A DNA stretch of 49,200 bases from Oscillospiraceae bacterium (GTDB lineage: Bacteria; Bacillota; Clostridia; Oscillospirales; Oscillospiraceae). This document shows, piece after piece, positions 1 through 49,200 of the stretch. Location of the stretch: the NCBI GenBank assembly GCA_021205095.1, contig JAJPYE010000033.1, positions 1 through 49,200 on the forward strand. Reading direction: 5' to 3'. A model generated the notes under the pieces. It saw only the letters and a program-made list of their open reading frames with translations, was not told where the DNA came from and searched no databases. Both the position numbers and the translations under genes were made by a program. Position 1 is the first letter of the stretch. Every line of letters begins with the position of its first letter.

Positions 1-178
1 GCAGATGTACGTGAACATCCGCCAAGCCGGGCAATATGCAAATAAAACGGCCATCGACCTCGGTCACGCCCGCGGGGGCGGGGGCGGGGAAAAACAGCTT
101 TCCGTCCCGGATCAACGCGTCGCCCCGGGAAAAAGAACCCTGCTGATATACGCGGGTGTTTTTCAGGTATATATCCAT
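1..178 (-). CDS. pyrC: Dihydroorotase, N-terminal part (runs off the window)
   Basis: Only the first 59 codons are present; the gene continues beyond base 1. The frame begins MDIYLKNTRVYQQGS and reaches LPGLADVHVHL at residues 49-59. GLxDxHxH is the first metal-binding motif of the dihydroorotase/amidohydrolase family, with ligand histidines 56 and 58. Dihydroorotase closes carbamoyl-aspartate to dihydroorotate in pyrimidine synthesis. The ATG at 178 follows a GGAGG site at 186-190. The leader upstream carries a near-perfect promoter and an attenuator-like structure, which fits a pyrimidine gene. A hydantoinase or allantoinase starts in a similar way, and the part that would separate them is outside the window. 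Confidence 0.75.
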   Translation of the reverse strand, partial: MDIYLKNTRVYQQGSFSRGDALIRDGKLFFPAPAPAGVTEVDGRFICILPGLADVHVHL

Positions 179-196
179 GCTGTCGCCTCCAAGCAC

Positions 197-254
197 AAAA
201 AAAGAACCCTGTCCGCGACAAGGCCCGTCAGTTGGTCCAAAAACCGCCTTGCCG
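197..254 (-). promoter_or_regulatory. Terminator/antiterminator (attenuator) in the pyrC leader
   Basis: On the minus strand the leader has two mutually exclusive hairpins. The terminator is CCTTGTC-GCG-GACAGGG (207-223) followed by a T run (197-203). The alternative is a 9-bp pairing of CGGCAAGGC (246-254) with GCCTTGTCG (216-224), which uses up the 5' arm of the terminator. This is the arrangement used for transcription attenuation of pyrimidine genes in Firmicutes, for example by PyrR. I do not see a clean copy of the classical PyrR binding sequence, so the effector is an inference. Confidence 0.6.
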
Positions 255-299
255 GCGTCCCACACCGGGTTAAAAAGCGCTTTCCATAAAATTTGCTTG

Positions 300-328
300 A
301 TTATACCATCATAAGCCAATTTTGTCAA
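300..328 (-). promoter_or_regulatory. Consensus sigma-A promoter for pyrC
   Basis: Reading the minus strand, the -35 box is TTGACA (323-328), the spacer is exactly 17 bases, and the -10 box is TATAAT (300-305), a perfect match to the housekeeping consensus. Transcription would start near 293, giving a leader of about 115 bases that contains the attenuator. Such a strong promoter is typical of genes controlled downstream by attenuation. Confidence 0.85.
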
Positions 329-381
329 CCGTCGGCGAACGAGCTACTCTTTTTTCTCGACCGCTCAGAGAGAACGCGGCA

Positions 382-411
382 TTGACAAATGGAGAAGGAA
401 GGGCATATCAT
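382..411 (+). promoter_or_regulatory. Promoter for the HAD phosphatase gene
   Basis: TTGACA (382-387), an 18-base spacer and TATCAT (406-411) form a good sigma-A promoter, divergent from the pyrC promoter. The expected start of transcription, about 7 bases after the -10 box, coincides with the ATG at 418, so the mRNA may be leaderless. Confidence 0.5.
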
Positions 412-417
412 GAGGGC

Positions 418-963
418 ATGAATGTTTATGATTTTGATAAAACCATTTATCCTGTGGACAGCACCCTGGAATTTTACCGCTGGTGTCTGAAGCGCTATCC
501 CCGGTGCCGCCGGACCCTATTGTGGTCGGCCTGGGCGGATGTCAGCATGGGGCTGCGCCTGCGCAGCCGGACGAAGGGGAAGCAGGACCTGTTCCGGTTC
601 CTGCCCTATGTGCCGGCGGAGGCACCGGCTGTCTTCTGGCAGGAGCATCTGCAATACATAAACCCTTGGTATCTCGCCCAGCGGCAGGAGGATGACCTGA
701 TCATCTCCGCCAGTCCGGAGTTTCTTCTCCGCCCTGTGGCGGAGGCGCTTGGCTTTGCGCTTATCGCCTCCCCAGTAGAGCAGGCCACGGGCCGCTATCT
801 CGGGGAAAACTGCAACGGCGCGGAGAAGGTCCGCCGTTATAGGGAAAAATACGGCGATACGCCCATAGAGGGGTTCTGGTCGGACTCCCGGGGGGACAGC
901 CCCATGGCCGCTATCGCGGAGCGGGCCTATCTCGTAAAAGGACAGGAGCTGCGGCCCTGGTGA
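418..963 (+). CDS. HAD-superfamily phosphatase (SerB-like, class IB)
   Basis: A 181-residue cytoplasmic protein. HAD motif I is DFDKT at residues 5-9, with Asp5 the expected nucleophile and Asp7 the acid/base. The C-terminal DSRGDSPM segment matches motif IV, which binds magnesium. The size and the helical insert after motif I fit the HAD-IB group related to phosphoserine phosphatase, but the substrate cannot be read from sequence. The ATG at 418 is chosen because motif I follows immediately. A longer in-frame start at 322 would overlap the divergent pyrC promoter and has no ribosome site. A 7-bp inverted repeat (960-966/977-983) overlaps the stop codon. The gene stands alone between pyrC and xpt. 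Confidence 0.75.
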   Translation: MNVYDFDKTIYPVDSTLEFYRWCLKRYPRCRRTLLWSAWADVSMGLRLRSRTKGKQDLFRFLPYVPAEAPAVFWQEHLQYINPWYLAQRQEDDLIISASPEFLLRPVAEALGFALIASPVEQATGRYLGENCNGAEKVRRYREKYGDTPIEGFWSDSRGDSPMAAIAERAYLVKGQELRPW

Positions 964-1000
964 GCACTGTGAATAATGCTCACAAATTTCGTGGAAATTT
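960..1000 (+). other. Inverted repeats after the HAD gene
   Basis: GTGAGCA (960-966) pairs with TGCTCAC (977-983), and AAATTTC (984-990) pairs with GAAATTT (994-1000). No clear T run follows, so this is at best a weak terminator or mRNA 3'-end structure. Confidence 0.3.
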
Positions 1001-1018
1001 AAGTGAAATTGGAGTAAG

Positions 1019-1053
1019 CGCCTCTTGCCAAGAGGCGTCCTGTCGTGTAAAAT
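1019..1053 (+). promoter_or_regulatory. xpt promoter with an overlapping 19-bp palindrome
   Basis: TTGCCA (1025-1030), a 17-base spacer and TAAAAT (1048-1053) form a promoter for xpt. The -35 box lies inside a perfect palindrome, CGCCTCTTG-C-CAAGAGGCG (1019-1037). A symmetrical site over the -35 box is a typical repressor operator. No purine riboswitch is visible between here and xpt, so a protein repressor is a reasonable inference. Confidence 0.5.
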
Positions 1054-1110
1054 TATTTTGTGCTAAAAGAAAAATTTCAATGACGAAGCGAGCGGGGAGG
1101 GTATAAAGCC

Positions 1111-1686
1111 ATGCGGCTTTTGGAAGAGCGTATCCTGGCGGACGGAAAGGTTCGCCCCGGCGGCGTTTTGAAGGTGGACGGATTTTTGAACCACCAGATG
1201 GACATGGATCTGTTTCAGGTGCTGGCAGACCAGTGGTACCAGGCGTTTCAAAGCGACGGCGTGAACAAGATCCTGACCATCGAGGCCTCCGGCATCGGGC
1301 TTGCCTGCTTCGCGGGCGTGGCCTTTCACTGCCCCGTTCTGTTCGCCAAAAAGACCAAAACCAAAAACATCGACGGCAGCGTCTACACCACCCGCGTGGA
1401 GAGCTTCACCCATGGGAATATCTATGACGTAATCGTGTCCAAGGAGTATCTCCGGCCCGAAGACCGGGTGCTTCTCATTGACGACTTTCTCGCAAACGGC
1501 GCGGCTCTGGACGGGCTGTGCGATCTTGTCCACCAGGCGGGGGCCACCCTTGTGGGGGCCGGCATTGCCATAGAAAAATGCTTTCAGCCGGGGGGCGAAC
1601 GGCTCCGCGCCCGCGGCCTGCGTATCGAATCCCTGGCCCGCGTTCGTTCCATGACGGACGAGGGCGGCATCGAGTTTGAGCCGTGA
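1111..1686 (+). CDS. xpt: Xanthine phosphoribosyltransferase
   Basis: A 191-residue type I phosphoribosyltransferase that joins xanthine to PRPP to give XMP in purine salvage. The sequence follows Firmicutes Xpt along its whole length: MRLLEERILADGKV at the N-terminus and the PRPP-binding loop LLIDDFLANG at residues 121-130. Length equals the family norm. The ATG at 1111 follows a GGGGAGGG site. The next gene, 48 bases downstream, is a BMP-family binding lipoprotein, a usual partner of nucleoside uptake, so the two probably form a purine-salvage operon. The promoter carries a palindromic operator candidate instead of the guanine riboswitch seen in Bacillus. Confidence 0.9.
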   Translation: MRLLEERILADGKVRPGGVLKVDGFLNHQMDMDLFQVLADQWYQAFQSDGVNKILTIEASGIGLACFAGVAFHCPVLFAKKTKTKNIDGSVYTTRVESFTHGNIYDVIVSKEYLRPEDRVLLIDDFLANGAALDGLCDLVHQAGATLVGAGIAIEKCFQPGGERLRARGLRIESLARVRSMTDEGGIEFEP

Positions 1687-1734
1687 ATAACCCTTGTGAC
1701 CTAGCAAATTTATTATATTTTTAGGAGGAAAACC

Positions 1735-3048
1735 ATGAAAAAGATTCTTGCGCTGCTCCTGGCCCTGTGCATGGTGTTCTCTCTGGCTGCCTGCTCTTCC
1801 AGCTCTGACAGCACGGACGAGACCGAGGACACTACCGCCGCAGAGACCGAGACCGAAGCCGATGAGGCGGAGGAGACCGAGGAAGAGACTGAGACTGCCG
1901 CCGACACGGAGCTGCTGGTGGGCATGGTCTGCGTGGAGGACGAAAACTCCGGCTATGACTACGCGCACATCTCCGGCCTGCTGGAGGCTGCGGAGTCCCT
2001 GGGCATTTCCGAGGACAACATCATCTTCAAGTACAACATTCCTGAGGACGAGCAGTGCTACGACGCCTGCGCCGACCTGGCAGAGCAGGGCTGCGACATC
2101 GTCTTCACTGACTCCTACGGCCATCAGAGCTATGCCATGCAGGCTGCCGAGGAGTATCCCGACGTCATCTTCGTGTCCATGACCGGCGACATGGCCGCCA
2201 CCTCTGGCCTGGATAACTACAAGAACGCTTTCAACTACACCTTCCAGTCCCGTTATGTCTCCGGCGTTGTGGCCGGCATGAAGCTGGCGGAGCTGATTGA
2301 AAACGGCGAGCTGACCGACGCCAACTATGACGAGGACGGCAACGTGAAGATCGGCTATGTGGGCGCTTATCCCTATGCAGAGGTGGTGTCTGGTTATACC
2401 GCTTTCTTCCTGGGAATCCAGTCCATCGTGGAGGACGTGGCTATGGACGTTCGGTTCACCAACTCCTGGTATTCTCCCACCGCTGAGGCCGCCGCTGCGG
2501 AGGCCCTGATTGCCGACGGCTGCATCATCATCAGCCAGCACGCCGACTCCACCGGCGCTCCCAGCGCGGTGCAGGCCGCCTATGAGGCTGGCACCACCGT
2601 CTACTGCGTGGGCTACAACATCTCTATGCTGGAGGTGGCTCCCGACGTGGCCCTGACCTCCGCCGCCAACGACTGGAGCGTGTATTATACCTACGCGCTG
2701 GATTGTATGCTGAACGGCGAGGAAGTGGCTACCGACTGGGCGCAGGGCTATAACGAGGGCGCTGTTCACATCACCGAGCTGGGCGACGCCTGCGCCGAGG
2801 GTACCGCTGAAAAGGTGGCCGAGGTTGAGGCCGCTCTGGCGGATGAGTCCCTCCAGGTGTTTGACTGCTCCACCTTCACCGTGGACGGCGAGACCGTCAC
2901 CTCCTATCTGGCGCTTGACAGCGATGGTGACTTTGTAGGCGACTACGGCGAGGCCATCGAGGACGGCGTGTTCTATGAATCCGTTCTCCGCTCCGCTCCC
3001 TACTTTGCCCTGACCATCGACGGTATTACCCAGATTATCGAGGGCTAA
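1735..3048 (+). CDS. BMP-family ABC transporter substrate-binding lipoprotein
   Basis: A 437-residue exported lipoprotein. The signal peptide ends in a lipobox LAAC, so Cys20 would be acylated. An acidic Thr/Glu-rich linker (residues about 21-58) is followed by the BMP (PnrA-like) fold, with GMVCVEDENSGYDYAHISG near its start and VGAYPYAEVVSGYTAFFLGIQ in the middle. Family members bind purine nucleosides, in agreement with the upstream xpt. The ribosome site AGGAGG is strong. No ATPase or permease genes accompany it here, so it must work with components encoded elsewhere. Acidic linkers like this recur in the other lipoproteins of this window. A strong terminator follows. Confidence 0.88.
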   Translation: MKKILALLLALCMVFSLAACSSSSDSTDETEDTTAAETETEADEAEETEEETETAADTELLVGMVCVEDENSGYDYAHISGLLEAAESLGISEDNIIFKYNIPEDEQCYDACADLAEQGCDIVFTDSYGHQSYAMQAAEEYPDVIFVSMTGDMAATSGLDNYKNAFNYTFQSRYVSGVVAGMKLAELIENGELTDANYDEDGNVKIGYVGAYPYAEVVSGYTAFFLGIQSIVEDVAMDVRFTNSWYSPTAEAAAAEALIADGCIIISQHADSTGAPSAVQAAYEAGTTVYCVGYNISMLEVAPDVALTSAANDWSVYYTYALDCMLNGEEVATDWAQGYNEGAVHITELGDACAEGTAEKVAEVEAALADESLQVFDCSTFTVDGETVTSYLALDSDGDFVGDYGEAIEDGVFYESVLRSAPYFALTIDGITQIIEG

Positions 3049-3069
3049 TCCAAACCACTGCAAAACAGC

Positions 3070-3101
3070 AAATCCCCGCCGGGCTTCCGGCGGGGATTTT
3101 T
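3070..3101 (+). terminator. Rho-independent terminator after the BMP gene
   Basis: An AATCCCCGCCGG arm, a GCTT loop and a CCGGCGGGGATT arm are followed by a T run. This is a very stable GC-rich stem. Confidence 0.9.
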
Positions 3102-3118
3102 GCGTCTCGGTGGATAGA

Positions 3119-3436
3119 TTATAAGATGTCCTCATAGTTTCGCATACCGTACAGGACGCGGATGATTTGAATCTCCCGGAGCCTGTCGTCCGGGCGATAG
3201 AAAATGAGATAGCTTTTAACAGGCAGCTTTCTAAGCGAAGCGTCCTTTATCAGGGTGCTTTTGACCTGGGGCCACATATAGGGGTTGGAGCAGGTCTGGC
3301 GGATGGCCTCCCGAAAGGCATTGTTCAAATCTCTTGCTGCTGCGGGATTGCACAAGGTTTTGGAGATATAGTTGTTTATGGACTCTATATCAGCTTTCGC
3401 GGCGCCAGAGATTTTAAAAGTGTAATCATGCTCCAT
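3119..3436 (-). CDS. RelE/ParE-family toxin
   Basis: A 105-residue basic protein with the RelE/ParE pattern: an N-terminal beta strand (YTFKISGAAKADIESINNYI), two helices, then beta strands ending IIRVLYGMRNYEDIL. The family comprises mRNA interferases (RelE) and gyrase poisons (ParE); sequence alone does not settle which. Its start codon lies inside the last codons of the upstream antitoxin (11-base overlap), the classical translationally coupled order. The LRKLPVKSYLIFYRPDD segment matches the central family motif. No other gene shares its strand downstream. Confidence 0.85.
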   Translation of the reverse strand: MEHDYTFKISGAAKADIESINNYISKTLCNPAAARDLNNAFREAIRQTCSNPYMWPQVKSTLIKDASLRKLPVKSYLIFYRPDDRLREIQIIRVLYGMRNYEDIL

Positions 3437-3698
3437 ATTTCTGATCCATTTCGTCCAAAAAAGCGAATCCGTCTGTCAGCGGTTCACCTGCGTCAATGCG
3501 ATCCAGGGCCTCGTTGACAAGGGCGGCGGCCTGGGCTTCGGCCATGGTGCGTTCATAGAGTTCTATGCTCATCATCACCATTTCGCCGTAGCCGTTTTTG
3601 GTGACGACGATGGGAACCTGGCTCTCCTTGCAGATTTGGGAGATATGGGCGGTGTTTTTCAGCTCGTTGATGGGGATGATCTTCGGCAATGTCTGCAT
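3426..3698 (-). CDS. Phd/YefM-family antitoxin
   Basis: A 90-residue protein starting MQTLPKIIPINELKN, with the Phd/YefM DNA-binding core (IIPINELKNTAHISQICKESQVPIVVTKNGYGEMVMMS) and a C-terminal helix that should bind the toxin. Start 3698 is preferred because GGAGG lies at 3710-3714. An upstream in-frame ATG at 3716 would add six residues and place that site inside the gene. Antitoxins of this family repress their own promoter, and a palindrome suited to this flanks the -10 box. Confidence 0.85.
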   Translation of the reverse strand: MQTLPKIIPINELKNTAHISQICKESQVPIVVTKNGYGEMVMMSIELYERTMAEAQAAALVNEALDRIDAGEPLTDGFAFLDEMDQKYGA

Positions 3699-3720
3699 CG
3701 TAATAAACGCCTCCATAAGT

Positions 3721-3762
3721 TTTTCTGGCTTTATTATACCACAGTAAGGCCAGAAAATACAA
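3721..3762 (-). promoter_or_regulatory. Toxin-antitoxin promoter with palindromic operator
   Basis: On the minus strand TTGTAT (3757-3762), 18 bases and TATAAT (3733-3738) form the promoter. A perfect 9-bp inverted repeat, TTTTCTGGC (3721-3729) and GCCAGAAAA (3749-3757), brackets the -10 box. Its position fits autorepression by the antitoxin or the toxin-antitoxin complex. Confidence 0.65.
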
Positions 3763-3791
3763 CCCCCACAGCGAAAAATCCGCTGTGGGGG
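3763..3791 (-). terminator. Terminator after the DMT transporter gene
   Basis: CCCCCACAGCG (3763-3773) pairs perfectly with CGCTGTGGGGG (3781-3791). On the minus strand it is followed by a T-rich stretch that also supplies the -35 box of the toxin-antitoxin promoter, so the two signals abut. Confidence 0.7.
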
Positions 3792-3816
3792 AAGGTGCTT
3801 CTTTGAGAGGGTTTGC

Positions 3817-4740
3817 TTATACGTCTCCTGACAGGCCGTCCGCCAGGCCCAGCAGGACAATGCCCAGGATAGCGATGACGATCATCAGATAGTGCTTCCA
3901 GCTCAGCTTCTCCTTCAAAAACAGGCGGCTCCAGAGAACGGAGGCCATACAATAGGCGGAGATGATAGGCGCGGAAAGGGCGACGTGTTCGCTGTCGGCC
4001 AGGGCGTAGATATAGGCGAGCTGACCGGCGGTCTCGAAGCAGGCGCCGGTGTACTTGGGCCACTCCTGATGGAAGGTGAACTTCTGCCTTTTGCACAGCA
4101 GAATCACAAAGCACACGCACCCGGCGGCCAGGAAGGTCAGCTCATAGGCCACGTTGGCGCTGTCCTCGTCCAGGGTTTGCAGCACCAGGCTGTCCGCGAA
4201 GGTACCGGCGGCGTCCAGCACGCAGTAGAGGACGGGCAGCAGCAGGGCCACCAGGGAGCGGGCGTATTTGTAGTTGGAAAGGCTCTGCCGGGCGGCGCGG
4301 GCGGCCTCGTCCTCGTGGAGATCCACCACCCCCAGGCCGATGACCCCGGCGCAGACCAGAAGCATGGCCCCAAGCTGCAGGCCGGTGATAGAGCCAAGGC
4401 CCGCCGTTATCAGGGTGGCAAGGGCCACCAGCGCCCCGGAGGCGTTGCAGATGGGGGAGGAGATAGAAAGCTCTATGTACCGCAGTCCCACATAGCCGAT
4501 GGCCATGGAGAGGATATACAGCAGTGACACAGGCAGGTAGACCCACAGAATGTGGAAATTAATCTCTACCCCCTGTACAGCGACCTCTACCAGGGCGTGC
4601 AGGCCCATGATCAGGCCCACGGCTACTACCATTTTCAGATGACTTGTTTTGTCGTCCGGGTCTCGGCATCCCAATTTCGAGAACAGATCCGAGCCGCTCC
4701 AGCAGAGCAGCGCCAGCACTGAAAGCCAAAACCAATTCAT
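3817..4740 (-). CDS. EamA/DMT-family transporter
   Basis: A 307-residue membrane protein with about ten hydrophobic segments in two halves, the layout of the drug/metabolite transporter superfamily. It begins MNWFWLSVLALLCWSGSDLF; the second half carries the pattern LSAPIISAYCMASVLWSRLFLKEKLSWKHY followed by a final membrane helix, typical of EamA domains. The substrate is unknown. It starts two bases after the stop of the methionine gamma-lyase-like gene, so the two are surely cotranscribed. Transport of an amino acid, thiol or the product of that enzyme is an inference from this pairing. Confidence 0.8.
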   Translation of the reverse strand: MNWFWLSVLALLCWSGSDLFSKLGCRDPDDKTSHLKMVVAVGLIMGLHALVEVAVQGVEINFHILWVYLPVSLLYILSMAIGYVGLRYIELSISSPICNASGALVALATLITAGLGSITGLQLGAMLLVCAGVIGLGVVDLHEDEAARAARQSLSNYKYARSLVALLLPVLYCVLDAAGTFADSLVLQTLDEDSANVAYELTFLAAGCVCFVILLCKRQKFTFHQEWPKYTGACFETAGQLAYIYALADSEHVALSAPIISAYCMASVLWSRLFLKEKLSWKHYLMIVIAILGIVLLGLADGLSGDV

Positions 4741-4742
4741 TT

Positions 4743-6041
4743 TTACTCTCCTTCTCGGCGGGGTAGCTGAATCAGCCCCCGCTCATGTAATTTTTGTACG
4801 CTCATCAAAATGCCTGTTTTCGCGTGGTACCAGGTCAGGCCCCCCTGGAAATAGACCGCGTATGGCTCCCGCATCGGCCCGTCGGCGGATAGCTCGATGG
4901 ACGAACCCTGCACAAAGGCCCCGGCGGCCATGATCACGTCGCTGTCGTACCCCGGCATGGCCCAGGGTACCGGGGTGGCGAAGCTGTCCACCGGGGCGGC
5001 GGCCTGTATACCGGCGCAGAAGGCGGTCATGCGCTCCGGCGCGCCGAGAATCACAGACTGGATGATGTCGTACCTTGGCTCCTGCCCGTTGGGAACGCAG
5101 GAAAAGCCCAGCCGCTCATAGACGTTGGCGGCGAACACGGCCCCCTTCAAGGCCCCGGCCACCACCGTGGGGGCCAGAAAAAAGCCCTGAAACATGGCGG
5201 GAAGCTGGCCAAGATTTGCCCCCACCTCCTGGCCCAGGCCAGGGGCGGAGAGCCGGTAGGCGCAGTTTTCCACGCAGTCCGCCGTGCCGCAGATATAGCC
5301 CCCTGTGGCCGCCAGGCCCCCGCCGGGGTTTTTGATCAGGGAGCCGACCGTCATATCCGCACCTACGTCGGAGGGCTCGATGGTCTCCACAAACTCACCG
5401 TAACAGTTGTCCACCATGCACAGCACATCCGGCTTCACGGACTTGCAGAAGGCAATCAGCTCGCCGATCTGCTCCACGGAAAAGGAGGGGCGTGTGGCGT
5501 AGCCCTTGGAGCGCTGGATGGTGATGAGCCTGGTGCGGCTGTTGATGGCCCGGCGAATGGCCTCATAGTCGAAGCTGCCGTCCGGCAGTAAATCCGCCTG
5601 CCGGTAGGTGACGCCGAACTCCGCCAGGGAGCCGCGGGAGGGCCGGATGCCGATGACCTCCTCCAGGGTGTCATAGGGTGCGCCCACAGGGGAGAGCAGC
5701 TCGTCCCCCGGACGGAGATTGGCACTCAGCGCCACCGCCAGCGCATGGGTGCCGCAGGTGATTTGAGGCCGCACCAGCGCCGCCTGGGTGTGAAAGGCAC
5801 TGGCGTACACCTTTTCCAGCACGTCCCGGCCCATATCGTTGTAGCCGTAGCCTGTGGTCTGGGCAAAGCAGGGGGCGCTGACCCGATTCTCCCCCATGGC
5901 CGCCAAGACCTTGGCCTGGTTGTACTCTGCCCGCTGGTCGATCTCGGCAAACCGCCCCTCCAGGCCGGATAACACCTCCTGCCCGAAGTCATACACCGCC
6001 TGGTCGATTCCAAGCGCCTGATACATGGTCTCTATGCTCAT
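4743..6041 (-). CDS. Methionine gamma-lyase-family PLP enzyme
   Basis: A 432-residue fold-type I PLP enzyme of the family once called aluminium-resistance protein (Met_gamma_lyase, PF06838). Visible motifs: TTGYGYNDMGRDVLEKVYA, the PLP aspartate in MVDNCYGEFVE (Asp211), and the Schiff-base lysine in GSLIKNPGGG (Lys237). Members resemble cystathionine/methionine gamma-lyases, but their reaction is poorly established. Start 6041 has AGGAGA nine bases upstream; a longer reading frame to 6155 would run into the repeat element and has no ribosome site. It is the first gene of an operon with the DMT transporter. Confidence 0.85.
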   Translation of the reverse strand: MSIETMYQALGIDQAVYDFGQEVLSGLEGRFAEIDQRAEYNQAKVLAAMGENRVSAPCFAQTTGYGYNDMGRDVLEKVYASAFHTQAALVRPQITCGTHALAVALSANLRPGDELLSPVGAPYDTLEEVIGIRPSRGSLAEFGVTYRQADLLPDGSFDYEAIRRAINSRTRLITIQRSKGYATRPSFSVEQIGELIAFCKSVKPDVLCMVDNCYGEFVETIEPSDVGADMTVGSLIKNPGGGLAATGGYICGTADCVENCAYRLSAPGLGQEVGANLGQLPAMFQGFFLAPTVVAGALKGAVFAANVYERLGFSCVPNGQEPRYDIIQSVILGAPERMTAFCAGIQAAAPVDSFATPVPWAMPGYDSDVIMAAGAFVQGSSIELSADGPMREPYAVYFQGGLTWYHAKTGILMSVQKLHERGLIQLPRREGE

Positions 6042-6077
6042 ATCCTCGCATCTCCTGAAGCAAATTATTACGGGTTT

Positions 6078-6241
6078 TGAACCAGTATTCACAGGCGGAC
6101 GATGCCGGATGGGCGAAGAATTTTTTCGCTGGTCAAGGCAAATTTTCGCAGGCATACTTTGTGTATGTCAAGAAAATTTAACGAAGAGCAGCGGAAAAAG
6201 GCTCGTTCAGACGGTGTTGGACGCCTGTGAATACTGGTTCA
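6078..6241. repeat. Dispersed repeat copy A, bounded by 20-bp inverted repeats
   Basis: A 164-bp block with perfect 20-bp termini, TGAACCAGTATTCACAGGCG (6078-6097) and its reverse complement (6222-6241). The interior (6104-6215) shares an ordered set of motifs with two other places in the window: GGCGA..GATTTTTTCG, GGC(G/A)TAC, TATGTC(G/A)AG and GCGGAAAAAG. It has no coding potential. It lies in the predicted 5' leader of the methionine gamma-lyase operon, so its ends could pair in the transcript. Size and ends resemble a MITE; no matching transposase is in the window. Confidence 0.7.
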
Positions 6242-6269
6242 TAGACAAGCCCCAGAGCCAAGCTGGTAT

Positions 6270-6298
6270 AAGATACCATTCTCAACAGAACTTGTCAA
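6270..6298 (-). promoter_or_regulatory. Promoter for the gamma-lyase/DMT operon
   Basis: On the minus strand TTGACA (6293-6298), 17 bases and TATCTT (6270-6275). The -35 box directly abuts the poly-A/T tract of the neighbouring terminator. The leader to the ATG at 6041 is about 220 bases and includes repeat copy A. Apart from the repeat and signals, nothing else is visible in 6042-6372. Confidence 0.65.
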
Positions 6299-6346
6299 GA
6301 AAAAAAGCTGCTACCCGAAAAGCCGGAGCCTTTGTCGGATAGCAGC
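6299..6346 (-). terminator. Terminator after the radical SAM gene
   Basis: GCTGCTACCCG (6307-6317) pairs with CGGATAGCAGC (6336-6346) with one wobble pair. On the minus strand this is followed by a T run (complement of 6299-6306). Confidence 0.85.
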
Positions 6347-6372
6347 ATAAAGCAGGGGCTGACGCCCCGCTC

Positions 6373-7257
6373 TCAAAGGCCGCGGTACATCTCGTCCCGC
6401 AGGCGGGAGGTGTCCTCCTTTTGGATGATGTCGTCCAGCTCTGCCATGACCTTTTCCCTGTCCTCCCTGAGAGTACACTTGATGGGAAGGTAGTTGGAGG
6501 CGTGGTTGGAGGTGTAGTGCAGGCCGGACAGGTCTATCTGGCGCACCAGCTCCCTGGTCTCCAAAAGAGTCTCGAAGGGCGTTTGCAGGGTCAGCTTCCC
6601 CTCCTCTACCTCCTGATAGAGGGGGGTACCCTCTATGGCCATCAGAGTCATGGAGGACAGGTGCTTGGGTTTCATCTGGTTTATCATCTGGGCGGTCAGG
6701 GCGGCGTTGCGCTCCAGGGCCTCCCGTCCGCCGCCCTCCAGGCCGGTGATGATGATGGCCCACAGGTCAAAGCCCGCCTCCACCAGGGTCTGCCCGGCCC
6801 GGAGCATCCCCTCCGCGCCCACGCCCTTGTGGACGTGCTTTAAAAGGGCGTCGTCCCCGGTCTCTACGCCAAGATAGGTTCGCTGCAGCCCGGCCTCCCG
6901 GATTATCCGCAGCTCCTCCGGGGTCTTCCGAAGGGTGGACAGGGGCCCGGCGTAGGTCGTCACCCGGCGCAGATGGGGGAAGGCATCGTACAGCGCCTTC
7001 AGGACGGTGAGAAGATAGTCCATGGGCAGGTTGATGGCGTCCCCGTCGCAGAGGAAAACGGTCTCCGTGTTCTTGTACCAGGTGGCCTGGGCCATCTGAA
7101 TGTCCTCCAGCACGTCCTCCAGAGGGCGGACGTGATAGCGCTTGGATTTGTACATGGAGCAGAAGGTGCAGGTGTTGTTGGAGCAGCCCACCGTGCATTG
7201 GAGCAGATAGCTCTTCCACTCCCCTGGTGGACGGTAAATGTCGCCTTCATAACGCAT
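6373..7257 (-). CDS. Radical SAM protein
   Basis: A 294-residue radical SAM enzyme. The cluster motif is CSNNTCTFC at residues 25-33 (Cys25, Cys30, Cys33), a C-x4-C-x2-C spacing preceded by another cysteine at 21. Downstream, GVETGDDALLKHVHKG and the EAGFDLWAIIITGLEGGG strand are typical of the Elp3/MiaB/HemN-like barrel. The C-terminal region LHYTSNHASNYLPIKCTLREDR recurs in uncharacterised Firmicutes relatives. Start 7257 has a strong AAGGAGG nine bases upstream, so an in-frame start at 7329 is rejected. It is monocistronic with its own terminator. The substrate is unknown. Confidence 0.85.
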   Translation of the reverse strand: MRYEGDIYRPPGEWKSYLLQCTVGCSNNTCTFCSMYKSKRYHVRPLEDVLEDIQMAQATWYKNTETVFLCDGDAINLPMDYLLTVLKALYDAFPHLRRVTTYAGPLSTLRKTPEELRIIREAGLQRTYLGVETGDDALLKHVHKGVGAEGMLRAGQTLVEAGFDLWAIIITGLEGGGREALERNAALTAQMINQMKPKHLSSMTLMAIEGTPLYQEVEEGKLTLQTPFETLLETRELVRQIDLSGLHYTSNHASNYLPIKCTLREDREKVMAELDDIIQKEDTSRLRDEMYRGL

Positions 7258-7319
7258 AGGTATGAACCTCCTTAAATTGGGATAAGCTAATTGTATAATA
7301 AAGTGAGGGGGAATCGTAT

Positions 7320-7664
7320 ATGACAACACAGCTGACGGCGGTGTTTGATGACAGGGATGGGGCAGACCTGGCCCTCATGCGCCTGCGGCGGGGCGGCATT
7401 GAGTATTCCATCGCGGAGCTGAAGGCCCCGGAGCGGGGCGCCGGGGGGCAAATGCCCCTGGTGGATATGAGTCCGTCCTATGGTCTTGCCATGACCGACG
7501 GCATCCCGCCGGGGGAGGTGTACGCCGCCGTGCTGAACTCCCGCGCCGTCATGGAGCGCAGCGCCGCCGCGGCGGGCAAGGCAAGACTCACCGTGAACGT
7601 CCGCACCGACCAGGTGCTGCGGGCCAGGGAGATCATCTCCTCCGTGAAGGGCAGAGTGCTGTAG
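7320..7664 (+). CDS. Small conserved-looking protein of unknown function
   Basis: A 114-residue soluble protein, MTTQLTAVFDDRDGADLALMRLRRGGIEYSIAELKAPE, with a beta-alpha-beta start that resembles small stress-protein domains in which a glycine-rich turn precedes a second strand. I do not recognise the family. A GAGGGGG ribosome site precedes the ATG, and GTATAAT at 7293-7299 may be its -10 box. It is divergent from the radical SAM gene and its stop is two bases from the rarA stop (convergent), with no terminator between them. Confidence 0.55.
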   Translation: MTTQLTAVFDDRDGADLALMRLRRGGIEYSIAELKAPERGAGGQMPLVDMSPSYGLAMTDGIPPGEVYAAVLNSRAVMERSAAAAGKARLTVNVRTDQVLRAREIISSVKGRVL

Positions 7665-7666
7665 CC

Positions 7667-8932
7667 TCAGCCCTGGCCCTTGACAATATCCCAGTATTTT
7701 TTGGCGGCCTGCTCGGTTTTGTTGTCCCCGTACTCGTAATAATGGGCGTTTTTCAGAGTATCCGGCAGGTACTGCTGCTGCACCCAGCGGTTCGGGTAGT
7801 TGTGCGGGTAAAGATAGCCCTGCTCCCTCTCAAAGCCGGTGCCGTCCGCGTGGACGTTTTGCAGGTGCCGGGGGATGGGGCCGGCCTTCCCGGCCCGCAC
7901 ATCCCCCATGGCCCGGTCGATGGCCATGCAGCCGGTGTTGGACTTGGGGCAGGTGGCCAGGAATATGACCGCCTCCGCTAAGGGCAGCCGGGCCTCCGGC
8001 AGGCCGAGCTGTAAGGCGGAGTCCACGCAGGCTTTTACAATGGGAACGGCCAGCGGATAGGCCAGGCCGACGTCCTCGCTGGCGGAGCATAAAATCCGCC
8101 GACAGGCCCCCAGCAGGTCGCCGGTCTCCAAAAACCGGGCCAGATAGTGGACGGCGGCGTCCGGGTCGGAACCCCGTATGGACTTCATCAGGGCGGAGAG
8201 AATGTCGAAATGCTCATCTCCGTCCCGGTCATAGCGCATGGCGCTGCGCTGGGTGACGGCCCTGGCGTCCGTCATGGTGAACAGCAGCCCATCCTTTCCG
8301 GGCCGGGCGGTGCTGTATAAAAGCTCCAGGGTGTTCAGGCTCTTTCGGGCGTCCCCGCCGCAGGCGGAGGCGATATAGTCAAGCACCCCGTCCTCCAGGT
8401 CTATGGAAACGCCGTCCCGCTCCGACAGGAGCCGAATCACCCGCTCCATGGCCGCCTTCACGTCCTCAGAGGTCAGGGGCTTAAACTCAAACACCGTGCT
8501 GCGGGACAATATGGCGTTGAACACGCAGAAATAGGGGTTTTCCGTGGTGGCGGCGATCAGGGTGATTTTGCCGTTTTCGATAAACTCAAGCAGGGACTGC
8601 TGCTGCTTTTTGTTGAAATATTGTATCTCGTCCAGATACAGTAGCACGCCCTCCGGGGCCAGCAGAGTGTCCAGCTCCTGAATGATGGCCTTGATGTCTG
8701 CAAGACCCGCCGTGGTGGCGTTCAGCCGCCGGAGAGGCCGGTTGGTGCGCCGGGCGATAATGCTGGCCACCGTGGTCTTCCCCGTGCCGGAGGGGCCATA
8801 AAATATCATGTTGGGGATGTGCCCGCTGTCCGCAATGCGGCGCAGCATTCCGTCCGGCCCCAGAATATGGCCCTGCCCCGTCACCTCGTCCAGCTCCTGA
8901 GGCCGAAATTCATCCGCCAATGGCCGATACAT
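7667..8932 (-). CDS. rarA: Replication-associated recombination ATPase RarA (MgsA)
   Basis: A 421-residue AAA+ ATPase that acts at stalled replication forks. Domains in order: the family N-terminus (LADEFRPQELDEVTGQ), Walker A GPSGTGKT (46-53), Walker B LLYLDEIQYFN (about 96-106), the sensor region TTENPYF, the SACGGDARKSLN lid, and the tetramerisation domain ending in PHNYPNRWVQQQYLPD. Start 8932 (ATG) is chosen because AAGGAGG is eight bases upstream; a GTG nine bases earlier overlaps that site. It begins 42 bases after mcrC with no clear promoter between, so it may be read from the mcrBC promoter. Confidence 0.93.
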   Translation of the reverse strand: MYRPLADEFRPQELDEVTGQGHILGPDGMLRRIADSGHIPNMIFYGPSGTGKTTVASIIARRTNRPLRRLNATTAGLADIKAIIQELDTLLAPEGVLLYLDEIQYFNKKQQQSLLEFIENGKITLIAATTENPYFCVFNAILSRSTVFEFKPLTSEDVKAAMERVIRLLSERDGVSIDLEDGVLDYIASACGGDARKSLNTLELLYSTARPGKDGLLFTMTDARAVTQRSAMRYDRDGDEHFDILSALMKSIRGSDPDAAVHYLARFLETGDLLGACRRILCSASEDVGLAYPLAVPIVKACVDSALQLGLPEARLPLAEAVIFLATCPKSNTGCMAIDRAMGDVRAGKAGPIPRHLQNVHADGTGFEREQGYLYPHNYPNRWVQQQYLPDTLKNAHYYEYGDNKTEQAAKKYWDIVKGQG

Positions 8933-8974
8933 CGACGGCACCTCCTTTTTATAGGATAATCGAATTGTTTTAGT

Positions 8975-10015
8975 CTATGCTATGCCGAAAAAATCCTCGG
9001 CAATTCCATTAAGCTGGGTCGCAATCTGGGAAAAATCACAGCCCAAGTTTAGCGTTCGTACATCTATGCGGTTTCCGCTCATGTGATAGCTGTTGTCTGG
9101 CTGGAGCGGCTCGTCCGTCCGGGCGTACAGCAAAAGCCCGGAGACGATGTGAGGCGTTCCGGCCAGAGAAGCCTCCTTGTTCTTCACATAGGCGAATATC
9201 TGATACAGATGGCCGGAGCGCAGGGTTTGTATGTCGTAGTGGGTCAGCATGGTGCGGGCGTAATATTTCGCGTCGATAATCAGCACCTTGTCCTGATAGG
9301 AGAGGGTGACGTCGCTCTGCATAACAGGCAGCAGAGCACGACTGTCCCCGTCCAAGGCCCAAGGTATCTGCAAGGCGGCGGCGTGAAGCTGGGGAAACTC
9401 CTGCCTGTAATAGGCGAGAATAAACCTTTCATACAGCCGACACATCCGCTGTTCGTCCAGAAAATCCATCAGCCGGGTGGTGCCGTCGGAATTTGTTTGC
9501 AGCAGACCCTTTATCACCAAATAGCACACGGAAACCAGCATCCGATAGGTCTGGCGGCTTCGGTCATAGGAAAGATTCCAGCGGATGGCGGAAGGCTCCA
9601 GCGTCTCCACATCCCCAAAATAATCCAGAAGCCTTCGCAGCTCCCTCTTGCGGGCCTTGGAGATGTTGGAGCGCAGAAGAAGCTCCATGGTGGTTTTAAT
9701 AATGCGGTTTTCATAGGCGTTCAGGGAAAATTCGTCGTAGGTGCAGACCATTTGCCGGCGAAGCATGGTCTGGGATTTTATGGACTCCGAAACCTCAATT
9801 TTTCCCCGCAGGGAGGACAGCGGCTCCTGGGTTTGTATATACGCCCGCCGAAGGCCACGCTTGATTTGGGCGGACACACCCTTGGACAAAATGGCCGCGC
9901 ACAGCTCGGCTACGTTCTCAAAGGGTTCTGTGGCCACATTTTTATAGCCCTGCTGGGTCAGCGTCTGAAAGGCGTAGGAGAGCATATAGTAGATATTCTG
10001 TACCGGGATGCTCAT
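8975..10015 (-). CDS. mcrC: McrC-family restriction nuclease subunit
   Basis: A 346-residue McrC-type protein. It has the N-terminal IPVQNIYYMLSYAF motif common to this branch, a helical middle, and a PD-(D/E)xK nuclease core at QSDVTLSYQDKVLIIDAKYY, with Asp235 and the DAK at 248-250 as catalytic residues. McrC supplies DNA cleavage and stimulates the McrB motor in type IV restriction of modified DNA. Its ATG overlaps the mcrB stop by four bases, so translation is coupled. Length equals the family norm and no catalytic residue is missing. Confidence 0.88.
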   Translation of the reverse strand: MSIPVQNIYYMLSYAFQTLTQQGYKNVATEPFENVAELCAAILSKGVSAQIKRGLRRAYIQTQEPLSSLRGKIEVSESIKSQTMLRRQMVCTYDEFSLNAYENRIIKTTMELLLRSNISKARKRELRRLLDYFGDVETLEPSAIRWNLSYDRSRQTYRMLVSVCYLVIKGLLQTNSDGTTRLMDFLDEQRMCRLYERFILAYYRQEFPQLHAAALQIPWALDGDSRALLPVMQSDVTLSYQDKVLIIDAKYYARTMLTHYDIQTLRSGHLYQIFAYVKNKEASLAGTPHIVSGLLLYARTDEPLQPDNSYHMSGNRIDVRTLNLGCDFSQIATQLNGIAEDFFGIA

Positions 10016-12183
10016 TGGATGGCGTCCCGGAGCCGACTGCTCCAGCCCTGTACATTGGACGGCTCATCAAACCAGTATTCCCGCAGAAGAGGTATCAGCT
10101 CATAGTTTACAATCTCCCGCAGGGTCTGGTCTGTCACCTCCGCCGGTTTTAAGCCGCAAAAATAGCTGTGGCCTATGCAAAAGCCCTCTCCCAATGCTTC
10201 GTCGGCGGCGATGGCCTGGTTCAGGCTCTTCACGCAGGCGATGAGCCGGTCAAATTTTACACTGCCAAGCCCGGCCTGGTACGCCCGGAAGCCCTCTGTG
10301 TCAAACCCCGCCCCCATATCGAAAAAGGAGAAGCGGCGGCGCAGGGCGTAGTCCAGCATAGCCAGGCTTCGGTCAGCGGTGTTCATGGTGCCGATGATAT
10401 AGACATTTCCCGGTACGGAGAATTTCTCGTTAGAATAAAGAAGCTGGAGGGGGATGTCCCGCTTGTCGTTTTCGATCAGCATGAACAGCTCGCCGAAAAT
10501 CTTGCTCAGGTTTCCCCGGTTTATTTCGTCGATAATGAAAAAGTAGTCATTCGCTCTGTCCGCCTCGGCGGTTTTGCAGAAGTGATAGAACACGCCCTTT
10601 CGCAGTTCAAACCCGGTCTCTGACGGGCGGAAGCCCATGATAAAATCCTCATAGGAATAGCTTTGGTGAAACTGTACCATCATTACCCGCTCCGGGATTT
10701 CGGCCCCCATCAGGGAATAGGCCAGCTTCCTGGCAGCATAGGTCTTTCCCACGCCGGGCGCGCCCTGGAGAATGACGTTCTTTTTCCGCCTCAACAGGCC
10801 CGCCAGGGTCTCGTAATCCTCTCGGCTCATGTATACGTCGGACAGAAAGCTGTCTGCGCTGTAGACAGGGTATGGAATTTCCGGCTCTGCCCCGTCGTCG
10901 GTCTCCTCCGGGGCGAAAAGGGCGTTTAGCTTCTTGACATAGTCCGTATAGGGGGTGATGTCGGTTAATATTTTCGTGATGGCTGATCCAGGGTGTTCCC
11001 ATTTGCCTTTATGTGTCCATCGTACCTGGCGGATATTTTTATAGTAATTACGAGTGGTATCAAATTCATAGTCTGACTCCACAACGCCTCTGCCGACTAT
11101 AAGGTGCAATCCCTTTTTAGCGAATACAATGTCGCCGGGTTCCATTTCATGTACGAACTGCCATGTCGCAAGAGCGGTGTGTGTGCCGGAGTTGTTGAGA
11201 TTATAGCACTCTTTTATCTTCTGTCTCATTTCCTCCTTGCTAGCGAATTTCCTCAGATCTCCAATATCGCCCCATCCAAGAGCCATAATTCCAGCATTGT
11301 AAAACTCATCCCAATTTGCAGATCCGTCGCCGGGGGAGTAGATCCAGTAATGGACGGTCTCTGCTCCGTCGTCGGCCATGACGGCGCCCTTGGGGCTTTG
11401 TTGCAGGCGCAGCTTGTCGGCCTTTTTCTCGTCGTTGACCTGCTGGGAAAGCACCCAGGCCGCGTAGCTCAGCTCCCGGAAATTTTTCAGCTCGCTGGCG
11501 TCGCTTTGCAGGTAGGCCCGTAGCCCTTCTGCAATCTCGAAATACGCTGCCGCGGAGATTTTGTCCTCCACGGTGGGGAGGGACTGCACCACCTCCGCTG
11601 GAATTTGCCCGGAAGAATAGATGTACCACTCGCTCCGGCTGTCCAGATTCAGATAAGTGTCCGGCGCAATCCAATATAGGGCCATGGTAATCTTGCTGTT
11701 GCCGTTGCCCTTTTTGTGGATGACCAGGTCGAACAGATGGGACAGATCCTCCTTGTTGGCCGGGGCGGGGTTGTCCGCGTAGCGCAGAGCGGCCTCGAAA
11801 AAGTCCCACAGTTCGTCAATGTCTCTCTCCCCTCGATTGCCCACAAAGTAGTAGAAGGTGGCGTTTTGCGGGTTTAAAACCGGCACGCTGTCAAAGGAGG
11901 CGGGAACGGGTGCGTCGATGGACAAAATCTCCTTCACGGCTTCGACGATTTTCAGCCGATTGGCCGGACGCATGGAGGTCTTGTTGAAAAGTCCGAAAAA
12001 GGTAAAGGGGTCGATGTCTACGATGGCGTTATCCCGCTCCAGGGTGGGGAGATTCAGCTCCGCCCGTTGGAAAATACGCCGTATATCGGAGATCAGGGCC
12101 TCACGGTTTCCCTTGTAGGTCAGTAGTTTGTCGGCGACCTCACGGTAGAAAACGACCCAGTCAAATTGCTTTGCGTCCTGCAT
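10012..12183 (-). CDS. mcrB: McrB-family AAA+ motor with EVE/PUA-like reader domain
   Basis: A 723-residue protein. Residues 1-260 form a helical N-terminal region known from McrB relatives (FDWVVFYREVADKLL, DIDPFTFFGLFNKTS). Residues about 277-397 resemble an EVE/PUA-like modified-base reader (YWIYSPGDGSANWDEFYNAGIMALGWGDIGDL, MEPGDIVFAKKG). The AAA+ motor has Walker A GAPGVGKT (474-481), Walker B FFIIDEINRGN (548-558, with the McrB signature NRGN) and NTADR (601-605). It would recognise modified cytosines and translocate DNA for McrC. An AAAGGAGAG site precedes the ATG. All key residues are present, so the system looks functional. Confidence 0.88.
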   Translation of the reverse strand: MQDAKQFDWVVFYREVADKLLTYKGNREALISDIRRIFQRAELNLPTLERDNAIVDIDPFTFFGLFNKTSMRPANRLKIVEAVKEILSIDAPVPASFDSVPVLNPQNATFYYFVGNRGERDIDELWDFFEAALRYADNPAPANKEDLSHLFDLVIHKKGNGNSKITMALYWIAPDTYLNLDSRSEWYIYSSGQIPAEVVQSLPTVEDKISAAAYFEIAEGLRAYLQSDASELKNFRELSYAAWVLSQQVNDEKKADKLRLQQSPKGAVMADDGAETVHYWIYSPGDGSANWDEFYNAGIMALGWGDIGDLRKFASKEEMRQKIKECYNLNNSGTHTALATWQFVHEMEPGDIVFAKKGLHLIVGRGVVESDYEFDTTRNYYKNIRQVRWTHKGKWEHPGSAITKILTDITPYTDYVKKLNALFAPEETDDGAEPEIPYPVYSADSFLSDVYMSREDYETLAGLLRRKKNVILQGAPGVGKTYAARKLAYSLMGAEIPERVMMVQFHQSYSYEDFIMGFRPSETGFELRKGVFYHFCKTAEADRANDYFFIIDEINRGNLSKIFGELFMLIENDKRDIPLQLLYSNEKFSVPGNVYIIGTMNTADRSLAMLDYALRRRFSFFDMGAGFDTEGFRAYQAGLGSVKFDRLIACVKSLNQAIAADEALGEGFCIGHSYFCGLKPAEVTDQTLREIVNYELIPLLREYWFDEPSNVQGWSSRLRDAIQ

Positions 12184-12214
12184 CGGAATACTCTCCTTTG
12201 ACGATACTCCTTAA

Positions 12215-12243
12215 ATTATATAAAAACTGCTTGGAATTTGCAA
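12215..12243 (-). promoter_or_regulatory. mcrBC promoter
   Basis: On the minus strand TTGCAA (12238-12243), 17 bases and TATAAT (12215-12220). Its -35 box lies inside the spacer of the divergent nth promoter, so polymerase could hardly occupy both at once. Confidence 0.75.
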
Positions 12244-12281
12244 CCGTCCGTGGTAAGATTTCTTTTGGACGCTGTCCAAAA
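12231..12281 (+). promoter_or_regulatory. nth promoter and start-site palindrome
   Basis: TTGGAA (12231-12236), 17 bases and TAAGAT (12254-12259). Just downstream, over the expected transcription start, lies the palindrome TTTTGGAC-GCT-GTCCAAAA (12263-12281), a plausible operator or 5' mRNA hairpin. Confidence 0.6.
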
Positions 12282-12308
12282 TACAGAGAGAAAGGGCGTA
12301 AGATACAT

Positions 12309-12956
12309 ATGCGGACGCCGGAGCAGGTGCGGGGGATATTGGAGGGGCTGGCGGAGGAATACCCGCTGGCCGACTGTACGCTGAACCACAGGGAGGCGTG
12401 GGAGCTGCTGGTACAGGTGCGCCTGGCGGCCCAGTGTACGGACGAGCGGGTGAACAAAATCTCCCCGGCCCTGTTTCAGCGCTTTCCCAGCGCGGAGGTC
12501 ATGGCCCAGGCCACGGCGGAGGAGGTGGAGCCGTACATCCACTCCTGCGGCTTTTACCACGGCAAGGCCAGGGACATTGTGGGGGCCGCCAAAATGCTGG
12601 TGGAGGACTTCGGCGGCGTGGTGCCGGACAATATGGAGGATTTGCTGAAGCTCCCCGGCGTGGGCCGCAAAAGCGCCAACCTCATCCTGGGGGACGTATA
12701 CCACAAGCCGGGAAGTGTGGTGGTGGACACCCACTGCATCCGCCTGTCCAACCGGCTGGGCCTGGTGGACGACATGAAGGAACCGGCCAAGATAGAGACC
12801 GCCCTCCGGGCCATCCTGCCCCCGGAGGAATGTTCCGATTTCTGCCACCGCGTCGTCTATCATGGCCGGGCCGTATGCAGTGCCAGAGCGCCAAAGTGCC
12901 AGTGCTGCTGCGTGCGGGAGTTTTGCCAGACCTATGAGACGCGGGACGGCGAATAA
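12309..12956 (+). CDS. nth: Endonuclease III (DNA glycosylase/AP lyase)
   Basis: A 215-residue base-excision repair enzyme that removes oxidised pyrimidines and cuts abasic sites. Visible: the helix-hairpin-helix LPGVGRKSANLIL with the catalytic lysine, the VVDTH segment with the catalytic aspartate, and the C-terminal [4Fe-4S] motif with spacing C-x6-C-x2-C-x5-C (CSARAPKC through REFC). Start 12309 is preferred over longer in-frame starts because it matches the family N-terminus and follows a GAAAGGG site. It is followed after 27 bases by a tyrosine phosphatase gene, and the pair ends at a strong terminator. Confidence 0.93.
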   Translation: MRTPEQVRGILEGLAEEYPLADCTLNHREAWELLVQVRLAAQCTDERVNKISPALFQRFPSAEVMAQATAEEVEPYIHSCGFYHGKARDIVGAAKMLVEDFGGVVPDNMEDLLKLPGVGRKSANLILGDVYHKPGSVVVDTHCIRLSNRLGLVDDMKEPAKIETALRAILPPEECSDFCHRVVYHGRAVCSARAPKCQCCCVREFCQTYETRDGE

Positions 12957-12983
12957 CACACAGAGAAAGGAACCTTTACATAG

Positions 12984-13733
12984 ATGCTGCTGACCTTTGA
13001 GGGGATTGAGAATTTTCGGGATATGGGGGGCCTGGTACGGGGGGACGGGGCCTCGCTGCGGGGCGGATTGCTGCTGCGGTGCGGACACCTGGGCCGGGCC
13101 ACGGACGGGGACCTGGACCAGCTGGAGAGCATGGGCGTTTGCGCCGTGATAGACCTCCGGGACGTGTCGGAGCGGGAGCGGGAGCCGGACAGGGCCGTGG
13201 CCGGGGCGGAAAACCGGCACCTGCCCGCTGTGGCGGATCTGGGGACGCTGTTCGGCATTCCCATATCGCAGATCACGGCGGCCCAGGCCCATGAGGAGTT
13301 CCAGACCCTGTACCGCTATCTGGCCCAGTCGGAGGAATCCAAAAACGCCTATGCCGAATTTTTTGCCTGCCTTTTGCGGGCGGCGGGGCGGCCTGTGGTG
13401 TTCCACTGCACCCAGGGGAAGGATCGCACCGGCGTGGGGGCGGCTCTTCTGTTGACGGCCCTGGGCTTTGACCGGGCCGCCGTCGTGGAGGAATATATGC
13501 TGACCAACCAGGCCATGGAGCGCCGTATGGATGCTCTCCGGGCCAAAAACCCTGCGCCGGAGGAGCTGGCCCTGGCCAGAGAGGTGCTTTTGGTGTTCCG
13601 GGAAAACATGACCCTCTATTTCCAGTGCCTGGAGGAATCATACGGCTCGGCCCGCGCCTATCTCGAAAAGGCCATCGGCCTTGGCCCGGCGGAGATTAAG
13701 GCGCTGGAAAAATATTATATGCAGCTTTCATAA
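12984..13733 (+). CDS. Tyrosine-protein phosphatase (Y_phosphatase3 family)
   Basis: A 249-residue phosphatase. The P-loop is HCTQGKDRTG near residues 139-148, which fits the HCxxGKDRTG signature of the atypical tyrosine/lipid phosphatases (PF13350). The N-terminal NFRDMGG motif and the VIDLRDVSERE segment, which provides the general acid region, are also typical. Related enzymes dephosphorylate phosphotyrosine or phosphoinositides; the substrate here is unknown. An AGAAAGGA site precedes the ATG. Probably cotranscribed with nth and terminated at 13739-13776. Confidence 0.87.
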   Translation: MLLTFEGIENFRDMGGLVRGDGASLRGGLLLRCGHLGRATDGDLDQLESMGVCAVIDLRDVSEREREPDRAVAGAENRHLPAVADLGTLFGIPISQITAAQAHEEFQTLYRYLAQSEESKNAYAEFFACLLRAAGRPVVFHCTQGKDRTGVGAALLLTALGFDRAAVVEEYMLTNQAMERRMDALRAKNPAPEELALAREVLLVFRENMTLYFQCLEESYGSARAYLEKAIGLGPAEIKALEKYYMQLS

Positions 13734-13738
13734 ATCGC

Positions 13739-13776
13739 GGACAGTCCCAAAACGCTGGTTTGGGACTGTCCTTTTT
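13739..13776 (+). terminator. Terminator after the nth/phosphatase pair
   Basis: A 13-bp perfect stem, GGACAGTCCCAAA (13739-13751) with TTTGGGACTGTCC (13759-13771), is followed by five T. Confidence 0.92.
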
Positions 13777-13859
13777 GTCTATGTCAATTTTTGTTGATAC
13801 TCCTTCCTTCTCTTACAAAGATGGGCCAGGTGTTCAATGATTTTTTTGCCCTGAGGGGA

Positions 13860-13865
13860 TATAAT
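13860..13865 (+). promoter_or_regulatory. Probable -10 box of the MMPL operon
   Basis: A perfect TATAAT lies 33 bases before the ATG at 13898. No good -35 box stands 16-18 bases upstream, so this promoter may need an activator or a variant start. Confidence 0.4.
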
Positions 13866-13897
13866 GCAGACACAGAGTATAAGCGGAGGGATGGTCG

Positions 13898-15988
13898 ATG
13901 AAACGATTCTATACGGCGACGGTGAAGCACAGAACGCTTATTCTGGTCTTGTTTCTGCTGGCGGCGGCAGTGTGCCTTGTGCTGCGAGGCCAGGTGGGCG
14001 TAAACTACGACGTGAACGACTATCTCCCGGCGGACTCTGCCTCCACCGTATCCCTGGAGGTGATGGAGGAGGAATTTTCCGGCGGTATTCCCAACGTCCG
14101 GGTGATGCTTTACGACGTGACCATCCCGGAGGCGCTGGAATATAAGGAGCGCCTCGAAGCGGTGGACGGAGTCGTTTCCGTTACCTGGCTGGACGACGCG
14201 GTGGACATTACCGCGCCTCTGGCGACCCTGGACACGGATACGGTGGAGACCTATTATAAAGACAGCGCCGCCCTGCTTACCCTCACCATCGGGGAGGAGG
14301 ACGATTATATTTCCGCCGTGGAGGAGATCCGCGCCGTGATCGGCGATGAAAACGCCATGACGGGCAGCGCCGTATCCACGGCCATGTCCGAAACAAGCAC
14401 CACGGCGGAGGTAAGCCGCGTGGCCATCTTCGGCGTGGCCTTCGCCATGGTGGTGCTGTTTCTGACCACCAGCTCCTGGCTGGAGCCGTTTCTGGTGCTG
14501 GCGGGGCTTTTGGTGGCGGTCGTCATAAACGCCGGAACGAACCTGATTTTTGGGGAGATCTCCTTCGTTACCAACGCCGCCGGGAGCATATTGCAGATGG
14601 CGGTATCCCTGGATTATTCCGTGTTCCTGCTCCACCGATTCGACGAGTGCCGGGAGGAGACGGAGAATATTCAGGAGGCCATGGTGACGGCGCTGTGCCG
14701 CTCCACGGATTCCATCCTGTCCAGCGGCCTTACGACGGTCATCGGCTTTCTTGCCCTGGTGCTGATGCAGTACCGTCTGGGGGCCGATTTGGGGCTGGCG
14801 CTGGCCAAGGGCGTGGCGATCAGTCTGATCACCGTGTTTCTGTTTACCCCTGCGCTGCTTTTGACCGTGTACCGCCTGACGGATCGGCTGCGCCACCGCA
14901 CGCCAAAGCTTCGGCTGGCGGGCATGGGCCGGGTCATACATAAGCTCAGGATCCCGCTGACGGTGGCCTTTGTGCTGGTGATTGCCCCCGCGTTTCTGGC
15001 CTCCTCCTCCAATGAGTATTATTACGGCTCCTCCCACACCTTCGGGGAGAACACCCAACTGGGAGCGGATACCGCCGCTATCGAGGAGGTGTTCGGTCAG
15101 AGCGATACCTATGTGCTGCTGGTGCCGGGAACGGATACGGCCACTCAGACGGCGCTGTCGAACAGCCTGCACGAGCTGGAACACGTTACCAGCGTTATAT
15201 CCTATGTAGACGCCGCCGGGGCGGAGATTCCCCTGGAATACCTGGACGAGAGTACCATGCGTCAGCTTGTCAGCGACAACTACAGCCGGTTTGTCATATC
15301 CGTGGACGTACCCTATGAGGGGGACGAGACCTTTGCCTTGGTGGAGGAGATTCGGGCGGTGGCGCAGGCATATTACCCGGATGCCTATTACCTGGCCGGG
15401 CAGGGCGTCAGCACCTATGATCTGATGAACACGATCCAGTCCGATATGCTGCGGGTGAATCTGGTGGCTATCGGGGCGGTGTTTGTGGTGCTGCTGCTGA
15501 CGCAGCGGTCGGTTATCCTGCCGGTGCTGCTGGTGCTGTGCATTGAAACAGCTATTTGGCTGAACCTGGCGGTGCCGTACTTTGCCGGAAAGCCTGTTTT
15601 CTATATCGTCTATTTGATCATCAGCGCCGTTCAGCTTGGAGCCACGGTGGACTATGCCATCCTGATGACCGACCGCTATCGGGAAAACCGGCAGGCCATG
15701 GATAAGAAGGAGGCCCTGGTGCATACTGTTTCCGGGGTGACGGTTTCCATCCTGACCTCCGGCAGCGTACTCACGGTGGTGGGGTTGCTGATGGGATTTA
15801 TGTCCTCCAATCAGCTTCTGGCCCAACTGGGCCTGCTGCTGGGGCGGGGAACAATCTTTTCCCTGCTTGGAGCGCTGCTGGTGCTGCCCGGCCTGCTGTC
15901 ACTGTTCGACGGCGTATTTATGAAAAATCGAAAGGGCCGTCCCAAGAGACGGGGAAAGCGGAAAAGCTTGCAGAAGGAGGTATCCTGA
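13898..15988 (+). CDS. MMPL/RND-superfamily transporter
   Basis: A 696-residue membrane protein with the RND layout: one N-terminal membrane helix, an extracytoplasmic loop (residues about 33-170), five helices, a second helix-loop-five-helices half and a basic C-terminus (KNRKGRPKRRGKRKS). The repeated NAAGSILQMAVSLDYSVFLLHRFDE and ISAVQLGATVDYAILMTDRYREN segments are the paired transmembrane-4-type motifs of MMPL proteins with acidic residues for proton coupling. Such proteins export lipids or amphiphiles. The following gene starts one base after its stop, so the two products probably work together. Confidence 0.88.
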   Translation: MKRFYTATVKHRTLILVLFLLAAAVCLVLRGQVGVNYDVNDYLPADSASTVSLEVMEEEFSGGIPNVRVMLYDVTIPEALEYKERLEAVDGVVSVTWLDDAVDITAPLATLDTDTVETYYKDSAALLTLTIGEEDDYISAVEEIRAVIGDENAMTGSAVSTAMSETSTTAEVSRVAIFGVAFAMVVLFLTTSSWLEPFLVLAGLLVAVVINAGTNLIFGEISFVTNAAGSILQMAVSLDYSVFLLHRFDECREETENIQEAMVTALCRSTDSILSSGLTTVIGFLALVLMQYRLGADLGLALAKGVAISLITVFLFTPALLLTVYRLTDRLRHRTPKLRLAGMGRVIHKLRIPLTVAFVLVIAPAFLASSSNEYYYGSSHTFGENTQLGADTAAIEEVFGQSDTYVLLVPGTDTATQTALSNSLHELEHVTSVISYVDAAGAEIPLEYLDESTMRQLVSDNYSRFVISVDVPYEGDETFALVEEIRAVAQAYYPDAYYLAGQGVSTYDLMNTIQSDMLRVNLVAIGAVFVVLLLTQRSVILPVLLVLCIETAIWLNLAVPYFAGKPVFYIVYLIISAVQLGATVDYAILMTDRYRENRQAMDKKEALVHTVSGVTVSILTSGSVLTVVGLLMGFMSSNQLLAQLGLLLGRGTIFSLLGALLVLPGLLSLFDGVFMKNRKGRPKRRGKRKSLQKEVS

Positions 15989-15989
15989 G

Positions 15990-17984
15990 ATGAGAAAGCT
16001 GTATAAAAAATATCTGGCCCTGGCCCTGGCCGCCGCGCTGTGCCTGGGAACGGCCTGTCCGGCCCTGGCGGCGGAAAGCACGCCCAAGGAGGAGGTGGTC
16101 TATGCCTCCCTGGACGGCAGCGGCGCGGTGCAGGCGGTGTATGTGGTGAACATATTCGACCTGGCCCAGGCCGGAACCATCACGGATTACGGGGATTACA
16201 GCGCCCTGCGGAATATGACCGGCACGGAGGAGATTTCCTATGACGGCGATACCGTCACCATCCAGGCGGAGGAAGGAAAGCTGTATTATGAGGGAACGCT
16301 GGAAAACGCCCAGCTCCCCTGGATATTTGAAATTCATTACTATCTGGACGGCGCGGAATATGACGCCGCCTCCCTGGCGGGGCGGAGCGGCGAGTTGGAG
16401 ATTACTCTCTCCATCCGGGAAAATCCTGCCTGCACCGGGGATTTCTTCGAGAGCTATGCCCTGCAAATAAGTCTGACACTGGACACGGCGCTCTGCGCCA
16501 ATATTACGGCGGAGGGGGCCACCATTGCCAACGTAGGCGGGGACAAGCAGCTTACCTATACCGTCCTGCCGGGAAATGAAAAGGACTTCACCATCACTGC
16601 CACGGTGACGGATTTTGAAATGGAGAGCATCGACATAAACGGCGTTCCTCTGACGCTGGAGGTGGAGATAGACGACGAGGCGCTGATGGAGCAGATCACC
16701 AGCCTCATGGAGGCCATCGAGGCGCTGGACGACGGCGCGGGCGAGCTGGACGACGGTGTGAGCGAGCTGGAGACCAGCGTGGAGACGGAGCTTGCCTCCG
16801 GCACGGAGAGCCTGACCGCCGGGGCCTCGGCCTTGGAATCCGGCGCGGCCTCCCTCCAATCCGGGGCGGAGGAGGTAAGCGATGGGGCTGCGGCTCTGAC
16901 CGCCGGAGCGGAGACCTTGGAGGCGGGACTGGAGACCCTGAACCAGGGCGTCGCCCAGCTTCAGGCGGGACTGGAGGCGCTGGACGGGCAGTCCCAGGCC
17001 CTGACCGAAGGATCCGCCCAGGTGAAGGCGGCCCTGGCCGCGCTGCAATCAGCGCTGACCGGCGTCTCCGCCTCCTCGGACACCATCGAGACCTTGACGG
17101 CCACGGCCCAGACCATGCAGGCGTCCCTGGACGCCCTGTCAGAGCAGAACACGGCGGCCATCGCGCAGATCGAGAGCCTGGCGGAAATTGTCGGCGGCCT
17201 GGGCAATACTACCACGGCGGCCATCAACGCCGCCCTCAGCGGCCTGGGCATCGGCATGACGGTGTCGGACGGCATTTCCCTTGCCAGCGGGCTTGTGACA
17301 TTGCTGGAGGCCAATAACCAGGCCATCGCGCAGATCGAGACCTTTATGAACACCGTCTCCCAGGAGCTTTCCGATACCCTGACGGCGATGGAAGCGCAAA
17401 TCTCCGCCCTTTCTGCTGCCATTGACGCCCTGGCCGGGGAATATGACGGACTGGACAGCGGCATCGGCGATTACACGGAGGGCGTGGCCCAGATCCTGGC
17501 GGGCTATGAGCAGCTTGCCGCCGGGGTCAATGCCCTGACGGAGAGCAGCGGTTCCCTGACGGAGGGATCCTCCGCTCTGTATGACGGCGTGAGCGAGCTT
17601 CTGGCCGGCATCGTGTCCGTTTACGAGGCCACCGGCTCCCTGACGGATGGGGTGGGCCAGCTTAACAGTGGCGTGGCGGCGCTGCTGGAGGCTGTCCGCA
17701 CGCTATACAGCGGAACGAGTGACCTGAAGGAGGGAACCTCCTCCATGCGGGAGAAGACAGACGGCATGGACGAGACCATCCAGGAGCAGATAGACGACCT
17801 CCTGGCCAGCGTTACCGGCGGGGATGTGGAGGTGACGTCCTTCGTTTCGGAGAAAAATACGAATGTAGAGGCCGTCCAGTTCGTCATTACTACCTCCCCC
17901 ATCGAAACAGAGGAAGAATCGGAAGCCGTGGAAGAGGAGGCGCAGGAGATGACCTTCTGGCAGAAGCTGCTGGATCTGTTCTGA
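15990..17984 (+). CDS. Large secreted coiled-coil protein paired with the MMPL transporter
   Basis: A 664-residue exported protein. The signal peptide (MRKLYKKYLALALAAALCLG) is followed by a likely AxA cleavage site around residue 28. Residues 30-230 are a beta-rich domain. Residues 235-600 are a long heptad-like region with repeated L..GA..L..G units, like the coiled-coil part of YhgE/Pip-type proteins. The end is acidic, then EMTFWQKLLDLF, a short amphipathic tail. Translation is coupled to the MMPL gene (one-base gap, AGGAGG upstream). A periplasm-like adaptor or tether for the transporter is an inference. A terminator follows at 18003. Confidence 0.7.
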   Translation: MRKLYKKYLALALAAALCLGTACPALAAESTPKEEVVYASLDGSGAVQAVYVVNIFDLAQAGTITDYGDYSALRNMTGTEEISYDGDTVTIQAEEGKLYYEGTLENAQLPWIFEIHYYLDGAEYDAASLAGRSGELEITLSIRENPACTGDFFESYALQISLTLDTALCANITAEGATIANVGGDKQLTYTVLPGNEKDFTITATVTDFEMESIDINGVPLTLEVEIDDEALMEQITSLMEAIEALDDGAGELDDGVSELETSVETELASGTESLTAGASALESGAASLQSGAEEVSDGAAALTAGAETLEAGLETLNQGVAQLQAGLEALDGQSQALTEGSAQVKAALAALQSALTGVSASSDTIETLTATAQTMQASLDALSEQNTAAIAQIESLAEIVGGLGNTTTAAINAALSGLGIGMTVSDGISLASGLVTLLEANNQAIAQIETFMNTVSQELSDTLTAMEAQISALSAAIDALAGEYDGLDSGIGDYTEGVAQILAGYEQLAAGVNALTESSGSLTEGSSALYDGVSELLAGIVSVYEATGSLTDGVGQLNSGVAALLEAVRTLYSGTSDLKEGTSSMREKTDGMDETIQEQIDDLLASVTGGDVEVTSFVSEKNTNVEAVQFVITTSPIETEEESEAVEEEAQEMTFWQKLLDLF

Positions 17985-18002
17985 CGGAGACCGCGAACAA
18001 GC

Positions 18003-18043
18003 AAAAGACTGCATCGAACGCTGTTCTGATGCAGTCTTTTTTT
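18003..18043 (+). terminator. Terminator after the MMPL operon
   Basis: AAAAGACTGCATC (18003-18015) and GATGCAGTCTTTT (18028-18040) form a 13-bp stem that continues into a T run. Confidence 0.9.
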
Positions 18044-18050
18044 GAAAAAA

Positions 18051-18080
18051 TTGACCGAACGGGGGTCTGAGGCGTATATA
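18051..18080 (+). promoter_or_regulatory. Promoter of the sigma/anti-sigma operon
   Basis: TTGACC (18051-18056), 18 bases and TATATA (18075-18080) fit a sigma-A promoter. The same stretch contains CGAAC and GCGTAT, loosely like an ECF promoter, but the 12-base spacing between AAC and CGT is too short for known ECF classes. A strong AGGAGGTGG ribosome site follows. Confidence 0.5.
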
Positions 18081-18100
18081 TAGCAGGAGGTGGTGACAAA

Positions 18101-18586
18101 ATGGAACATTCCCCGGTTCATTCGGCGGCGGATGTGGAGCGGATGGTGAGGGAGCATGGGGATATGCTGTTTCGCATCTGCCTTTCCGTGCTGGGAAATG
18201 AAAGCGACGCGGAGGACGCAGTGCAGGAGACGGCGGTGAAGTATATGCTCAAGGCCCCGGCGTTTCAAAGCCTGGAACATGAAAAGGCGTGGCTCATCCG
18301 GGTGGCGGTCAATCAGTGCCGGGACATGGGCCGGTTTCGGGCGAGGCACCCCCAGACGGGCCTGGTGCAGGTTCTGGGCTATGTCAGCCCGGAGAGCAGC
18401 GGGATTATGGAGGCGCTGATGGAGCTGCCGGAAAAGTACAAAATTGTCCTGCTGCTGTATTATGTGGAGGAATACCCGGTCAAGGACATCGCCGGGATGA
18501 TAGGCCGGACGCCTTCCGCGGTGAAAATGCGGCTGCAAAAGGGGCGGCGGCTGTTGGAGGAAAAATATCGGAAGGAGTATCTATGA
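18101..18586 (+). CDS. ECF-family RNA polymerase sigma factor
   Basis: A 161-residue sigma-70 family protein of the extracytoplasmic type. Region 2 is EHGDMLFRICLSVLGNESDAEDAVQETAVKYM, and region 4 is LPEKYKIVLLLYYVEEYPVKDIAGMIGRTPSAVKMRLQKGR with the helix-turn-helix that reads the -35 box. Region 3 is absent, as usual for ECF. Its stop codon overlaps the start of the next gene (ATGA), a membrane protein suited to be its anti-sigma factor. Its regulon cannot be told from this window; the adjacent MMPL operon is one candidate. Confidence 0.9.
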   Translation: MEHSPVHSAADVERMVREHGDMLFRICLSVLGNESDAEDAVQETAVKYMLKAPAFQSLEHEKAWLIRVAVNQCRDMGRFRARHPQTGLVQVLGYVSPESSGIMEALMELPEKYKIVLLLYYVEEYPVKDIAGMIGRTPSAVKMRLQKGRRLLEEKYRKEYL

Positions 18587-19620
18587 GTATGGTATGCGAG
18601 CAGCTAAAGGAATCTGTAGGGCAGATAAAAATGCCGGAGGATATGAAAGCGCGGATCATCCGCAGCGTGGAAGAGAAACAGAAGAAGCGGGGTCGTATTG
18701 TCCCCGTCCGGCGGTGCGTTCTGACGGCGGCGGTAGCGGCGGCGCTCTGCCTGGCCCTGTCTGTTCCGGCTCTGGCCGCCACGGTGGAGCCGGTGTACCG
18801 GCTGCTGTATCATGTCTCACCGGAGGCCGCCCAGCTTTTCCAGCCGGTGCGGCTGAGTGACGAATATGATGGGATACGCCTGGAGGTGGTATCCGCCCAA
18901 ATTCAGGGAGATACGGCCATGGTATACGTCACCCTCCAGGACTTGACGGGAGACCGGGTGGACGAGACCACGGATTTGTTTGACAGCTATGACCTGAACA
19001 CCCCCTTTGACAGCGTTGGCTGCTGCGAGCTGATGGGGTTCGATGAGAAGACGAAAACGGCCTCCTTCCTGATCACCATGACAAACCTGGCCGGGGAGGC
19101 CATGGAGGGGGACAAGGTGACGTTTTCCGTCCGGCGGTTTTTAAGCCAAAAAACGGTTTATGAGGATGTGGAAATCCCCGCTGCGCTCTCCGCCGTTTCC
19201 CAGGCGGAAAGCACGAAAGAGATAACCGACCACAGCGGCTGGGGCCTGCATTATACGGAGGGCGCGGTAACAGTGCTGTGCTCCGACGCTCTGACGGCGG
19301 ATTTTCCCGTGACAGGCTTCAAAACCGGGCTGGGATATATAGAGGGCAAGCTCCACATACAGCTGGCCGTTGGGAACGCCTTGGAATATGACAACCACGG
19401 GTACTTTTACCTGGTGGACGGGGCGGGAAATATCATCGAGCCGGAGGCCGGCTATTCTTTTTTTGAGGAGGGGGACGGTGGCCGGGAGGATTATTATGAG
19501 TTTGTCTTTTCTGTCACGCCTCAAAAATTGACCGACTGCCGACTGTATGGAAGCTTCTGGATCACCGGCTTACTGACGGAGGGCCGCTGGAAGGTGACGT
19601 TTTCTTTGGCGGACGCCTGA
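18583..19620 (+). CDS. DUF4179-type membrane protein, probable anti-sigma factor
   Basis: A 345-residue protein: a short basic cytoplasmic part (residues 1-45, MSMVCEQLKESVGQIKMPEDMKARIIRSV), one membrane helix (about 46-66) and a large extracytoplasmic beta-rich domain beginning VEPVYRLLYHVSPEAAQLFQPVRLSDEYDGIRLEV, typical of DUF4179. Such proteins regularly sit behind ECF sigma genes and are thought to hold the sigma factor at the membrane. Start 18583 overlaps the sigma stop and has GGAAGGAG upstream. No zinc-binding anti-sigma motif (HxxxCxxC) is present in the cytoplasmic part, so binding must differ from the classical ZAS type. Confidence 0.75.
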   Translation: MSMVCEQLKESVGQIKMPEDMKARIIRSVEEKQKKRGRIVPVRRCVLTAAVAAALCLALSVPALAATVEPVYRLLYHVSPEAAQLFQPVRLSDEYDGIRLEVVSAQIQGDTAMVYVTLQDLTGDRVDETTDLFDSYDLNTPFDSVGCCELMGFDEKTKTASFLITMTNLAGEAMEGDKVTFSVRRFLSQKTVYEDVEIPAALSAVSQAESTKEITDHSGWGLHYTEGAVTVLCSDALTADFPVTGFKTGLGYIEGKLHIQLAVGNALEYDNHGYFYLVDGAGNIIEPEAGYSFFEEGDGGREDYYEFVFSVTPQKLTDCRLYGSFWITGLLTEGRWKVTFSLADA

Positions 19621-19781
19621 CTGCCGCCGGTTCCAATGTTGGGAACCAGGTTGTCTGCCGGACTTTCATATATCCAGCCATAGGGCAGGGCGTATTTATA
19701 CCAGGAAAAAAGCTTATCCACCGGGTTGAGGAGGATAAAGATGAGCTTTATCTCCGGGCCGAAATCCAGCCGGATACGCAA

Positions 19782-19828
19782 ACAGAGGGGCTATGTCAAA
19801 ATTGTCCATTTTGACATAGCCCCTCTGT
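19782..19828 (+). terminator. Long perfect hairpin, probable bidirectional terminator
   Basis: Arms of 21 bp (19782-19802 and 19808-19828) pair perfectly around a TGTCC loop and are followed by CTTTTG on the plus strand. It lies between the convergent anti-sigma and F420-ligase-like genes. The rest of 19621-19884 holds nothing convincing. Confidence 0.75.
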
Positions 19829-19884
19829 CTTTTGCTTCCTGGAGGGAGTGCAGAAGGGCAGCCCCGCCGACGAATATGATTTCT

Positions 19885-20592
19885 TTATTCCTCCGCCTTG
19901 CGAATCAGCACGAAGGGGGTGAGCTGGGTGGAGTTGCCGGAGGGGTTGTCGTCTATCAGCTCCTTGCACTGGTCATCGGTCAGCGTCAGATCCGGGCTTT
20001 TGCCCAGAATATCCCGCGTGAAGTCGTTGGCGTCCACCAGCATACAGGTAACGCCGGTCTCCTCCTGAATACGGCGGCAGACCTCCTGGGGCTCCTTGGG
20101 CAGCATAATGCAGTAGTCCCCATATTCCTGGAACGAGGCGGTATAAAACCCGTCCAGGCCCTCCACCTCCGGCCCGGCGATTTTGTAAAACACGCCCTTC
20201 TTCCCGAATAGCTTGCCAACCCCAGCGGCAATGGAGGCCCATATGATTTTCCCCGCGCCGCAGTGGTCGATGGCAAACTGCATTTTCCAGGGGTTGTCCA
20301 CCCCGATGCCGTAGGGGCTGTGAGAGGCAAACTTGGAGAGGAATTTTGCAAGTCCCGTCAGCTTCATGTCCTTTTTATAGATGATATTTTTCTGGCACAG
20401 GGAAATGATTTTCTCCGCCACGGAGAGGATGTCCCCCTCCTGATACACCGGCAGCACATATTGCCGCACCAGGTCGCAGTAATCCTCCCCAATTTTTACA
20501 AAGTGGGTCTGGATGGCTCCCCGGTCATAAGCTCCAAAGCTGGTCTCTATCCGCAGCTTCTTGTTTTCGTTTGGCTTTAGTGTGGAATCCAT
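19885..20592 (-). CDS. Coenzyme F420-0:L-glutamate ligase-like protein
   Basis: A 235-residue protein that follows the F420 ligase pattern: GAIQTHFVKIGEDYCDLVRQYV, EGDILSVAEKIISLCQ, KKGVFYKIAGPEVEGLDG and VDANDFTRDILGKSP. The true enzyme adds glutamate to coenzyme F420 with GTP. Firmicutes of this kind are not known to make F420, so the real reaction is probably the ligation of glutamate or a like residue to another acid. Start 20592 follows AAGGAGG; an in-frame start at 20742 would cross the hairpin-rich leader. No other F420 gene is nearby. Confidence 0.7.
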   Translation of the reverse strand: MDSTLKPNENKKLRIETSFGAYDRGAIQTHFVKIGEDYCDLVRQYVLPVYQEGDILSVAEKIISLCQKNIIYKKDMKLTGLAKFLSKFASHSPYGIGVDNPWKMQFAIDHCGAGKIIWASIAAGVGKLFGKKGVFYKIAGPEVEGLDGFYTASFQEYGDYCIMLPKEPQEVCRRIQEETGVTCMLVDANDFTRDILGKSPDLTLTDDQCKELIDDNPSGNSTQLTPFVLIRKAEE

Positions 20593-20634
20593 GTCTCTAT
20601 TTTCCTCCTTGCGCCGAAGGGCGCCGTATCGAAA

Positions 20635-20664
20635 GCAAGCCGCGCCCGGACACGGACACGGCTT
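20635..20664 (-). other. Hairpin in the leader of the F420-ligase-like gene
   Basis: GCAAGCCG at the left pairs with CGGCTTGC at the right around a GC-rich loop. It lies in the leader about 45 bases before the start codon, with no T run on the minus strand, so it is a structured 5' region of unknown role. Confidence 0.3.
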
Positions 20665-20830
20665 GCCGGCTTGTGTACCATAGAATAAATTGCGATAAAC
20701 AGCATACCAGAGGAATGTGAAAAATAAATGAACAAAGAACAAAAATATATTACTATCTATACAAACGAATCCATGAATCGGCAGGTGTCATGTGACGTCC
20801 GCCTCACGCGGAAATATTTTCTGTTTGCGC

Positions 20831-21343
20831 CTAACGGAACGCCCGTGTCAGAAGATTTCGAAGGGCCTGAGCGTGGGCGGCGCTGCCGTTGGCGTGGGCT
20901 GTATAAAGAGTTTGCAGAACGGGCGCGGCGGTTTGACCGGCGGCCTGGGTATAATCCTGCATCAGCCGTTCCTCCCGCAGCAGGGCGGCCCGAAGAGCAG
21001 CCAGCTTGCCGGGGATCGGCTGACGGATATTTTCCGCTGTATAGGATGTGCCGGTGCAGATAAAATATTCCGCCCGCAGCCGACCTGCCCGACGTCCGGC
21101 GTCCTCGGCCTGGGCCAGCAGGACGGCCCGCTCCTTGCCCTGGAGCATCCTGGCGAGGGCCTTGTCAAACGCGGCGGCGCACAGCTCTGCCTGGATAAAG
21201 GTTTCCATGGTCTGCTCCTCCCGGAGGCGGGGGGCGGATTTGGCCTCCTCCGCTTGATTTTTCGGTTGCTCCGCCCCCGATACCCGCCGCCATAACGTCT
21301 CAAACCCGGCCAGACTCTCTTGTATGGATTGGTCTATGTCCAT
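20831..21343 (-). CDS. Helical protein of unknown function, possibly ferritin-like
   Basis: A 170-residue, almost wholly alpha-helical soluble protein: MDIDQSIQESLAGFETLWRRVSG, then ETFIQAELCAAAFDKALARM, EDAGRRAGRLRAEYF, LREERLMQDYTQAA and ANGSAAHAQALRNLL. The spacing of acidic residues and the late histidine in four long helices recalls ferritin-like di-iron proteins, but no complete ExxH pair is evident, so this is only a suggestion. A GGGAGGGG site precedes the ATG. It lies between the rib operon end and the F420-ligase-like gene, on the same strand as both. Confidence 0.55.
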   Translation of the reverse strand: MDIDQSIQESLAGFETLWRRVSGAEQPKNQAEEAKSAPRLREEQTMETFIQAELCAAAFDKALARMLQGKERAVLLAQAEDAGRRAGRLRAEYFICTGTSYTAENIRQPIPGKLAALRAALLREERLMQDYTQAAGQTAAPVLQTLYTAHANGSAAHAQALRNLLTRAFR

Positions 21344-21406
21344 AAAAATATCCCCTCCCGGCCCATTCTATGCGAAAGACCGACAGGGGGTTAGTTGTAT
21401 TTGCTG

Positions 21407-22069
21407 TTAGCTTAGCAGCGTATCTACGGCGTCAGGGATTTCCGCCGGGCTTTGGACGATGACGCTTGCGTCGGAAAGCTCATCCTGAGGGCCGTAGCCG
21501 TAGGCGCAGCCGACGGCCTTCAGGCCGTAGACGCGGGCCAGATCCATGTCCTTGTAGCGGTCGCCCACGGCAATATAGGGGCCGGGGAACCGCTCCCGAA
21601 TGGTGAGGAATACCTCCGGCTTTGACTTCCAGCCGAAGTCCTCCGAGCAGTAGAAGCCGGAAAACCAGTCGTCCAGTCCGAAGGCGTCCCGGTGGGCCTG
21701 CATATAGGCGGTTCGGCAGTTGCTGAGAAAAACCAGCCGGTGGCCCTGTTGTTTCATCCTGTCCAGGACCTCCGTCACGCCGGGGTAAAGCCGGGCGTTT
21801 CCGATGGTGATTTGACGAACCATTTCTGTTCCGACCACAGCCCCGGCGGCGGTTCGTTCTTCCTGGGAGAGCTGGGGGGCGAAGGTGTCCCACATCTCGG
21901 TGGCCGTCAGGCCCAGCCAATGCTCCAGCTCCTTGTCCTGCCACGTCCTGGGGGGCATCAGCCCCTTGCGAACCAGCCCGTCATAGGCCAGGCGAAAGGC
22001 GGGGGCGTATATGCGGATACAGTCGTGAAGCGTGCCGTCGTAATCCAGGATGATGGTGGCGGCGCTCAT
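21407..22069 (-). CDS. HAD hydrolase coupled to ribH; candidate riboflavin-pathway phosphatase
   Basis: A 220-residue HAD phosphatase. Motif I is DYDGTLHD (Asp9, Asp11), motif II lies in LVFLSNCRT, the motif III lysine in GWKSKPEVF, and motif IV is [13 protein letters not shown] helical cap lies between motifs I and II. Its ATG overlaps the ribH stop (ATGA), so it is translated with the riboflavin genes. Riboflavin synthesis needs a phosphatase to dephosphorylate 5-amino-6-ribitylamino-uracil 5'-phosphate before RibH acts; known enzymes for it (YcsE, YigB) are HAD proteins usually encoded away from rib. Its place here makes it a strong candidate. A general phosphatase is the alternative. Confidence 0.82.
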
Positions 22070-22536
22070 GCCTCGATGGTGCGGATCAGGTTCACCATCT
22101 CGATGGCGCTCTGGGCGCACTCGGAGCCCTTGTTGCCCGCCTTGCTCCCGGCCCGCTCGATGGCCTGCTCGATGGTGTCCGTGGTCAGCACGCCGAACAG
22201 AACGGGGACGCCGCTGTTCAGCGCTACGTTTGCGATGCCCTTGGACACCTCGCTGCATACCACGTCATAATGGCTGGTGGAGCCGCGGATGACCGCGCCC
22301 AGGGCGATGACCGCGTCATACTTGCCGCTGTTGGCCATCTTGGAGGCGATCAGAGGAATCTCAAAGGCCCCCGGCACCCAAGCCAGGTCGATGTTTTCCC
22401 CCTGTACTCCATGGCGCAGCAGACCGTCCTCGCAGCCAGCCACCAGCTTGGACACGATGAACTCGTTGAACCGGGCGGCGACGACGCCCACCCGCAGGTC
22501 GTTATTGGATATAAGCTTGCCTTCAAAGGTATTCAT
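22066..22536 (-). CDS. ribH: 6,7-dimethyl-8-ribityllumazine synthase
   Basis: A 156-residue enzyme that condenses the ribityl-aminouracil with dihydroxybutanone phosphate. Family signatures are clear: [17 protein letters not shown] at the N-terminus, [26 protein letters not shown] (the catalytic histidine region) and [21 protein letters not shown]. Length is normal. It is the fourth gene of the rib operon, 21 bases after ribBA, with an AAGGAGG-type site just before the ATG, and its stop overlaps the start of the HAD phosphatase. Confidence 0.96.
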
Positions 22537-22557
22537 GGTAAAAATCCTCCTTAGAAA

Positions 22558-23763
22558 TTAATAATTCAAAATATGCCCCATGCGGTGCTGCTTTGTGCGT
22601 AAATAGAACAGGTCTTCCTTGGTGGCCTCCATCTGAATGGGTACCCGCTCCACGATTTCCAGGCCGTAGTCCGAGAGCTGATAGACCTTGTCCGGGTTGT
22701 TGGTCAGCAGCCGCATGGTCTTCACCCCCAGGTCGCGGAGGATTTGCGCGCCGATGTAATACTCCCGCAGGTCTCCGGCAAAGCCAAGGGCCAGGTTCGC
22801 GTCCACCGTGTCCAGCCCCTGATCCTGGAGGGCGTAGGCCTTCAGCTTGTTCAGCAGGCCGATGCCCCGGCCCTCCTGGCGCATATACAGCAGGATGCCC
22901 CGGCCCTCGGCTTGGATCTGGGTCATGGCGGCGTGGAGCTGGTCGCCGCAGTCGCAGCGCATGGAGCCGAAGCAGTCCCCGGTCAGGCACTCGGAATGAA
23001 CCCGGCACAGCACGTTCTGCCCGTCCCCGATGTTGCCCTTTACCAGGGCCACATGATGCTCTCCGTTCAGGGTATTCCGATAGCCGTAGGCGGTGAACTC
23101 CCCGTATTTGGTGGGCAGCCGGGTGACGGCCACCTGCTCCACAAAATTCTCGTGCCGCTTGCGGTAGCTTTGCAGGTCGTGGATGGTGATGAACTTGAGA
23201 CCCCACTCCACAGCCTTCTGCTGAAGCTCCGTGGCCCGCATCATGGTGCCGTCGTCCCGCATGATCTCGCAGCACAGGCCACATTCCTTCAGCCCTGCCA
23301 GCCGTAGCAGGTCAACGGTGGCCTCCGTGTGGCCGTTCCGCTCCAAAACGCCGTTGGGCTTGGCCTGAAGCGGGAACATATGGCCGGGGCGGCGGAAGTC
23401 GTCAGGCTTTGCCCCCTCCTCCACGCACTTCATGGCGGTGATGGAGCGCTCCGCCGCGGATATGCCCGTAGTGGTGGAAACATGGTCGATGGAGACGGTG
23501 AAGGCCGTTTCGTGGTTGTCCGTGTTTTCCGAGACCATCTGGGGCAGGTTCAGCTTGTGGATGTATTCCGACGACATGGGCATACAGATAAGCCCCTTGG
23601 CGTGGCTCGCCATGAAGTTCACGTTTTCCGTGGTGGCGAACTGGGCGGCGCATATCAAATCCCCCTCGTTCTCCCGGTCAGGGTCGTCGGTGCAAAGGAT
23701 CATGCGCCCCTGGCGCAGCTCCTCCAAAGCTTCCTCGATGGTATTGTATTGAAATTGAGACAT
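22558..23763 (-). CDS. ribBA: Bifunctional dihydroxybutanone phosphate synthase / GTP cyclohydrolase II
   Basis: A 401-residue fusion. The RibB half (residues 1-200) carries [15 protein letters not shown] and the [13 protein letters not shown] motif. The RibA half (about 205-401) has the zinc cysteines in [15 protein letters not shown] and the [16 protein letters not shown] catalytic segment. It supplies both precursors of riboflavin from ribulose 5-phosphate and GTP. A site AAGGAGG precedes the ATG. The 144-base gap to ribE is filled by a repeat element, unlike the tight spacing elsewhere in the operon. Confidence 0.96.
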
Positions 23764-23780
23764 ATTTTTCCTCCTTGCTG

Positions 23781-23890
23781 GGGCGGCGGATCTTTTTCCG
23801 CCATACTTCGTTGGGCCTCCTCGACGTTCTGAAAGTACGCCTTCGTCGCCCCGCCTCGTCTGGCGAAAAAATCTCTCGCCGGGCGTTATC
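23781..23890. repeat. Dispersed repeat copy B, inside the rib operon
   Basis: Read on the minus strand it follows the same order of motifs as copies A and C: GGCGAGAGATTTTTTCG, GACGAAGGCGTACTT, GTCGAGGAG and GGCGGAAAAAG.TCCGCC. The last motif can fold into a short GGCGGA/TCCGCC hairpin. It separates ribE from ribBA and has no coding potential. No 20-bp terminal repeats like those of copy A are seen. Confidence 0.6.
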
Positions 23891-23907
23891 TGAAAGGTTT
23901 GAGGTCT

Positions 23908-24555
23908 TTAAAATCCGTTTTCCGCTAAAAATTCCCAGGTAATGCCGCTCTGGGGCGCGGCGGTGTCCTTGGGCTGTAACAGCTTTTCCACGTATTTGCC
24001 GATGATGTCCGTTTCCAGGTTCACGATGTCGCCGGGGCGCTTCTGGCCCAGGAGGGTGACGCTGGCGGTGTGGGGAATCAGGGAGACGGAAAAATCCTTT
24101 TCCGTGACGGCGGCCACGGTCAGGCTGATGCCGTCGATGGCCACGGAGCCTTTTTCGACGATATATCGCAGCAGGGCGGGGGCCGCCTCAATGGTGTACC
24201 ACAGGGCGATGTCGTCCCGGCGGATGGACTGGATATGGCCGGTGCCGTCGATGTGGCCGGAGACGATATGGCCCCCGAAGCGACCGTTGGCGGCCATGGC
24301 CCGTTCCAGATTTACGGGACTTCCCACGGTCAGCGCTCCCAGGGAGGAGCGGTTCAGGGTCTCGTGCATTACGTCGGCGGTGAAGCCGCTCTGATCTACG
24401 CTGGTGGCGGTGAGGCACACCCCGTTTACCGCCACGCTGTCCCCGATTTTCAGGTCGTCCAGCACGACCCTGGCCCCGATGGAGAGGAGGGAGGAATTGG
24501 CCCCCCGCTTCACGGCCCGGACAGCGCCCATTTCCTCAATGATGCCTGTGAACAT
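23908..24555 (-). CDS. ribE: Riboflavin synthase, alpha chain
   Basis: A 215-residue enzyme with the two tandem lumazine-binding repeats of the family. It starts MFTGIIEEMGAV, has the first-repeat motif NGVCLTA and GGHIVSGHIDG, and the matching IDGISLTVAAV in the second repeat. It converts two lumazine molecules to riboflavin plus the ribityl-aminouracil. It overlaps the end of ribD by 20 bases, so the two are translated together. The length is typical. Confidence 0.95.
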   Translation of the reverse strand: MFTGIIEEMGAVRAVKRGANSSLLSIGARVVLDDLKIGDSVAVNGVCLTATSVDQSGFTADVMHETLNRSSLGALTVGSPVNLERAMAANGRFGGHIVSGHIDGTGHIQSIRRDDIALWYTIEAAPALLRYIVEKGSVAIDGISLTVAAVTEKDFSVSLIPHTASVTLLGQKRPGDIVNLETDIIGKYVEKLLQPKDTAAPQSGITWEFLAENGF

Positions 24556-25639
24556 CCTGTTCCACCTCGCTTTCCAGCAGAATGTCGTCCCCCAGACGGG
24601 TGACGGTGGTGTTTTTCAGCGGAAACGCCTGGTCGGGAAGGGCCACGCCCTGGCCGCCTACCGGGGTCCTTCCCGTGCCGCCGAAGAGCTTGGGGGCAAT
24701 ATACGTCTGCACCCGCTGGACGACGCCGCTTTCCAAAGCGGCCCAGTTGAGCGTGCCGCCGCCCTCCAGCAGAACGCTGTCGATGCTCTCCTGGCCCAGC
24801 CGCTCCATCAGGGCGGGAAGGCTGACATGGCCGTCCGATTCCGGCAGCGTCCACACCTTGCACCCGGCGGCCTCCAGGGCGGCTTTTTTCCCCTCGTCAG
24901 GCCGGAGGGCGGCGATGACGGTAGGAGTCTCCCCGGCAGTTTTGACAATATTGCTGTCCAGGGGGATGCGAAGATGGCTGTCGCATATGACCCGGAGCGG
25001 GTCGTGGCCCTGGGGGATGCGGCAGGTCAGCAGCGGGTCGTCCGCCAGCACCGTCCCGATACCGGCCATGATGGCGGCGTAGCGGTGGCGATCCTGGTGC
25101 ACCCGGTTCCGGGCCGTCTCCCCGGTGATCCACTTGGAGGCCCCGGTGTAGGTGGCGATCTTGCCGTCCATGGTCATGGCGTATTTCATCACCACGTAGG
25201 GCCTGCCGGTCTGGATGTAGTGGAAAAACACATAGTTCAACCCGTCGCACTGCTCCTTCAGCAGGCCGGTCTCCACCTGGAGACCGTGGGCGCGTAAAAT
25301 CTCAATGCCCTTGCCCGCCACCAGGGGGTTGGGGTCGCCGGAGCCAGTGACGACCCGGCTGATTCCGGCCTCCAAAATGGCGTCCGTGCAGGGGGGCTGT
25401 CGGCCCTGGTGGCAGCACGGCTCCAGGGTCACATATATGGTGCCGCCCCTGGGATCCTCCGTGCAGCTTTGCAGGGCGCTGCGCTCGGCGTGCAGCTCGC
25501 CGCACCGGGCATGATAGCCCTGGCCGATAATGCGGCCCTCCTTCACGATAACGGCCCCCACCATGGGGTTGGGGTTCGTCCAGCCCAGGCCCTTCTCCGC
25601 CAGGGAGATGGCCAGGGCCATATAATCTTTGTCGTTCAT
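24536..25639 (-). CDS. ribD: Bifunctional pyrimidine deaminase / reductase
   Basis: A 367-residue enzyme for the second and third riboflavin steps. The deaminase half has zinc ligands His50 (in HAERSAL), Cys75 and Cys84 (in PCCHQGRQPPC). The reductase half begins with RPYVVMKYAMTMDGKIATYTGASKWITG and includes DDPLLTCRIP and the VLLEGGGTLNWAAL NADPH-binding segment. Start 25639 is chosen because it matches the family N-terminus; the ribosome site (AAAGG) is weak. It is the first gene after the FMN riboswitch, and its end overlaps ribE. Confidence 0.95.
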   Translation of the reverse strand: MNDKDYMALAISLAEKGLGWTNPNPMVGAVIVKEGRIIGQGYHARCGELHAERSALQSCTEDPRGGTIYVTLEPCCHQGRQPPCTDAILEAGISRVVTGSGDPNPLVAGKGIEILRAHGLQVETGLLKEQCDGLNYVFFHYIQTGRPYVVMKYAMTMDGKIATYTGASKWITGETARNRVHQDRHRYAAIMAGIGTVLADDPLLTCRIPQGHDPLRVICDSHLRIPLDSNIVKTAGETPTVIAALRPDEGKKAALEAAGCKVWTLPESDGHVSLPALMERLGQESIDSVLLEGGGTLNWAALESGVVQRVQTYIAPKLFGGTGRTPVGGQGVALPDQAFPLKNTTVTRLGDDILLESEVEQDVHRHH

Positions 25640-25658
25640 AGTATCATCGCCTTTGCGC

Positions 25659-25688
25659 AAAAAATGCCCCGAATGGTTCCATTCAAGG
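25659..25688 (-). terminator. Second terminator in the rib leader
   Basis: On the minus strand CCTTGAATGG pairs with CCATTCGGGG (two wobble pairs) and is followed by CATTTTTTG. It lies only 20 bases before the ribD start and can act as the proximal off-switch. Confidence 0.7.
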
Positions 25689-25722
25689 CGGTCGCTCCCG
25701 CGCGGCGGCAAAATGCAAAATA

Positions 25723-25746
25723 CCCCGGAATGATGTCATTCCGGGG
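25723..25746 (-). terminator. First terminator in the rib leader
   Basis: A 10-bp perfect stem, CCCCGGAATG (25723-25732) with CATTCCGGGG (25737-25746), is followed on the minus strand by TATTTTGCATTTTG. It lies directly after the FMN riboswitch and is the likely primary expression platform. Confidence 0.75.
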
Positions 25747-25782
25747 CGATTCATACATATTGGCACAGCGGCTGCGGTATGC

Positions 25783-25892
25783 GATCTTCTTCCATCCAGA
25801 CTGTACTGTCGGCCCTGGAATCACACCAGGTCGTGCCTTGCGGCTCGTGGGCTATAACCACCGGTGGGGACTCTCACCCCGCCCCGAAGATC
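25783..25892 (-). promoter_or_regulatory. FMN riboswitch (RFN element)
   Basis: On the minus strand the conserved core is easy to read: GATCTTCGGGGCGGGGTGA, then CCCCACCGGTGGT, a variable arm, CCTGGTGTGATTCCAGG, GCCGACAGT, CAGTCTGGATGGAAGAAGATC. The outer stem pairs GATCTTC with GAAGATC. It binds FMN and, when bound, favours termination ahead of ribD. With the two downstream hairpins, it controls the whole rib operon, including the HAD phosphatase. Confidence 0.97.
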
Positions 25893-25913
25893 CTGATTCA
25901 GTTGACAGCTATG

Positions 25914-25942
25914 AGTATACTACGTCGGCGGCGCGTTGTCAA
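25914..25942 (-). promoter_or_regulatory. Promoter of the rib operon
   Basis: On the minus strand TTGACA (25937-25942), 17 bases and TATACT (25914-25919). Transcription would start near 25907, just ahead of the riboswitch. Nothing else is seen between here and the lipoprotein gene at 26038. Confidence 0.88.
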
Positions 25943-26037
25943 TAGGGGGGATGAGGGGAATAGAAATTTATGACAAAATGTAAGTACGCTTTGGATTTTC
26001 ATAAAAACAGGACGTTACACAGGCGGCTTCTACTGCC

Positions 26038-26370
26038 TCAGTCCATCGTCTCCGTCTCGGTTTCTGTCTCAGTCTCAGTTTCCTCCGCCTCCGCGTCTTC
26101 ATCTGTGCCGACTTCGTCTTCTCCGTCGTCCGCTGTGGAGGCGTCCTCAGTGACGGTTTCCTCCGTAATAGTGGCAGTGTCCTCCGTGGCGGCATCTCCG
26201 GCGGTGGTACCCTCGGTTTCCTCGGTGATGACGGTTTGTTCGCTATCCGTCTCAGCGGTTCCGCCCTTGGAGCAGGAGGCGAACAGAAGCACGAACATGG
26301 ACAGGGCCAGGCACAGCAAGATGGCCAGACTCCAAAGAGAATAGAAACTGTTCTTTGTTTTATTGCTCAA
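26038..26370 (-). CDS. Small acidic Thr/Glu-rich lipoprotein or membrane-anchored protein
   Basis: A 110-residue protein read from a TTG start at 26370, with GAGGTG a few bases upstream. A hydrophobic segment (residues about 14-32) ends in LFASC, a possible lipobox with Cys33. The rest is low-complexity and very acidic, ending in alternating Glu-Thr repeats (ETETETETETE). It has no recognisable domain. Similar acidic tails act as cell-surface spacers in the other lipoproteins here, so this may be a relic of a truncated lipoprotein or a small surface peptide. Confidence 0.5.
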   Translation of the reverse strand: MSNKTKNSFYSLWSLAILLCLALSMFVLLFASCSKGGTAETDSEQTVITEETEGTTAGDAATEDTATITEETVTEDASTADDGEDEVGTDEDAEAEETETETETETETMD

Positions 26371-26447
26371 AATAACACCTCAATATAGGAATGGACAGAG
26401 TTTAGCTTGAATGGAGAGTCTTCCATTACGGGATGTCCGTGTATGCA

Positions 26448-26547
26448 GGGCGAGGGATTTTTTCGTCAGGTCGTGATGTTTCGACGAAGGCGTACATAGG
26501 TATGTCGAGGAGAAACAGCGCGGTCTGGCGGAAAAAGACCCGCCGCA
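26448..26547. repeat. Dispersed repeat copy C
   Basis: On the plus strand it shows the shared motifs GGCGAGGGATTTTTTCG, TCGACGAAGGCGTAC, TATGTCGAGGAG and GGCGGAAAAAGACCCGCC, in the same order and spacing as copy B reversed. It lies in the 243-base gap between the acidic lipoprotein and the EF-G-like gene. Confidence 0.6.
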
Positions 26548-26553
26548 GTTGGT

Positions 26554-26597
26554 ATAAGGGGTTGTATTAAAACGGATGTTTTGATACAACCCCTTAT
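26554..26597 (-). terminator. Long hairpin after the EF-G-like gene
   Basis: 20-base arms (26554-26573 and 26578-26597) pair with a single mismatch around a GGAT loop. The stem is strong, but no clean T run follows on the minus strand, so termination is likely yet not certain. Confidence 0.55.
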
Positions 26598-26613
26598 AAG
26601 CTTATTATATAAT

Positions 26614-28644
26614 TTACTCGGCGTCGGCCAAAGCCTTGGCCTCTTCAATGATCTTCTGCTGGACGTTGGCGGGGGTCTCGTCGTAGCGGATGAAGTCCAG
26701 GGTGAAGGAGCCGCGGCCCTGGGTAATGCTCCGCAGGTCGATGGCATAGGTGGTCATTTCCGCCATGGGAACCTCTGCTTCCACGATCTGCATACCGTCC
26801 TGTGCGGTCATGCCCAGCACAGTTCCGCGACGCTTGGAGGGAATGTCCGACATGATGTCGCCCAGGTTCGCGTCCGGCACGGTGACTTTCAGCAGACCAA
26901 TCGGCTCCATGATGACCGGGTTTGCGTTCACCAGCTCCTTATAAGCCAGACCTGCGGCGGTCTTGAAGGCCATTTCGGAGGAGTCAACGGGATGGAAGTC
27001 GCCGTCGTACAGTACGGCCTTCAGATAGACCATGGGATACCCGGCCAGCACGCCCTTGGTGCAGCAATCCCGCAGACCTTTTTCCACGGCGGGGAAGAAG
27101 TTCTTCGGCACGCTGCCGCCGAATACCTCCTCGGCGAAGATCATGTCCTCCTGCTCGCTCTGCGGCTCGAAGCGGATCTTTACGTCCGCGAACTGGCCGT
27201 GACCGCCGGTCTGCTTTTTGTGGCGGCCATGGGTGTCCAGGGTCTTGCGGATCTTCTCCCGATAGGCCACGCGGGCGGGGGACAGCTCTACCTCCACGCC
27301 GAATTTACTCTTCAGCTTGGAGCAGAGGACGTCGATGTGCATATCTCCGGCGCCGGCCACCACCTGCTGGTGGGTCTCCGCGTTCAGGGTGACGGAGAAG
27401 GAGGGATCCTCCTCGTTGAGGCGGGTCAGACCCTGGGCCACCTTGTCGTCCTGGCCCTTCACCTTGGGGGAGATGGCCATCTGATAGCAGGGAACGTCAA
27501 AGGTGATGCCGGGCAGGGCCTCCACCGCGCCGGCGGCGCAGAGGGTGTCCCCGGTCTTGGTGTCGCTGAGTTTGGACACAGCGCCCAGGTCGCCGCAGGC
27601 GATTTCTGTCACCTCGGTGTTCTTCTTGCCCTGCATGGTGTAAATGTGACCCAGCTTTTCCTGCGCACCGCTGCGGGCGTTTGTCAGGGTCAGGTCAGGC
27701 GTCACCTTGCCGGAGACGACCTTAAACAGGGAGAATTTGCCGAACTGGTCGGAAACAGTTTTATATACGATGGCCTTGGCCGGACCGTTGGGGTCAAGGG
27801 CCTCGCCGCCTTCGGAGGGCTGGGGGAAGATGCTGATGGCGGCGTCCAGCAGCACGCGGGTGCCAAGACCTGTGAAGGCGCTGCCGCAGTAGACCGGGCA
27901 GATGGCACATTCTGCCACGCCGGTGCTGAGCGCGCCGGAGATCTCCTCCGGGCTAAGCTCCATGGTCTCGAAGTATTTGTCCATCAGCTCCTCGCTGGTC
28001 ACGGCGGCGGACTCCGCAAGCTCGGTGTACAGCTCGTCAAGTCTTGCGGTCATGGAGTCGGGCACGGGGATCTCCACCCGCTTGGTTCCCTCCATTTTAT
28101 AGGCCTTTTTGGTGATGACGTCCACGATGCCCACATATTTGTCCCCGTCCTTGATGGGGGCGGACATAGCACAGACGGAGGCGCCGAATTTCTCCCGCAG
28201 GGCGTCGAAGGTGCGGTCGAAGTCCGCATGCTCCTCATCCAGCTTGGAGATGTATATGGCACGGGGCTTATTAGCGTCCTGGAGATATTTCCAGCTCTTT
28301 TCCGCGCCCACGTTCAGCCCGTCCTTGGCGGAAACGCAGATCACGCCGCAGTCGGCCACGCGCAGAGCCTGGTATACCTCACCGGCGAAATCAAAGAATC
28401 CCGGCGTGTCGATAATGTTGATTTTGTTGCCCTGCCAGTCGACATACATGGCGGCGGAGGCGATGCTTATCTGACGGCGGATCTCCTCCGGATCGAAGTC
28501 GGAGACGGTGTTGCCATCAGCTACCCGGCCCATACGGTCGGTCATTCCGGCCACGGACAGCATACTCTCCGCCAGAGAGGTCTTGCCGTTGCCGCCGTGT
28601 CCCAGCAGGCAGATGTTGCGGATGTTATTCAATGTATAGCTCAT
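26614..28644 (-). CDS. Elongation factor G-like GTPase
   Basis: A 676-residue translational GTPase with all five EF-G domains: the G domain with P-loop GHGGNGKT (15-22) and DTPGFFDF, the domain II barrel, domain III, domain IV with HGRHKKQTGGHGQFADVKIRFEP, and domain V ending FIRYDETPANVQQKII. It belongs to the diverged group of second EF-G copies rather than the main FusA: the guanine-specificity motif is SKLD instead of NKMD. The function of this group is not firmly known. An AAGGAGA site lies ten bases before the ATG, behind a good promoter. No ribosomal genes surround it. Confidence 0.87.
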   Translation of the reverse strand: MSYTLNNIRNICLLGHGGNGKTSLAESMLSVAGMTDRMGRVADGNTVSDFDPEEIRRQISIASAAMYVDWQGNKINIIDTPGFFDFAGEVYQALRVADCGVICVSAKDGLNVGAEKSWKYLQDANKPRAIYISKLDEEHADFDRTFDALREKFGASVCAMSAPIKDGDKYVGIVDVITKKAYKMEGTKRVEIPVPDSMTARLDELYTELAESAAVTSEELMDKYFETMELSPEEISGALSTGVAECAICPVYCGSAFTGLGTRVLLDAAISIFPQPSEGGEALDPNGPAKAIVYKTVSDQFGKFSLFKVVSGKVTPDLTLTNARSGAQEKLGHIYTMQGKKNTEVTEIACGDLGAVSKLSDTKTGDTLCAAGAVEALPGITFDVPCYQMAISPKVKGQDDKVAQGLTRLNEEDPSFSVTLNAETHQQVVAGAGDMHIDVLCSKLKSKFGVEVELSPARVAYREKIRKTLDTHGRHKKQTGGHGQFADVKIRFEPQSEQEDMIFAEEVFGGSVPKNFFPAVEKGLRDCCTKGVLAGYPMVYLKAVLYDGDFHPVDSSEMAFKTAAGLAYKELVNANPVIMEPIGLLKVTVPDANLGDIMSDIPSKRRGTVLGMTAQDGMQIVEAEVPMAEMTTYAIDLRSITQGRGSFTLDFIRYDETPANVQQKIIEEAKALADAE

Positions 28645-28691
28645 TTGGTGTGTTCTCCTTCATCTTGGTACTCTGGTACTCCTAAAATAAA

Positions 28692-28720
28692 ATTATACAC
28701 GATTACAAAATGCTTCGCAA
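28692..28720 (-). promoter_or_regulatory. Promoter of the EF-G-like gene
   Basis: On the minus strand TTGCGA (28715-28720), 17 bases and TATAAT (28692-28697). The leader contains an 8-bp tandem repeat, TGGTACTC twice (about 28664-28679). Confidence 0.7.
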
Positions 28721-28767
28721 CTGTTAATTTTAAATTTGGCAAAATTGCCGGTAGATTTTTTTGAACT

Positions 28768-31359
28768 TTACCTTCCCTGACCCAGAGAAAGGAACGCCAC
28801 AGGCATGGCCCACAGAAGCATATAGGACAGCACGTTCCCCACTGTGGCGGTGTCATAGGAGCCGACCCGGAACAGAAGAAACAGAATCAGAAGTCCCGTG
28901 ATGGAGCCGACAAGAGACAAAATAACGCCGATGCGGCAGGTATTGTACAGCCGGCGACCGGCTTCTACCGCGTCCACCATGGGACCCATGCCCCCACGAG
29001 AGACAATGGCGGCGATGGGACTGTCTTCCTTCTCGGTGGTTGCAGCGATGCGGTATCGATCCTGGAAGCTGGGGAAGTTAAAGTTGTCTGTAGGCATACG
29101 GAATAGCTGACGAATCATCAGCGGCGTGATGTTAAAGTCCCGAATGGCAAACACTGGCTGTGTCTGGCCCTGCAACAGGGTGACGAGGGCGTCCTGCACG
29201 CTGGAGGTGGGGGTGTATTCCAGGGTGAATACTGCCACCAGCTCCTGGTTGATGGCGGTGCAGATGGTGTTTTTGGTGGTCATGTTCTGGGGCAGGCGAA
29301 TCCCCATCAGGTTCATAAACCCGGCGGAGCCGACCAGCACCCGCTCTCCCCGCACCAGTCCGGACAGACCGCCTCCCTCGTGGCACTGAAATTCCTCGAT
29401 GGGAAGGCTTACGTAGCCCCGGCGCTGCATAAGCTCCTGGAAAACGCCGGTCAGGCCGCTGCCGGAAGCCTCCAGCAGACTGTAGGTAGAGGAGATGACC
29501 TTCGGCACAAAGGTACCCTCCTGTATGTTTATCAGGTTCAGCCTGACGGTTCCGGCGGGAAATAGATCCTCATCCGTAATGACCAGACGCTTGTTTTTTC
29601 CAATGCTGGTGCACCCGGCATAGCCCGCCACCGCCGCGCCGGAGGATTGCAGACGCTTGGCCGTGACGGAATAGGGCAGGGGGAAGCTGAGAAAGGCGGT
29701 AAAGGAAGCGCTGACCGACAGCATGGCGGACAGGTTATGAAGAAAGCGGCTGCCGTCCGACAGGGAGGCAAGCACTGCCAGTATCAGGCAGGCGACCAAA
29801 AGAATGGGGGCCGCCGTGGCGTATATGCTCTGGCACATATCCGGCTGTTCGCTGCGCCGGACTATGCCCTCCGGCCCCCGCTGGGAGCGGATCAGATAGG
29901 GCTGCTCGCCGTTTTCCCCGGAGACGACCGAGGCGGCCTTGGAAAAGGAGGCGACCCGCAGCGTCCGGGTCTGGCCCAGGCAGTATCGCCGCTCGCCCCA
30001 CAGGGCGGCGGAAAGGGAGAAAGCCCCTACCGCGCAGAAGGGCAGGCTGTCTCCATAGCCCAGCATGACGAGCAGAGCGTCTATACAACTGAACATCGAA
30101 CCCAGAACGGCCAGACTTTCCGCCCCTGGATGCAGGTCAAAAAGCTGCCTCATTCCTGCGGCCACAATATCCAGAGCCGCTACCATGACAGACAGCGTCA
30201 GAATCAGGCAGGCCCCCGCCTGGACGGCTGTGCTTTGGCCCAGCATACCCGCCATGGGAAGCTGGAGGCTTATCCAGGCCAGCACGACGCACAAAAACAG
30301 GCACACCCTGCACCGAAACCGCAGAGGATGAAGCTGCTGGGCATAGAACTTTCCGGCTTTTTTGGGAGGAAGCTCCGGCTCCTCCGGCTCTTCCACCGGG
30401 TCAGGCCATTTGGCGGCCTCCGCCCGGCGCATTTCCCGCTTTGCAATGAAGGTGGCGGCCTGGCGAACGATGGGCCGCAAAAGCCGTTCCAGCCGGGAGG
30501 CCGGCTGCTCTGCGCCTTCCTCCGACTCCTGGAAATCGTCCTGCTCGTCCAGCTCCTGGGTCTCGTCCTCGTCGGTCAGAAGCTGCCGAAGGGTGCGCCT
30601 GGGCCTGGCTTCTTCCGGCACAGGCTGCTCCCGCCGGAACCGTTGATTTTCAGGGGCGGGCCGTTCTGCGTCCTGGGTCGGCTCCTTTGCGGCGTGCTTT
30701 TCCGCTGCGGGCCGCTTTTGGGCAACACGAATCGGAGGCTCCGAATCCCGGCTTTCGGGCCTGGTCGGGGTCTCTGGCGTGTTTCGCACGGTTTCCGGCG
30801 TGTCTCTGTAGGCAGGGAAGACGCCGGTGGCCTCCGCCTCCCGGCGGACATAGTCCTCAAATCGGGCGGGGCGGGCGGTCTTGGCCGAACGGGCGGACTG
30901 CCGGGCGGGAGCCGTCCCCCAGGGCAGATCCATATCCAGGGTAATGATGCCATCCGGGGATATTTGGGCCTGCTTCCTTGGCTGGGGAGAGGACGTCTCC
31001 GATTCCTTGTCGCTGACAGTCTCGGATTGAGCGTCCTGAGGCTCGCCGGGGAGGTCGGCGGAATCGTCCTGTCCGACCTCCGCCGTCTCGTCCTGCTGAC
31101 TCTCAGATTCGGCGGAAGCGTTCTCACTTTGGGGGGCGGACGCCGCCGGGGCTGGAGGATCCTGCCGGTATTGGCTCATGGCCGCCCGCAGGGCGTTCTC
31201 CAGCGAGCTTGACGGCTTCTGCCGGGAACGGTCGGAGGCGCGCTCCGGGCCGGGGGCGGACTGTGCTTCCCCGTCGGCGTTGCGGTAATCCTCCAGAACG
31301 GTATCCGGCGAATACTCCCCGTAATCCGGCGTAAAATTCATGTGGTCCCGCTCACTCAT
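28768..31359 (-). CDS. Catalytically dead P-type ATPase-like membrane protein
   Basis: An 863-residue protein. Residues 1-345 are disordered, rich in Pro, Glu and Arg. Membrane helices follow at about 351-372, 377-403, 414-435 and 438-455, then two more near 512-570. The rest aligns in order with a P-type ATPase: SFPLPYSVTAKRL where CPCALGLATP stands; ITDEDLFPAGTVRL at the DKTGTLT site (Asp596 kept, KTG lost); EGGGLSGLVRGERVLVGSAGFMNLMGI like the nucleotide domain; then AIRDFN for TGDN and a final membrane pair. With DKTG, TGES and TGDN all absent it cannot pump ions by the usual cycle. Its start overlaps rlmB by eight bases; an ATG at 31341 is an alternative. Confidence 0.7.
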   Translation of the reverse strand: MSERDHMNFTPDYGEYSPDTVLEDYRNADGEAQSAPGPERASDRSRQKPSSSLENALRAAMSQYRQDPPAPAASAPQSENASAESESQQDETAEVGQDDSADLPGEPQDAQSETVSDKESETSSPQPRKQAQISPDGIITLDMDLPWGTAPARQSARSAKTARPARFEDYVRREAEATGVFPAYRDTPETVRNTPETPTRPESRDSEPPIRVAQKRPAAEKHAAKEPTQDAERPAPENQRFRREQPVPEEARPRRTLRQLLTDEDETQELDEQDDFQESEEGAEQPASRLERLLRPIVRQAATFIAKREMRRAEAAKWPDPVEEPEEPELPPKKAGKFYAQQLHPLRFRCRVCLFLCVVLAWISLQLPMAGMLGQSTAVQAGACLILTLSVMVAALDIVAAGMRQLFDLHPGAESLAVLGSMFSCIDALLVMLGYGDSLPFCAVGAFSLSAALWGERRYCLGQTRTLRVASFSKAASVVSGENGEQPYLIRSQRGPEGIVRRSEQPDMCQSIYATAAPILLVACLILAVLASLSDGSRFLHNLSAMLSVSASFTAFLSFPLPYSVTAKRLQSSGAAVAGYAGCTSIGKNKRLVITDEDLFPAGTVRLNLINIQEGTFVPKVISSTYSLLEASGSGLTGVFQELMQRRGYVSLPIEEFQCHEGGGLSGLVRGERVLVGSAGFMNLMGIRLPQNMTTKNTICTAINQELVAVFTLEYTPTSSVQDALVTLLQGQTQPVFAIRDFNITPLMIRQLFRMPTDNFNFPSFQDRYRIAATTEKEDSPIAAIVSRGGMGPMVDAVEAGRRLYNTCRIGVILSLVGSITGLLILFLLFRVGSYDTATVGNVLSYMLLWAMPVAFLSLGQGR

Positions 31360-32092
31360 GGCGCTGCCTTACGACCTCGTACATCAAAATGGCGGCGGCT
31401 GCGGAGGCGTTCAGGGAGTTGACCTGCCCCATCAGGGGGATGCTGACGATAAAATCGCAGTTCTCCCGCACGATGTGGGACAGACCTGCCCCTTCCGAGC
31501 CGATCACGAGGCAGACCGGCCCTTTCATATCCGTATGCCAAAGGCGGCTGTCGCCGCCGGCCTCTGCTCCATAAACCCAAAGGCCCTGTTTTTTCAGCCC
31601 CTGGATGGCGGCTGTCAGGTTTGGCACCCGTGCCACGGGAAGATGCTCGGCGGCGCCGGCGCTGGCCTTGTCCGCGGCGGCGGTGATGCCCGCGCTGCGG
31701 CGCTTGGGGATGATGACCCCGTGCGCTCCGGCACACTCCGCGCAGCGGATAACGGCTCCCAGGTTCCGGGGATCCTCTATGCCATCGCAGACCACCACGA
31801 AGGGATCCTGTCCCAGCTCGGCGGCGCGGGCCAGAATGTCCTCCGGCTGACAGTAATCCTTGGCGGCGGCCACGGCCACAACGCCCTGGTGGGCGCCGGT
31901 GACGCTCATGGCGTCCAGCTTGCGCCGGTCGCACTCCGTCACCACCACGCCCTTATCCCTGGCGCTGGCGGCGATGAAGGCGAGAGATTTGTCGCCGCTG
32001 CCGCGGGCCAGAAAGACCTTATCCAGGCTCCGCCCGGCGCGAAGCGCCTCAATAACCGCGTTTTTTCCCTCTATTATATTTTCTTCCGACAT
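31352..32092 (-). CDS. rlmB: 23S rRNA (guanosine-2'-O-)-methyltransferase RlmB
   Basis: A 246-residue SpoU/TrmH-family (SPOUT) methyltransferase. The N-terminal substrate-binding part starts IIEGKNAVIEALRAGR. The knotted catalytic domain has VVVCDGIEDPRNLGAVIRCAECAGAHGVII (motif 1), LVIGSEGAGL (motif 2) and SIPLMGQVNSLNASAAAAILMYE (motif 3). It methylates G2251 in the peptidyl-transferase loop in E. coli; some relatives have other rRNA targets. Start 32092 matches the family N-terminus; ATG at 32098 is also possible. A weak promoter (TTTTAA, 17 bases, TATAGT at 32111-32116) leaves almost no leader. The pseudo-ATPase gene overlaps its end. Confidence 0.92.
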   Translation of the reverse strand: MSEENIIEGKNAVIEALRAGRSLDKVFLARGSGDKSLAFIAASARDKGVVVTECDRRKLDAMSVTGAHQGVVAVAAAKDYCQPEDILARAAELGQDPFVVVCDGIEDPRNLGAVIRCAECAGAHGVIIPKRRSAGITAAADKASAGAAEHLPVARVPNLTAAIQGLKKQGLWVYGAEAGGDSRLWHTDMKGPVCLVIGSEGAGLSHIVRENCDFIVSIPLMGQVNSLNASAAAAILMYEVVRQRHE

Positions 32093-32148
32093 ATTCATAC
32101 AAAATGTACTATACCACAAACGACTTTATTTTAAAAGAGAAAATTGTG

Positions 32149-32177
32149 TGGACTTTATGAGCAAAAAAGGGTATGAT
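32149..32177 (+). promoter_or_regulatory. Promoter of the rhomboid-like gene
   Basis: TGGACT (32149-32154), 17 bases and TATGAT (32172-32177), divergent from rlmB. The ribosome site AGGAGGTGA follows at once, so the leader is very short. Confidence 0.45.
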
Positions 32178-32195
32178 TGACAGGAGGTGATTCTA

Positions 32196-33056
32196 TTGAG
32201 ATCTTTGATTCAGAAAATTGATAAGTTCTGCTATAGCCATCCCCGGTTTGGCATACCCAGGCTTATGCTGTATATTATCATCGGCAACGCCGTGGTGTGG
32301 CTGTTTGGGCAGATGGACACCACGAACACCCTGTACAGTCTTCTGTATTTCGACCCGGCCCTTTTCTGCAGGGGGCAGGTGTGGCGGCTGGTGACATATG
32401 CCCTGGTGCCGGAATCCAGCGGTCTGCTGTGGCTGGCCATCTCGCTGTATTTCTATTACTTCATCGGTTCCACCCTGGAGCGGGAGTGGGGCGCGGGAAA
32501 GTTCACGATTTATTATTTCTCCGGCCTTCTCATCACGGCGCTGTATTCCCTGCTTGTCTATTGGATATTCCACACCAGGATTCAGGTCACGGCGACCTAT
32601 CTGAATCTGTCCCTGTTTTTCGCCTTCGCAACCCTGTGGCCGGATCAGAGGGTGCTGCTGTTTTTCTTCATCCCCATGAAAATCAAATGGCTGGCCTGGA
32701 TCGACGCGGCCTTCTTTGCCTATGAGGTCATCATATATCTGATTCACGGCTATGTGGCCTATGCCCTGCTGCCGGTGGTGGCGCTGCTGGTGTATTTGCT
32801 GTTCTGTGGTCAGTGGCTGTTTGATTTCTTCCGGCCATCTCATACCCGCCAGCGGGCCAAAACCGTGCAGTTTAAGCAGGCGGCCAAAAAGATACAGCGG
32901 GAGCAGGCCAACCGGCCCTATACCCGCAAGTGCGCCGTCTGCGGTCGGACGGACACGGACTACCCGAACCTGGAGTTCCGCTATTGCAGCCGCTGCGCCG
33001 GGTATCACTGCTTCTGCCAGGATCACATCAACAACCACATTCACTTCACAGAGTAA
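32196..33056 (+). CDS. Rhomboid-like membrane protein lacking the catalytic serine motif, with zinc-ribbon tail
   Basis: A 286-residue protein read from TTG at 32196 (AGGAGGTGA eight bases upstream; a GTG at 32187 lies inside that site). Six hydrophobic helices carry rhomboid landmarks: CRGQVWRLVTYALVPES after helix 1 and YYFIGSTLEREWGAGKFTIYY. Where active rhomboids have GxSGA, this has TATYLNLSLFFAFATLWP, and no matching histidine is seen, so it should not be a protease. The C-terminus holds a cysteine/histidine-rich module, CAVCGRTDTDYPNLEF then CSRCAGYHCFCQDHINNHIH, a probable zinc ribbon on the cytoplasmic side. Inactive rhomboids (derlin, iRhom types) act as substrate binders. Confidence 0.72.
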   Translation: MRSLIQKIDKFCYSHPRFGIPRLMLYIIIGNAVVWLFGQMDTTNTLYSLLYFDPALFCRGQVWRLVTYALVPESSGLLWLAISLYFYYFIGSTLEREWGAGKFTIYYFSGLLITALYSLLVYWIFHTRIQVTATYLNLSLFFAFATLWPDQRVLLFFFIPMKIKWLAWIDAAFFAYEVIIYLIHGYVAYALLPVVALLVYLLFCGQWLFDFFRPSHTRQRAKTVQFKQAAKKIQREQANRPYTRKCAVCGRTDTDYPNLEFRYCSRCAGYHCFCQDHINNHIHFTE

Positions 33057-33090
33057 TCATTCATAAGCAAAGAGAAAGAGGAGTCATCAT

Positions 33091-34825
33091 ATGAGCCGGA
33101 AGGATTTTTATCGGGGGCTGTTTAAATTTATTGTCCTCGTCGCCCTTTTGGTGTGCCTTTGTATGCTGGTCTATGACCTGGCGGGGATGCTAGCCGAGGA
33201 GGGGACGGCGCTGGACAAAATGACCATCAGCGCGGCCTATACCTCCCCCACCCCTGTCCCGACGCCTACGGCCTCCCCGGAGCCGACCCCGGAGCCAACG
33301 GCGCTGCCGGAGTTTGAGCCGGTGACGGTGGAATCGGAGGTAATCACCAGCACGTCCATCATGGTGGACGGCGAGGTGGTGGAAAGCTACCAGGCGGACG
33401 AGGATCACTACATCGACTTTGGAGGCGCGGAGGAATACTCCCTGCTGGACGGCATCGTCACCTTCCGGGGCAATAACTTCCGCAATACCGCCAGCTACGG
33501 CGTGACGGAGATCACGGAGGCCGCCTTCGGGGATTACTGGGTCAACTCCACCAGCGGCCTGTCGGACAGCAGCGGCAGCTTTTGGGGCGGCAGCGGCTGG
33601 ACGGGCCAGCCCCTGATCGTGGAGTGGCCGGCGGAGACCAAGGCCATCATGAATATGTACGACTGGGCCAAGGAGAAGGACGGCCTGGTGGAGGTCATAT
33701 ACGCCACCCTGGGGGGCTATGTGTATTTCTATGACCTGGAGACCGGCGAGGCCACCCGCGACGCCCTGAACCTGGGCTATACCTTCAAGGGGGGCGGGTT
33801 CTCTCGACCCCAGGGGCTACCCCCTGCTGTATCTGGGCGGCGGCGTGGTCAACGCCAGCGGCTCCGTTCCCCGCATTATGGTGGTGAGCCTGATCGACGG
33901 GGAGGTGCTGTACACCACCGGCAATGGGGACAGCTTCGCTCCCCGCTCCTGGTACGCCTGGGACAGCTCCCCTCTGGTGGATGCGGAGACCGACCAGCTC
34001 ATCTATCCGGGAGAGGACGGCGTTTTGTACTTAATCAAGCTCAATTCCGACTATGACGAGGCGGCGGGAACCCTGACCGTTGACCCCACGGAGGTGAAGT
34101 TCACCTATACCTCCACCTCGGCGGATAAATACCTTTACGGCATGGAGGACAGCGCCATTATCTGGCGGGGCTATCTGTTCATCGCGGACAACGGCGGGGA
34201 CTTTTTGTGTATAGACCTGAACACCCTGACCATCTGCTGGCGCTTCGACTGCCTGGACGACACCAACTGCACCGGGGTGCTGGAGGTGGACGAGACGGGC
34301 CATCCCTACATATATCTGTCTACGTCCTACCACCTGGGCTTCCGCAGCTATGGCACGGCGGTGGTGCCGGTGTGGAAGATCGACGCTGTCACCGGGGAGG
34401 AGGTTTGGAGCGCGGAATATGACTGCTATTCCGAGTCCGGCCTTTCCGGCGGCGTGCAGGGTTCCCTGGCGCTGGGAACCGGCAGCCTGGACGGCATCCT
34501 CTATGTGGCTATGGCCAGGGAGCCGAACGCCTCTAACGGCCAGCTTCTGGCTCTGGACACGGAGACCGGGGAGGAGCTGTGGACGGTGACGTCCGACAGC
34601 TATTCCTGGTCCTCGCCCACCTGCTTTTACGACACGGAGGGCAACGGCTATGTACTGTATACAAGCTGCATCAACGGAAAAATGTACCTGGTGGACGGGC
34701 TGACCGGCGACGTGCTGGACACCTTCAGCTTCGGCTGCACCATGGAGGCCAGCCCCGTGGTGTATAACAACACCGTAGTCATCGGCACCAGGGGTCAGCA
34801 AATCTACGGCATTACCCTGGAATAA
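33091..34825 (+). pseudogene. Membrane-anchored PQQ-like beta-propeller protein, frameshifted
   Basis: Two frames together encode a protein of about 577 residues. The first gives an N-terminal membrane anchor (residues about 11-34), a Pro/Thr-rich linker (TSPTPVPTPTASPEPTPEPT) and the start of a propeller, ending in frame near 33,795. The second frame resumes at LDPRGYPLLYLGGGVVNASGS and runs to 34825 with repeated blades (NGDSFAPRSWYAWDSSPLVD, LDTETGEELWTVTSDSYSWSSPT). One base too many lies in the G6 run at 33789-33794: with five G the frames join as YTFKGAGSLDPRGYP. This can be a sequencing error, a real inactivation or a slippage site. Function unknown; probably extracytoplasmic binding. 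Confidence 0.75.
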
Positions 34826-34836
34826 GGAGGAAGGGC

Positions 34837-35133
34837 ATGGCGGACAATCCCATCACAAAAGAGGTGCTTCTCAATGAGGAGCAGATGGACGGCAAGATAA
34901 ACCTGTACGCACGGGTCACAGTGGCCCCCTATGGGGTTTTGGCCTGTCATACCCACCACGGGGAGACGGAGACCTATTATATCCTCTCCGGCCAGGGGGT
35001 GTATAACGACAATGGCGAAGACCGCCCCGCCGCCCCCGGCGACGTGTTTTTCTGCCAGGACGGCGGCAGCCACGGCCTGACAAACACCAGCGGCGAGCCG
35101 TTGGCGTTCATGGCGCTGATTATCAGGAAGTAA
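34837..35133 (+). CDS. Small cupin-domain protein
   Basis: A 98-residue single-domain cupin. Motif 1 is CHTHHGETETYYILSGQG with metal ligands His and Glu; motif 2 is APGDVFFCQDGGSHGLTN with the fourth ligand histidine. Such proteins bind a metal and a small molecule as enzymes or sensors; the ligand is not evident. AAGGAGG precedes the ATG and it begins 11 bases after the propeller gene, so it is in the same operon. A strong terminator follows. Confidence 0.88.
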   Translation: MADNPITKEVLLNEEQMDGKINLYARVTVAPYGVLACHTHHGETETYYILSGQGVYNDNGEDRPAAPGDVFFCQDGGSHGLTNTSGEPLAFMALIIRK

Positions 35134-35198
35134 CCGGCTGGCTAAAGCCGGATGGATTCAGAGGCTCCTCTTTAAACGTCTTATCATAAAAAACGCTA

Positions 35199-35240
35199 AA
35201 AACGCTGTGTCAGGCCCCGCGGGGCCTGACACAGCGTTTT
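35199..35240. terminator. Bidirectional terminator between cupin and foldase genes
   Basis: A long perfect palindrome, AAAACGCTGTGTCAGGCCCC followed after GC by its reverse complement ending in TTTT, serves both converging operons. Confidence 0.93.
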
Positions 35241-35263
35241 GTCGATTTGGTATTTTATGTTTT

Positions 35264-36511
35264 TTACAGCTCGAATATACCTGCGATGTCCATGGTGTCC
35301 GTCCCGAAGCCGTCGTTCCAGACGGCGCTGTCCTGGGCGGAAGTGGTGTACTCATCCAGGAGATTTGTGAAGGTCTCGTTGGCGATGTAATAGCGCAGGG
35401 TGTAGGAGACATAGCTGCTGTTGACGCCATAGACCGCGTCGCCGTCTATGGGAATACGCAGGATGATATGATAGCCATAGCTGGATTCCACGATCCCGCT
35501 GAGCTGGTATTCCTCCAGCGCCTCCACGGCGTCCTCAAATTCCTCTACCATCTCGCCGTCGGTGAAGATGTATCCGTCAGGATAGTAGACATAGCCGGTG
35601 TCCTCGGTGTATTCCGCCGTCAGCTCGTCAAACAGGGTGAGCATCTCCTCCTGATCCTCCACGGCGATGAGCTGGTCATACAGCTCCTGAATGGTGGCCT
35701 CCTTTTCGGCGATCTCCTCGTCGGTCAGGGCCTCGCCGGTATCGGTGTCGATGGTCAGAAGCAGGATGTGCTTTGCCGCCATCAGGCCGTTCTCCTCGGC
35801 ATAGGCGGCCACCTCCTCATCTGTGATGGCGGAGCCTTCCTCTCCATAGAGATAGATGAACAGATCCTCGTCCAGATACTGGATCATGTTGAGATAGTTA
35901 TACAGATCCATGTCCATGAACTGCTCGGAAAGATATTCCTCAAAGGCGGCGATTTCCTCGTCCGTCACCTCTCCGTCTCCGTCTCCGGCATAGGTGTCCA
36001 CGTCGGACTGGTAGACGCTCTCCATCGCCGCTTCGTCTTCCTCGTCCAGGGCAATGCCGTTTTCCTCAGCCATGGCCTCTACCGCCCGATACTGGGCGAT
36101 GGCGCTCTGGGCGTTGAGAATGACCACCTCCGCGTTGGTATAGCCGGAGGACAGCTCATAGGCGTCCCAACTGGAGAGAGTCAGTCCATAGTAGCTGGCC
36201 AGATATTCCACATAGGATGTATAATAATTCAGCCAATAGTAATACTCCCGCCATGTCACGTCAGAGCCGTTCACCGTTCCGACGATTTCGTCTCCGTCAA
36301 AGGCGGCGTAGCCAAGGGCTGTAACCTCCTCGGCAGATTCGGTTTCCTCGGTGTCAGAGCCGTCGGGAACGGAGGCGTCCGGCGCTGTGGTGGCCTCGGT
36401 GGCGGCGGCTTCGTCGTCCCCGGAGTAGGTCTCGATCTTGCTGCTGCTGCATCCTGCTATGGACAGGATCATGCACAGACATAGCGCAAGCGCTGTGAGC
36501 TTTTTTGTCAT
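35264..36511 (-). CDS. PrsA/SurA-like peptidyl-prolyl isomerase lipoprotein
   Basis: A 415-residue exported lipoprotein. The signal peptide ends in a lipobox SIAGC (Cys21). An acidic Thr-rich linker (22-65) is followed by a SurA-N-like helical domain (VNGSDVTWREYYYWLNYYT) and a parvulin-like domain from AKHILLL to GYHIILRIPI. The end, DSAVWNDGFGTDTMDIAGIFEL, is unusual. It should help fold secreted proteins at the outer membrane-facing side of the membrane. It is strongly acidic with many Asp/Glu and Tyr. The promoter lies at 36556-36584 and the gene is monocistronic. Parvulin active-site residues are only partly evident, so isomerase activity is not assured. Confidence 0.8.
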   Translation of the reverse strand: MTKKLTALALCLCMILSIAGCSSSKIETYSGDDEAAATEATTAPDASVPDGSDTEETESAEEVTALGYAAFDGDEIVGTVNGSDVTWREYYYWLNYYTSYVEYLASYYGLTLSSWDAYELSSGYTNAEVVILNAQSAIAQYRAVEAMAEENGIALDEEDEAAMESVYQSDVDTYAGDGDGEVTDEEIAAFEEYLSEQFMDMDLYNYLNMIQYLDEDLFIYLYGEEGSAITDEEVAAYAEENGLMAAKHILLLTIDTDTGEALTDEEIAEKEATIQELYDQLIAVEDQEEMLTLFDELTAEYTEDTGYVYYPDGYIFTDGEMVEEFEDAVEALEEYQLSGIVESSYGYHIILRIPIDGDAVYGVNSSYVSYTLRYYIANETFTNLLDEYTTSAQDSAVWNDGFGTDTMDIAGIFEL

Positions 36512-36555
36512 TGGTTTCTCCTTTGCAAAAATCGGTTTCGTTTTGGCAACTACTT

Positions 36556-36584
36556 ATTATAGCCGCTTTCGTTCCATTTGTAAA
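36556..36584 (-). promoter_or_regulatory. Promoter of the foldase lipoprotein gene
   Basis: On the minus strand TTTACA (36579-36584), 17 bases and TATAAT (36556-36561). An AAAGGAGA site follows near the ATG. Confidence 0.75.
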
Positions 36585-36710
36585 ACAAAATTTCCAAAAG
36601 CGGCTGCCGGGATCGTGAAGGGATGTATTTTTTCATCATTTTCCACTGAATATTCAACAATTCTTATTTTGATATATGTTCTGTAATGAGGTCACATTAT
36701 CAGTTTTTCC

Positions 36711-36738
36711 TTGACAAGCGCAGAAAAAATGGTAAGAT
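36711..36738 (+). promoter_or_regulatory. Promoter of the small secreted protein gene
   Basis: TTGACA (36711-36716), 16 bases and TAAGAT (36733-36738). The gene begins 45 bases later. Confidence 0.7.
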
Positions 36739-36782
36739 GATACCGTCAATGCAATAACAAAAATGGAAGGAGAATTTTATCT

Positions 36783-37400
36783 GTGAAAAAATCCGTTGTT
36801 CGTTTTCTGGCTCTGGCCCTGGCCCTGTGCTGCCTGATGGGCGTGGCCGCCTTTGCCTCTGGGGAGGCATCCGGCGAGGTGGAGACCGCTGTGGACGCCT
36901 ATACCTCCGCCTCCGCTACCCGCACTCTGTTGGAGGGGGACGACTGGCAGCTCGCCATCGCGGAGCTGGCTTCCGTCTCCGATGACCTGTCCACCACCGC
37001 GGACGCCGCCGTTCCCGGCTACGAGGCTCCCGCTGACGCCGTTATCGCTCAGGTTATGTCCGTGAATGACGAAGGCTCCGTCAGCCTCAGCACCATCCAC
37101 GCCTGGAAGGTGGATTCCGACGGGGAGGAGGCCACCGTCACCGTCGTTATGACCGACGGTCAGACCATCCGCAACCTGATCGAGGAGGGCGACCGGGGAA
37201 CCATTCTGGTTCACGCCGACCAGTATTACATCCTCCACGTGGAGACTGAGTCCGTCACCGCTCTGGAGTACAGTGATGACGCCTATGAAAACGGCGCCTT
37301 CAACGTCGATTACTCCGGCGCGGAAAATCAGCTCACCGAGTACACCGTCACCCTGAAAATCTATGCGCTGGAAAGCTCCATGGTCTTCATGTTCAACTGA
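36783..37400 (+). CDS. Small secreted protein of unknown function
   Basis: A 205-residue protein from a GTG start at 36783, with AAGGAG 13 bases upstream. The signal peptide (MKKSVVRFLALALALCCLMGVAAFAS) has a likely AxA-type cleavage near residue 25, with no lipobox. The mature part is acidic and beta-rich: DAVIAQVMSVNDEGSVSLSTIHAW, ATVTVVMTDGQTIRNLIEEGD, TVTLKIYALE. I recognise no family. It stands alone between a promoter and a terminator, opposite the foldase gene, so it may be an abundant secreted protein. Confidence 0.7.
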   Translation: MKKSVVRFLALALALCCLMGVAAFASGEASGEVETAVDAYTSASATRTLLEGDDWQLAIAELASVSDDLSTTADAAVPGYEAPADAVIAQVMSVNDEGSVSLSTIHAWKVDSDGEEATVTVVMTDGQTIRNLIEEGDRGTILVHADQYYILHVETESVTALEYSDDAYENGAFNVDYSGAENQLTEYTVTLKIYALESSMVFMFN

Positions 37401-37458
37401 GTTGTTTCAGAAGAAGGGCTTGGCTGCTGTCTAAATTCAGTAAAATTGTTTTATAATC

Positions 37459-37493
37459 AAAATCACCCTGCGGGCCTCGCAGGGTGATTTTTT
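37459..37493. terminator. Terminator between secreted protein and fakA
   Basis: AAAATCACCCTGCG (37459-37472) pairs with CGCAGGGTGATTTT (37478-37491) and is followed by T; it is symmetrical and can serve both converging genes. Confidence 0.92.
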
Positions 37494-37526
37494 CATATTT
37501 GTATTTGATTTGACCGCGTCCGCCGA

Positions 37527-39197
37527 TTACTCTACGCTGATCATATAATAGTAGACCGGCTGGCCGCCGCGGATCAGGCAGGTCTCCGTATCGGGGAAGC
37601 TGCTGCCCAGGGCGGAGGAGAAGCTCTCCGCGTCATTTTCGGCTACGTCCTGGCCGTAGTAGACGGTGACAAACTCCGGCTCCAGGGGGGAGATGGTCGG
37701 GCCGAGGCTGGACACCAGCTCGTCCGTGCTGGCGAAGGAGCCGACCAGCGCTCCGTCCATTAATGTAAGGAATTCTCCGGCGTGGATGGCGTGACCGTCG
37801 AACTCAGAATCGCGGGCGGCGTATGTTACCTGGATGGTATGGACGGCGCTGATAGCGTCCGTAAATTCCGCCTGAAGCTGCTCCGGGGTGCTGTCCGGGG
37901 ACATGCGCATCATAGCGCTGATGCCCTGGGGAACTGTGCGGGAGGGGATGACGATGACCTTTTTCGGCGTCAGCGGCGCGCACTGCTCCGCAGCCATGAT
38001 GATGTTTTTGTTGTTGGGGAACACGAACACGGTCTCCGCCGGGGTCAGATTCACGGCCCGGAGGATGTCCTCCGTGGAGGGGTTCATGGTCTGTCCGCCG
38101 GAGACGATACCGTCCGCGCCGAGCTGGCGGAACAGTTCCTCCAGGCCGTCTCCCGCGCAGACGCACACGGTGCCGATAGGCTTTTCCGCCGGGACGGGCT
38201 TGGGGACAGGCTGATTTTCCGGCTCTGCCGGGGCCTCCTGAGGGGCGGAGGTTTCCTCCTGGGCCTGGGCCTCCAGGGAGGTGTGCTGCTCCCGCATATT
38301 CTCGATTTTTGTGGTCAGCAGGGGGCCGTAGGTCAGGGCCTGGGTCAGCACCCGTCCCGGAGCGTTGGTGTGGACGTGAACCTTTATGATTTCCGCGTCG
38401 TCCACCATGACGATGCTGTCGCCGATGTTTTCCAGATAGGCCCGCAGCAAATCGGGGCTTTTGGCCGCGCCGGATTTGCGGACGATGAATTCCGTGCAGT
38501 AGGTATATTTGATGTCCTCCGTGGCGAAGGCGGTGAAATCGGCCTTGGCCTTGGCGGCGCCGGGGTTCTGGTTCACCGTCACCCGACCCTCCAGATAGCC
38601 CAGCATGGCCTCCAGCATCAGGACGTAGCCATACCCGCCGGCATCGATGACGCCCGCCTTTTTCAGCACCGGGTTTTGGTTCACGGTGTCGTCCAGAGCG
38701 GTCTTGGCCCCCTCCACGGCGGCGTAGAGCATTTCCTCAAAGTATTCGGATTCCTTGGCCTTGGCGTTGGCGGCCTCCGCCGCCATACGGCTGACGGTAA
38801 GGATGGTACCCTCCGCCGGCTTCATCACCGCCTTGTAGGCGGATTCCACGCCGGTGGTCATGGCCTTGGCGTATTCAGCGGCGGTAGCGGTCTCCAGCTT
38901 TTTCAGACCCTTGGACAGACCCCGGAACAGCAGGGAGAGGATAACGCCGGAGTTGCCTCTGGCTCCGCGCAGAAGGGCGGAGGCTACCCGGTCGGCGGTG
39001 GCGGTCACGGTGGTGGCCTCCTTCCGCCGAAGGTCGGCGGCGGCGGAGCCAAGGGTCAGGCGCATATTGGCCCCTGTGTCCCCGTCTGGAACGGGAAACA
39101 CGTTCAGCTCATTGATGGCCTGTTCGTTTGCTTCCAGGGCGTCATAGGCGCACAGAATCATGTTCCGCAACGCGGCGCCGTCTATGTGCTCTCTCAA
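37527..39197 (-). CDS. fakA: Fatty acid kinase catalytic subunit FakA (DAK2/YloV family)
   Basis: A 556-residue protein. The N-terminal DAK2 kinase domain (1-200) has NVFPVPDGDTGANMRLT and RGARGNSGVILSLLFRG, the metal/ATP-binding motifs. The middle part includes EFIVRKSG and VHVHTNAPG. The C-terminal domain (about 340-556) is the FakA-type FakB-binding region, with NPSTEDILRAVN and VFPNNKNIIMAAEQ. FakA phosphorylates fatty acids held by FakB (DegV) proteins for phospholipid synthesis. It lies 60 bases behind the Asp23/Gls24 gene, the conserved yloU-yloV order of Firmicutes. A Pro/Glu-rich linker near 315-345 joins the domains. Confidence 0.9.
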   Translation of the reverse strand: MREHIDGAALRNMILCAYDALEANEQAINELNVFPVPDGDTGANMRLTLGSAAADLRRKEATTVTATADRVASALLRGARGNSGVILSLLFRGLSKGLKKLETATAAEYAKAMTTGVESAYKAVMKPAEGTILTVSRMAAEAANAKAKESEYFEEMLYAAVEGAKTALDDTVNQNPVLKKAGVIDAGGYGYVLMLEAMLGYLEGRVTVNQNPGAAKAKADFTAFATEDIKYTYCTEFIVRKSGAAKSPDLLRAYLENIGDSIVMVDDAEIIKVHVHTNAPGRVLTQALTYGPLLTTKIENMREQHTSLEAQAQEETSAPQEAPAEPENQPVPKPVPAEKPIGTVCVCAGDGLEELFRQLGADGIVSGGQTMNPSTEDILRAVNLTPAETVFVFPNNKNIIMAAEQCAPLTPKKVIVIPSRTVPQGISAMMRMSPDSTPEQLQAEFTDAISAVHTIQVTYAARDSEFDGHAIHAGEFLTLMDGALVGSFASTDELVSSLGPTISPLEPEFVTVYYGQDVAENDAESFSSALGSSFPDTETCLIRGGQPVYYYMISVE

Positions 39198-39257
39198 AGT
39201 TTTCTACCTCTAAATCGCTAGATTCGCAAGTTTCAGTTTCCGTGCGGAAACGGGGCC

Positions 39258-39605
39258 TCAATCCTGGTTCATGGAGTCGATGAATACGTTTACCTGGCTG
39301 ACAGGGACGCCTGTGGTGGCTGTCACCTTATAGCCCACCTCTGCAATGATGCTGGTGGACAGGGCATAAAGGTTTACCCCGTGATCTACGACGATGTGCA
39401 GATCCACGATCAGGGAGTTGTCCTCCTCAAAGCGCACCTCCACGCCCTTGGACATAGATTCCGGGCTGAGAAGCTGCCAAATGCCGCTGCCTCGTCCGGC
39501 CATGCCCTTGACGCCGAAGCAGCTGGAGGCCGCGTCGCCCACGATGGTGGTGAATACATCGGTGGAGATGTCGATGATGCCCTTCTCGCTGGCTTTCCGA
39601 ATCAA
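39258..39605 (-). CDS. Asp23/Gls24-family protein (YloU-like)
   Basis: A 115-residue protein with the Asp23/Gls24 fold: GIIDISTDVFTTIVGDAASSCFGVKGM, then GVEVRFEEDNSLIVDLHIVVDHGVNLYALSTSIIAEV and the final VSQVNVFIDSM. It begins at TTG 39605 with AAGGGGG upstream; no ATG fits the family start. In Firmicutes such proteins associate with the membrane and precede fakA, as here. Its own role is not well known; a link to envelope or lipid homeostasis is inferred from the neighbour. Confidence 0.87.
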   Translation of the reverse strand: MIRKASEKGIIDISTDVFTTIVGDAASSCFGVKGMAGRGSGIWQLLSPESMSKGVEVRFEEDNSLIVDLHIVVDHGVNLYALSTSIIAEVGYKVTATTGVPVSQVNVFIDSMNQD

Positions 39606-39731
39606 GATGAAAGACCCCCTTTGTGAGATGATGTAAAAGGTTTATATTCGCAAGCATTTAAACCGCGCCGCACAGAGCGGTCGCAGGAAAAATCTTATCA
39701 CAGGCCCACTTATAGTAAAAGGCCACTGGCT

Positions 39732-39760
39732 ATTATAACTCATTCGGAACGCTTTCACAA
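39732..39760 (-). promoter_or_regulatory. Promoter of the Asp23/fakA operon
   Basis: On the minus strand TTGTGA (39755-39760), 17 bases and TATAAT (39732-39737). The leader is about 120 bases with no obvious gene. Confidence 0.7.
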
Positions 39761-39893
39761 GAAAAATTTTACGGAGGGAGAATGTGACAATTATAAAACT
39801 CTTTTCAACGGCGTTGGTTTGTGTTAAAATGTCAAAGAGAGTATGTGTATTTTATTGTCTGATTGAAAACTTTTACTAAAAGGAGATGCGCCT

Positions 39894-42800
39894 ATGTCCA
39901 GAGCCAAGAAAACAATGGACGGAAATAACGCTGCCGCCCATGTGTCCTATGCGTACACCGAGGTAGCTGCGATCTATCCCATCACGCCGTCCAGCCCCAT
40001 GGCGGACTTTGTGGATCAGTGGGCTGCCGCCGGTCAGAAGAACCTGTTTGGAACCACCGTGAAGGTGCAGGAAATGCAGGCGGAGTCCGGCGCGGCGGGC
40101 GCTGTCCACGGCAGCCTGAACGCCGGCGCCCTGACCACCACCTATACGGCCAGCCAGGGCCTCTTGCTGATGATCCCCAATATGTACAAAATCGCGGCGG
40201 AGCTGCTGCCGACGGTGTTCCACGTATCCGCCCGCGCCGTGGCCAGCCACGCCCTGTCCATCTTCGGCGACCATTCGGACATCTACGCCTGCCGTCAGAC
40301 CGGCTTTGCCATGCTGGCGGAGACGAACCCCCAGGAGGTCATGGATCTGTCCCCTGTGGCTCATCTGGCGGCCCTGAAGGGGCGCGTGCCGTTTATTAAC
40401 TTCTTCGATGGCTTCCGCACCTCCCACGAGCTGCAGAAGATCGAGGTGTGGGACTATGAGGATCTGCGGGATATGCTGGATATGGCCGATGTGGAGGCTT
40501 TCCGCGCCCGCGCCCTGAACCCGGAGCGCCCCGTCATGCGGGGCAGCCACGAAAACGGAGACATCTTCTTCCAGAACCGTGAGGCGGCCAACCGTTACTA
40601 CGAGGCCGTACCCGGCATCGTGGAGGAGTGCATGGGCAAAATTAACGCAAAGCTGGGCACGGACTACAAGCTGTTTAACTACTACGGCGCGCCGGACGCG
40701 GATCGGGTCATCGTGGCCATGGGCTCCATCTGTGACGTGGCGGAGGAGGTCATCGACTATCTGAACGCCCGCGGCGAGAAGGTGGGCATTGTGAAGGTGC
40801 GCCTGTATCGGCCCTTTGCCGCTGACCGGCTGCTGGAGGCCATTCCCGCCACCTGCAAGAAGCTGGCCGTTCTCGACCGCACCAAGGAGCCTGGCGCCCA
40901 GGGCGAGCCGCTTTACATGGACGTGGTCATGGCGCTGGCCAACGCAGGCCGTACCGGCATCCAGGTGACGGGAGGCCGCTATGGCCTGGGTTCCAAGGAC
41001 ACCCCGCCCTCCAGCGTGTTCGCTGTCTATGAGGAGCTGAAAAAGGATCAGCCCAAGCGCCAGTTCACCATCGGCATTGTGGACGACGTGACCGAGCTGT
41101 CCCTGCCGGAGGTTCCCGCCCCCGACACCGCCCCGGAGGGAACCATTCAGTGCAAGTTCTGGGGTCTCGGCGGCGACGGCACCGTGGGCGCAAACAAGAA
41201 CTCCATTAAAATCATCGGCGACTATACGGATAAGTTCGTCCAGGCCTATTTCCAGTACGACTCCAAGAAGACCGGCGGCGTCACCATCAGTCACCTGCGC
41301 TTTGGCGACAAGCCCATCAAGAGTCCCTACTATATCTCCAAGGCGGACTTTGTGGCCTGCCACAACCCCTCCTATGTGGATAAGGGCTTCAAAATGGTGC
41401 AGGACGTGAAGCCCGGCGGCGTGTTCCTCATCAACTGCCAGTGGAAACCGGAGGAGCTGGACAAGCACCTGGACGGCGCGGCCCGGCGGTATATCGCACA
41501 AAATAACATCCAGCTCTATATCATCAACGCCATTGATCTGGCCATCGAGATTGGCATGGGCAAGCGCACCAACACCATCCTCCAGTCCGCGTTCTTCACC
41601 CTGGCGAAGGTAATGCCTGGGGAGGAGGCCATCGCCCACATGAAGGAGGCCGCCACCAAGAGCTACCGCAAGAAGGGCCAGGACATCGTGGACATGAACC
41701 ACAAGGCCATCGACCTGGGGGCCAACGCCTTTGTGAAGATCGACGTTCCTGCCTCCTGGGCCGACTGCCCGGACACCCCCGACCCGGAGATCCACCCCGA
41801 CCGACCGGAGGTCATGAAGATGGTCAAGGAGATCCTGACCCCCGTGGATCGGATGGATGGCGACAGCCTGCCTGTTTCCGTGTTCATGGATCACGTGGAC
41901 GGCACCTTCCAGCTGAGCGCTTCCGCCCATGAGAAGCGGGGCGTGGCCGTCACCGTGCCGCGCTGGGACAGCGAGAAGTGCATCCAGTGCAACCGCTGTG
42001 CCTATGTCTGCCCCCACGCCACCATCCGTCCCTTCGCCCTGACGGAGGAGGAGGCCGCCAAGGCTCCCGCCGCCGCCAAGATCGCTCCCTGGAAGGCGGG
42101 CAAGGGCAAGGGCGTCTATCAGTTCACCATGGCCGTGAGTCCTCTGGACTGCATGGGCTGCGGCGTCTGCGTCGGCGTGTGTCCCACCCAGGCCATCACC
42201 ATGGTGCCCCGCGAGGAGGAGCAGCCCCAGGAGGCCGTCTGGGATTATATGGTGGACAACGTCGCCCAGAAGGAGGAGCTGTTCGATATGACTGTGAAGG
42301 GCAGCCAGTTCCACCAGCCCCTGCTGGAGTTCTCCGGCTCCTGCGCCGGCTGCGCGGAGACCAGCTATGCCCGCCTGATCACCCAGGTCTGCGGCGACAG
42401 AATGTATATCTCCAACGCCACCGGCTGCTCGTCCATCTGGGGCGGCCCGGCGGCCACCAGCCCCTATACCGTCACCAAGGAGGGGCGCGGCCCCGCCTGG
42501 GTCAACTCCCTGTTCGAGGATAACGCGGAGCATGGCTTCGGCCTGTATCTGGGCCAGAAGGCCATCCGTGACCGCATGAAGGGCGTTGTGGAGGAAGTGG
42601 CGGCCAACGGCAAGGTGGACGCCATCCGCCAGGCGGCCCAGGAGTACCTGGACACCTATAACGACGGCCCCGCCAACGACGCGGCCACCCGCAAGCTGGT
42701 GGCGGCGGTGGAAAGCTCCGGCTGCGGCGGCGAGCATTGCCAGGAGATTTTGAAGAACAAGGAATACCTCTCCAAGAAATCCGTCTGGATCTTCGGCGGC

Positions 42801-43451
42801 GACGGCTGGGCCTATGACATCGGCTTCGGCGGCCTGGATCACGTGCTGGCCCAGGGCGAGGACGTGAACGTCATGGTCTTCGATACGGAGGTCTATTCCA
42901 ATACCGGCGGCCAGGCGTCCAAGGCCAGCCAGATCGGTCAGGTGGCTCAGTTTGCCGCCGCCGGCAAGGCCCTGGCGAAGAAGAGCCTTGCCCAGATCGC
43001 CATGACCTACGGCTACATCTATGTGGCCCAGATTGCCATGGGCGCCGACCCCGCCCAGGCCCTGAAGGCCATCGCCGAGGCGGAGGCCTATCCCGGCCCC
43101 TCCCTGGTCATCGGCTACGCCCCCTGCGAGATGCACAGCATCAAGGGCGGCATGACTAACTGCCAGTCGGAGATGAAGAAGGCCGTGGACTGCGGGTACT
43201 GGAACCTGTTCCGCTATAACCCCGCCCTGATCGCCGAGGGGAAGAACCCCTTCGCTCTGGATTCCAAGGCCCCCACCGGCTCCTATCGGGACTTCATTAT
43301 GAACGAGGCCCGTTATTCCGCCCTGACCATCAACTTCCCGGAGCGGGCGGAGGAGCTGTTCACCGAGGCGGAAAAGACCGCGCAGGAGCGGTTCGCGAAC
43401 CTTGAGCTGCAAAAGGAAATGTATGCCCAGGAGGCTGCTGCGGCCAAATAA
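39894..43451 (+). CDS. nifJ: Pyruvate:ferredoxin (flavodoxin) oxidoreductase, single chain
   Basis: A 1185-residue enzyme that makes acetyl-CoA, CO2 and reduced ferredoxin from pyruvate, the hub of anaerobic energy metabolism. Domains in order: domain I with AYTEVAAIYPITPSSPMAD, domain II, the gamma-like domain (GLGGDGTVGANKNSIKI), a two-[4Fe-4S] ferredoxin domain with CIQCNRCAYVCPH (from residue 696) and CMGCGVCVGVCPT (from 753), and the thiamine-diphosphate domain with GDGWAYDIG (about 969-977) plus the extra CAGC/CGGEHC cysteines of the third cluster. AAAAGGAGATG precedes the ATG. All cluster cysteines are present and length is typical. Confidence 0.97.
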   Translation: MSRAKKTMDGNNAAAHVSYAYTEVAAIYPITPSSPMADFVDQWAAAGQKNLFGTTVKVQEMQAESGAAGAVHGSLNAGALTTTYTASQGLLLMIPNMYKIAAELLPTVFHVSARAVASHALSIFGDHSDIYACRQTGFAMLAETNPQEVMDLSPVAHLAALKGRVPFINFFDGFRTSHELQKIEVWDYEDLRDMLDMADVEAFRARALNPERPVMRGSHENGDIFFQNREAANRYYEAVPGIVEECMGKINAKLGTDYKLFNYYGAPDADRVIVAMGSICDVAEEVIDYLNARGEKVGIVKVRLYRPFAADRLLEAIPATCKKLAVLDRTKEPGAQGEPLYMDVVMALANAGRTGIQVTGGRYGLGSKDTPPSSVFAVYEELKKDQPKRQFTIGIVDDVTELSLPEVPAPDTAPEGTIQCKFWGLGGDGTVGANKNSIKIIGDYTDKFVQAYFQYDSKKTGGVTISHLRFGDKPIKSPYYISKADFVACHNPSYVDKGFKMVQDVKPGGVFLINCQWKPEELDKHLDGAARRYIAQNNIQLYIINAIDLAIEIGMGKRTNTILQSAFFTLAKVMPGEEAIAHMKEAATKSYRKKGQDIVDMNHKAIDLGANAFVKIDVPASWADCPDTPDPEIHPDRPEVMKMVKEILTPVDRMDGDSLPVSVFMDHVDGTFQLSASAHEKRGVAVTVPRWDSEKCIQCNRCAYVCPHATIRPFALTEEEAAKAPAAAKIAPWKAGKGKGVYQFTMAVSPLDCMGCGVCVGVCPTQAITMVPREEEQPQEAVWDYMVDNVAQKEELFDMTVKGSQFHQPLLEFSGSCAGCAETSYARLITQVCGDRMYISNATGCSSIWGGPAATSPYTVTKEGRGPAWVNSLFEDNAEHGFGLYLGQKAIRDRMKGVVEEVAANGKVDAIRQAAQEYLDTYNDGPANDAATRKLVAAVESSGCGGEHCQEILKNKEYLSKKSVWIFGGDGWAYDIGFGGLDHVLAQGEDVNVMVFDTEVYSNTGGQASKASQIGQVAQFAAAGKALAKKSLAQIAMTYGYIYVAQIAMGADPAQALKAIAEAEAYPGPSLVIGYAPCEMHSIKGGMTNCQSEMKKAVDCGYWNLFRYNPALIAEGKNPFALDSKAPTGSYRDFIMNEARYSALTINFPERAEELFTEAEKTAQERFANLELQKEMYAQEAAAAK

Positions 43452-43515
43452 ACCGATTCCCTGTCCGCCCTCGCATAAACGGGGGCGGATGCATAAAAAG
43501 AAAGGATTGATACCT

Positions 43516-43953
43516 ATGCTGATAGGAAGCGTATTGGAAAAAATGGACGCGGAGTGCGCCTGGCAGCTCTGCGCTGACAAGCTGGCGGACAACGTTCGTA
43601 CGAGCTGGCAGAAAAACACTGCCGGACGCGTATCCAAATGGGAGGACGCCTTTTCCGAGGACGTGACCGCTCTGGCCGGTCTGCGGGAGGAGGGCTTCAC
43701 CGATCTGGTGGGCCTGGACTATATCTTCAAATGGTGGGGCGCCAAGGACGACGAGGAGCTGGCCGGACAGGTGGACGTGGTCTGGAAGATCGCCAGCGAC
43801 GAGGGCGTCAGCACCTATCGCAGTTGGATCAAGCTGGCGGAGCGGGATTTTGTCCTGGGCCGCTACCGGGACGAGCGGGCCAAGCGGGACGCCAACCGCG
43901 CCGCCTTCCGGGACGCCTTTGCCCAGTGGCGGAAGCTGTTCGAGCAAATTTGA
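43516..43953 (+). CDS. Small protein of unknown function downstream of nifJ
   Basis: A 145-residue soluble protein rich in Trp, Ala and charged residues: MLIGSVLEKMDAECAWQLCADKLADNVRTSWQ, then GFTDLVGLDYIFKWWGAKDD and a basic helical tail (RYRDERAKRDANRAAFRDAFAQWRKLFEQI). Start 43516 follows AGAAAGGA; other in-frame starts upstream lack ribosome sites. I do not recognise it. It follows nifJ by 64 bases on the same strand with no clear terminator between, so it may be cotranscribed. Confidence 0.6.
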   Translation: MLIGSVLEKMDAECAWQLCADKLADNVRTSWQKNTAGRVSKWEDAFSEDVTALAGLREEGFTDLVGLDYIFKWWGAKDDEELAGQVDVVWKIASDEGVSTYRSWIKLAERDFVLGRYRDERAKRDANRAAFRDAFAQWRKLFEQI

Positions 43954-43955
43954 CC

Positions 43956-43997
43956 AAAAAAGCCTCTTGCCGGGGAGAAGCGTTTCCCCGGCAAGAG
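43956..43997 (-). terminator. Hairpin with a T run only on the minus strand
   Basis: CTCTTGCCGGGGA (43964-43976) pairs perfectly with TCCCCGGCAAGAG (43985-43997). The run of A at 43956-43961 makes a T run on the minus strand, while the plus strand continues AGGAAAATAACTG. It may still stop plus-strand transcripts as a stem, but its geometry is that of a minus-strand terminator, and no minus-strand gene is seen to its right. Confidence 0.6.
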
Positions 43998-44103
43998 AGG
44001 AAAATAACTGTCGAATTGCACAAAAAATTCAGCGTTTTGTCGAATATTTTATCGCACTTTACCCCGATAAATGGGGCTGGATGTAAAAACCAGGCATAAA
44101 CTC

Positions 44104-44132
44104 TTGCAATATGAGGTTCCATGTGGTAAAAT
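44104..44132 (+). promoter_or_regulatory. Promoter of the polysaccharide cluster
   Basis: TTGCAA (44104-44109), 17 bases and TAAAAT (44127-44132). The leader to 44264 is about 125 bases, with a GC-rich inverted segment (AGGCCGAGCGGCGGCCT at about 44151-44167). I recognise no known riboswitch in it. The rest of 43998-44263 holds no gene. Confidence 0.6.
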
Positions 44133-44263
44133 GCGAAAATGCAATGAAAAGAGGCCGAGCGGCGGCCTGCCCGTGCCTGGCCTTGAAACAGATGACGCAA
44201 CATGAATGGCGCGGATTCTGACTTGATGATAAAATGCTGTGGCATGAGGGATCGAAAGATTAT

Positions 44264-44995
44264 ATGACAGAACTGAAATCATATATCGACGTTATAAATT
44301 TAAAGCCGCTAGAGATGGAAGCCAATGCCGTGAGTGATACAACAAAGCCGTCGGAACGAGCCTTTGAAACAATAGAATGTAAGCCCCGACGGGCCTATTT
44401 CTTCGCAAAGCGAGTTGTTGACGTGACCTTCTCCCTGGTGGGACTGATATGCCTGTCGCCGCTGTTTTTGGTGCTTTCCGTCCTGATTTTTCTGGACGAC
44501 CCCCATGGTTCGCCTTTTTTTGTGCAGACCAGAATCGGGAAGGACGGCAGGGAATTTAAATTTTATAAATTCCGCTCTATGGTTGTCAACGCGGAGGAGC
44601 TGCTCCCGCAGCTCATGGATAAAAACGAGCGCGATGGTCGCACCTTCAAAATGAAGGACGACCCCCGCATCACCCGCGTGGGGCGCATTATCCGGCGGAC
44701 AAGCATCGACGAGCTGCCCCAGCTTCTGAACGTGCTGAAGGGCGATATGAGCATCGTCGGCCCCCGCCCCCCGCTGCCCCGCGAGGTGGAAACCTACAGC
44801 GCGTATGAAATGCAGCGGCTGATGATAAAGCCGGGCCTGACCTGCTATTGGCAGACCCTCAAGCATCGTCACGAGCTGTCCTTTGAGGAGTGGGTGGATC
44901 TGGATCTCAAATATATCGAGACCTGCTCTCCCTGGGTGGACATCAAGCTGATTTTCAAAACCTTCTCGGTGATCTTTGAGGGGCGGAACTGCTGA
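44264..44995 (+). CDS. Priming sugar-phosphate transferase (bacterial sugar transferase family)
   Basis: A 243-residue membrane enzyme that moves a sugar phosphate onto undecaprenyl phosphate to start polysaccharide synthesis. One N-terminal hydrophobic segment (VVDVTFSLVGLICLSPLFLVLSVLIF), then the catalytic core: FFVQTRIGKDGREFKFYKFRSM, TRVGRIIRRTSIDELPQLLNVLKGDMSIVGPRPPLP and KPGLTCYWQT. These are the signatures of PF02397. Start 44264 is chosen over 44234, though neither has a strong ribosome site. It heads a row of surface-polymer genes read in the same direction. Confidence 0.9.
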   Translation: MTELKSYIDVINLKPLEMEANAVSDTTKPSERAFETIECKPRRAYFFAKRVVDVTFSLVGLICLSPLFLVLSVLIFLDDPHGSPFFVQTRIGKDGREFKFYKFRSMVVNAEELLPQLMDKNERDGRTFKMKDDPRITRVGRIIRRTSIDELPQLLNVLKGDMSIVGPRPPLPREVETYSAYEMQRLMIKPGLTCYWQTLKHRHELSFEEWVDLDLKYIETCSPWVDIKLIFKTFSVIFEGRNC

Positions 44996-45027
44996 ACAAT
45001 AACGCCGGGCCGGATGGAAAGAGATAA

Positions 45028-45948
45028 ATGAAAACAACCTTACTTATCATGGCTGCCGGCATCGGCAGCCGCTTCGGAGGCGGCATCAAGCAGCTTGAGC
45101 CGGTGGGACTGCATGGGGAAATCATCATGGACTACTCCATCCATGACGCCATACAGGCCGGCTTCAACAAGATTGTGTTCATCATCCGCCGGGATATTGA
45201 GGCGGATTTCAGAGAGATCATCGGCGAGCGCATCGAAGCGCTCTGCAAGCGCCTCGGCGTGGAGGTGGAATACGCCTTTCAGGCCCTGGAGGATGTCCCC
45301 GCCGGGGTGACTGTCCCTGCGGACAGGACAAAGCCCTGGGGTACCGGCCAGGCCGTGCTGGCAGCCAAGGCGCTGATACACGAACCGTTCGCGGTTATCA
45401 ACGCGGACGACTATTACGGCAAGGAGGCGTTTGCCGCCCTCCACGATTTTCTTCTGCGCTATACGCCGGAGCGGCCAAACGACCTCTGCATGGCGGGGTT
45501 TATCCTGAAAAATACCCTCTCCGACCACGGCGGCGTCACCAGAGGGCTGTGCCAGGTGGAAAATGGCTATCTGACCGATATTGTCGAGACGAAAAATATC
45601 GTCAAAACCGCCGTCGGTGCGCAGGCCAACGGGAAGGATTTGAACCCGGACGGGAAGGTCTCCATGAATATGTGGGGCCTGACGCCGGAATTTCTGGACA
45701 CGCTGGAATGGGGTTTCAACCATTTCTTTGAGACCATTGGCGATGATTGGCAGGACGGCGAATACCTGATGCCCATCTTCATCGGCGACCTGCTGCGGGA
45801 GAAAAAAGTCTCCGTTCAGGTTCTGGAAAGCCGTGACAAATGGTTCGGCATCACCTATAAAGCGGATATGCCTGAGGTGAAGGAGAATTTCCTCCGTCTT
45901 ATCCAGGAGGGCGTCTACGGCGAGGAGCTGTTTGGAGATCTGGTGTGA
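45028..45948 (+). CDS. Nucleotidyltransferase (sugar or alditol nucleotide synthesis)
   Basis: A 306-residue protein with the nucleotidyltransferase fold: MAAGIGSRFGGGIKQLEPVG (signature GxGxR..K), WGTGQAVLAAKALI and the metal-binding INADDYYGKEAF. C-terminal residues to YKADMPEVKENFLRL resemble uncharacterised relatives of sugar-phosphate nucleotidyltransferases. It would make an NDP-activated precursor for the cluster; given the neighbouring LicD and CDP-glycerol-type genes, a CDP- or UDP-linked product is possible. It is still GC-rich like the chromosome, while the next genes are not. Confidence 0.82.
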   Translation: MKTTLLIMAAGIGSRFGGGIKQLEPVGLHGEIIMDYSIHDAIQAGFNKIVFIIRRDIEADFREIIGERIEALCKRLGVEVEYAFQALEDVPAGVTVPADRTKPWGTGQAVLAAKALIHEPFAVINADDYYGKEAFAALHDFLLRYTPERPNDLCMAGFILKNTLSDHGGVTRGLCQVENGYLTDIVETKNIVKTAVGAQANGKDLNPDGKVSMNMWGLTPEFLDTLEWGFNHFFETIGDDWQDGEYLMPIFIGDLLREKKVSVQVLESRDKWFGITYKADMPEVKENFLRLIQEGVYGEELFGDLV

Positions 45949-46048
45949 ATATAAATCGGCTCTTTCGCGGGGATGTTTGCGGCGGTATGCGCGCGGCATC
46001 GCGGAGGGGCCGTGTTTTTATAATTAAAACGAAAGTTTGGTAGACGCG

Positions 46049-46915
46049 ATGGTAGATAAAAATTGGAATTCAACCTATAATCAGGAAGATAACAGTGAGT
46101 TGCGGAAGCTACAGTTAGTTGAGCTGGAGATAATGAGGATTTTTTCCGAAGTTTGTGAAAAATATAATTTTCGCTATTATCTGGTAGGAGGAACTATGCT
46201 TGGTGCAGTTCGACACCGTGGTTTTATTCCGTGGGACGATGATATAGATGTCGGAATGCCTAGACCTGATTATGAACAATTTCTTTCGGTTGTTTGTGAT
46301 GAATTGCCAGAGGGATATGGTTTTTTGAATTATAAGACGGATGAACAGTATCGAAGAAATTTTAGCCGCATAGTGAATAACAATGTAAAGATATGGAATG
46401 CATCCAATACAGAGACGATAGTTGAAGCAGCCTGGTTGGATATTTTTCCTTTTGATGGAATGCCAACAAATGCATTCCGTCAAAAGTTGCATTTTTGGCG
46501 CTTAACAGCTATTCGATTTTTTTATCACGCTTCCTGTTTTGATGAATTGGTAAATTTAAATCGGCCAGGTCGGTCGTGGTATTTGCAAGTTGCGATCAAA
46601 TTTATTTCTGTTACACGTATTGGTTCCAAGATGGATACAAAAAAGCTAATGCGACGCATGGAAAAAGGCCTTATGAAGTATTCTTATGATTCATGTGAGT
46701 ATATAGTCAGTTTCTTTGGAGCCTATATGACGAAAGAAATTATTGAAAAAAGACTTTTGGGGGATGGGGTGAAGTACCAATTTGAAAATCTGAGTTTGAA
46801 TGGCCCCATGATGTTTGATGAATTTCTGACACACTTTTATGGCAACTATATGAAACCGCCAGAAGATACGGACAAGGATAAGCATAATATCCGAAAAATT
46901 GAGTACAACGAGTAA
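46049..46915 (+). CDS. LicD-family phosphotransferase
   Basis: A 288-residue protein with the LicD nucleotidyltransferase-fold signature FRYYLVGGTMLGAVRHRGFIPWDDDIDVGMPRPDYEQFL. LicD proteins move phosphocholine or related phospho-groups from CDP donors onto surface polysaccharides or teichoic acids. ATG 46049 is preferred; a TTG at 46037 would add four residues. The tail ends KPPEDTDKDKHNIRKIEYNE. It is the first gene of the AT-rich part, and the next gene begins seven bases on. Confidence 0.9.
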   Translation: MVDKNWNSTYNQEDNSELRKLQLVELEIMRIFSEVCEKYNFRYYLVGGTMLGAVRHRGFIPWDDDIDVGMPRPDYEQFLSVVCDELPEGYGFLNYKTDEQYRRNFSRIVNNNVKIWNASNTETIVEAAWLDIFPFDGMPTNAFRQKLHFWRLTAIRFFYHASCFDELVNLNRPGRSWYLQVAIKFISVTRIGSKMDTKKLMRRMEKGLMKYSYDSCEYIVSFFGAYMTKEIIEKRLLGDGVKYQFENLSLNGPMMFDEFLTHFYGNYMKPPEDTDKDKHNIRKIEYNE

Positions 46916-46922
46916 GGCCGAA

Positions 46923-48044
46923 ATGAGAGTATTACATATTTTTACAAATTCTCATTTAACGAACGGCGCTTCAGTTTTTGAGTATAGGATAAGCCAGAAA
47001 CTTAAGAAGTGTGGGATTTTTTTTGACTATCTTGTGACTGAGCCGCCGACCGCAGAGGAAAGAGAGAGGTATGAGAATGAGCAAAGCATTATCTATGAAC
47101 TCCCAATTGATAACAAGCATGGGCTATTAGTACGTGAAATTAAAATAAATATACAGTATTATAAGTTTTTTAAAAAAAATGACTATGATTTTGTGTATGC
47201 TGATACGGAAAACGGATTGCGTGCAATCCATTTGCTGATGGCGCGATTCGCGGGCGTTAAGGTGCGCGTTGTACATTCTCATAATAGCTGTTTGCAAACG
47301 AGTTCAAAAACTTCTCGTATATTGTCCAGGCTATTACGACATGTTTTTTGGTTTAGCGCAACAGATTATTTTGCGTGTTCCGACCTTGCGGCAGAATGGC
47401 TATTTCCGAGAAAGGTATATAAAAAGCATTTATATAAAATCCTCAAGAATGGAATAGACTTAAGTCAGTTCACGTATAACGAGGAAGTCAGAAAATCAAT
47501 TCGAGATTGTTATGGAATAAGAAATGAATTTGTGGTTGGAAATGTCGGCAGATTTATGCCGCAAAAAAATCATTCGTTTTTAATTGATATTTTTGTAGAG
47601 ATACTAAAGGTTGTCCCAGATGCAAGACTGATGCTAATTGGAACGGGACCTTTGGAAGATGAGATTAAGGCGAAAGTAGAGGAAAATAAGATAGAAGATT
47701 ACGTGATATTTGTTGGCAATGTCTCTAACGTCAACGAATATTTGCAGGCTATGGATGTCTACTTGATGCCATCGCTGTTCGAAGGACTTCCCATCACAGG
47801 CATCGAGGCGCAGGCATCAGGGTTGCCGTGCTTCTTTTCTGATTCTATTACTGATGAATTATCTATCACCAGTTTAGTTCATCATTGTGCGTTAGAGGCA
47901 TCTTCAGTGAAATGGGCAGAGGCCATTGTGAAATACAGGGGATTGGGACGAAAAAATGTGAAGAATGAAATTACGAAGGCAGGATACTCAATAAATGCAA
48001 CTGTTGATGAGTTGAGACGATTTTATTTTGAAAAGAATAAATGA
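46923..48044 (+). CDS. Glycosyltransferase family 4-type (GT-B fold)
   Basis: A 373-residue glycosyltransferase: an N-terminal Rossmann half (MRVLHIFTNSHLTNGASVFEYRISQKL) and a C-terminal half with VGNVGRFMPQKNHSFLIDIF, RLMLIGTGPLEDEIK, VIFVGNVSNVNEYLQAMDVYLMPSLFEGLPITGIEAQASGLPC, the classical GT4 E-x7-E sugar-nucleotide region. It would add a sugar to the growing polymer. ATG 46923 is chosen; an in-frame TTG at 46899 overlaps the LicD gene. Its stop is 22 bases from the next ATG. Confidence 0.9.
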   Translation: MRVLHIFTNSHLTNGASVFEYRISQKLKKCGIFFDYLVTEPPTAEERERYENEQSIIYELPIDNKHGLLVREIKINIQYYKFFKKNDYDFVYADTENGLRAIHLLMARFAGVKVRVVHSHNSCLQTSSKTSRILSRLLRHVFWFSATDYFACSDLAAEWLFPRKVYKKHLYKILKNGIDLSQFTYNEEVRKSIRDCYGIRNEFVVGNVGRFMPQKNHSFLIDIFVEILKVVPDARLMLIGTGPLEDEIKAKVEENKIEDYVIFVGNVSNVNEYLQAMDVYLMPSLFEGLPITGIEAQASGLPCFFSDSITDELSITSLVHHCALEASSVKWAEAIVKYRGLGRKNVKNEITKAGYSINATVDELRRFYFEKNK

Positions 48045-48066
48045 AGTAAGGCAGAGTGAAAGCTAT

Positions 48067-49170
48067 ATGTTGACGTTAAAACAACGTGTTGAGTGGTTGA
48101 TATTACATATTTTCTGGATATTTCCTATCAAAAAGAACAGAATTGCATTTATTTGCTACGGTTGCACTCAATATAGTTGCAATCCGAAATATATCAGTGA
48201 GTACATAGAGGAAAATTATCCAGGAAAATATGAAATTAATTGGTATTATACTGAAAATAAAATGGCGAGTTTTATTCCTTTCTATGCAAAAAAAGCAAAG
48301 AAAAATAGCTTTATGTACTTTTACACTTTGATGACTTCCAAGTTAGTTGTTTCAAATGTGACTTTGCCTAGGGTTGTTCCATTCAGGAGGAGACAATGCA
48401 AAGTAAATACATGGCATGGGACGGCATTTAAGGGAGACAATAATAAGTTTGCAAACAATTATAATCTATTTGATTATTTCATAGCCGAAAATGAACTTAC
48501 TTATAATGTTTTTAGAAAAAAAGACAGCTTCAACTTCAAAGGCAAGATAAAAAGGATTGGGATGCCCCGAAATGATATATTAATCAGAGATGGTGGTGAG
48601 ATTCGAAACGAGGTTTTTCGTGAACTTGGTATTCCACAAAATAAGAAGTTGGTACTTTATGCTCCAACCTTCCGCGAGTTTGATGATGTAGGGGCTTTTA
48701 ATATTGATTTTACTCAGCTTCAGAGTTCTTTGTCAAATCGTTTTGGTGGCGAGTGGATTATTCTTTTCCGTTACCATCATATGCAAGCTTGTAAGCACTT
48801 CATTCCTGGTGGAGTAGATGTTGGAGATTATCCTGATATTCAAAGATTGATGGTCGCTGCGGATATATTGATAACGGATTATTCCTCTGTTATGTGGGAC
48901 TTTTCATTGATGTATAAGCCTGTTTTTCTTTATGCTGTTGATGTAAAGAGGTATGTTGATGATGAAAGGGGTACTTTTTTCTTCCCGTTTGAAAGGCTAC
49001 CGTTTCCTATTTCAAAAAATAATGATGAATTGAATTATATTATCACATCCTTTGATTCTGAGCTATATGCAAATAGAGTGAGACAATATCACAAAGAATG
49101 GGGGAGATATAATTATGATGGGAATGCAACTCGTGAGTTTGTAGAGTGTTTTATAAATAAAATATGTTAA
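48067..49170 (+). CDS. CDP-glycerol glycerophosphotransferase-family protein
   Basis: A 367-residue protein of the teichoic acid polymerase family (PF04464). It has a membrane-near N-terminus (RVEWLILHIFWIFPIKKNRIAFICYG), then KVNTWHGTAFKGDN, RIGMPRNDIL, LYAPTFREFDD, IILFRYHH and the C-terminal ITDYSSVMWDFSLMYKPVFLY, which binds the CDP donor. It would join glycerol or ribitol phosphate to the surface polymer. ATG 48067 is preferred; a TTG at 48028 would overlap the preceding gene. After it, GGAAAGAGAG at about 49174-49184 suggests another gene beginning at the window edge. Confidence 0.88.
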   Translation: MLTLKQRVEWLILHIFWIFPIKKNRIAFICYGCTQYSCNPKYISEYIEENYPGKYEINWYYTENKMASFIPFYAKKAKKNSFMYFYTLMTSKLVVSNVTLPRVVPFRRRQCKVNTWHGTAFKGDNNKFANNYNLFDYFIAENELTYNVFRKKDSFNFKGKIKRIGMPRNDILIRDGGEIRNEVFRELGIPQNKKLVLYAPTFREFDDVGAFNIDFTQLQSSLSNRFGGEWIILFRYHHMQACKHFIPGGVDVGDYPDIQRLMVAADILITDYSSVMWDFSLMYKPVFLYAVDVKRYVDDERGTFFFPFERLPFPISKNNDELNYIITSFDSELYANRVRQYHKEWGRYNYDGNATREFVECFINKIC

Positions 49171-49200
49171 TATAGGAAAGAGAGATTGTAATTTTGAATA

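Follow-up and report, generated by a model that had tools for sequence, protein, structure and literature searches.

Pseudoenzymes are well known among kinases. Among P-type ATPases we know of only a few, and of none that is near-universal and usually single-copy across a whole bacterial order. A degenerate P4-ATPase domain was described in the apicomplexan guanylate cyclase beta; in the available part of that paper (PMC6592433), the domain is eukaryotic, of the P4 type and fused to a cyclase. A 2023 review of P-type ATPases (PMC10654040) expects more prokaryotic families, and the available portion of its text makes no mention of a pseudo-ATPase family. Likewise, our literature search, which covered sources available in part, turned up no report of a bacterial protein family of this kind. 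The protein analysed here differs from the guanylate cyclase domain in that it is stand-alone, bacterial, of P1B ancestry and kept across an order.

The gene lies in a window of 49,200 nucleotides, the whole stretch of DNA that we analysed, from an Oscillospiraceae bacterium (contig JAJPYE010000033.1). We confirmed the open reading frame of 863 amino acids at 28768..31359 and its overlap of eight bases with the upstream rlmB gene, both as reported in a preliminary description of this DNA. The gene and its parts, rlmB, the EF-G paralog and the promoter-like sites discussed below are all on the minus strand. The protein consists of an N-terminal low-complexity tail (residues 1-340; 30340..31359), recognised by its composition and faster evolution, and a conserved core (residues 346-863; 28771..30324), recognised by P1B ATPase homology and dN/dS. 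No NCBIfam model matched the protein, and no Pfam model reached its cut-off; matches of P0001 to DUF6594 and Syntaxin were below cut-off and were disregarded. Of the Pfam matches obtained with 25 family members, the strongest had an E-value of 1.9e-4 and pointed to a family of unknown function.

A profile of 25 members searched against the PDB returned P1B Cu-ATPases in all of its top seven rows (HMA4 with an E-value of 2.2e-5), and hhalign found similarity to P1B ATPases over the full length (99.9%, E 2e-31, 499 columns), bearing out the earlier suggestion that the protein aligns in order with a P-type ATPase. The family profile also finds CopA-type proteins outside the order, with up to 121 bits. 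The likeness to P1B metal ATPases (the CopA/CopB/HMA4 group) comprises 499 collinear columns, the N-domain fold and the second Gly of GxG. Unlike them, the protein lacks TGES, CPC, DKTG, GDGxND and the HP His, its A domain and the end of its P domain are shortened, and a low-complexity N-tail stands where P1B ATPases have metal-binding domains. We built two structure models, both on shallow alignments of the window protein and related loci only. The N domain (residues 604-714; 29218..29550) was the only block modelled with confidence (block mean pLDDT 57-83 and 69-92), and Foldseek identified it as a P1B N-domain fold; because the rows were drawn from the Foldseek top 1000, this single domain fills them. 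No contrary fold emerged, so the expected P-type ATPase-like structure was found for the part that could be modelled confidently. Model confidence was low for the membrane part and the P-domain remnant (mean pLDDT 47 and 54); this low-confidence model contains eight long helices, and hydropathy peaks are located at residues 352-370, 383-401, 416-434 (extending to 447), 512-530, 543-561, 812-830 and 839-857. We consider the descent of the family from P-type ATPases confirmed at the level of sequence profiles, and for the N domain also by the models.

Catalytic motifs were counted in an alignment of 80 members, sampled across the order, with four canonical P1B controls; L167, in which no clear member was found, and L171, which is split, were omitted. 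DKTG, TGES, CPC, GDG[IV]ND and the His of the N-domain HP motif were each present in 4/4 controls and in 0/80 members. The segment aligned with GDG[IV]ND is missing in 80/80, since the stretch from D741 to M5 has been shortened to 67-74 residues in the members versus 102-107 in the controls. The A-domain loop measures 54-83 residues (median 61) in the 80 members versus 137-138 in the four canonical P1B ATPases; in the window protein, its remnant between M2 and M3 covers residues 455-512 (29824..29997) as a short loop from which TGES is absent. The preliminary description had listed the losses of DKTG, TGES and CPC and suggested searching relatives for uniform loss of DKTG, and these counts agree with the losses throughout, as they do with the RDFN that it gave for the TGDN position: R740-D-F-N743 (29131..29142) occupies the TGD position, with D741 kept in 75 of the 80 members. 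TGDN occurs in a single member (L179), away from the motif column. Two of the described replacements had to be shifted, however. The DKTGTLTxG position corresponds to T595-D-E-D-L-F-P-A-G603 (29551..29577), which in our alignment places T595, and not D596 of the described DEDL, in the phospho-Asp column. Similarly, CPC aligns with A551-S552-F553 (29701..29709), and the FPLP (559-562) taken as its replacement lies just behind. Elsewhere in the family, the residues in the phospho-Asp column include T, S, R and K, and D in 15/80; L099, one of those with D, reads VDAKDLFPKG, apparently a remnant of DKTGTLTKG. The main lineage carries the signature DxDLFPxG and RDFNITP, and the conserved residues among the 80 members are G677 (80), G664 (79), Y715 (76), D741 (75), W850 (73) and F600 (72). 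Since the phospho-Asp, TGES and GDGxND are gone, the P-type phosphorylation cycle should be unable to run; judged from these motifs, the protein very probably has no P-type pump activity, and metal transport is unlikely because CPC is gone.

The loss of pumping could instead have accompanied a change of enzyme, in which DKT became DxD and the P-domain remnant came to work as a HAD-type phosphatase. DxD is a hallmark of HAD phosphatases and phosphomutases, and D596 (61/80), D598 (60/80), both together (52/80) and D741 (75/80) would suit such a conversion. However, D596 is one column past the phospho-Asp, the Thr of HAD motif II is kept in only 34/80 members, motif IV (GDGxND) is deleted in 80/80, and the alignment does not uphold D596 and D598 in the deep branches. 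The failure in the deep branches together with the absence of motif IV weakens the phosphatase reading, which we regard as very unlikely.

The main rival to a scaffold or adaptor, the role we favour (see below), is a ligand sensor, in which the N domain would bind nucleotide, or the membrane part metal, and the state would be read out through the N-tail. A sensor would account for the preserved N-domain fold with G664 in 79/80 and G677 in 80/80 members, and for the middle Pro of CPC, still present in 48/80. Against it, the HP His is found in 0/80, the residue before its column is Glu in 4/80 and Gly in 53/80, the first G of GxG remains in only 35/80, and CPC as a whole in 0/80. We find a sensor unlikely.

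The same losses could in principle mark a P-type ATPase that has decayed recently and is on its way to becoming a pseudogene. To see how far the family extends, we searched related genomes. A first search found a family match in 134/149 relatives. With a 62-row profile, 226/245 sampled genomes of the order matched at E<=1e-50, including 179/185 of those of good quality; six of the 19 genomes that failed to match are of good quality. All matching genomes but one had one match each. In a class-wide sample of 291 genomes, with the best four candidates scored per genome, 12/12 members of the order scored 260-653 bits with almost the entire model covered, whereas the family was found in 0/279 sampled genomes outside the order (best 121 bits, with partial coverage of the model; three match-less genomes are without listed names). 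We infer that the order holding the family is the GTDB Oscillospirales. The core is under purifying selection, with dN/dS values of 0.059-0.172 in nine of ten within-genus pairs and 0.341 in one, and the N-tail evolves faster (0.24-0.55). One internal stop is listed in each of the family matches of G026, G029, G046, G087, G111, G444 and G480; for the first two (L012 and L014) the stop is near the C-terminus, since the match runs about three codons beyond the end of the ORF. Recent decay would explain why all catalytic motifs are lost, but identical losses and shortenings occur in 80/80 members across the order, dN/dS is far below 1, and matches with an internal stop are few. We rejected this explanation, which is contradicted by the family-wide losses and dN/dS and strikes us as extremely improbable. 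Order-wide presence, low core dN/dS and the losses in 80/80 members together indicate that the family, by its sequences, is an old pseudo-ATPase, a pseudoenzyme clade of P1B ATPases. Purifying selection on the core and order-wide retention also support the earlier proposal that selection has kept the protein for a non-catalytic role.

In a first phylogenetic tree, the pseudo-ATPase family came out as a single clade with a support of 100, on a long branch that falls outside CopA; L111, a very long canonical row, joined the family there with a support of 87. The later tests kept 37 of 47 rows, without L111 and without nine rows from the CopA clade, which is well sampled. Grouping the family with the CopA of the same genome was rejected (p 0.006), and grouping it with two other CopA sets gave p-values of 0.029 and 0.043. 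Constraining it with L345 or L343 was not rejected (p 0.487 and 0.171), nor was constraining it with the CopA of f43, a family of another order in the same class (p-AU 0.215).

The gene neighbourhood bears on both origin and function. In the window, the pseudo-ATPase gene directly follows rlmB (31352..32119; TIGR00186, E 7.7e-67), which encodes a 23S rRNA 2'-O-methyltransferase. The start codon listed for rlmB, a TTG, is probably placed too far upstream, as an ATG lies about ten codons inside, behind the promoter-like site TTTAAA-16-TATAGT (32108..32135); this site, a consensus match only, might drive both rlmB and the pseudo-ATPase gene. Next to rlmB, a divergent rhomboid-family protein is encoded at 32187-33053 (Pfam Rhomboid, E 1e-6), and an ORF at 33091-34056 becomes arginine/glycine-rich toward its end, as if it contained a frameshift. 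Among 90 loci (L031-L048 were omitted as duplicates of other sampled loci), 87 have rlmB directly upstream on the same strand, and the other three are two contig ends and L077, which is without rlmB. In 20 further loci from distant branches, whose positions were compared by eye, rlmB is upstream in 18; the remaining two are a contig end and a stretch without a clear member. The preliminary description had left open whether the overlap with rlmB arose by chance; with 87/90 and 18/20 loci, the link is real synteny. The other flanking genes vary between loci.

Downstream on the same strand, the window encodes an EF-G paralog (26614..28644; NF009381). In 23 of the 56 loci with room, and in seven more with less room, an EF-G homologue lies within 2.5 kb behind the pseudo-ATPase gene and in the same orientation; in 33/56 there is none nearby. 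The EF-G paralog of the window is preceded by a promoter-like site of its own (TTGCGA-17-TATAAT; 28692..28720), likewise a consensus match only, and may for this reason be a transcription unit separate from that which rlmB and the pseudo-ATPase gene may form; this division is predicted from the two promoter-like matches.

A conserved gene order does not necessarily imply a shared function, and the pairing with rlmB could reflect inertia or co-expression and be functionally silent. This explanation concerns the ribosome link alone and is compatible with a scaffold role. rlmB itself is near universal in the class (68/69 genomes). At 28 rlmB loci outside the order, where genes were called mechanically and a few loci gave no downstream ORF, other genes follow rlmB, and rlmB-copA occurs in 1/28, an f43 locus. 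Within f43, 5 of the 14 loci with room (L330-L334), or 5/15 when one cut locus is counted, encode an intact CopA immediately after rlmB; one of these proteins was identified as CopA by TIGR01511 above cut-off. The f43 CopA thus occupies the same place behind rlmB (gaps of -4 to +9 bases) and belongs to the same superfamily as the pseudo-ATPase, but has all motifs intact, and the tree does not firmly group it with the pseudo family. Because it is intact there, a P1B gene can evidently sit behind rlmB without a ribosome function. Against inertia, the pair survives in 87/90 and 18/20 loci while other flanks change, and an EF-G homologue recurs behind it. We give functional silence of the gene order an even chance. 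For the origin of the family, the f43 pair hints at a pump gene at a place adjacent to rlmB, a question that the trees cannot settle. At L312, another locus outside the order, a weakly CopA-like ORF (55 bits) lies on the plus strand ahead of rlmB.

The N-tail contains 15% hydrophobic residues versus 41% in the core, and we judge it disordered by composition only, in line with the preliminary description. Its length of 345 residues is not a family constant, as the tail varies from 11 to 607 residues with a median of 244 (89 members, some cut at contig ends) and measures only 11-14 residues in three deep members (L088, L091 and L093). The 90 rows of the member set are made up of 89 members and the P1B control of L053. 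Near the start of this otherwise variable tail, we found the consensus [YF]SL[ED]xILAE[FY], of which the window protein has a degenerate, docking-like version, YSPDTVLEDYR (residues 16-26; 31282..31314). When partial members and sequences of less than 500 residues were left out, a relaxed pattern matched 22 of 28 members of the genus and 31 of 76 others, versus means of 0.00 and 0.07 for shuffled tails. The N-tails of the genus have a second conserved stretch after the first peptide, for example IAQRSRQIVMEALGE in L007.

We also scanned genomes for the peptide as degenerate DNA, with a backward control. The 60 relatives gave 18 sites, each in a different genome, and the control gave none: one was a pseudo-ATPase and 17 were ends of LspA (signal peptidase II), all from the genus of the window; one of the 17 (L184) is a tail fragment beside masked bases. 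A second set, 71 genomes from as many genera of the family, gave 36 sites in 31 genomes, with one in the backward control. They comprise 24 pseudo-ATPase tails (20 recognised by profile, three that are truncated at contig ends and have rlmB immediately before them, and L269), eight LspA tail ends from eight genera, and four others (L207, L263, L264 and L265), the weakest matches, which read IFxE or ILIE. TIGR00077 identified LspA above its cut-off for two proteins, and the rest were assigned because they resemble the first. Of the 30 LspA loci that best matched a tail-bearing LspA, 6 end in the strict peptide, or about 11 when judged by eye, and most others are short-tailed. Only a subclade of the family carries the peptide in LspA. 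The LspA at L185:418-1533 and its relatives have a long low-complexity C-tail ending in YSLEDILAEFRD, and a gene for an RluA-family pseudouridine synthase follows the gene of the long-tailed LspA. A looser, order-wide pattern without the last [FY] was dropped as too unspecific (65/107 genomes with a site); many of its sites read T[MVI]EDILEE, a sequence known from CorC/CBS-type proteins.

LspA is a membrane protease unrelated to the pseudo-ATPase, and the two have only the peptide in common: the long C-tail of the former ends in the same [YF]SL[ED]xILAEF that the latter carries in its N-tail. The C-terminus of LspA and the N-terminus of P1B ATPases are both cytoplasmic. Because both tails face the cytoplasm, the two peptides could meet the same partner. 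We regard the shared peptide as the strongest functional lead, and as a lead only, that these sequences offer.

We favour the explanation that the pseudo-ATPase is a non-pumping membrane scaffold or adaptor because a membrane anchor, a folded N domain and a flexible, peptide-bearing tail have been kept, and we hold it with moderate confidence. A metal-pump gene would early in the order have lost the core of its A domain, the motifs for phosphorylation and metal binding, and the terminal part of its P domain, but kept its membrane part and N domain. The flexible cytoplasmic N-tail would then present a short helical peptide to a putative cytoplasmic partner; a second partner may be bound by the folded N domain. 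Several findings weigh against this explanation: the very short tails of the three deep members, the lower share of peptide-bearing tails beyond the genus and the degenerate copy in the window, the restriction of the LspA peptide to a subclade, the many scanned genomes that lack a site, the separate promoter-like site of the EF-G paralog, the loci in which EF-G is missing, and the low model confidence for the membrane part and the P-domain remnant. The likely setting would be where translation meets membrane-protein or lipoprotein processing, as suggested by the pairing with rlmB, the frequent EF-G homologue and the LspA peptide in one subclade; a true link to translation or envelope processing is nevertheless a tentative proposal, about which we are more doubtful than confident. 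It would be bolder still, and in our opinion improbable, to suppose that the rlmB-adjacent pump became a dead membrane receptor at the root of the order, tying translation (RlmB and the EF-G paralog) to the membrane, with LspA and the pseudo-ATPase joined or competing through one shared cytoplasmic partner.

The order that holds this family is abundant in animal guts, and it is a clear gap that a gene so well kept there has no name in Pfam or NCBIfam. What the gene does can be tested directly, thanks to its constant position after rlmB and to the peptide that its product has in common with LspA.
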